From NCBI GenBank assembly GCA_937928215.1, contig CALFWL010000017.1, positions 1-32,319 of the forward strand: a DNA stretch of 32,319 nt, in the 5' to 3' direction. The translations under genes were made by a program, and so were the position numbers. Below, piece by piece: positions 1-32,319 of this stretch. Each line of letters opens with the position of its first letter. Positions within the stretch are counted from its first letter, which is position 1. Below the pieces are notes generated by a model. It had not been told where the DNA came from. It saw only the letters and a program-made list of their open reading frames with translations, and made no database searches. Origin of the DNA: an uncultured Pirellulaceae bacterium (GTDB lineage: Bacteria; Planctomycetota; Planctomycetia; Pirellulales; Pirellulaceae).

Positions 1-105
1 AAACGGGCCTACTGATCCTCGCTCAGAACCTTCTGCGTCTGGATAAACTCCAACGCAACGCCGCAAAACCCGAAAAAACGTGACTCAAAAAGCTGCACGA
101 CCTCC

Positions 106-350
106 CAGCCGGGAGGGGGAAGCTCCGCCTGACCCCAACCGTCAACGATGGCGGCGCAAATACGTAACGCTCGGCCCGGACGGAGCCGGGGCCCTCCCTC
201 GCGACACTTTCCCAACCACACGCCCACCAAGTCTAATCGTCGCGCAGCTGACGCACCGTTCGGGAGGGGGAAGCTCCGCCTGACCCACCAGCCGGGAGGG
301 GAAAGCTCCGTCTGACCCACGGTTCGGGAGGGGACAGCTCCGCCTGCCCC
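106..350. repeat. Short GC-rich intergenic repeat units (about 28-31 bp)
   Basis: Four related units with the core GGGAGGGG(G/A)(A/C)AGCTCC followed by GCCTGACCC begin near 111, 262, 294 and 326. The last three are nearly tandem at about 31-bp spacing; the first belongs to the upstream copy of a longer duplication. The units differ by a few substitutions and have no regular unique spacers, so they are not a CRISPR array. From memory, similar 'GGGAGGG-GAAGCTCC' elements are scattered between genes of Pirellulaceae, which would make them a dispersed short element; that has not been checked here. No function is visible. Confidence 0.75.
111..247. repeat. Upstream copy of a ~140-bp direct repeat carrying a copy of the thiE 3' end
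   Basis: Positions 111-232 match 326-447 at an exact offset of 215 bp with about 8 differences in 122 positions. The similarity resumes at 234-247, which is identical to 454-467 after a 5-bp length difference. Those last 14 bp are the final codons of thiE (Leu-Arg-Asp-Asp followed by a stop). This copy therefore carries a relic of the gene's end, with TAG in place of TAA. Inside each copy a GC-rich inverted repeat (GGCCCGG / CCGGGGCC, one bulge) could form a strong hairpin, but no T-run follows it on either strand. Confidence 0.8.
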
Positions 351-467
351 CAACCGTCAACCATGGCGGCGCAAATGCGTAACGCGCGGCCCGGACGGAG
401 CCGGGGCCCTCCCTCGCGAAACTTTCCCAACCACACGCCCGCCAAGTTTTGTTTAATCGTCGCGCAG
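326..467. repeat. Downstream copy of the ~140-bp direct repeat, overlapping the thiE stop
   Basis: This is the partner of the copy at 111-247. Its right end (454-467) lies inside the coding sequence of thiE, so the duplicated segment spans the gene-intergenic junction. The GC-rich hairpin at about 388-409 lies 40-65 nt past the thiE stop on the minus strand and might act on the transcript end, although it has no U-tract. Confidence 0.8.
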
Positions 468-1544
468 CAATGTCAGAAATTCTGATGCAACTTTTCTAGG
501 GTCGCTTGAGTCAACGATCGCGTTCTGGACGGCCACTCGGCTTTGGCCGGCCTCACAAACGTCGCGGACGTTATCCAACGTGATTCCGCCAATCGCAAAC
601 GCGGGAAGCTGGATCTCTTGGGCAACAGCCGAAACCAGATCTAAGCCAACATGCGCATCGAATGACTTGGTGCTGGAAGGAAATACTGGCCCGACACCGA
701 TGTAATTGGCTCCTCCCAACACGGCTTTCCGGGCTTGCTCGATCGAATGAGTCGAAACTCCGATCAAGCGAGCCGCTCCCACGATCCTGCGAGCGTCTGA
801 GATCTGCAATTCGTCCTGACCGAGATGAACGCCGTCTGCATTCGATGCCATCGCCAGATCGACTCGATCATTCATGATGAACTTCGTGTCCGACAAACGA
901 GTCTCAGCAACAACGGCTCGCCCCGCTTCCACCAGTTCGCGATCGGTCAAAGTTTTATCGCGCAATTGAATCACGTCAACTTTTGCCTCGACTAGGTTCT
1001 TCACCTTTTGCTTGAGCTTCGAAAATGGCTCAGCCTCCTGGCTGCTGCCTCCCAAAGCGTCGATCAAAACATACAGCCGAGCGTCCCCTAGGTGCTTCAA
1101 GCTGACGCTGGTCGTCAGGATCGCTTTTTCAGCCGTATAGACTCGATAGCGAAGCTGTTCGATCGATCTGGCGATTTTTAGATCGAGCGTTTTCGAAAAC
1201 TCTTCGATCGTGCGCAACGCCTGCTGAGCCCTGGCGAGATTCGGCTGGACGACGGATTGGGCAGCCGGACCACTGGCAACGGTATCCCGCTGGTACTCCG
1301 CAGTCGTTTCGATCGTACGTCCGACATCGTCCACGCTGTCCCTCGCGGCCATTCGTTTTTGAGGATCGACCGATCGAGTGGACTCGGTCAGATCGTGCCT
1401 CAGCTGCTTCAGCGTTTTCGCCAGATGAGCGTCCGCCAAGTCCATCCGCAGATAATCTTCGACGACGCGAAGCCCCTCTGACGCTCGATTGATAGCAGCG
1501 TCTAGGATTCGGAACACGGAATTTTCAGTTTTTTTTTCAGTCAT
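453..1544 (-). CDS. thiE: ThiD2-ThiE fusion: thiamine-phosphate synthase with N-terminal ThiD2 domain
   Basis: The C-terminal half (about residues 150-363) is a TIM-barrel thiamine-phosphate synthase, which joins HMP-pyrophosphate and thiazole phosphate to give thiamine phosphate in the cytoplasm. Visible family motifs are VDVIQLRDK, the FIMNDRVDLA strand, ADGVHLGQDE, IGVSTHS, YIGVGPVFPSSTK and FAIGGI. The N-terminal ~145 residues (RILDAAINRASEGLRVVEDYLR, then KQLRHDL and a helical tail) match the ThiD2-type domain often fused to ThiE and linked to HMP-phosphate phosphorylation. The ATG at 1544 is preferred: the open frame extends 40 codons further upstream, but those residues are not ThiD2-like and the domain starts just after MTEKKTEN. 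No TPP riboswitch consensus is visible upstream. The last codons lie in the direct repeat described at 326-467. Confidence 0.93.
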   Translation of the reverse strand: MTEKKTENSVFRILDAAINRASEGLRVVEDYLRMDLADAHLAKTLKQLRHDLTESTRSVDPQKRMAARDSVDDVGRTIETTAEYQRDTVASGPAAQSVVQPNLARAQQALRTIEEFSKTLDLKIARSIEQLRYRVYTAEKAILTTSVSLKHLGDARLYVLIDALGGSSQEAEPFSKLKQKVKNLVEAKVDVIQLRDKTLTDRELVEAGRAVVAETRLSDTKFIMNDRVDLAMASNADGVHLGQDELQISDARRIVGAARLIGVSTHSIEQARKAVLGGANYIGVGPVFPSSTKSFDAHVGLDLVSAVAQEIQLPAFAIGGITLDNVRDVCEAGQSRVAVQNAIVDSSDPRKVASEFLTLLRDD

Positions 1545-2013
1545 CAAATTCACTTCCAATTCACTGTTTCTGACAGTCTGGCATGACCCGAGATCCTGCA
1601 TTTTCACGGCAGATAACCGACGGCCAAGAAAAAGTCTCGCTGGGACGTTGTGTAAAGCCAACAATCTGGCCGCACGGAAGGAACCGCTCTCTGCGGTATC
1701 GAATGCCCCGTTTGAACCGGTTGCGAGTCAGGCGATCGATCGTGCAGGTTCGATTGAGATTGACGTAAAAGCAAGGGGTCCGGATACTCGATTCATCGAA
1801 GAACGGGGGTGCGGCTGTTATCTGTCGGAAGAAAAGAAAAATCGTTCCGAATCGGGTACTGGTAAGCATTCGCACACTGAGAAACAGGCGCGTTTTCAGT
1901 CGACGGAACGCTACGTGCAGCGGATATTTGCCCAGAGATCAGACTGCTGATTCTGGCAGATGGATCGTTGGTCGCTCGCTGCGGCTTGTCGCTGGAACCT
2001 TGGAGATCAACTG
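1545..2013. other. Divergent intergenic region, nothing recognised
   Basis: These 469 bases separate thiE (minus) from the TPR gene (plus) and must hold promoters for both directions. Open frames exist on both strands but have no recognisable domain, no convincing Shine-Dalgarno and biased, arginine-rich composition typical of non-coding frames here. I see no riboswitch, tRNA or terminator. Confidence 0.5.
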
Positions 2014-2649
2014 ATGGATTGGGGCTCACGATTACTTTGCGGCTGGCCGGGTTTGTCCGGGCTGTGGCATCGAGGTCATTTTTCCTCGCTGTTGCTTGCC
2101 GTCGGTTTCGCGATCGTCCTGAACTTGGCGTTGATTTCCAGTTTTGTCTGGCCACAAAGTCTGGGTGAAACGTTTCCGATTGTGGCTTGGCCAACCGTGC
2201 TTATTTTGTGGACTGTCGCGGCATACGTTTCGGTCAGTACTCTGCCTGACGTGATGTCAGTGGTTTCGACCGACAATGTGGCGGCTGACGAACGAAGCGA
2301 CACCTTGTTTATTCATGCTCAACGCGAATACTTAAGTGGTGACTGGCAGGCGGCTGAATCGTTGCTGCGGCAGCGGCTGAGTCGATTTCCGCGAGATGTC
2401 GAATCACGATTGCTGCTGGCGACCCTGCTTCGGCACGATCGTCGGCTTGAACAGGCGAGTGGCCAATTAGATAACATGCAAAAGTTTGATGAGTCTCACG
2501 CGTGGGACTTTGAGATACGTCGCGAACGAAAGTTGATTCAACTGATTCTTGAACACGAAACTAACGAATCCGCTGGCGCAGCGACGACAACCGAATTACT
2601 TCCTGACAATAACGACGGATATGTTCATATCGATGTGACAGGCGACTGA
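2014..2649 (+). CDS. TPR-containing membrane protein of unknown function
   Basis: A 211-residue protein. Two hydrophobic segments lie near the N-terminus (about residues 23-44, LLLAVGFAIVLNLALISSFV, and 51-72, IVAWPTVLILWTVAAYVSV), so it is probably membrane-anchored. The remaining part is helical and contains at least one tetratricopeptide-like unit (YLSGDWQAAESLLRQRLSRFPRDVESRLLLATLLRHDRRLEQASGQL, given here in pieces: residues about 108-155). The ATG at 2014 is preferred because GGAG lies 7 nt upstream; an in-frame ATG at 1960 would add 18 residues but has no Shine-Dalgarno. The gene ends 81 nt before clpC on the same strand, so the two may be co-transcribed. TPR units usually bind other proteins; no specific role can be assigned. 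Confidence 0.8.
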   Translation: MDWGSRLLCGWPGLSGLWHRGHFSSLLLAVGFAIVLNLALISSFVWPQSLGETFPIVAWPTVLILWTVAAYVSVSTLPDVMSVVSTDNVAADERSDTLFIHAQREYLSGDWQAAESLLRQRLSRFPRDVESRLLLATLLRHDRRLEQASGQLDNMQKFDESHAWDFEIRRERKLIQLILEHETNESAGAATTTELLPDNNDGYVHIDVTGD

Positions 2650-2730
2650 CGATTTCATTCGTTTTGAATTTCACGCGGTCAGCAACCTGCCAGTCGGGCA
2701 ACCAACGCTGCTCAATCAGAGAGAACTCAA

Positions 2731-5319
2731 ATGTACGAACGCTTTACCGATCGCGCCCGGAAGGTCATGCAACTGGCCAACCAAGAAGCCCAACGCTTCA
2801 ACCACGAATACATTGGTACCGAGCATATGCTGCTGGGCCTGGTCAAAGAGGGGACAGGCGTCGCGGCGAACGTGCTGAAAAACCTAGACGTCGACCTGCG
2901 AAAAATTCGCTTGGAAGTCGAAAAGCTCGTCCAGAACGGTCCGGAAATGATCACGATGGGGAAGCTGCCTCAAACGCCGCGTGCCAAGAAAGTGATCGAG
3001 TACTCGATGGAAGAGGCTCGCAATCTGAACCACAACTTCGTCGGCACCGAACACATCTTGCTTGGCCTGCTGCGAGAGCAAGAAGGGGTTGCAGCTCAGG
3101 TGCTGATGAATCTGGGCATGAAACTGGAAGACGTTCGCGAAGAAGTGTTGAACCTTCTGGGTAATGGACTTGAAGGTGGCGAAGGAGGCGAGCGTGGTGG
3201 TCGCGAAGCTGCGGGCGCTGGCGGTGGAGGCGAAGCGGCATCCGGAAAAGGCAGCAAATCGAAAACACCTGCACTCGATAGTTTTGGTCGTGATCTGACC
3301 GAACTGGCCAAAAACGGTGACCTTGACCCAGTCATCGGACGTTCGCAGGAAATCGAACGAGCCATCCAAGTTCTCTGCCGTCGAACGAAGAACAATCCGG
3401 TTCTGCTTGGTGAAGCGGGCGTCGGCAAAACCGCCATCGTCGAAGGTTTCGCTCAGCTGGTCGTATCAGGGGAAGTCCCTGAGATTCTGTCGGAAAAACG
3501 CATCGTCGTGCTGGACCTTGCAATGATGGTTGCGGGCACGAAGTATCGCGGCCAGTTTGAAGAGCGTATCAAAGCGGTCATGAACGAAGTCCGCCGAGCC
3601 AAGAACACGATCCTGTTCATCGACGAACTTCATACGCTCGTCGGAGCCGGTGGTGCCGAAGGTGCGATCGATGCCGCGAACGTGCTGAAACCTGCGTTGG
3701 CTCGGGGTGAAATTCAATGCATTGGTGCCACGACACTCGATGAGTACCGCAAATACATTGAAAAAGACAGCGCGTTGGCTCGTCGATTCCAAGAAATTCA
3801 GGTCGACCCAACCTCGAACGAAGAAACCATCGCGATCTTGAAAGGGCTTCGCAAACGCTACGAAGATCACCACCGAGTCCAAATCACGGACGACGCGGTT
3901 GCCGCTGCGGTTGACCTTTCCAGCCGCTACATCACGGGGCGGTGTCTGCCCGACAAAGCGATCGACGTCATCGACGAAGCAGGTGCTCGCGTCCGGCTCC
4001 GCACGATGACTCGTCCGCCAGACTTGAAGGAAATCGATGAAGACATCGAGCGTCTAAACAAAGAAAAAGAAGACGCCGTCGCCAATCAGGACTTTGAAAA
4101 AGCCGCCAGCTTGCGTGATCAGGCCGACAAGCTTCGCAAGAAGAAAGACCAGATCAAGAAAGAATGGCGCGAAAAATCACAAGAGACCGACGGAGTGGTC
4201 GACGAGGAGATCATCGCCGAGGTGATCTCGAAGATGACTGGTGTTCCGCTAACGCGACTGTCCACAGAGGACAGCATGCGTCTGCTGAAGATGGAAGACG
4301 AATTGCACAAGAAAGTCGTGTCGCAAGATGCAGCCGTCAAGGCAATCTCCAAGGCCGTCCGCCGCAGCCGCAGCGGTTTGAAGGATCCCAAGCGTCCGAT
4401 CGGTTGCTTCATGTTCGCCGGCCCGACCGGCGTCGGTAAAACGTTGCTGGCCAAAGGTCTCGCGGAATTCATGTTCGGCGACGAAGACGCGCTCGTGTCG
4501 ATTGACATGTCCGAGTACATGGAAAAGCACAATCTTTCGCGTCTGATTGGTGCCCCTCCGGGATACGTGGGCTACGAAGAAGGCGGTCAGTTGACCGAAA
4601 AGATTCGACGACGACCTTACAGCGTCGTGCTCCTTGACGAAATCGAGAAGGCTCACCCCGATATCTTCAACATGTTGTTACAGGTCATGGAGGAAGGTCG
4701 TTTGACCGACAGTTTTGGTCGCAACATCGACTTCCGCAACGTGATCCTGATCATGACGACCAACGTGGGAGCTCATCAGATCAAGAACGAGCAATCGTTC
4801 GGATTGCCGGGAGCGGGCGACGATCAGTCGTTCGAAAACATGAAGGAACGCGTCTTCGGCGAGATCGAAAAAGCGTTCCGACCTGAGTTCCTGAACCGTT
4901 TGTCCGAAGAGCCTGTGATTTTCCGCCACTTGGAGAAGAAGGATCTGAAGATCGTCATCGATTTCGAATTGGCCAAAATCAAAGAGCGACTGGCCGAACG
5001 GGGTTACGATTTGCAACTGACCAACGAAGCCAAGGAATTCCTTATCAAAAAAGGAACCAACCTCGACTACGGTGCTCGTCCGCTGCGTCGTGCATTGGAG
5101 AACTTTGTGGAAGATCCTCTTTCCGAAGAATTGTTGCAGGGTCACTTCGAAGGCAAGAACAAGATCGTGGTCGATGGTGCCCGCAACGACGCGGGTAAGA
5201 TCAAAAGCCTGACCTTCGTCAGCGAATACGTTGCTCCGCCTGAGCCACCACCGGAACCCGAAGAAACGGTCGGCGTTGGCGCCAGCGAAGAAGACGCTGG
5301 CGGTGACTCAGACGAGTAA
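2731..5319 (+). CDS. clpC: ClpC: ATP-dependent Clp protease ATPase subunit (AAA+ unfoldase)
   Basis: An 862-residue class I Clp/Hsp100 ATPase that unfolds proteins and feeds them to ClpP. Domains in order: double ClpN repeat (residues 1-145, each with a (I/V)GTEH motif followed by LLGL); a glycine-rich linker (about 144-178); AAA+ D1 with Walker A GEAGVGKT (227-234) and Walker B ILFIDEL (294-300); a coiled middle region with a UVR-type segment (about 440-475), characteristic of ClpC rather than ClpB; D2 with Walker A GPTGVGKT (564-571) and Walker [12 protein letters not shown] (632-642). At the site of the ClpP-docking loop (VGF in Bacillus ClpC) it reads Phe-Gly-Leu (690-692). The long ClpB propeller coiled coil is absent. 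The tail after about 835 is acidic and proline-rich. AGAGA upstream of the ATG serves as ribosome site. A strong terminator follows. Confidence 0.97.
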
Positions 5320-5334
5320 ACGTGAATCCCTCAA

Positions 5335-5362
5335 AAGCCTCGGTTAATCCGAGGCTTTTTTT
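5335..5362 (+). terminator. Rho-independent terminator of clpC
   Basis: A perfect 9-bp stem AAGCCTCGG / CCGAGGCTT with a 5-nt loop is followed directly by a run of seven T. It starts 16 nt after the clpC stop, so it should end the TPR-clpC transcript and insulate the transaldolase gene. Confidence 0.95.
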
Positions 5363-5454
5363 ATGCGATTGGTTGAGCCGCTCCGTTTTGATACGATGCG
5401 GAACAGACGTGCTTTTCTAATTTTCGAACGCTCATTTCAATAAGTGACCTACCC

Positions 5455-6417
5455 ATGAATCAACTCGATCAGCTGAAGCAGTGGACCAAAGTCGTGGCCG
5501 ATACGGGCGACTTCGAATCAATGGCCGAGTACACACCTCAAGACGCCACCACCAATCCTTCATTGATTCTGGCTGCATCGAAAGATGAAAAATACAGACA
5601 CTTGGTTGATCAGGCCGCCCGCGAAACCAGCGGCAGTTCGCTCACCGGCGATGCATTGGTGGAAGCAACGATTGATAAAGTGCTGATTCTTTTCGGCAAC
5701 GAGATCTTGAAGATCGTGCCAGGGCGAGTCTCAACCGAGACCGACGCGAGGCTTTCGTTCGATGTCGATGGGACAGTCGCCAAGGCTCACGATCTGATCA
5801 AACTGTACGAAGATTCCGGCACCAGCCGCGAGCGAGTGCTCATTAAGATCGCTTCGACGTGGGAGGGAATCAAGGCGGCCGAAATTCTTCAAAAAGAAGG
5901 CATTAACTGCAACCTGACGCTGATGTTCTCGCTCGCTCAAGCGATCGCATGTGCGCAGTCGAATGTGAAATTGGTCTCGCCCTTTGTCGGCCGAATTTAC
6001 GATTGGTACAAAGCGGAAACGGGCAAGGAGTACTCGGGGCCTCAAGATCCGGGCGTTCTATCGGTCACCGAGATCTTTCATTACTACAAAAAATTTGGGC
6101 ACGACACGGAAGTCATGGGAGCCAGCTTCCGCAATGTTGGCCAGATCACCGAATTGGCTGGCTGTGATTTGCTGACCATCAGCCCGAAATTGCTGGAAGA
6201 ATTGCAGAACAGCAACGAATCGATTTCTCAGAAGCTGGACGCAAGTCAATCGGCGTCCCATGAGATTCAAAAAATTGACTGCGATGAAAAAACCTTTCGC
6301 TGGATGATGAACGAAGACGCCATGGCGACCGAAAAAACCGCCGAAGGCATTCGCAAGTTCTCTGCTGACATCGTGAAACTGGAACAGTTGATCCAAGAAT
6401 CGGTCGCTGTCGCGTAG
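5455..6417 (+). CDS. tal: Transaldolase (TalB type)
   Basis: A 320-residue cytoplasmic enzyme of the non-oxidative pentose phosphate pathway. It moves a dihydroxyacetone unit between sedoheptulose 7-phosphate and glyceraldehyde 3-phosphate. The length and sequence match the E. coli TalB subfamily: [11 protein letters not shown] with the catalytic Asp at 16, ATTNPSLIL (31-39), [13 protein letters not shown], and the Schiff-base Lys131 in [16 protein letters not shown] (E. coli Lys132). [19 protein letters not shown] and the C-terminal [20 protein letters not shown] are also present. It is set off from clpC by the terminator and a 92-nt gap, so it probably has its own promoter. The next gene begins 46 nt downstream in the same direction and may be co-transcribed. 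Confidence 0.97.
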
Positions 6418-6463
6418 ACAATTTGTATCCAACAACCGATTTTCCCAGCCTGCCGGCCTCGAC

Positions 6464-7096
6464 ATGCCCAAGTTTTCGCCCCGTTCCTCGGGTTCAAACC
6501 AGCAACATGGCGTGGCTGACGAAATTTCCGGCGTGCTGACCTTCGTTGGCACAATCTGGGTCATCTTTTTCGCAGATTGGGCGTTGCCATTAAGCGAATG
6601 GTTCGCGCTGATCCCTCGCGACTTCAATCGCCTGCCGGGCGTTGTCGCGATGACTTTCCTGCACGGTAGCTTCGGTCACCTGCTGGCCAACACGGTTCCG
6701 TTGATCATCCTGTTAACGCTGCTGGCGGGATCGCGAGTCAATTCGTGGCAGACGGTGGTGATGATTGTGCTGACCGGTGGCGTGCTGCTATGGCTGTTCG
6801 GTCGCAACGGCACGCAATTGCATGTCGTCAGTCACATCGGTGCCAGCCTGCTGGTGTTTGGCCTGATCACGTTTTTTCTGGCCGCTGCTTGGTTCGAGAT
6901 GCGAGTCACCTCGATTGTGATCGCGCTGCTGGTTGGAGTGCTGTACGGCTGGTCCTTGCTATTCGGAGTCCTGCCCACACAGCCGGGCGTCTCGTGGGAT
7001 GGGCATCTGTGCGGAGCAATCGCAGGCATTATCGTTGCGTTTGTTCAGTCTCGCTTGGCACCGACTGTGCCTCAAATCAACCTCGAACAAGTTTGA
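6464..7096 (+). CDS. Rhomboid-family intramembrane serine protease
   Basis: A 210-residue polytopic inner-membrane protein with about six hydrophobic segments (near 22-42, 74-90, 96-112, 122-142, 148-170 and 178-196). Rhomboid signatures are visible: HxxxxHxxxN in the second segment (His67, His72, Asn76), the nucleophile serine in HIGAS (Ser128), and the catalytic His181 in SWDGHLCGAIAG. The usual GxSG reads Gly-Ala-Ser-Leu here, so the residue after the serine is atypical, but the Ser-His pair is kept and activity is plausible. Rhomboids cleave transmembrane segments of substrates; the substrate cannot be inferred. The start is uncertain because no clear Shine-Dalgarno precedes it, although its position just before the cytosolic N-tail is reasonable. 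Confidence 0.9.
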   Translation: MPKFSPRSSGSNQQHGVADEISGVLTFVGTIWVIFFADWALPLSEWFALIPRDFNRLPGVVAMTFLHGSFGHLLANTVPLIILLTLLAGSRVNSWQTVVMIVLTGGVLLWLFGRNGTQLHVVSHIGASLLVFGLITFFLAAAWFEMRVTSIVIALLVGVLYGWSLLFGVLPTQPGVSWDGHLCGAIAGIIVAFVQSRLAPTVPQINLEQV

Positions 7097-7162
7097 GGAA
7101 ATGCGCTTTTTCAGAATCCGACGCTAGCACTTCCTGCGTTAAACTCAGCCTAATCGGCAAAC

Positions 7163-8134
7163 TTGATCAAGTTCGAATGCTCACGCGTCGATGAAAGAGT
7201 TGAATCTGTCTGGGGGGACATCGTCACTAAAGGTACGCGCCACAGGCGCGTTGGAACCGTGTCTTCTGCCAGTCCAACCCAAGATCAATCGCACGGGCCA
7301 CCGGTCGGCATACTGGGCGGGTTTGTGGACCAAGTGTCTGGCTGGGGCGAGCTGGTGCTCGATTCCATCACCGCAATCGGTGATTTCACTCTTTTTGTCA
7401 TTCGCACTCTGCGATGGATGCTGACCCGGCTGCCACGCAGCGAAACCGTCTGGCCTAACTTTTACGAAGTAGGTGTCAAGAGTCTTCCTGTCGTGGCATT
7501 GACGGGAACCTTCATCGGCATGGTATTAGCCGTGCAAAGCTACTTTCAGTTCCGACAATTGGGGCTTGAGACTCGTTTGGGCGGCGTGATCAACATGACG
7601 CTCGTTCGTGAACTTGGCCCCGTCTTGGCGGCAACCATGCTGGCCGGTCGAGTCGGCAGCGCGATGGCGGCGGAACTGGGCACGATGCGAGTCACCGAAC
7701 AGATCGACGCGCTTTCCGCGATGGGAGCCAACCCGATCCACTACTTGGTCGTGCCGCGTTTTCTGGCATGTCTGTTTCTGATTCCGACGCTCACGATCAT
7801 GGCGGACTTCATGGGAGTCGCCGGTGGTCACTTTTACAGCGTCTACATCCTCGAAATCGACATTCACCACTACTGGCACAACAGTAAGTTGTTTGTATCG
7901 CAGTTTGATTTGTTCGTCGGCCTGTTCAAAAGCGTTTTCTTTGGATCCGCGATCGCGATGGTCAGTTGCTATCAGGGCTTTAATTGTACCGCAGGAGCCG
8001 AAGGGGTCGGACGAGCCTCAACGTCAGCATTCGTACACTCGTTTGTGTTGATCCTGATTATCGATCTGTTTCTGGGTATCATGCTGGACTGGGTTTACTT
8101 CATTCTGTACCCCGAAGGAGTCGGACTTCTGTAA
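7163..8134 (+). CDS. mlaE: MlaE-type ABC transporter permease
   Basis: This is the permease of an MCE/Mla-type phospholipid transporter. After a polar N-terminal stretch of about 50 residues, the family core begins with VDQVSGWGELVLDSITAIGDFTLF. It includes VKSLPVVALTGTFIGMVLAVQ, the conserved LVRELGPVLAATMLAGRVGSAMAAELGTMRVTEQIDAL loop (cited in parts, about residues 150-187) with the ALxxMGxNPIxYLVVPR coupling segment, and two C-terminal hydrophobic hairpins. About five to six membrane segments are visible. The start is uncertain: the ATG at 7163 gives an unusually long N-tail, and an in-frame GTG at 7259 would fit family length better but has a poor ribosome site. The stop lies 3 nt before the ATPase gene, indicating an operon. 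Confidence 0.93.
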   Translation: MIKFECSRVDERVESVWGDIVTKGTRHRRVGTVSSASPTQDQSHGPPVGILGGFVDQVSGWGELVLDSITAIGDFTLFVIRTLRWMLTRLPRSETVWPNFYEVGVKSLPVVALTGTFIGMVLAVQSYFQFRQLGLETRLGGVINMTLVRELGPVLAATMLAGRVGSAMAAELGTMRVTEQIDALSAMGANPIHYLVVPRFLACLFLIPTLTIMADFMGVAGGHFYSVYILEIDIHHYWHNSKLFVSQFDLFVGLFKSVFFGSAIAMVSCYQGFNCTAGAEGVGRASTSAFVHSFVLILIIDLFLGIMLDWVYFILYPEGVGLL

Positions 8135-8137
8135 GCC

Positions 8138-8959
8138 ATGATCGAAGCACTGCTGGAACAACAAGAACCGCTGGTTGAAGTTCACGATCTGCATGTGCAA
8201 TTCGGGACGCAGAAAGTCCTGCGCGGAATCAACTTAACGATCCCAGCAGGCCAAACGCTGGCATTGCTCGGAGAGAGCGGTTGCGGCAAGACCGTTTTGA
8301 TGAAGTCGATTATCGGGCTGGTAACTCCGACGAAAGGCCAAATCATCTTCGATCATGAAAACCTGTCGAAACTTTCCGAACGAGAAATCAATTATCTCCG
8401 CTTGCGATTCGGTTTTGTATTTCAAAACGCGGCACTATTCGACAGCATGACGGTTGGCCAGAACGTTGCCTTTCCTTTGCGCCAACAAGGGAGGTTTTCG
8501 AATAACCAAATCGTCGAAATGGTCCTCTCACGACTTTCCGAGGTCGGCTTGCCCGATGCCGTCGTCCATAAAAAGCCTGCTGAACTGTCCGGCGGCATGA
8601 GAAAACGAGTCGGACTGGCTCGAGCGTTGATCATGAACCCGGAAATGATCATGTACGACGAGCCCACCACAGGGCTCGATCCAATCATGAGCGATGTCAT
8701 CAACGAGCTGATCATACGAACTCGCCGCAGAAACCCGGTCACCAGCATTGTCGTGACACACGACATGAACACAGCTCGAAAAGTCGCCGATCGGATCGTG
8801 ATGCTGATGCCCTTGCCTCGGATCGGGCCGGAAGATCGGCAGATTATCTTTGACGGCACGCCCCAAGAATTAAACGACTGCCGAGACCGGCGAGTCCAAC
8901 AATTCATCAACGGCGAAGCGGGCGAACGACTCATGGAACTTCGAGCAACCGGAGTTTAA
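8138..8959 (+). CDS. mlaF: MlaF-type ABC transporter ATP-binding protein
   Basis: A 273-residue cytoplasmic ATPase that powers the MlaE permease. Visible motifs are Walker A GESGCGKT (about 46-53), Q-loop FVFQNAALFDSMTV, signature LSGGMRKRVGLARAL, Walker B EMIMYDEPTTGLDP and H-loop VVTHDM. The sequence DSMTVxxNVAFPLR after the Q-loop is typical of the Mla/Ttg2A subgroup. It lies 3 nt after the permease gene and 4 nt before the MCE gene, so the three are almost certainly translated from one mRNA. No MlaB-like STAS protein follows in the cluster. Confidence 0.96.
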   Translation: MIEALLEQQEPLVEVHDLHVQFGTQKVLRGINLTIPAGQTLALLGESGCGKTVLMKSIIGLVTPTKGQIIFDHENLSKLSEREINYLRLRFGFVFQNAALFDSMTVGQNVAFPLRQQGRFSNNQIVEMVLSRLSEVGLPDAVVHKKPAELSGGMRKRVGLARALIMNPEMIMYDEPTTGLDPIMSDVINELIIRTRRRNPVTSIVVTHDMNTARKVADRIVMLMPLPRIGPEDRQIIFDGTPQELNDCRDRRVQQFINGEAGERLMELRATGV

Positions 8960-8963
8960 CACC

Positions 8964-10157
8964 ATGAATGAACAACGATTACAATTTCGCGTTGGTCTTT
9001 TCGTCATCCTTGGGATGCTGATCCTAGGCATTTTGATTTTTCTGTTCAGTGAAGGCTGGACGAATCAGTACACGCTTTACATCAAACCTTCGTCGGCTCC
9101 CGGAGTCACCGTCGGGACACCGATTCGCAAGAACGGAATTCTGATTGGACGCGTTCAATCGGTCACCAACGAAGACGATTACGTGCTACTTGAGCTTGGC
9201 ATCAACGAGAACGAACGCATTTTCAGCAACGAGATCGTCTCGATCGGCACAGAGTCTTTCCTTGGAGACGCAGGGCTTGAGTTTCTTCCGCAACCGCGCA
9301 GCACCAGGGGGACACTGGTGGGCAACGACGACGTGATGGGAAAGGTATCCATCAAACGAGATCCGATGGAGATCATCGACATCGCTTTGAATCTTGAAAA
9401 AGACGTGGCCGAAACGCTGGCCGCCGTGCGGACGGCCGGAATCGCCGTGAACGAAGCGGGTGAAGGGATTCGAGACATCACCAACTACGTCACCAGTGCC
9501 TTCAAGGACGAGGACAGCGACTTTCGTCAATTGTTGGGCGACTTTCGAGGTGTCAGCGTCAAAGCACAAGCCGCATTGGACAACTTCAATCGCATGTTCG
9601 AAAACATGAACACGATCGTGGGCGACCCGAAACTGAAGCAGCAGATTCGCGATGTAATGAGCACGCTGCCGGACATTTTTCAGGAAATGCGGGTCACCAT
9701 CAGTGACACTCGCGAAACAATCAATGGCTTCCGAGCCGTCAGCAAGAAGGCGGGCAAGAACCTCGACAGCCTGCAAGGCTTCACCGATTCGCTCAATGAC
9801 AACGGTCCCGAAATCCTGGCTCAAGTCAAATCCAGCCTCGGCAACATCAACGGCTTGGTCACTCGGATTAGCAAGTTCACGGAATCACTTTCTAAACTAC
9901 AAAGCTCGGAAGGCACGATCGGAAAATTGCTTAACGACACCGAGCTGTATGACAGTGTTTTGCAGACGGCTGAAAACGTACGAGAACTAAGCACTCGGCT
10001 TGATCCGATGATCAGCGATCTGCGCATGTTTGCCGACGCGATTGCTCGTGACCCCGGTACACTGGGCGTTCGCGGAGCACTTGATCGACGCCCCGGAAAG
10101 ACCGGTTACAAAGGCAGCATGATTCCTCGGGATGGCGATTCTCCACTGCGAAGGTAG
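8964..10157 (+). CDS. mlaD: MlaD/MCE-family lipid-transport substrate-binding protein
   Basis: A 397-residue protein with one N-terminal membrane anchor (about 9-29, RVGLFVILGMLILGILIFLF) followed by an MCE domain (about 36-115; YTLYIKPSSAPGVTVGTPIRKNGILIGRV, in the family's style). A long helical and amphipathic C-terminal part (about 130-350) carries motifs such as SLNDNGPEILAQVKSSLGNINGLV and GTIGKLLNDTELYDSVLQTAEN. The C-terminal region resembles the helical barrels or tubes that MCE proteins use to bridge the periplasm. The last ~30 residues are basic and polar. It should hold lipid for transfer between inner and outer membrane. It is longer than E. coli MlaD (183 aa) and closer in size to mycobacterial-type Mce proteins. 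Confidence 0.93.
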   Translation: MNEQRLQFRVGLFVILGMLILGILIFLFSEGWTNQYTLYIKPSSAPGVTVGTPIRKNGILIGRVQSVTNEDDYVLLELGINENERIFSNEIVSIGTESFLGDAGLEFLPQPRSTRGTLVGNDDVMGKVSIKRDPMEIIDIALNLEKDVAETLAAVRTAGIAVNEAGEGIRDITNYVTSAFKDEDSDFRQLLGDFRGVSVKAQAALDNFNRMFENMNTIVGDPKLKQQIRDVMSTLPDIFQEMRVTISDTRETINGFRAVSKKAGKNLDSLQGFTDSLNDNGPEILAQVKSSLGNINGLVTRISKFTESLSKLQSSEGTIGKLLNDTELYDSVLQTAENVRELSTRLDPMISDLRMFADAIARDPGTLGVRGALDRRPGKTGYKGSMIPRDGDSPLRR

Positions 10158-10240
10158 CTTGAGCAGCAACGTAAAAACCACACGTTCCGTTTGTTGATCG
10201 ATCGGTAGCTGCAAACCCCATCTAATCATGAACTGACTCC

Positions 10241-10903
10241 ATGCCAACTCCTATCGTTCAATCCATCCAGATCGGAATGCCTCGGCAACTGGGCACGCCC
10301 GGAAGTGACGATCCCAACCAACAGCCTTGGTTCAGCGCGATTGTCAAAACGCTTGTTGTGGGTTCGGTCGAAGTTGGCTTGCTCGGCATCGCAGGCGACG
10401 GCCAAGCCGACCCAAAACATCACGGCGGTCCCGACAAGGCAATCCTGTGTTACAACGCAGGGCATTTTCCATCGTGGGCAACCGAACTCTCGCGGGACGA
10501 TGTGACCGGTGGCATGTTCGGCGAGAACTTGACCATCGATTCACTCGATGAAGAAGAAGTTTGCATCGGTGATACGTATGCGATTGGGAAGGTCGTCGTG
10601 CAAGTCACTCAGCCTCGCCAACCTTGCTGGAAACTGGGACGAAGATGGAACGAGCCACTACTTCCCAAACTGGTAGTGAAGAACGGCTTTTGCGGATGGT
10701 ACCTGCGCGTTCTGACTTCAGGCGTGATCGAAGCAGGGCAGGGCTACGAAAGAATGGAATGCCCCAACCCTGGGTGGACGGTGCGTCGAGCCCACGAAGC
10801 GATGTACCGCAAGGATTCGACGAACGCCGATCGGCAGGGACTCGCCAACCTCCCTGAGCTTTCGGAAGCTTGGCGGAACGAGTTGACCGCGAAGCTCAGA
10901 TAA
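10241..10903 (+). CDS. MOSC-domain protein, YiiM-like
   Basis: A 220-residue cytoplasmic protein. The MOSC domain (about 35-165) has the pattern GIAGDGQADPKHHGGPDKAI, MFGENLT, and QVTQPRQPCWKLG with the conserved cysteine (Cys129) expected to bind the molybdenum cofactor. The extra C-terminal ~60 residues, with GWTVRRAHEAMY, match the three-alpha domain of the YiiM group. YiiM-type proteins are molybdoenzymes that reduce N-hydroxylated compounds. It sits 83 nt after the mla operon and 42 nt before the hydrolase gene on the same strand; a functional link to either is not evident. Confidence 0.93.
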   Translation: MPTPIVQSIQIGMPRQLGTPGSDDPNQQPWFSAIVKTLVVGSVEVGLLGIAGDGQADPKHHGGPDKAILCYNAGHFPSWATELSRDDVTGGMFGENLTIDSLDEEEVCIGDTYAIGKVVVQVTQPRQPCWKLGRRWNEPLLPKLVVKNGFCGWYLRVLTSGVIEAGQGYERMECPNPGWTVRRAHEAMYRKDSTNADRQGLANLPELSEAWRNELTAKLR

Positions 10904-10945
10904 TGACTTCACGAATGAGCAACAACGACGGACGCAACGGACTTT

Positions 10946-11740
10946 ATGGACACATTTCTCGCACGCTTGGCCGATCGCTTGGTGCTTCGGCCTTCAACCA
11001 ATCCGATCGACCCGGAACATCGCCAACGAATCCTGATTCCGTTTGATGGTGGCCATCTGGAAGCGTGGTCCAATGAAGTCCATCAGGACATTGAGTCACC
11101 AAAACTGATCGCTTTGAAATTTCCTGGTACAGGCGGACGCGCCGAACGAGCGGGGCCGCACCCCTGCGAGTTGTGGCCCGATATCGCAGCAAAGATCTGG
11201 ACGATCAATCCGGCAGGCTACGGAACCAGCGACGGCGCGGCAACGTTGAGTACGATGGCGGCACAGTGCGACGCCGTATTTTCGTTAGTTCAGAACAAAC
11301 TGAGCGACCACCGAATTTTGCTCGTGGGCAATAGCCTTGGTTGCGTTTCCGCGTTGTACTTGGCAGCGCGACACGACGTTGCGGCAGTCTACCTGCGCAA
11401 TCCTCCGCCCTTGCGGCAATTGATTGCCGAACGACCAAAATACAACTGGTGGAACTTTGGGATGGCTCGTTTGGTCGCAGCTCAAATACCGTCAGAACTA
11501 GATGCCATCGCCAACGCCGCCCGCTGCAAGTGTCCCGCATTTTTTCTTCGCAGCGAGCAAGACACCGTTGTCCCTGCAGCCTATCAGCGAAAAATCATTG
11601 ACGCCTACCGAGGCAACGTGCAGGAATTCATCATCCCCGGTGCAGAACATGACGACTTCGTCGCCGAAGAAGATTTCGATCCTTACCGTGACGCGTTGTT
11701 GGAGTTCAAAAAGAGGTTCTTCACGTATTTTAGTGGTTGA
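10946..11740 (+). CDS. Alpha/beta-hydrolase-fold protein
   Basis: A 264-residue predicted serine hydrolase without a signal peptide. It contains the nucleophile elbow GNSLGC (Ser130), the oxyanion region KFPGTGGRAERA, a likely acid Asp206 in RSEQDTVVP, and His235 in GAEHDDFV. These fall in the correct order and spacing for the alpha/beta-hydrolase triad. Substrate is unknown; the fold covers esterases, lipases and peptidases. It ends 19 nt from the convergent FkbM gene, with no obvious terminator between them. Confidence 0.85.
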   Translation: MDTFLARLADRLVLRPSTNPIDPEHRQRILIPFDGGHLEAWSNEVHQDIESPKLIALKFPGTGGRAERAGPHPCELWPDIAAKIWTINPAGYGTSDGAATLSTMAAQCDAVFSLVQNKLSDHRILLVGNSLGCVSALYLAARHDVAAVYLRNPPPLRQLIAERPKYNWWNFGMARLVAAQIPSELDAIANAARCKCPAFFLRSEQDTVVPAAYQRKIIDAYRGNVQEFIIPGAEHDDFVAEEDFDPYRDALLEFKKRFFTYFSG

Positions 11741-11759
11741 ACAATTCAGCCCGTTCCGC

Positions 11760-12581
11760 TCAGCGCGTCGCATAAACCAAACGTAGATGAGAAAGCGTCT
11801 CGGATGGTTCTTCCACCGTGATGTTAAAACCGCGTGGCTCTAGGATCGCCACTACTTTTTCCAGCCCACGAACGCCATCGTGAACTTCGACCACCGCCTG
11901 CCGGATCCGAGGCCAATGCTCGTCTTTGATTCCCCGCAGCACGTTCAGCTCCGCTCCCTCCGTATCGACCTTAAGCAGATCAATCCGTTTCACGTCATGT
12001 TCGTCCATCAACTGCGAGACTGTTTTCAGCTGGCTCTCAACTTCGACCCCAGCGTGGTATCGCCGACGAATCAACTCCGTGACTGGCGCCCAAGCAAAGG
12101 CAGGGGACCAATCAACTAACGACCGCAACAAGCAGCCACGCTTCCTGATCTCGTTCAAAATATAACGCCGTGAATTTCTGTAAAATTCCTTGGTCGTGAG
12201 CGGACACATTGACGAACTGACACTCGAGTGCGGATAGTGCGTAAAATTGGCAACCCCTGATTGGTCAGACAGCCCACAGTTTTCAAGTCGAAGATTCAGT
12301 TGGTTGTGCCTTTCAGCGTTTCGCTCAAGCAATTCAAACGTGTCGGGAATCGGCTCAAAACAAAACACGGTCGCGTCGCGGAGCTGCTGATTCAGATAAA
12401 TCAGAAAGAACCCGATGTTTGCACCGACATCGAAGACGCAACAACCTTCCTCCAGTTCAATTCCATGCTGACAGTACTGGTTGTCATCGAAGATTTCATC
12501 TTGCAGCATGTCCAAGTCGGCGTGTGCCCCGTAGAAGACGTTCAATCCGTTGCTCAAACGACTCTCTTTAACACTTCCCAT
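11760..12581 (-). CDS. FkbM-family SAM-dependent methyltransferase
   Basis: A 273-residue protein with the class I methyltransferase motif I VFDVGANIGFF (49-59), the acidic strand-2 end CFEPIP (74-79), and the FkbM signature KVDTEGAELNVLRGI near residue 205. FkbM enzymes O-methylate sugars or natural-product hydroxyls. An insertion between about residues 120 and 185, rich in Arg and Trp (YILNEIRKRG...WSPAFAWAPV), is longer than in compact FkbM proteins. The upstream neighbour on this strand is the DUF3179 gene, 196 nt away and separated by a hairpin. The substrate cannot be inferred, though a glycosyltransferase lies further upstream on the same strand. Confidence 0.9.
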   Translation of the reverse strand: MGSVKESRLSNGLNVFYGAHADLDMLQDEIFDDNQYCQHGIELEEGCCVFDVGANIGFFLIYLNQQLRDATVFCFEPIPDTFELLERNAERHNQLNLRLENCGLSDQSGVANFTHYPHSSVSSSMCPLTTKEFYRNSRRYILNEIRKRGCLLRSLVDWSPAFAWAPVTELIRRRYHAGVEVESQLKTVSQLMDEHDVKRIDLLKVDTEGAELNVLRGIKDEHWPRIRQAVVEVHDGVRGLEKVVAILEPRGFNITVEEPSETLSHLRLVYATR

Positions 12582-12756
12582 CGATGCTCTATGCCTCGCT
12601 CGCCGCGTTACTCAACTTTGCCGGAGAAATCTTACCAACGAGAGCCATTCCACGTCACCCAGCTGGGCCTTACGCAATACCTTCCCAAGCGATCCGATAA
12701 AACTAGCGATCTTCGGCAACACTCACGTCGACAGAACGCTTTGGGTGAAACGCTCG

Positions 12757-12775
12757 TTGCCAAAGTTGTTGGCAA
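12757..12775 (-). terminator. Hairpin just after the DUF3179 stop
   Basis: A perfect 7-bp inverted repeat, TTGCCAA with TTGGCAA and a 5-nt loop, begins 2 nt after the TGA stop of the DUF3179 gene on the minus strand. No T-run follows, so it may be a transcript-end or stability hairpin rather than an intrinsic terminator. Confidence 0.45.
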
Positions 12776-12777
12776 TT

Positions 12778-14190
12778 TCATTTCACGAGTCTTGTGTCCG
12801 GAAATTGTGATACCCAACCAAACCAAAATACGTTGTGGGATGGCATTCGTTTGCATTCTTTGTCGCCTGACACAAGCCTGTCTTCCAAAACCTGCCATAC
12901 TCGCCCCGCCGAATCAGTGGCCTTGTCGTTACCATTCCAAGACGCGAACTTGAGATCACCTACGTCGTAGGCTCGACTAGCCCCACCTTCATCAGCCAAC
13001 ACCACGATACGTTGCTGACCGATCTTGTCGTGATAAACTTGCTGCTTGGCTAGGAACTTAATTGCGATCGCAAGCTGTTCATCATCGTTGCGAAAAGCAA
13101 GAACTTCATCCTTGTTCAGCAATCGATTGTCCAGTTGCGGCACGCCAAACATCAACTCGTCCGTTGCAAAGTAATCTCTGTATGCGACACCTTCCCCGTA
13201 GTCACGACGGTGCCCGGTCGCCAGAGACAATACCGTCGTGTTGGGATGGCGTTTTTTCCACTCGCCCCACGTCGTCGTGACGAGATAACGTCGATTCAAT
13301 TTGATGTTTTTGCCAACAAGAGGTCCGACGACTGGCTCACCTTTCAAAGTCGACCACAACGACTTTGTACCGTGGTCATACATCAACTTGTTGGAACGGT
13401 AGAGAAACCCGCTGGTACCAAGTTCATGGTGAACCCCATCGACTTTTGCCTGATACACGATCAGAGCCCCGCAAAGCGTTCAGTAGACCCCGCAAACCGC
13501 TTCTCCCCCAATCGTGTCTTTGAACATTTCGTGCCAAGCTAGAATCCGTTTGGGGTAAGCCCTGCTATCACCATTAAGTTCAATCCCAAAAACGACGTCG
13601 GAGTCGTCAAGGTAAGTCGCTTGCTTGGCATCCAGCATTGTGGGGCTCTTCAACGGTGGAATCCCGTCACGACGCACCCCACCCCAACGAATCTCATCCA
13701 ATCGAATTTTTGCACCTTTGGTATCAACAAAATATTCCGAAAATCGGGGATCGATCTTGCCGTAGAGATCCGATTTGAACTTGGCGTACTCCGGGTTATC
13801 GCGATAGTCTTGATTCCAGTTCCATTGCCTCCATTTGTCAAAATCGGACCCGAAACGATTTCCCGTTTTTGATTCAAGAAGACGAACGACTTCCCCTCTT
13901 TCTCTTACCGGCAAAAATCGGGCGACCTCAAGCAGCATGGGCACGTAAGACACGTCCCAGTCGCGTTCGACTATCGCCAAGTTATCTTGAATCGCGCGAG
14001 GATCGCTCAACAGCCTTCTCAGGAAGAAGTCAGCGCTCAGCAGAGTTCGTTCTTGAGCAACGGTGGACAACCGAGTGTTTTCCTGCGAATAACCACTGAC
14101 CGGTAGCTTGGCGAGCAATAGCTCTAAAATCCCAAATGCCGCGAAGCAACCAAACAAAATGAACGCCAACGTCCGAAATCTTTCAGCCAT
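12778..14190 (-). CDS. DUF3179-family protein, candidate selenoprotein with in-frame TGA (Sec237)
   Basis: One continuous frame of 470 codons, broken only by TGA at 13480-13482. The ATG at 14190 has GGAG 6 nt upstream. A single membrane anchor lies at about residues 6-25, putting the rest outside the cytoplasm. The upstream half ends in DSRAYPKRILAWHEMFKD, TIGGEAVCGVY; the downstream half starts TLCGALIVYQAKVDG and continues LGTSGFLYRSNKLMYDHGTKSLW, GEPVVGPLVGK. In DUF3179 homologues the junction reads (T/V)YCPLCG-like, so the TGA replaces the first Cys of CxxC and would give Sec-Thr-Leu-Cys (237-240). A hairpin directly downstream resembles a bacterial SECIS. The family's role is unknown; a UxxC pair suggests thiol/selenol redox chemistry or metal binding. 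The alternative is a nonsense mutation, but both halves remain intact and in frame. Without Sec insertion only a 236-residue truncated protein would be made. Confidence 0.8.
13443..13479 (-). promoter_or_regulatory. Candidate bacterial SECIS element
   Basis: Directly after the UGA the mRNA can fold as follows. Lower stem CUUU (13476-13473) pairs with AAAG (13446-13443). A 5-nt internal segment GCGGG lies on the 5' side. The upper stem is GC, bulged U (13465), then CUGAU pairing with AUCAG and GC. The apical loop CGUGU spans 13459-13455. The loop begins 20 nt after the UGA, similar to about 18 nt in E. coli fdhF. The bulged U and GU in the loop are features that SelB recognises in fdhF-type SECIS elements. 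The folding was done by eye; no energy was computed. Confidence 0.65.
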
Positions 14191-14442
14191 GTTTGCTCCC
14201 ACACAAAGGTGAATCAAGCGAACCTCGCCCTAAGCCCAAATTAAGTTGAGGTTTGTTTAGATGTCTTGCTACAAAATTTGCTTACCCCGAAAATCGCATT
14301 CGCACGCCGTTCGAAAACAACAGTGAATCAGGTCACCGAATGGACACAGAACCTAACTAAAAAGTCAGACGAACCACGGCTCTGCTGACAATCGAGCCAC
14401 CTCGCCATGCATCGGTACTGGAAAACATGCCCTCGACATCGG

Positions 14443-17211
14443 CTACTCTTCCGCATCCATGATCTTTTCTTGCAAAGCTGAAATGCGTTCGGCTTGGGCT
14501 TTATCAGGCTTTTTAGTTTTCGCCCGAGCCAAGCTTTTCTTCGCTGCACTCCATTGTTTTTCCTTGACTTGGACCTTGGCCAGTGCGATATGCGACTTGC
14601 AATCGTCCAACTTGCGAACCAGTTCTGACGCAAGATTTTTGGCACGAGTGATTTCCTGTTGCGAAGAGACATCCGAAGAAATCAGAGCATCAATGACATC
14701 GCATGCTGCGCCGTAGCCGAAAGCTTTGTGAGCGTACGTTGGTTTTTTTGGAAGGGACTGATACAAGTTCATCAGCACCGATATTCCTGTTTTCTTGTCC
14801 CCGATATTGACATAAGCGTTTCCCATCAAGTACTCGATCCAATGATTTTGGTCGGCACCAAGTTTGCCACGAACTTTCTCAAGATCTTTGAGAGCTTCGT
14901 CCCATCGGTCGAGTTCGCTAAACGTGCTGCCTCGTCTCAGATAGTAATCAACTCGGTGCGGATATCGCTCCAAGGCGTTGGTATAGTACGCGACCCTCGG
15001 CTCGAACTCTTCTGGCGGTATGCCATACGGAATCTTGCGGATTCGTAAGTTCTTGAACTTCAGTCTGCCGCGATTGCCTTTCCACAAGAAACTAGACAGT
15101 CCGACAAAGGACTCGTTTTCGCTTAGGCCCGGCAATTTGTATATGGGAAGGGGAATATTGTTGATTCGAAACTCGACGCGTTCCGGCCCCCAACTCATCA
15201 CTTCCAGTTTCCGTAAGGGTTCCGCATCATAAGAGCCGTCGCCCAAGGTATGCCAAGAATTCATTGAAGCAACACCACCCTTCATTCGACCACCGAAGAT
15301 ATGCCACCGTGATTTCGAACGCTTCATGCCGTCTCTTAAGATTCCCGCATAGATATTTGAACGTTCAGGATTCTCCACTTCGACTTGAATTTCAATCGGC
15401 GATGGAAAGTGACCGAGAGAGCGAAGGTAAACGCCAGCATCACCGACTCGGTTGTCAAGGACAACCGTGTTTTCGTCAACGAAGTCCCATCGTCCCGTCT
15501 GAATCCACGGATCGATCGTTTTTTCAAACTTCATATCAAGCCAGTCACCGTTGTGGTAATCAACCTCCATCGCAGTGATTTTCTCCCAGGTTTCGAGGTA
15601 ACGCCGAGCGCCGGGAACGTCACGAGCGAGAAGCTCCTGGAAAGCCTGGTTCACCTCTTCGGAAAACTCGACTCCCAATGCCCGCTCGCCTACCATCGGT
15701 TGAATGGCAAATAGCTCGTCCTCGAACTGCTCGTAGGCGATGATTCTGGACTTATCGTACTCCGGTCGGATTCCGTGTTTTTTGAAAACCGATAGCGCTT
15801 CTTGGGTGTTCATATCATTGCCCATCTCCTCCCAAAGCTCTCGCGCTTCGGCGAATTCATCTGCGCGGGTCGCGAGGGCGATCATTCTGGCCAGATAAGT
15901 CACCTGCTGCCGGCCTTTTTGTTTGGAGCCATCCGGGCTGCGCCAAATTGGATGATCAACATATTGACGAAAACACTGCTGGCACTCGCGATAGATGTCC
16001 GGATGAAATTTAAGTTCCTTGTATCTGCCATCGGCGACCAACCAGTCGATATATTTTTCAGGCACCTTGGAATCGAATCGATTAAGATCCCGGCATTTTT
16101 CTGCGAACGCTTGCCGCGATTCTGCACTTCCTCCCCGGTAAACGCCCCGCGATGTCATGACGCCGATATAAGCCCGCGAACAGTCGATTTCTGCGGCGAT
16201 TGCTCGCTTGAACCACTCCCAGGTCGTGCCGGAATCCTGAAGCCCGTCCGCGATAAGATAAGTCATAAAACCGGCCGCTTCAGGGAATTCGGGCCTCAGT
16301 TGGTAGGCCTTGCGAAAATGAACTGCCGCCTTTCCCTGCTCCCGGTCGAGGATGTCCTTGCCCTCAGCGTCATCGTCATTTATTCGACGAGCGTGCCATC
16401 CAATTTCGCGATGGAGCATCCCCTTGAGCATCGCGGCAAGCCAAGGATCATGATACGGTTCGGCCTGATAGCTCTTGATGCAATCCTTCAATCGTTGATG
16501 AGCCGGACTCTTCAGTTGGGTATATCTGACGCGAGCAATGTCATAAATCATCTGAAAGCTAGGTCTTTGACTGTTCGGTTGGCGCGACGCCCATTCTAGG
16601 TAAGCGGGCAGCACGTCAAAAACGCGAACCATGGTTTTGCGAAGCGTGTCGACACGGACACCGATGTCTTGGGCCCTAAAAATAGCGGCCTCGTATTTGA
16701 ATCGCAAACCTCGTGGATAATCTGACTGATCAAATATTCTCGCTGCCTCACTCAGCCGATTCGAACATTCCCGTAACGGAAAGTGGTTCAGAAAAAACAA
16801 TGCATGATAGCGAAGAACGATAGGATCTTTACTGCCTAAACTTAAAGCCTGCTTGGCGAACGACTTGATATCACGGAACCGACATCGATCCGGACAGAGA
16901 CTGGCGGGCATATCTGATTCCCAGTGGGCTGCCCTGACAAGAAATTTCATGGCCACTTCACGAGCGGCCTCGGGGTCCTTCGTGTGTTTTGGATAGAGAT
17001 TTATTTCCGCCATCCGCAACGCCAACCGCTGTTTGCTGTACTCGATGTGGGTCGGCGCATCATCGGAGAACGCGATTTCCGGTCGCTCTTCTGCAAAGCC
17101 AACTGTCGCGACCACAGCCAGAAGAACAACGCTACAGAAATCCGGGCGAATCGGACGCCCCATACCAATCGCCGACAACTGTCTTGGCCAGCAATGTGAT
17201 CTTCTTTTCAT
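14443..17211 (-). CDS. Large exported TPR/beta-sandwich protein of unknown function
   Basis: A 922-residue protein not recognised as a named family. A hydrophobic stretch at about 26-39 (CSVVLLAVVATVGFA, followed by EE) looks like a signal peptide with cleavage after GFA. Residues about 60-520 are helical, with TPR-like helix pairs (KAAVHFRKAYQLRPEFPEAAG; EFAEARELWEEMGND). Residues about 565-730 look like a beta-sandwich of the LamG/DUF1080 type (VGDAGVYLRSLGHFPSPIEIQVEVE; WHIFGGRMKGGVASM; FVGLSSFLWKGNRGRLKFKNLRIRKI). A second TPR-like region follows (RVDYYLRRGSTFSELDRWDEALKDLEKV), ending in a Lys-rich helical tail. The ATG lies 1 nt after the stop of the upstream HEAT-like gene with AGGA 9 nt before it, so translation is probably coupled. 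It could bind glycans or peptides at the cell surface; this is inference only. Confidence 0.85.
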   Translation of the reverse strand: MKRRSHCWPRQLSAIGMGRPIRPDFCSVVLLAVVATVGFAEERPEIAFSDDAPTHIEYSKQRLALRMAEINLYPKHTKDPEAAREVAMKFLVRAAHWESDMPASLCPDRCRFRDIKSFAKQALSLGSKDPIVLRYHALFFLNHFPLRECSNRLSEAARIFDQSDYPRGLRFKYEAAIFRAQDIGVRVDTLRKTMVRVFDVLPAYLEWASRQPNSQRPSFQMIYDIARVRYTQLKSPAHQRLKDCIKSYQAEPYHDPWLAAMLKGMLHREIGWHARRINDDDAEGKDILDREQGKAAVHFRKAYQLRPEFPEAAGFMTYLIADGLQDSGTTWEWFKRAIAAEIDCSRAYIGVMTSRGVYRGGSAESRQAFAEKCRDLNRFDSKVPEKYIDWLVADGRYKELKFHPDIYRECQQCFRQYVDHPIWRSPDGSKQKGRQQVTYLARMIALATRADEFAEARELWEEMGNDMNTQEALSVFKKHGIRPEYDKSRIIAYEQFEDELFAIQPMVGERALGVEFSEEVNQAFQELLARDVPGARRYLETWEKITAMEVDYHNGDWLDMKFEKTIDPWIQTGRWDFVDENTVVLDNRVGDAGVYLRSLGHFPSPIEIQVEVENPERSNIYAGILRDGMKRSKSRWHIFGGRMKGGVASMNSWHTLGDGSYDAEPLRKLEVMSWGPERVEFRINNIPLPIYKLPGLSENESFVGLSSFLWKGNRGRLKFKNLRIRKIPYGIPPEEFEPRVAYYTNALERYPHRVDYYLRRGSTFSELDRWDEALKDLEKVRGKLGADQNHWIEYLMGNAYVNIGDKKTGISVLMNLYQSLPKKPTYAHKAFGYGAACDVIDALISSDVSSQQEITRAKNLASELVRKLDDCKSHIALAKVQVKEKQWSAAKKSLARAKTKKPDKAQAERISALQEKIMDAEE

Positions 17212-17212
17212 A

Positions 17213-17860
17213 TCATTTGATCCTATTTCGCTTTAAAAGAACCGTCCTGTATTTTCGTTTGAGTTGTCTGATCGCTTCCGAGTACCGGGCAGCCTCTCCC
17301 GATTTCTCCTGCTTTTTTTCAAGTCGAGTGATTTGTCGCTGGATGTTGTCGCAAAGCCTCTGGTAAGCCATGCGCTTGGCTCTTTTGGACTTTTCCTCCG
17401 ATGTCAGCGGTCGTTGCGGGTGATCCCGAGCCCACTCGGGCAGTTCGGAATCTGGAGGATCCTGAATCGTCAGCAGATTCTCAACCAGCTTAGAAAACGT
17501 TTTGTCAGTGCGATTCGTTTTTTCAAACTCGCGATCCATCACATCAAGGAGGTCCGCAGAACCGGATTCTTTCATTGAATTCAGCGCTTTCCAAGCGCGA
17601 TAACAGGTCTCTGTTTTGGCACCAGCCGCGGCCTGAACAATCGCCGCGATGGCCGGTTCACCAACTTGCGCAAGAGAGTAGGTCGCCTGCTCTCGATCTG
17701 CAAATCGAGGCGACTCCAGTTGCTCCATCAGCACAGCGATGTCGGAAGCCGACTGGGCCGCAAGGTTGCCTGTCGGTAACGGAATCGATATCAAACACAA
17801 CCCGATGGCGCGGGCAACGCAACTTCGAATGCCAGCAGACGTTTCCGTTCTGCAACCCAT
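17213..17860 (-). CDS. Small exported HEAT-like protein of unknown function
   Basis: About 215 residues. The ATG at 17860 is chosen because GGAG lies 7 nt upstream; a GTG 30 nt earlier is possible. An N-terminal signal sequence is visible (VARAIGLCLISIPLPTG, then NLAAQSA). Next comes a segment resembling one or two HEAT-type repeats (LMEQLESPRFADREQATYSL, then AQVGEPAIAAIVQAAAGAKTE). In planctomycete exported proteins the phrase 'L.s..f.dRe.At..L...G..a' is common. The C-terminal ~70 residues are strongly charged and probably coiled (KSKRAKRMAYQRLCDNIQRQ; LEKKQEKSGEAARYSEAIRQ). It is followed after 1 nt by the 922-residue gene, so the pair likely act together, perhaps in the periplasm or at the surface. 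Confidence 0.75.
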   Translation of the reverse strand: MGCRTETSAGIRSCVARAIGLCLISIPLPTGNLAAQSASDIAVLMEQLESPRFADREQATYSLAQVGEPAIAAIVQAAAGAKTETCYRAWKALNSMKESGSADLLDVMDREFEKTNRTDKTFSKLVENLLTIQDPPDSELPEWARDHPQRPLTSEEKSKRAKRMAYQRLCDNIQRQITRLEKKQEKSGEAARYSEAIRQLKRKYRTVLLKRNRIK

Positions 17861-18011
17861 ATCCCATCTCCAAATCGAACGCTCGCCCACAGAACGCGAG
17901 GATCAGCACGTCGACCTGCTCGTAAACTGTTGCCTTGACGATTCAAAACGGCTCAAAAAAGCGATTGTACTCACTCGCAATCCGTGACGCAAATTGTCCA
18001 GCCAGACATAG

Positions 18012-18033
18012 ATGCATCGGTGCGCGGATGCAT
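18012..18033 (-). other. Inverted repeat after the BshC-like gene
   Basis: ATGCATC and GATGCAT form a perfect 7-bp inverted repeat with an 8-nt loop, 4 nt past the TAG stop of the minus-strand BshC-like gene. No T-run follows, so a terminator role is only a possibility. Confidence 0.4.
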
Positions 18034-18037
18034 GACA

Positions 18038-19696
18038 CTAGTCCGCCTCATACACATTCGCCATTCGTTTCAAATGATCAGCCAACGACTCACTGAACAA
18101 ACAGAAACTGTACTCGCGCGAGTTCAGAATGCGACTGGTCTGGATTTGATCGCTCACGCTCGAAAGCGTGTCTTGCAAAGCTGCGATCTGTTCCGCAACG
18201 AACGGCTGCATCGACCGATTCGCTTCCTCGATCGCGTGATGGCGTTCCAAACGAGTCAAGATCGGGCTCTCAATCGCAGCCGTCTTGCTTGCCATCCATT
18301 CGTTGGCGGCGACGGCTTCGATAAATCTTTCAGGGTGAAATCTTCTTTGACGAATTTGTTGACGAACTAACGAAAGATCGCTTGGGACAACGATCGGGGC
18401 ACCCAACGGAAGAAGCATGGTTGCCGTCAACGTGGAAAACGGCGGCAGTCTGACATCAAAGAAATCACTCGCGATCGAGTCCGTCAGCTGATCGTATTTC
18501 GCGCCGCCGATCCCATGCAAGAACAGATCACTAAGAACTAGGCGGCTGTACAACGTTGTGATCAATGCACGAGGACGAATGGCAACGTCGCGCGCAGTGG
18601 ATTCCAATAACGCCGATGGCAGGTCGCTCAGCTGAGTCTCCAGCCGCCAGCCAGCGCGATCTGTCAAGCAAACATCGTTTCCGGAAACTTTCACAAACAA
18701 ACGCTTTCGCTGCGGATGATCTTTGCTCCAAACCCAGAACGGCGACTCCAACCAATCAACATCCTGCTCCAACCTAGGCACCGGATGGGCGTTACTGCGG
18801 ATCCCATGAACATCGCGATACTGAACCAGCCGAGCGTTGTAAACTTCATTGAAACGGGCTTGCGCCGCCAAAATCGACGAAGCGAAATGGGCAAACGAAC
18901 GGGTCCCGGCAATCGTGCTGACCGAGATCTCTAACGTTTGAAGACCGGCATCTTTTTCCAAACGATGACGGCCGGCAGCCAGGATCGACCCCAAAGACGC
19001 CGATCGGCCAAGCGACTTTCGTACCGCTTGAACGTGACGCCACAGCGAAAAAACCAATGGCCTTGCTGACTTTCCCAATGCTGAAAAGCAGCCAGCCAAT
19101 TGTTCCGATATTCGTTCCGCAAATGAATCGAACAGAGCGTCGTCGAGAATCGGACGAACTTCGTGGGGCACCGCCGCGTGGGCCGCATCGATATCAATCA
19201 GTCGGGTCGACGCTTTGCCATCAACCAAAGCAGGGCACTTGATGGCAGCTGGTCCGCTGACGTCGTTGTCAACCACCAAGTTGACGGGCGTTGCTCCCAC
19301 CGATGCACTAACCGATGCAAGCGCAAAGTTTTTGAACCAAACGCCTGGATGAAAAAGCAACGGCTGGTGCCCTGCCATCACGATGGACTGAGGATCTCGC
19401 CCCATCAGATCGACATCGCGATACTGCCGAGTATATTCGCTCGCCAGTCGCAGTAGTTCGGTACGCGCCTGCTGTTTAAGCTTTGCCAGACTCAAGCCGT
19501 TTACATCAACATCATCCATCCATCGGTTGCTGCGAACGCCCCAGTTAGCAACCGTCTGACTCAATGTCGGAATCTGAAGTGATTGACCGGATTCGGTTGG
19601 CGCGCGAAGGCGACGGTACTGCAAATGAGACTCCTCGCGGGAATCGTCATCATGATGGACACCGCCCTCACTCACTTCACCATCATCATCCGACAC
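18038..19696 (-). CDS. BshC-like protein (bacillithiol-synthase family resemblance)
   Basis: About 552 residues. The segment IVMAGHQPLLFHPGVWFKNFALA (about 105-127) parallels the 'VxTGQQPGLxxGPLxxxxK' nucleotide-binding start of BshC, and LFLHGIGGAKYDQLTD (about 391-406) is another conserved block. BshC adds cysteine to GlcN-malate in bacillithiol synthesis, but this protein is divergent and may do something else. The GTG at 19694-19696 is chosen: it overlaps the last codons of the glycosyltransferase gene and has GGGGG 5 nt upstream, indicating translational coupling. The first ~20 residues are acidic and histidine-containing (SDDDGEVSEGGVHHDDDSREE) and may be non-conserved. No bshA or bshB lies in the window. 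Confidence 0.75.
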   Translation of the reverse strand: MSDDDGEVSEGGVHHDDDSREESHLQYRRLRAPTESGQSLQIPTLSQTVANWGVRSNRWMDDVDVNGLSLAKLKQQARTELLRLASEYTRQYRDVDLMGRDPQSIVMAGHQPLLFHPGVWFKNFALASVSASVGATPVNLVVDNDVSGPAAIKCPALVDGKASTRLIDIDAAHAAVPHEVRPILDDALFDSFAERISEQLAGCFSALGKSARPLVFSLWRHVQAVRKSLGRSASLGSILAAGRHRLEKDAGLQTLEISVSTIAGTRSFAHFASSILAAQARFNEVYNARLVQYRDVHGIRSNAHPVPRLEQDVDWLESPFWVWSKDHPQRKRLFVKVSGNDVCLTDRAGWRLETQLSDLPSALLESTARDVAIRPRALITTLYSRLVLSDLFLHGIGGAKYDQLTDSIASDFFDVRLPPFSTLTATMLLPLGAPIVVPSDLSLVRQQIRQRRFHPERFIEAVAANEWMASKTAAIESPILTRLERHHAIEEANRSMQPFVAEQIAALQDTLSSVSDQIQTSRILNSREYSFCLFSESLADHLKRMANVYEAD

Positions 19697-20435
19697 GTTC
19701 GCCCCCGGACAGTCGCAGTTTCTCGCAGTCAACCGGAAGAGCGTGAAACGCTTTGTCCATGATTTCACGGTAGTGATTCATACGAATCTGAGCGTCATCC
19801 AACTTTCCGCCAAATGAACGAGACTCGTCAAGGTAGATTCGTGGCACTGGAATCTCGTGGACCGACAGTTTTTGGCAGGCTGCCTGCACCCACAGCTCCA
19901 ACGGCATCGCGTACCCCGATTCGGTCAGCTTCAACGACTTCAGCGATTCCACACGATACGCTTTGAACCCGCAAAAAGCATCGGACAACCGGAAACCCAG
20001 TCGCTCATTCAAAATACGTGTCACTTGAAAGTTGATCGCGCGACGCTGCTCGGGCGGTGGTGAATCCGCCGAAAAAGATTCCAAGTAGCGACTACCCGAA
20101 ACGATGTCGGCACCGGTTTTTTCAATCACGTCAACAAAGTGTTGAATCCGCTGCGGTTCGTGCTGGCCGTCGCAATCAATCGTGACAATGTACTTGAAGT
20201 TATGAGCGCTCGCATAACCAAATGCGGTTCGCAAGGCCGCGCCGTAACCACGATTGGTTGAGTGTGTGACACGATCGATGTCGTTTCGCTTAGTCAGCAA
20301 CTCCGCCGTTCCATCGGTTGATCCATCGTCAACGACCAGAATGTTTGACGAGTAACGTTTTACCAGATCAAGAACGGGAGAAACCGTTTCGATTTCATTG
20401 TAAACCGGCAGCGCGGTCAGATAAGTTGGATTCAT
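19686..20435 (-). CDS. Family 2 glycosyltransferase (dolichyl-phosphate mannose synthase-like)
   Basis: A 249-residue GT-A fold enzyme with ALPVYNE at the N-terminus, DDGSTDGT (36-43) for nucleotide binding, NRGYGAALRTAF, DCDGQH (87-92) as the metal-binding DxD region, and GSRYL, FCGFKAYR and AMPLELWVQA near the acceptor side. There is no membrane anchor, so it is a soluble or peripheral enzyme acting at the cytoplasmic face. It probably transfers a sugar from a nucleotide donor to a polyprenyl phosphate or similar acceptor. Its 3' end overlaps the start of the BshC-like gene by 11 nt. The 279-nt stretch upstream (20436-20714) has no recognisable gene. Confidence 0.93.
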   Translation of the reverse strand: MNPTYLTALPVYNEIETVSPVLDLVKRYSSNILVVDDGSTDGTAELLTKRNDIDRVTHSTNRGYGAALRTAFGYASAHNFKYIVTIDCDGQHEPQRIQHFVDVIEKTGADIVSGSRYLESFSADSPPPEQRRAINFQVTRILNERLGFRLSDAFCGFKAYRVESLKSLKLTESGYAMPLELWVQAACQKLSVHEIPVPRIYLDESRSFGGKLDDAQIRMNHYREIMDKAFHALPVDCEKLRLSGGERVG

Positions 20436-20714
20436 TATTGCACTTTGTCAAAATTCAATTTTGGGGTTGGCAATTCGTTTCGCCAACTCGAATTCATGTT
20501 GAAGCGGAACGTCAACTTCAATTCCAAACTGGGCGGCGCAGTCGGTCCATCAATCCCGTTCATGAAAAGATGTTTACCATTGAGCACACGTTCTCACGTC
20601 CGTTCATTTCTGGATCAGAATTGTTCGATCGAACCGTAGCAATCGTCAACTCCTGGTCGAGCATTTCTGGACCGAGAATTTTTTGTCCGGGAAATTACGT
20701 CTCATTCTTTAACG

Positions 20715-21509
20715 CTACCACCACTCGACGGGATCCGACTCTTTCGTGCTGGCCCAAATTTTCATGCCGCCAAATTGACTGGCAAGTTGCTCGGCCAGCT
20801 TTTCAATCGCAAACCGCTCACTGTCGTAATGACCGATCAACACGATATTCACGTCTGCCGCTTGAGCTTCCAAGCAGGAGTGGAACGTCGCCTCGCCTGT
20901 CACAAACGTATCACAACCGGCGCGAATCGCATCGCCGAGGAAACTTCCTCCGCTACCACAGGCAACGGCCACTTTGTCTACCGATCGGTCAGATCGCCCC
21001 ACGACTTTGATCGTTCGCTTGTCAAACGCTTGCTTGATCGAGTCCACAAACTCTCGCAAGGTTTGCGGACCACCGGCCACCACGCCGATTCGTCCCGCTC
21101 CTAAATTCTGTTCGTCATCAGGGATCACCTTCAATGGCTCGACGTGCCCAAGCCCGATCTTCCTTGCCAGCAACTGGTTGATTCCCTCCAGCGCGGAATC
21201 AAATCCCGTGTGAGGGCTGTAGATTGCCACGTTGGCTCGCGCGAGTTCCCAAATCAGTCGCGACGGAGTGCTGTCGGTCGTCAGCCGCTTGAGCGGTCGG
21301 AAGGGCAGGGGATGATGAGCAACGATCAGGCTCGCTCTTTCTTCAATCGCTTCGGCTGCGCTATCAGGAGTCACCGTCAAACACGTCATGATACGATCAC
21401 ATTCGCTATCTCGGTCTCCAGTCAGTAAACCAACATTATCCCATTCCTCGGCCAACCGAGTCGGAGCAAATTGGTCAAGAAATTCGCAAACTTGCTGAAT
21501 TTTTGTCAC
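20715..21509 (-). CDS. Nif3-like dinuclear metal-centre protein (YbgI/YqfO family)
   Basis: About 264 residues with the Nif3 family pattern: FLDQFAPTRLAEEWDNVGLLTGD at the N-terminus, SLIVAHHPLPFRPLKRL with the metal-binding His-His, YSPHTGFDSALEGINQLLA with His and Asp ligands, VACGSGGSFLGDAIRAGCDTFVTGEATFHSCLEA, and VLIGHYDSERFAIEKLAEQL. All expected metal-ligand regions are present. The biochemical role of the family is unsettled (annotated as GTP cyclohydrolase type 2 homologues). The GTG at 21509 is preferred: family members begin 8-10 residues before this motif, and GGAA lies 7 nt upstream. An open frame extends 12 codons further to 21545. Confidence 0.92.
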   Translation of the reverse strand: MTKIQQVCEFLDQFAPTRLAEEWDNVGLLTGDRDSECDRIMTCLTVTPDSAAEAIEERASLIVAHHPLPFRPLKRLTTDSTPSRLIWELARANVAIYSPHTGFDSALEGINQLLARKIGLGHVEPLKVIPDDEQNLGAGRIGVVAGGPQTLREFVDSIKQAFDKRTIKVVGRSDRSVDKVAVACGSGGSFLGDAIRAGCDTFVTGEATFHSCLEAQAADVNIVLIGHYDSERFAIEKLAEQLASQFGGMKIWASTKESDPVEWW

Positions 21510-21650
21510 GATTGGTTTCCATTCATTCCACCCGGACTGCCGCAATTGCGTCGATGAATTTCGTCAGTCGGTGGCGCAACCATTGGTTTGACGGTACGAT
21601 GGCTTTTATCTTACCAACAATGCCTGCTCCTTTCGCCACCCGATACCACG

Positions 21651-22439
21651 ATGTTGAAGTTGAAAACGTCGATTCGCCTCGAATCACTTCGCCAACCGCT
21701 AAAAACGGCGCTCGTTACGGCCGCCAGATTGGGAGCCAACGGCGTTGAGATCAACGGGCGGACTCAGCTGCGCCCAGCGGACATGTCTCGAACCGCCGTG
21801 CGGCATTTTCGAAAACTGATCGCCGACTTAAACCTGAACGTGTCGGCGATCCATTTTCCAACACGTTACGGCTATGACTCGACCGAGCTGCTTGAGCAAC
21901 GGATCGACGGTACGAAGCAAGCGATGAAGATGGCTTACGATCTGGGCTGCAACGTGGTCGTCAACAAGATCGGGCGAGTCCCGGAAGATAACTCTGACCC
22001 TCGCTGGACGACGATGGTTCAGGCTCTATCCGACCTAGGCAATCACAGCCAGAAAGCCGGAGCGTGGCTGGCGGCCAGAACCGGTAGCGAGTCAGGTGAA
22101 ACGCTCAAGGGCCTGATCGATTCACTCCCAATCAACAGCCTAGCGGTCGACTTCGACCCAGCCGATTTCGTGATCAACGGCTTTTCACCATCGGACGCGA
22201 TTGCAACGCTGGGCCAGCACGTGATCAGCTTTCGGGCTCGTGATGCGGTGACCGATTTATCAATCGGACGCGGGATCGAAGTCGAACTGGGACGTGGCAG
22301 CGTCGACTGGGCGAAGCTACTGGGCACTTTGGAAGAACACCATTACGGTGGCTTCATCACGGTCGAACGTGAGACCGACGGCAACACGATCGAGCAATGC
22401 GGCAACGCAATCGAATACTTGAATCAACTGTTTGGATGA
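21651..22439 (+). CDS. Sugar phosphate isomerase/epimerase-like TIM-barrel protein
   Basis: About 262 residues of the AP-endonuclease-2-like/xylose isomerase-like TIM-barrel superfamily. Visible pieces are ARLGANGVEINGR (strand 1), LIADLNLNVSAIHFPTRYGYD, the AMKMAYDLGCNVVVNKIG strand, SLAVDFDPADFVINGF, VISFRARDAV, GRGSVDWAKLLGTLEEHHYGGFITVERE and the helical end. Many members bind a divalent metal through Glu, Asp and His residues; here Glu in GVEING and FITVERE are candidates. The ATG at 21651 is preferred because the 21 residues encoded upstream do not resemble the fold. It is divergent from the Nif3-like gene with 141 nt between them. Substrate is unknown. Confidence 0.85.
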   Translation: MLKLKTSIRLESLRQPLKTALVTAARLGANGVEINGRTQLRPADMSRTAVRHFRKLIADLNLNVSAIHFPTRYGYDSTELLEQRIDGTKQAMKMAYDLGCNVVVNKIGRVPEDNSDPRWTTMVQALSDLGNHSQKAGAWLAARTGSESGETLKGLIDSLPINSLAVDFDPADFVINGFSPSDAIATLGQHVISFRARDAVTDLSIGRGIEVELGRGSVDWAKLLGTLEEHHYGGFITVERETDGNTIEQCGNAIEYLNQLFG

Positions 22440-22552
22440 CGTTCAACAGCTTTAACAAAATCGCTGGCCATGAACCCATCCCAAACAACGCTCGTTTGCT
22501 TGTCCCAAGCCCTGATGCCTGCCCGGTGAACCGCGTTGCTCGAAGCCTCAAT

Positions 22553-24313
22553 TCATTCCGTGTTTTTGCGAAGCTCAAAAACGACGTAGGTCGATTTCTG
22601 GCTTGGATCGATCGGGTAGATTTGTTTCAGGTCAATCCCTCCCGGTGTCAGGTCAACTTGATGCTGAGGAATCAATAAATGAGTCGCGCTGTAATGCTCA
22701 GCCAGCTCCAACAGCTGATCGTCGGTGTATTGCAAAAGACCGTTTGCGTACCGTAGCTGGGGATCGTACAAGATCGTAATTCGTTCACGCCATTCAATAA
22801 TGCTGCTCGCGTCCTGAGGAATATCTTTCCACGCAACGACTTCTGTCCGGTGGGCGTACCACTTGAATGTCTGTTGTTCGGCGGGAGTAAAAAACACCGC
22901 GTCGTCGGGAGTGTTGTCGCGAATCCACTGGCAAACTCCTTTCCAGTTCTGCCATGTCGCCTTGGTTCGCGCCGGCGAATCGTCATACGTTGGCAATGAT
23001 TGGTCAGCAGCGGGACGAGGGTCGGAATCATTCTCCAAGATCATCAGCCCAGTCGCGGTGGCTATGACCGAGGCAAAAAAGAACGGCATCATCCGATGAA
23101 ATTTTCGCGGTCCAAACGCCAACCATTTACTCAACAGCAGACAGCAAGCTAGAGAGAGCACCGCCGGGATGCTGAAGTCAGCCGTTCGAAACCAATAGAA
23201 TCGCAACAGTCCCGCCGCCCACGCAGAAGTTGAATCGTTCTGCTCGGCGAATCCACTAAGCATCAACCCTCCGTAAGAAATGACCAATGTCCCGACTGCA
23301 AACCAAACCAAAGGTTGCAGTCGCCTTGAAAGGCTTTTCGAATCCTGTCGGATCCAGAAATACAGCCACGTTCCAAACAGCAACAACAATGAAAACCGTG
23401 CGACGCGATTTGCTGTGAATGCGGAAAAATTCAGGTGATGGGAAATTCGAACGTTCACGTAGATAGAATGAGCCATCGCAGCATCGGCGGCGTTGGCGTT
23501 ACGATCACTCAATAACGGCGGTAGCGCAGCGGCCACGATCAATCCGACAGTGACCAAGATCGGCAGCCAATGCGTGCGAACGTGTTGCCAGACAGAAACG
23601 AGTCGCAACGTTCTGCCTGATTTCGATTGAGCGCACATTACAAAGGAAAACGTAGCTGCCAGCAAAGCCCAGCCTCCCACCAGCACGTGAAACAGTGCCG
23701 CGATTCCCAGCAGCGGCCACGCATGATGCGATTTCCCTTGAACCAGTTTTGCCAAGGCCAGCATCACCAAAGCGTACGCGACTCCCTTGGCTTCAAAGCC
23801 GCCCACGACCCACTCGCCCGCCAAGTGAAAACGCTCATTCAGCAGCAGAAAAAAAGACGCGGACAAAACCGAAAACAACGGAACCTGAATCAATGAACGG
23901 CTCAACCGCTGCCACGCAAATGCCAACGCGCCCCACGTCAGAATACGACCTGCCCAAGCAAAAGCGGGCAGTGACATGAATTTGGAAAGCCATCCGAGCG
24001 CAACGTAGAAAAACCAATGAGCGAAAGACGAGGACAAAAACAAATCTTGAGGACACCAGTCCGGGTTCCAGAAATGCTTCGCTTTGGTCAGGTAGTGGGA
24101 CTCGTTCACGCCCGGAGGTGATTGTCCCGCAACGGCCGAGAAAATCAGAAAGATCAGAAAAGTTTCCAGCGTCATCCAAGCGATGGGAGCCAGTCGATAG
24201 CTCATTAGAGAAAAGCCGCCATCCGAACGTTGTGTTGTTCGACCACCTGTCGATCCGTTGGCGTCTGAGTTAATCTGGAACCTCAAATGATTCGTGAAAG
24301 TGCGTAAGATCAT
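22553..24313 (-). CDS. Multi-pass membrane protein (DUF6798-like), unknown function
   Basis: About 586 residues with roughly ten hydrophobic segments and a soluble C-terminal ~150 residues. The region after the first membrane segment, NESHYLTKAKHFWNPDWCPQD, and the following HWFFYVALGWLSKFMSL are typical of a planctomycete membrane family that I associate, from memory, with DUF6798. The architecture is that of GT-C glycosyltransferases: many helices, then an exterior domain (CQWIRDNTPDDAVFFTP, TEVVAWKDIPQ), the latter common in such proteins. The ATG at 24313 is chosen for the AGGA 4-5 nt upstream; the open frame runs 85 codons further but would overlap the divergent selD gene and encodes low-complexity basic sequence. 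Confidence 0.82.
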   Translation of the reverse strand: MILRTFTNHLRFQINSDANGSTGGRTTQRSDGGFSLMSYRLAPIAWMTLETFLIFLIFSAVAGQSPPGVNESHYLTKAKHFWNPDWCPQDLFLSSSFAHWFFYVALGWLSKFMSLPAFAWAGRILTWGALAFAWQRLSRSLIQVPLFSVLSASFFLLLNERFHLAGEWVVGGFEAKGVAYALVMLALAKLVQGKSHHAWPLLGIAALFHVLVGGWALLAATFSFVMCAQSKSGRTLRLVSVWQHVRTHWLPILVTVGLIVAAALPPLLSDRNANAADAAMAHSIYVNVRISHHLNFSAFTANRVARFSLLLLFGTWLYFWIRQDSKSLSRRLQPLVWFAVGTLVISYGGLMLSGFAEQNDSTSAWAAGLLRFYWFRTADFSIPAVLSLACCLLLSKWLAFGPRKFHRMMPFFFASVIATATGLMILENDSDPRPAADQSLPTYDDSPARTKATWQNWKGVCQWIRDNTPDDAVFFTPAEQQTFKWYAHRTEVVAWKDIPQDASSIIEWRERITILYDPQLRYANGLLQYTDDQLLELAEHYSATHLLIPQHQVDLTPGGIDLKQIYPIDPSQKSTYVVFELRKNTE

Positions 24314-24378
24314 TGCTTCCTTCGTTTCCGTCGCGCAGTCAACACTTACCGTCCACCAGTTTCTAAACTCGCTGACCC
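24314..24378. promoter_or_regulatory. Compact divergent promoter region between the membrane gene and selD
   Basis: Only 65 nt separate the two divergent starts, so both promoters must overlap or lie within the neighbouring coding sequence. No clear -35/-10 pair stands out by eye. Confidence 0.4.
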
Positions 24379-26589
24379 ATGCAGAAAAAAATCGGTCGGA
24401 ACAACATCGTGTTGCTGGGCGTCGGACACACGAACGCTCACGTGTTGCGGATGTGGAAGATGCAACCGTTGGCCGACTCCCAGTTGATCTGCGTTTCGAA
24501 TTTCCCGATCGCGACCTACTCAGGTATGTTACCAGGAGTTCTGGCGGGGCAGTATCCGGCATCGGCAATGGAAATCGATCTGGTGCGACTTTGCAAGTCA
24601 GCGGGAGCTCGATTGGTCGTTAGCGAAGTAACGGGGCTGGACTTGAAACGCCATCGAATCGAGTTCCGGGACCGCCCTCCGCTTGCTTTTGAATTGTTGT
24701 CGATCGGAATTGGGTCGAGGCCCACGTTTTCGGATGTCGATGCGAGTAATGATCAAGCCGTCGTCGCCGTGAAACCGATGCAGACCTTTCTGCCACGACT
24801 GCATGAGCGAATCGATTTGGTTCAGCAATCCAAACCGAGTCAGCCTGTCAGGATCGTGATCGTCGGCGGCGGGATCGGCAGTATCGAGATTGCATTCTGT
24901 CTACAGAAAAGATTCTCGACTTCGGGCCAGCCAGACGTGGACCTATCACTGGTCACAGGAGCCGATCGAGTCGGCGCGGGGCTGTCCAGTTCGTCGCGGC
25001 AGGTCGTCGAAGATCAGTTCAACGCTCGGGGAGTCCGGTTGCACACGGGTCATCGCGTGACGCAGTTTAATGCGGACTCGATCGAGTTAACCAACGGCGA
25101 TCGTGTGGGCTCGGACGTGATCATTTGGGCGACCGGGGCCGCAGCTCCATCCTTGCTAGAGGAATTCGATCTACCCAAGGACGATCGAGGCTTTCTTGCG
25201 ACGCGAAGGACTTTACAGGTGGTCGATCATGACCGCATTTTTGCGGTGGGCGATACCGGCACGATCCAAGAGGACCCAACCGTCAAGGCTGGCGTTTTCG
25301 CAGTTCGCCAAGGACCGGTTCTGTGGGACAACTTGCGTCGATCCATCTGGAAACGGCCGCTGGTCGACTATTCGCCGCAGAGACGTTTCTTGAAACTGGT
25401 CAACACGGCTGACGGCAAGTCGATTGCCGAATACGCGGGGGTGACACGGTACGCTGGATGGGCTTGGCGTTTGAAAGATCGGATCGACCGCCGATTTATG
25501 GCGATGTACCAAGAATATGCTCCAATGCCGATGGCTGCGGAATCGTCAGCGGTTGAAAGTGACGAAGCGATGCGATGTCTCGGTTGCGGTGGGAAAATCG
25601 GCAGCGAGTTGCTCAGTGGAGTCTTGTCGGAACTGGATGTACCCGATCATCCGGACGTACAGATTGGCTTGAAAAATCCCGACGACGCCGCCGTTTTGGT
25701 GACTCATGATAATCGAGTCACCGTGACGACCGATTTTTTCGCTAGTCCCGTGGACGATCCCTATCTAGCGGGTCGCATCGCACTGCTCAATTCGGCCAGC
25801 GACTGTTTCGTCATGGGCGCGCAGCCGACCGGAGCACTCGCGATCGTCCAGCTGCCGCTTGGGCATCCGCGTGGGCAGTTGGAAGTGATGCGAGAATTGA
25901 TGGCGGGAAGCGTCGAAGAGTTGCGAAAAATGGACGCTACCATTGTCGGGGGGCATTCGATCGAAGGGCCTCGCTTGCTGGCGGGGTACACGGTTCTGGG
26001 ACGACAACTAACCGACCCGATGACCAAGGGAATGCTGAAGCCCGGTGACAATCTTGTTTTGTCAAAGCCGGTTGGCAGCGGGGTCGCACTTGCCGCACTG
26101 ATGCAGTGTCGCCTTCCGGGAGAAAGCTATTTATCGCTGGTCGACGTGATGCTTCAGAGCAATCAGATCGCCCTGCGTTTGATTACCGAACGGCTGGTCA
26201 CTGGGATCACAGACGTGACAGGTTTTGGCTTGGCTGGTCATCTGGCGGAAATGCTTGCCAGCAGCAAGTTGTCAGCCGAAATTCGGATGAGCGACATTCC
26301 GGTGCTAGACGGCTGTCAGGAACTGATGGACCAAGGGATTGAAAGCACGCTAACTCCCGATAATCGCATCGTTGCCGGCAAGGTTAACCTTCAAATTGCC
26401 GACGTCCAATCGACTCGTTTCACCGCTCTGTTCGACCCTCAGACGTGCGGCGGGTTGTTGATGGGAGTCTGCGACTCGAACCTCGCAGCCGTGCAGCGAG
26501 TACTTCGGGAAGCCGGATTTGCCGATTCAGCAGTGATCGGCACGGTCGTGCAACCCGACCAAGATCGCAACGAGCTGGTGATCCGATAG
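24379..26589 (+). CDS. selD: NDH-like oxidoreductase fused to SelD (selenide, water dikinase)
   Basis: A 736-residue two-domain protein. Residues 1-385 resemble NADH dehydrogenase-like FAD/NAD(P) oxidoreductases (VLLGVGHTNAHVL at the N-terminus, IVGGGIGSIEIA at 161, ATGAAAPS at 251, and IFAVGDTGTI at 288). Residues about 395-736 form SelD, which makes selenophosphate from selenide and ATP. SelD motifs are LGCGGKIG with the catalytic Cys403 and Lys406, NPDDAAV (433-439), TTDFF, LNSASDCFVMGAQPTGAL, GGHSIEG, DVTGFGLAGHLAEM and DPQTCGGLLMG. The second Cys of the E. coli GCGCK motif is Gly here; it is not essential. The fused flavoprotein may provide or channel reduced selenium. Selenophosphate feeds selenocysteine or 2-selenouridine synthesis. 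It is about 10 kb from the candidate selenoprotein. Confidence 0.95.
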   Translation: MQKKIGRNNIVLLGVGHTNAHVLRMWKMQPLADSQLICVSNFPIATYSGMLPGVLAGQYPASAMEIDLVRLCKSAGARLVVSEVTGLDLKRHRIEFRDRPPLAFELLSIGIGSRPTFSDVDASNDQAVVAVKPMQTFLPRLHERIDLVQQSKPSQPVRIVIVGGGIGSIEIAFCLQKRFSTSGQPDVDLSLVTGADRVGAGLSSSSRQVVEDQFNARGVRLHTGHRVTQFNADSIELTNGDRVGSDVIIWATGAAAPSLLEEFDLPKDDRGFLATRRTLQVVDHDRIFAVGDTGTIQEDPTVKAGVFAVRQGPVLWDNLRRSIWKRPLVDYSPQRRFLKLVNTADGKSIAEYAGVTRYAGWAWRLKDRIDRRFMAMYQEYAPMPMAAESSAVESDEAMRCLGCGGKIGSELLSGVLSELDVPDHPDVQIGLKNPDDAAVLVTHDNRVTVTTDFFASPVDDPYLAGRIALLNSASDCFVMGAQPTGALAIVQLPLGHPRGQLEVMRELMAGSVEELRKMDATIVGGHSIEGPRLLAGYTVLGRQLTDPMTKGMLKPGDNLVLSKPVGSGVALAALMQCRLPGESYLSLVDVMLQSNQIALRLITERLVTGITDVTGFGLAGHLAEMLASSKLSAEIRMSDIPVLDGCQELMDQGIESTLTPDNRIVAGKVNLQIADVQSTRFTALFDPQTCGGLLMGVCDSNLAAVQRVLREAGFADSAVIGTVVQPDQDRNELVIR

Positions 26590-26652
26590 TTGGCGGAATT
26601 TCCACGTTTACGCACCACACCAAACGCGGTGTTGACGCATTTCGGCAACGAC

Positions 26653-26683
26653 AAAAAAAGCGTCCTGAATTAACAAGACGCTT
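26653..26683 (-). terminator. Rho-independent terminator, probably of rplM-rpsI
   Basis: Read on the minus strand, AAGCGTC and GACGCTT form a 7-bp stem with a 12-nt loop and are followed by a run of seven T. It lies about 130 nt past the rpsI stop. On the plus strand the same stem follows selD but lacks a good T-run, so it acts mainly for the ribosomal operon. Confidence 0.85.
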
Positions 26684-26812
26684 CTGAGACTCTTTTGGTT
26701 GCCAAGCAGTCGCGAATCAATAAGCTACCGGATGAGCATGACTCAACGTCGATTTTACGCGAGCCAAACGAAATCCATTCTGGCAGCTATTGCTGGGCGA
26801 GTGATAAAATGA

Positions 26813-27220
26813 TTAACGCTTCGAGAACTGAGTTCCTCGGCGAGCACCATGCAAACCTGGCTTCTTACGTTCTTTCATGCGCGAATCGCGAGTCAAAAAC
26901 CCACCCTCGCGAAGAGCGTTAAAGTGCTCGGTGTCAAAGTTGACCAACGCACGCGCGATTCCCATCCGACAGGCTCCTGCCTGACCGGTTGTTCCACCGC
27001 CAGTAACGGTGATGCGAATGTCGACTCCGCTGGCAGTGCCGGTGGCCGCCAACGTGTCAGTGATCGCTCGCTGGTCCTGCAACACTGGGAAGAAATTTTC
27101 CAGAGGCTTGCCATTGATAACGATCGAACCTGCGCCCGACTTGACGCGAACGCGAGCAACCGACGACTTTCGGCGTCCAGTGCCCAACGCTTCACCCGTT
27201 TTTTGATCTACTTTTGCCAT
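26813..27220 (-). CDS. rpsI: 30S ribosomal protein S9
   Basis: A 135-residue protein matching the S9 family along its length: GTGRRKSSVARVRV near the N-terminus, INGKPLENFFP, VTGGGTTGQAGACRMGIARALV and the basic C-terminal tail LTRDSRMKERKKPGLHGARRGTQFSKR (ending Lys-Arg, which reaches the decoding centre). The N-terminal extension of about 12 residues (AKVDQKTGEALG) is slightly longer than in E. coli. It lies 88 nt downstream of rplM, the usual order of this operon. Confidence 0.98.
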   Translation of the reverse strand: MAKVDQKTGEALGTGRRKSSVARVRVKSGAGSIVINGKPLENFFPVLQDQRAITDTLAATGTASGVDIRITVTGGGTTGQAGACRMGIARALVNFDTEHFNALREGGFLTRDSRMKERKKPGLHGARRGTQFSKR

Positions 27221-27308
27221 GAAATCAGAAAATTATAAGAGTCAGAATGAAATGATTTGAAACTGTGCGAGCAATCTTCAGCTCGAACTGACATTACAGG
27301 TTGCGAAC

Positions 27309-27776
27309 CTAAGCCTGTTTGGCCGCTTTGTTCGAACGATGAAATGTGAACGGCTCAGGCTCTTGGGCCTGATGAGGATGCTCGTTGCCCGCGTAAATTT
27401 TCAGCTTGGACAGCATCTGCCGGCCAACCTTGTTCTTTGGCAACATCCGACGAACCGCGTCGTGCATCACTTTTTCAGGCCGACGCTGAATACGGTCGGA
27501 TGCGGTTTCGCTACGCTGTCCGGTGTAGCCGGTGTACCAACGGTAAGTCTTTTGATCCCACTTGTTGCCTGTAAACTTGACCTTGTCACAATTGGTCAGG
27601 ATTACGAAGTCACCCGTGTCGACATTCGGGCCATAATTCGGGCGATGCTTGCCCATCAGAACCATCGCAATATCAGCGGCCATCCGACCAACAATCTGGT
27701 CCGTGCCATCGACGATGTACCAGCGTTTTTCCAGTTCGGTGTCAGTCTGTGGGTTGTATGATTTCGTGCCGGGCAC
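27309..27776 (-). CDS. rplM: 50S ribosomal protein L13
   Basis: About 155 residues matching L13: KRWYIVDGTDQIVGRMAADIAMVLMGKHRPNY, TGDFVILTNCDKVKFTGNKW, KTYRWYTGYTGQ, and VRRMLPKNKVGRQMLSKLKIYAGNEHPHQAQ. It is first in the L13-S9 operon on the minus strand. The GTG at 27776 is preferred, with GGAG 6 nt upstream; a TTG at 27788 in the same frame is the alternative and would itself overlap that Shine-Dalgarno. There is no ATG at the start. Confidence 0.96.
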   Translation of the reverse strand: MPGTKSYNPQTDTELEKRWYIVDGTDQIVGRMAADIAMVLMGKHRPNYGPNVDTGDFVILTNCDKVKFTGNKWDQKTYRWYTGYTGQRSETASDRIQRRPEKVMHDAVRRMLPKNKVGRQMLSKLKIYAGNEHPHQAQEPEPFTFHRSNKAAKQA

Positions 27777-28452
27777 AATCGTCTCCAAGCCTGCAAAGGC
27801 AATCAGTTGAGCGTGATATGAGGTACTTGATCTGAGGTCGCGTTAAGTCCACTGATCGATCCATGCGGATGCATTAACGCCTGATCAAACGGTCTGCGGC
27901 AGCCACTGCAAACAATGGCATGAACCAGCGATTTGGAGAAGCATCCAAGCTGGAACAGTCTCCGGAGCCTCAAAACAGAATCGCAGATTTTAACGACATC
28001 GCCTGATAGTCACAAGGGTTAACTGGCCCAATTCGCGGTTGTTTTCCAACGAAAAAGCTCTGTCCAGCGCTGCCACTGTCTCGGCGGCCAGATCAGGTTT
28101 GCCGCTGCGAACCGAGGTAACATCGGCAAGGCGAGTGCGACCGGGGACGAGTTCTCGAAAAATCCAATCAGACCCCACAATCGCTTTATTTTAACACGCA
28201 AACGCTCGAATCCTTTGAGTTTCGCGGGCTACGCCGGATCCGGTCGGGCTGAGTAACCAATATTCGACCGGTCGGCGATGTCAGGTTCCTCGCACGTTGT
28301 CACACCCGGATGTTCCGGTTTGACGCTGGGGTTTGACCAGTACGCGTGTTGGTTGCTGCCCGGTGGATTGCGTTTTCGTCCAGCCACAACTTTGAACCGT
28401 CACAAAGCACCAATTTTCCGCAGGGAATCCGACTCAGCCTCAAGGTGATCTC
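27777..28452. other. 676-nt intergenic region upstream of rplM, no recognisable gene
   Basis: This stretch lies between the divergent rplM and the 150-residue gene and must contain both promoters. Short frames on either strand (for example 27990-28178 minus) have no recognisable domain. I looked for tRNA, SRP RNA, 6S, tmRNA and terminator-like structures and saw nothing convincing. Some of it may be decayed coding sequence. Confidence 0.4.
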
Positions 28453-28905
28453 ATGCTTGATCGAATGTCTGAAAACTCATTCGTTTCACCCGAAACGGGT
28501 CCGTTTGACACGGTGCCATCTGACACGCGCTCCCTTTCAAAGGAGATCAGCGTGTCGGGATTCTCGCTGAACATCGTTCGGGATCCGGAGAGTGACGGAT
28601 GCGATGCCCCGCCGGCTCAGTTGCCCGTTCCCGCCGATCTGGTTACCGCATTCGCCGAAGCAACCGGTTGGGTGATCGGATTTGAAGAAACGGCGGTCAG
28701 CTTCCGCGATCGAACCGCCAACCGGAGCACCAAGCCGACTGGTGGAATGCTCAGAATTGTCGACATGAGCCCGCACTGGCCAGCACAAACTCCGACTGCC
28801 CATCGAGCGAAATGTGACCGGTTTGTCGAGTCACTTGACCGAATGATCCAGCCGCTGCTGAAGTCGCAAGCGGCTGTCGAATCAGAGGTTGCCCGATCGG
28901 TGTAA
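28453..28905 (+). CDS. 150-residue protein, possible detached N-terminal regulatory module
   Basis: A well-placed Shine-Dalgarno (AAGGTGA, 5-6 nt before ATG) supports translation. The first ~45 residues are polar and probably disordered. Residues about 55-140 hold the conserved-looking part: PADLVTAFAEATGWVIGFEE, a basic stretch, then GGMLRIVDMSPHWPAQTP and a helix TAHRAKCDRFVESLDRMIQP. From memory this resembles the N-terminal extension found before SpoIIE/PP2C-type serine phosphatase domains in planctomycete regulators (FAEATGW..., VDMS..WPA.TPT), but the phosphatase domain is missing: the gene ends in TAA and no continuation is visible in any frame before the tRNA. It may be a stand-alone module or a truncated gene. 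Confidence 0.65.
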   Translation: MLDRMSENSFVSPETGPFDTVPSDTRSLSKEISVSGFSLNIVRDPESDGCDAPPAQLPVPADLVTAFAEATGWVIGFEETAVSFRDRTANRSTKPTGGMLRIVDMSPHWPAQTPTAHRAKCDRFVESLDRMIQPLLKSQAAVESEVARSV

Positions 28906-29052
28906 ACGCTTGGTCTCAAGGAAAGAAAGTTGGGCTGAATTTTGTGAGACGGCCGATAAAGCAGATTCCATTTGTAGAACATTCGCCGAATTGCGAACCG
29001 CGACATTCTGGCGATTGGGCAATCGGGGCGGTACGGGTGCGATGGGGGCATA

Positions 29053-29081
29053 TTGACCAACCGCACACAGTCTTCTTAGAC
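29053..29081 (+). promoter_or_regulatory. Possible promoter of the tRNA-Leu gene
   Basis: TTGACC (29053-29058) is a good -35 match. A weak -10 candidate TTAGAC follows at 17-nt spacing, 20 nt before the tRNA. The -10 match is poor, so this is a suggestion only. Confidence 0.25.
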
Positions 29082-29101
29082 TGACGGGCTCGGCACGGTT
29101 T

Positions 29102-29188
29102 GCGGCTGTGGCGGAATTGGCAGACGCGCTAGACTAAGGATCTAGTGACCTATTACTGGTCGTGGAGGTTCAAATCCTCTCAGCCGCA
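29102..29188 (+). tRNA. tRNA-Leu (anticodon AAG)
   Basis: Acceptor stem GCGGCTG (29102-29108) pairs with CAGCCGC (29181-29187), with discriminator A at 29188. The D-arm contains AATTGGCAGA, the anticodon stem is CTAGA/TCTAG with loop CTAAGGA, and the T-arm contains GGTTCAAATCC. The long variable arm (GACC/GGTC stem) and the AAG anticodon at 29136-29138 identify a class II leucine tRNA. The 3' CCA is not encoded and must be added. Position 34 is A, which is rare for bacterial tRNA-Leu (GAG is usual); it would be expected to read CUU, or CUU/CUC/CUA if deaminated to inosine. Confidence 0.96.
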
Positions 29189-29196
29189 CTTCAGGC

Positions 29197-29240
29197 ACAA
29201 GGGCTTTCGTCGTCAGTGGCGAGAGCCCTTGTCTCGTTTT
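29197..29240 (+). terminator. Rho-independent terminator after tRNA-Leu
   Basis: ACAAGGGCTTTCG pairs with CGAGAGCCCTTGT to form a 13-bp stem (one G-U pair) with a 10-nt loop, followed by CTCGTTTT. It begins 9 nt after the tRNA and should end its transcript. Confidence 0.85.
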
Positions 29241-29292
29241 ACCGTTGACTCTGATGCAATGGATCAACGTTGCAATCGCATTGAGCGATGCA

Positions 29293-29904
29293 TTACACGG
29301 TTGCCGCGGCGGCAGGAACACCCGAAGCAAAGGTTGCGGGAGCAGCGGTGACGCGATCCTTGGCTTCCGTAATTCGCTTACGGTTCAATTCATCGTTCGC
29401 CTTGGTGTTCGCTTCCACTTTCTCGACGCCATCAGCGGAGATCGACAGTTGCCCGCCTTCTTCGCGCATGATCCACCCTTTCTGCTGAAAGAACCACAGG
29501 TGGAAGTTCAGCACCTCTTCGGGAAGCCCTGTCATGTGCTCAAGCGAGCCAGCACCGATGCCTGGCGTTTTCATACTGCGACGGCGTTGCGCATAAAATA
29601 AGGCCATCAGCCGTTGGCGGTCGGCGGCGTCACTGCTGAGATGTCCGGTTTCTTGCACCAGAGCGTTGTTCTGATTCTTCTGTTCATCGTAGCTGATGTC
29701 GTACGCAGCACGAGCAGCCGGATCGGTCAACGTTTCATACGCTTCAACCAGCCGCGAAAACGTTTTGACATCTCCATGCTCGGAACTGTCCGGATGGTGG
29801 CGTTTTGCCAAGTAGCGAAACACACGCTCAAGCGTTGCGGTAGACGCGTTTGGGCTCGCTTCAAGCACTTCGTAGTAGTCGATGAAATCCGGATCGGTAG
29901 CCAT
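29293..29904 (-). CDS. J-domain (DnaJ-like) protein
   Basis: About 203 residues. The N-terminal J domain (about 7-70) has DYYEVLEASPNASTATLERVFR, the HPD motif (His37-Pro38-Asp39) needed to stimulate DnaK ATPase, and VEAYETLTDPAARAAYD. It lacks the Gly/Phe and zinc-finger regions of DnaJ proper. The rest contains a winged-helix-like segment (ALFYAQRRRSMKTPGIG, HMTGLPEEVLNFHLWFFQQKGWI, GQLSISADGVEKVE), as in other planctomycete J proteins. The ATG at 29904 is chosen because the residues encoded further upstream are not J-like. Its job is probably to recruit DnaK to a specific client or site. Confidence 0.9.
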   Translation of the reverse strand: MATDPDFIDYYEVLEASPNASTATLERVFRYLAKRHHPDSSEHGDVKTFSRLVEAYETLTDPAARAAYDISYDEQKNQNNALVQETGHLSSDAADRQRLMALFYAQRRRSMKTPGIGAGSLEHMTGLPEEVLNFHLWFFQQKGWIMREEGGQLSISADGVEKVEANTKANDELNRKRITEAKDRVTAAPATFASGVPAAAATV

Positions 29905-30212
29905 GGCAATATCAGTTGGAAGGCAAAGGGGGGTAGGGGTGCGTGCGGCTGACAATCAAGTCAACCGCAGCGAGGGTGAATAAACTCTAGGTCGTCGTTT
30001 AGGCCCGCGGTGGACCGCCAATCATTCAAGTTGATCATTCTCGGAGTCGGTGTGGTTGCTCCGGCATTACGGGTTATCGCGATTCAAACATGTCGTTCAG
30101 GGAAACGCGACCGTCAAGGCTCTTACCGCAATATCAAATTGAATCCCGGCCTATTTGCATCCGTACGTTTTGGGTTGAGAGCCACCAAGGAGGTCGCCAA
30201 GGCAAGCCTCCA
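29905..30212. other. Intergenic region between the J-protein gene and the group II intron
   Basis: These 308 bases hold the promoter of the J-domain gene and, at the right, the 3' exon flank of the group II intron. I see no gene, terminator or RNA. A short inverted repeat (GGCCCGCGGTGGACCGCC region near 30002-30018) is present. Confidence 0.4.
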
Positions 30213-30220
30213 ACCGGGTG

Positions 30221-30246
30221 GCGAAGGGCTGTTGCCAGCCCCTCGC
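30221..30246 (-). ncRNA. Group II intron domain VI hairpin
   Basis: On the minus strand GCGAGGGGCUG, loop GCAA, CAGCCCUUCGC forms a near-perfect stem with one G-U pair. Outside it GGG can pair with CCC, leaving the A at 30219 unpaired. That is the likely branch-point adenosine, about 6-7 nt before the predicted 3' end. Confidence 0.6.
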
Positions 30247-30253
30247 TCCCACA

Positions 30254-30287
30254 GACCCGTACGTGCGCGCATTAGCGCATACGGTTC
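30254..30287 (-). ncRNA. Group II intron domain V
   Basis: The minus strand reads GAACCGTATGCG, TAAT-containing loop, CGCACGTACGGGTC. This is the 34-nt catalytic hairpin of bacterial group II introns with the characteristic CGTATGCG / CGCACGTACG arms and a bulge. It starts 1-2 nt after the reverse transcriptase stop codon. Confidence 0.85.
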
Positions 30288-30288
30288 C

Positions 30289-31656
30289 TCAAAACACGGT
30301 TTTGCTGTAGAGCTTCGGCCGGAAGATAGGCCGAGGCCGGACAATACGTGCCGCAGGAAGTGGGTAACGCTTGAGCAACGCATTGAACTTGTCCCAAGTC
30401 AGCTCGCGCTGGCGGTTGCGGCGGTTAAGCCACTTGTGCCAGCGACGGTGAACTTCAAACTTGAAACGAGCAATCGCTGCATAGTTTCCCCGAATCCCAA
30501 AGTACGCGTAGTGACCATGAAGTTTCTGACGCAGCTTTAATTGCTGCTCGCTAACAGGCAAGTGACGATTCAAGCGACACCACTGGGCGACCTTCGTGAT
30601 CGCACGAGTGAAACGACTCGAAGAAGTCTTCCGCTTGACGACCCAATTGCCCTGCCGAGACTTGCCCCAGTAGTGGGTGAAGCCCAGTAGGTCAAACGTG
30701 CCCGAAGTTCCCTTGCCGGAATTCGAATCGTTCTCGTCCGCCGAACTCGACGGACGCTCGAAACAGACCAACCGAGTTTTCTCCGGGTGGAGCGTCAAAC
30801 CGTACTTCTCAAAACGCTTCGGCAAGACTTCCATCACGCGGCGGGCGTCACGCTCAGAGCGGAACCCGATCGCGAAATCGTCTGCGAAGCGAATCAGAAA
30901 AGCGTCGCTACCAAGCCGCGGCTTCACCACTTCCTCGAACCACACATCCAGCACATAGTGCAGAAACACGTTCGAAAGTAATGGCGAGATCACACCGCCT
31001 TGCGGGCTACCGGATTCGGGGAAACTAACGTTCCCGTCTTCCATCACGCCCGCCTTGAGCCACTTGTTGATTAGCTTTTTCAGCACTCCATCATTCACCC
31101 GATGCTGGATGAAGTTTCGCAAGAATTTATGATCCAGATGATCGAAAAATTTACGGATATCGACCTCCAAAATCCAGCCGCCTTTGATGTCCATCGTCTG
31201 CTTCCAAAGCGATTCCAAAGCCTGGTGGGCCGATCGCTGTCGCCGGAATCCGTACGAACAGTCCAGAAAGTCCTGTTCATAAATCGGGTCCAGCAGCATC
31301 ACCACCGCACGCTGGAGAATCTTGTCCTCAAGCGTCGGGATGCCAATCGGGCGGACTTCGTCAGTCGAAGTCCCTTTGGGAATGTAGACTCGGCGAACCG
31401 GTGGGGCACGATAGCTACCCGACTTGGCACGTTCAAGAAGCCGCTGAAGGTTGCCTTCAAGGTCTTGTTCGTACTCCGCCGCAGTGACGTTGTCGACGCC
31501 CGCTGCTCCGGTTTTACGAGTCTGATGATAAGCTTCAAAAAGCCAGTCGAGGTCCACCAAATAGGCCAGAGACGTGAAGGCCATGTCCGGCGATTGCTTC
31601 GCCAGCGTGGCTATCCGTTGCTGTTTCGTGGACACTTCAATTGAATTACAACGCAT
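30289..31656 (-). CDS. ltrA: Group II intron reverse transcriptase/maturase
   Basis: A 455-residue intron-encoded protein. It contains reverse transcriptase blocks RT0-7: GAAGVDNVTAAEYEQ, YRAPPVRRVYIPK, RPIGIPTLEDKILQ, CSYGFRRQRSAHQAL, the catalytic strands EVDIRKFFDHLDH (164-176) and IRFADDFAIGF (FADD at 257-260), and SPQGGVISPLLSNVF (217-231). A maturase/X domain of the GIIM type follows (about 325-405, LLGFTHYWGKSRQGNWVVKRKTS, LHGHYAYFGIRGN). There is no C-terminal HNH endonuclease domain, so target-primed mobility would need another primer, as in endonuclease-minus introns. The frame is intact and both catalytic aspartates are present, so the element may be active. Confidence 0.95.
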   Translation of the reverse strand: MRCNSIEVSTKQQRIATLAKQSPDMAFTSLAYLVDLDWLFEAYHQTRKTGAAGVDNVTAAEYEQDLEGNLQRLLERAKSGSYRAPPVRRVYIPKGTSTDEVRPIGIPTLEDKILQRAVVMLLDPIYEQDFLDCSYGFRRQRSAHQALESLWKQTMDIKGGWILEVDIRKFFDHLDHKFLRNFIQHRVNDGVLKKLINKWLKAGVMEDGNVSFPESGSPQGGVISPLLSNVFLHYVLDVWFEEVVKPRLGSDAFLIRFADDFAIGFRSERDARRVMEVLPKRFEKYGLTLHPEKTRLVCFERPSSSADENDSNSGKGTSGTFDLLGFTHYWGKSRQGNWVVKRKTSSSRFTRAITKVAQWCRLNRHLPVSEQQLKLRQKLHGHYAYFGIRGNYAAIARFKFEVHRRWHKWLNRRNRQRELTWDKFNALLKRYPLPAARIVRPRPIFRPKLYSKTVF

Positions 31657-32240
31657 TCAAAGTGTTTCCCAATAACGGGTCCATGTTTCGGTGTCTCGCT
31701 TCCCTCGTCCGGGTCCGACTGGGCGTCGTTCCCCGTGCTCACCAGTACTATCAAGACACTATGACTTCCTGCAATCCGTCTCGCTTCGCTTCGTTTTCCT
31801 TCGCTCGGCGATACCATACTTGCATCCGGTTCGCTCTGGCAAGTTGGATGCGGTTCTTGCCAGCCGGGAGCTTTGAGTTGACCGCTGCTCCGACGCGGTG
31901 GTTGAGTATGGAGATGACAGGACCTCCCAAGTTCCTGGGCGACCCCAATGTTCCGTTTGCTCATGCTCAGACGACTCCGGTGAGACGACAGGTTCCAGAC
32001 CGTGACGTTCGTGAACGTCGTTTCAGAACTGCCGCATGGCCCCCGCTAAGGGAACGACAAAGGCTCTCACGTGGAACAAGACTTTCGAAGCTCAATCACA
32101 TGGCTTTCGGACTGGCTGTCTACGCTTCGTCGAGAGGGTTACCAAAATGTCGTCGCAACTCACTTTGCGTTACGCAACAACAACTCGACGCAAGACTCGC
32201 TTCTGGCCGTTGGTCAGACGCTACCAGACGGGATTCACAC

Positions 32241-32319
32241 CCGCAGGGTCACTATCAAAGGTTTCAGATTTCATGTCAATTCATTTCATCTTCCCCCTTC
32301 GCCAAGCTTCTTGGCGCAA
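32241..32319 (-). other. 5' exon flank of the group II intron (window edge)
   Basis: Read on the minus strand from the edge, these 79 nt contain a 7-bp hairpin (CGCCAAG / CTTGGCG), an AGGGGG purine tract that could be a ribosome site, and two ATG codons, one opening a short frame (MKSETFDSDPAG) that runs into the intron. Joined to the 3' flank it would give only about 30 codons. Too little is present to identify the interrupted locus. Confidence 0.3.

What the first reader, a model, noticed from the sequence alone, without database searches (positions are those of the whole stretch)
13480..13482. In-frame TGA replaces the first Cys of the CxxC motif in a DUF3179 protein: candidate new selenoprotein
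Seen: a 470-codon frame (14190 down to 12778) is broken by a single TGA; both sides are full DUF3179-type sequence, in the same frame, with no deletion. The junction reads Gly-Val-Tyr-TGA-Thr-Leu-Cys-Gly. Known from memory: DUF3179 homologues have Tyr-Cys-Pro-Leu-Cys-Gly at this point. A TGA exactly at a conserved Cys, leaving UxxC, is the classical sign of selenocysteine. A SECIS-like hairpin follows, and a selD gene is in the same window. Inference: an exported or membrane-anchored selenoprotein with a redox or metal site, in a family that I do not know to be described as selenoprotein. Standard gene callers would split it in two.
Basis: partly seen in the sequence, partly recalled or inferred. 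Interest (0 to 1): 0.93.

Follow-up and report, generated by a model that had tools for sequence, protein, structure and literature searches.

The report
Planctomycete selenoprotein of the DUF3179 family
A planctomycete bacterium carries a gene with a stop codon (UGA) exactly where its uninterrupted relatives have a cysteine; that codon is predicted to be read as the selenium amino acid selenocysteine, which makes this a likely further member of a little-studied, already listed selenoprotein family that recurs in many planctomycetes and is apparently cut in two by gene-finding software.

Summary
A 470-codon DUF3179 frame (14190-12781, stop 12780-12778, minus strand) is interrupted only by the TGA at 13482-13480, at the first Cys of Y-C-T-L-C-G. 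The 120 best-listed uninterrupted homologues all have Cys there. The genome has selA, tRNA-Sec (anticodon TCA), selD (in the window) and selB (cut by a contig edge).

The TGA is not decay: of 72 fetched loci flagged with one in-frame TGA, 71 have it at this codon. A bSECIS-type hairpin follows. Codon +6 is the exact reverse complement of codon +10 in 42 of 72 TGA sites, against 1 of 43 Cys sites. Genomes with the TGA form carry Sec genes more often than those without.

The claim of a new selenoprotein family is wrong: two reviews already list DUF3179 ("UxxC/T"). What I did not find in print is its spread (at least 53 of 139 DUF3179-bearing Planctomycetota genomes), a long-form Sec clade nested among Cys forms (likely Cys-to-Sec gain, perhaps twice), apparent systematic gene splitting (97 of 120 listed C-terminal pieces have one of two lengths), and a predicted cluster-less Rieske-like fold. 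Function is inferred: a membrane-anchored UxxC redox protein.

The parts
12778..14190 (-). DUF3179 gene, 470 codons plus stop TGA; start ATG 14190, in-frame UGA at codon 237
   Evidence: single frame, PF11376 247.6 bits across the TGA
13480..13482 (-). UGA codon 237, predicted selenocysteine (first position of UxxC)
   Evidence: Cys in 120 of 120 listed uninterrupted homologues, TGA at the same codon in 71 of 72 fetched TGA-flagged loci (window included) and in 10 of 80 named loci
13448..13467 (-). bSECIS-type hairpin inside the coding sequence: upper stem CUGAU/AUCAG plus two lower pairs, apical loop CGUGU at 13459-13455, 20 nt after the UGA
   Evidence: loop position and stem kept in Sec relatives; the 36 to 45 nt from the UGA fold at -8.3 kcal/mol, hairpin alone -6.3
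13471..13473 (-). Cys240 codon, second position of UxxC (inferred resolving Cys)
   Evidence: C in 62 of 72 Sec sites, A in 8, T in 2; invariant in the 49 long forms of alignment A2
14110..14187 (-). N-terminal helix, residues 2-27, inferred membrane anchor or signal anchor
   Evidence: (helix 2-27) and hydrophobic sequence; no signal-peptide program was available
13228..13596 (-). Sec-bearing domain, residues about 199-321, predicted Rieske-like fold without the Rieske cluster ligands
12784..13107 (-). second copy of a similar fold without a Cys at the matching place, residues about 362-469
24379..26589 (+). selD fused to an N-terminal pyridine-nucleotide-disulfide oxidoreductase domain
   Evidence: TIGR00476 258.7 bits (cut-off 125), TIGR03169 369.7 bits (cut-off 310)

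Best explanation
This is a DUF3179 gene whose in-frame UGA stands at a codon that is cysteine in all 120 listed uninterrupted homologues, and it is predicted to be decoded as selenocysteine, giving a likely membrane-anchored UxxC redox protein. SHOWN by sequence: the frame, the aligned Cys, the recurrence of UGA at the same codon, the hairpin conserved at a fixed distance with compensating codon changes, and the presence of selA, selB, selC and selD. INFERRED: SelB bound to the hairpin delivers Sec-tRNA to the UGA. The protein is anchored by its N-terminal helix with the UxxC on the outer face. Sec237 acts as the attacking redox residue and Cys240, where present, resolves it, in a thiol or selenol oxidoreductase reaction on a substrate not yet known. 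PREDICTED: the UxxC lies in a beta-hairpin of the first of two Rieske-like domains that lack the Rieske cluster ligands. In the long-form subfamily Sec probably replaced an ancestral Cys.
For: Cys at the site in 120 of 120 listed homologues (the protein list can hold only uninterrupted proteins). TGA at exactly this codon in 71 of 72 fetched loci flagged with one TGA; 72 sites, all with different downstream DNA. Named relatives: 10 of 80 have TGA at the codon, 8 Pirellulaceae and 2 Verrucomicrobiota. Codon +6 is the exact reverse complement of codon +10 in 42 of 72 TGA sites against 1 of 43 Cys sites; 0 of 5000 shuffles reached 42 (mean 8.2, maximum 17). Stem pairs 346 of 432 in register, at most 209 when slid by 1 to 3. 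Best hairpin loop starts 20-22 nt after the codon in 64 of 72 TGA and 13 of 43 Cys sites. selA 478 bits, selB 301.5 bits, over cut-off but partial (profile 2-256 of 581, at a contig end), tRNA-Sec 71.1 bits with anticodon tca, selD. Of 53 phylum genomes with a listed TGA match, 49 have selA (E at or below 1e-70) or tRNA-Sec (at or below 1e-10); of 66 with only uninterrupted listed matches, 37 do (Fisher p 8.7e-6). With every tRNA-Sec match over Rfam's own cut-off counted: 50 of 53 against 41 of 66 (p 2.5e-5); with selA alone: 48 of 53 against 35 of 66 (p 7.0e-6). TGA is also an ordinary stop here: 9 of 24 main window ORFs end in it.
Against: No protein-level evidence. The 63 nt from the UGA fold no better than shuffles, and the isolated hairpin (-6.3) misses the -7.5 kcal/mol rule, which is met only with the UGA-proximal bases included (-8.3). 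One TGA-flagged locus (L119) has TGC at the site and its TGA seven codons earlier. Six fetched first domains have His, Ser or Asn at the site, so the residue is not universal. Of 53 TGA genomes four lacked selA and a strong tRNA-Sec; two of these have SelB over cut-off (G164, G173), while G212 (77% complete) has none of the three and G061 (90% complete) only a weak tRNA-Sec match, E 8.1e-9, over Rfam's cut-off. Of the 10 named Sec genomes 7 have SelB over cut-off, L208 is just under it (238.2 of 242.25 bits), L142 and L155 showed none. Redox role, topology and fold are predictions. The Rieske-like match has no Foldseek E-value at or below 0.001.
Confidence: 0.92

Rival explanations
1. The TGA is a nonsense mutation or a sequencing error in a gene that is decaying.
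For: One base separates TGA from TGC/TGT; the assembly has 247 contigs.
Against: Same codon is TGA in 71 of 72 fetched TGA-flagged loci and in two named Verrucomicrobiota loci. The downstream half stays open and conserved. The codon +6/+10 pairing is kept.
Confidence: 0.02
2. The UGA is a real stop and two separate polypeptides are made, or UGA is read through at low level by a near-cognate tRNA (Trp), without selenium.
For: A GTG (13458) eight codons after the UGA could start a 226-aa product; the protein database holds many such 226-aa entries.
Against: The second product would start inside a predicted beta strand (residues 242-247). The database pieces are what gene callers would produce. 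Neither idea explains the Cys-to-UGA match, the covarying hairpin, or the link with sel genes.
Confidence: 0.04
3. A genome-wide code change (UGA read as Trp or Cys) makes the frame open.
For: The frame is open if TGA is a residue.
Against: TGA ends this very gene and 9 of 24 main window ORFs in all. Among the 140 domain hits that cover the site only 3 held any other in-frame TGA. tRNA-Sec with anticodon tca is present.
Confidence: 0.01
4. Selenocysteine is inserted, but UxxC is a metal site (for instance with the conserved His220) rather than a thiol or selenol redox centre.
For: His220 and Cys240 are invariant together with C/U237 in 49 long forms. The domain is predicted to have the fold of a metal-cluster family.
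Against: Cys240 is Ala or Thr in 10 of 72 Sec sites. By alignment ranges the site does not coincide with the Rieske cluster loops (ligand positions recalled). No coordinates were available to measure the distance to His220.
Confidence: 0.2

Closest known systems
DUF3179 selenoproteins (PF11376, motif UxxC/T) in the tables of PMC9312934 and PMC13188914
   Same: Same Pfam family, Sec at the first position of the motif.
   Different: In the passages seen each gives a table row only, and the word planctomycet does not occur in either main text. This one belongs to a 470-aa long form with an extra helical N-terminal part; Sec copies with Ala at the second position also occur (8 of 72).
Bacterial SECIS (bSECIS) of the consensus model in PMC13188914
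   Different: The best loop starts at exactly 20 nt in 42 of 72 copies, and the window's loop CGUGU recurs in many of them; energy of the hairpin alone is above the stated limit.
Rieske-fold proteins, nearest NirD-type subunits (3c0d, 4aiv, 2jo6) and Rieske ferredoxins
   Same: Predicted fold of the Sec domain; NirD is recalled to be a cluster-less Rieske fold.
   Different: No CxH and no CxxH in the sequence; carries UxxC in another place; a second similar domain follows.
Cys-to-Sec conversions described by Zhang et al. 2006 (PMC1794560; passages read)
   Same: UxxC redox motif, rarer Sec among widespread Cys forms, Sec nested in the Cys tree.
   Different: That paper does not use the name DUF3179 (it is not among the three papers); here the hairpin residues (Leu+6, Gln+10) differ from most Cys forms (Met+6, Asp+10).

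Membership tests
DUF3179 (PF11376) | Profile match over the curated cut-off | tested here: met
   247.6 bits, cut-off 27, profile 1-292 of 292
DUF3179 (PF11376) | Cys (or Sec) at the motif position | tested here: met
   Cys in 120 of 120 listed homologues; six fetched distant first domains have H, S or N
Bacterial Sec-decoding genome | selA, selB, selC, selD in the genome | tested here: met
   selB is partial at a contig end, full length in the same-genus genome G454
bSECIS element | 3-9 nt loop, G in first two positions, 16-37 nt spacing, stem of 4-16 bp | tested here: met
   loop CGUGU, spacing 20, 5-bp upper stem plus 2 lower pairs; rule as printed in PMC13188914
bSECIS element | Minimum free energy at or below -7.5 kcal/mol | tested here: inconclusive
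   -8.3 for the 36 to 45 nt from the UGA (includes a separate 3-bp hairpin), -6.9 for 35 nt, -6.3 for the hairpin alone
bSECIS element | Drives Sec insertion through SelB | not testable with these tools
   needs a reporter
Selenoprotein | Selenocysteine present in the protein | not testable with these tools
   needs mass spectrometry or 75Se
Rieske protein | Rieske fold | tested here: inconclusive
Rieske protein | CxH...CxxH ligands of the [2Fe-2S] cluster (recalled) | tested here: not met
   no CxH and no CxxH in the 470 residues
Thioredoxin-fold selenoproteins | Thioredoxin fold | tested here: inconclusive
   none among the listed fold matches, which does not exclude it

The most novel reading that the evidence does not exclude
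DUF3179 is the first selenoenzyme family on a Rieske-type fold: a cluster-less tandem Rieske domain in which a UxxC site took over the redox role. It is a major selenoprotein family of Planctomycetota, hidden because gene callers cut it at the UGA. In its long form Sec was gained from Cys at least twice (Pirellulaceae and Verrucomicrobiota), each time by reshaping the coding sequence just downstream into a SECIS hairpin.
Probability: 0.4. Interest if true: 0.7.

Novelty: new member of a known kind. Interest (0 to 1): 0.5.

Why it matters
It turns a table entry into a testable selenoprotein family: a large, recurring, apparently mis-annotated protein in planctomycetes with related Cys and Sec forms in sister lineages, which is a clean pair for asking what Sec adds. 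The reverse-complement relation between codons +6 and +10 gives a simple coding-level signature of this bSECIS that could help to find split genes in databases. The predicted Rieske-like fold gives a first structural idea for PF11376.

Tried and rejected
Genomic context as a clue to function: none of ten neighbouring window genes has a match (E 1e-8) in the 86 long-form loci compared, which hold up to 5 kb on each side, while both halves of the DUF3179 gene are found in all 86 as a control. Among nine Sec loci only the two DUF3179 halves are shared by all. A first run failed for the neighbours because the wrong record was read as the window. Sequence search of the solved structures with the whole protein and with the domain profile: nothing significant. 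Profile comparison of the two repeats in the long form: weak (E 0.026, probability 1.9), so the duplication rests on the models and on profile hits in other members. A Rieske-ligand reading of H220...C237-x-x-C240 (spacing like CxH-x16-CxxH) looked tempting but does not fit: for 7bui_D the ranges 23-122 and 6-98 with 89 aligned residues put the first ligand Cys (residue 46, recalled) at model 59-74, while U237 is model 51. AU test of all long-form Sec rows as one clade: not rejected (p 0.118), although well-supported branches separate them, so two gains are favoured, not proven. Rfam at gathering threshold listed only an intron and a tRNA in the window, no SECIS. PMC4807772 reports selenoproteins in two planctomycete genomes (passages read); its candidate list is in a supplement, and no supplement look-ups were allowed. 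In PMC2398784 (passages read) a family OS_HP1 with UxxC has 1 Sec and 69 Cys members; from the order of the review tables I suspect, but did not show, that this is DUF3179. The third paper naming DUF3179, PMC9230427, I saw only in the search listing.

Full report
WHAT IS THERE. On the minus strand an ATG at 14190 opens a 470-codon frame that ends with TGA at 12780-12778 and is broken only by TGA at 13482-13480. PF11376 (DUF3179) matches through the TGA, 247.6 bits; the piece after the TGA alone scores 152.8. The genome (4.15 Mb in 247 contigs, 92% complete) has one DUF3179 match, this one.

IS THE TGA AT A CONSERVED CYS. Yes. The best 120 of 7062 homologous proteins have Cys there in 120 of 120 (119 YCTLCG, 1 FCTLCG). 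A protein database lists only uninterrupted proteins of similar length, so Sec forms could not appear in that list.

IS IT RECURRENT. In 392 Planctomycetota genomes DUF3179 was found in 139, and 53 of these have at least one listed match with exactly one in-frame TGA (not all matches were listed, so 53 is a lower bound). I fetched stretches for part of the listed matches. The 169 domain hits have at the aligned codon: 72 TGA, 43 TGC or TGT, 25 other codons, 29 not covered. Of the 25 others, 19 are second copies in open stretches that have TGA in the first copy (13 of the 19 Asp), and 6 are first domains with His, Ser or Asn. Of 72 fetched loci that had been flagged with one TGA, 71 have it at this codon; L119 does not. 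The 72 to 43 ratio reflects my choice of rows and is not a prevalence. A same-genus genome (G454, 69% identity) has the TGA too. Among 80 named loci from genome contigs, 10 have TGA: L138-L144 and L155 (Pirellulaceae, one titled Mariniblastus sp.) and L181 and L208 (Verrucomicrobiota). L140 and L049 are identical in the tree and are taken as the same gene.

SECIS. The hairpin after the window's UGA has the loop CGUGU, 20 nt from the UGA. Over the 72 TGA sites the best local hairpin starts its loop at 20-22 nt in 64, against 13 of 43 Cys sites; its energy is lower (mean -9.8 against -6.6, Mann-Whitney p 7e-6). The sharpest test: codon +6 is the exact reverse complement of codon +10 in 42 of 72 TGA sites (8 different codon pairs, such as GGC/GCC, GCC/GGC, GCT/AGC, GGA/TCC, GCG/CGC and CTG/CAG) and in 1 of 43 Cys sites; 5000 shuffles of the TGA set gave a mean of 8.2 and a maximum of 17. 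Shuffles do not remove relatedness between sequences. The amino acids thus appear to change together so as to keep a stem in the RNA. In the window's subfamily the Pirellulaceae Sec forms have Leu+6 (CTG) and Gln+10 (CAG), where the 120 Cys homologues have mostly Met (110) and Asp (73); Leu with Gln occurs in 1 of 120. Among long forms the isolated hairpins of 11 Sec loci are modestly stabler than those of 70 Cys loci (p 5e-4), and one Cys locus (-8.6) folds better than any Sec one (-6.3 at best). The two verrucomicrobial Sec genes lack the CTG/CAG pair and have a weaker 4-bp stem.

SEC MACHINERY. selA 478 bits, selB 301.5 bits over cut-off but partial at a contig end, tRNA-Sec 71.1 bits, anticodon tca, selD in the window. 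In the phylum set selA was over cut-off in 239 of 392 and tRNA-Sec in 250 of 392 genomes. For the association I counted selA at E 1e-70 or better, or tRNA-Sec at 1e-10 or better, because the control genomes suggest that Rfam's cut-off also admits weak matches: 49 of 53 genomes with a listed TGA copy, 37 of 66 with only uninterrupted listed matches (Fisher p 8.7e-6). With all tRNA-Sec matches over Rfam's cut-off: 50 of 53 and 41 of 66 (p 2.5e-5); with selA alone 48 of 53 and 35 of 66 (p 7.0e-6). Genomes are related, so these p-values are only a guide. Of the four misses two have SelB over cut-off (G164, G173) and two do not (G212, G061). Of the 10 genomes of named TGA loci, 7 have SelB over cut-off (L138-L141, L143, L144, L181), L208 has a piece just under it, and L142 and L155 showed none; of five Cys-form genomes 3 have it.

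GENE CALLERS SEEM TO SPLIT IT. Searching with the 226-aa piece after the UGA returned 120 listed proteins of 1353 (one of the 120 is the window's own): 72 are exactly 226 aa and 25 exactly 201 aa. In 76 the conserved TSGFLYRSN lies at the offset expected of a start eight codons after the TGA position, and none has TLCG in its first 60 residues. Full-length proteins were excluded by the tool's length limits. This is what splitting at the UGA would give; I did not see the DNA of these entries.

EVOLUTION. In a tree of 96 rows (90 long forms, 6 outgroups) and in a second tree without the trait stretch (86 rows), Sec needs two changes, and well-supported branches force two: in the first tree one Pirellulaceae clade (99/95) and one verrucomicrobial pair (100/100), both inside Cys forms. 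Holding all Sec rows together costs 14.1 log units but is not rejected (AU p 0.118). Cys-to-Sec gain is the simplest direction; two gains are favoured but not proven. The outgroups are long branches, so the root is unsure. Cys-to-Sec gains in UxxC families are an established pattern (PMC1794560, passages).

NOVELTY. In the library only three papers contain DUF3179 and one contains PF11376. Two list it as a selenoprotein family. The words planctomycet and, in the 2026 review, pirellul and verrucomicrob do not occur in their main texts. A search for Rieske, selenocysteine and fold listed ten of 30 papers, none about such a protein by title. The study credited by the reviews is not held. So the family claim is known; the spread, the codon signature, the long-form Sec clades and the fold idea were not found in what I could read.

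Noticed in passing
24379-26589: selD is fused to a pyridine-nucleotide-disulfide oxidoreductase domain; NCBIfam also knows a look-alike 'fusion_not_SelD' (TIGR04369), whose cut-off this one does not reach (427 of 700 bits), while TIGR00476 selD is well over its cut-off.
   Followed up: partly
30289-32237: Group II intron at the end of the window: Rfam D1D4-6 match at 31964-32237 (minus) and a reverse-transcriptase ORF at 30289-31656.
   Followed up: no
29102-29189: tRNA-Leu with anticodon AAG, which is unusual in bacteria as far as I recall.
   Followed up: no
L123, and genome G407: Two Sec-type DUF3179 domains in one stretch in L123; G407 has eight DUF3179 matches, several with one TGA and one with two TGA.
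   Followed up: no
L111, L113, L114, L115, L116, L117: DUF3179 domains in which the Cys/Sec position is Asn, His or Ser, so some branches of the family must work without a thiol or selenol there.
   Followed up: no
L044, L046, L047, L071, L072, L076, L101, L130: Sec copies with Ala at the second motif position, a form not in the review table rows seen (UxxC/T).
   Followed up: partly
18038-20435: A 576-aa ORF without any Pfam match (18038-19768) overlaps a family-2 glycosyltransferase gene (19686-20435) by about 80 bases.
   Followed up: no
14443-17890: Upstream of the selenoprotein gene are a 922-aa protein with weak TPR matches and a small protein with a weak HEAT match, not found next to the relatives compared.
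   Followed up: partly
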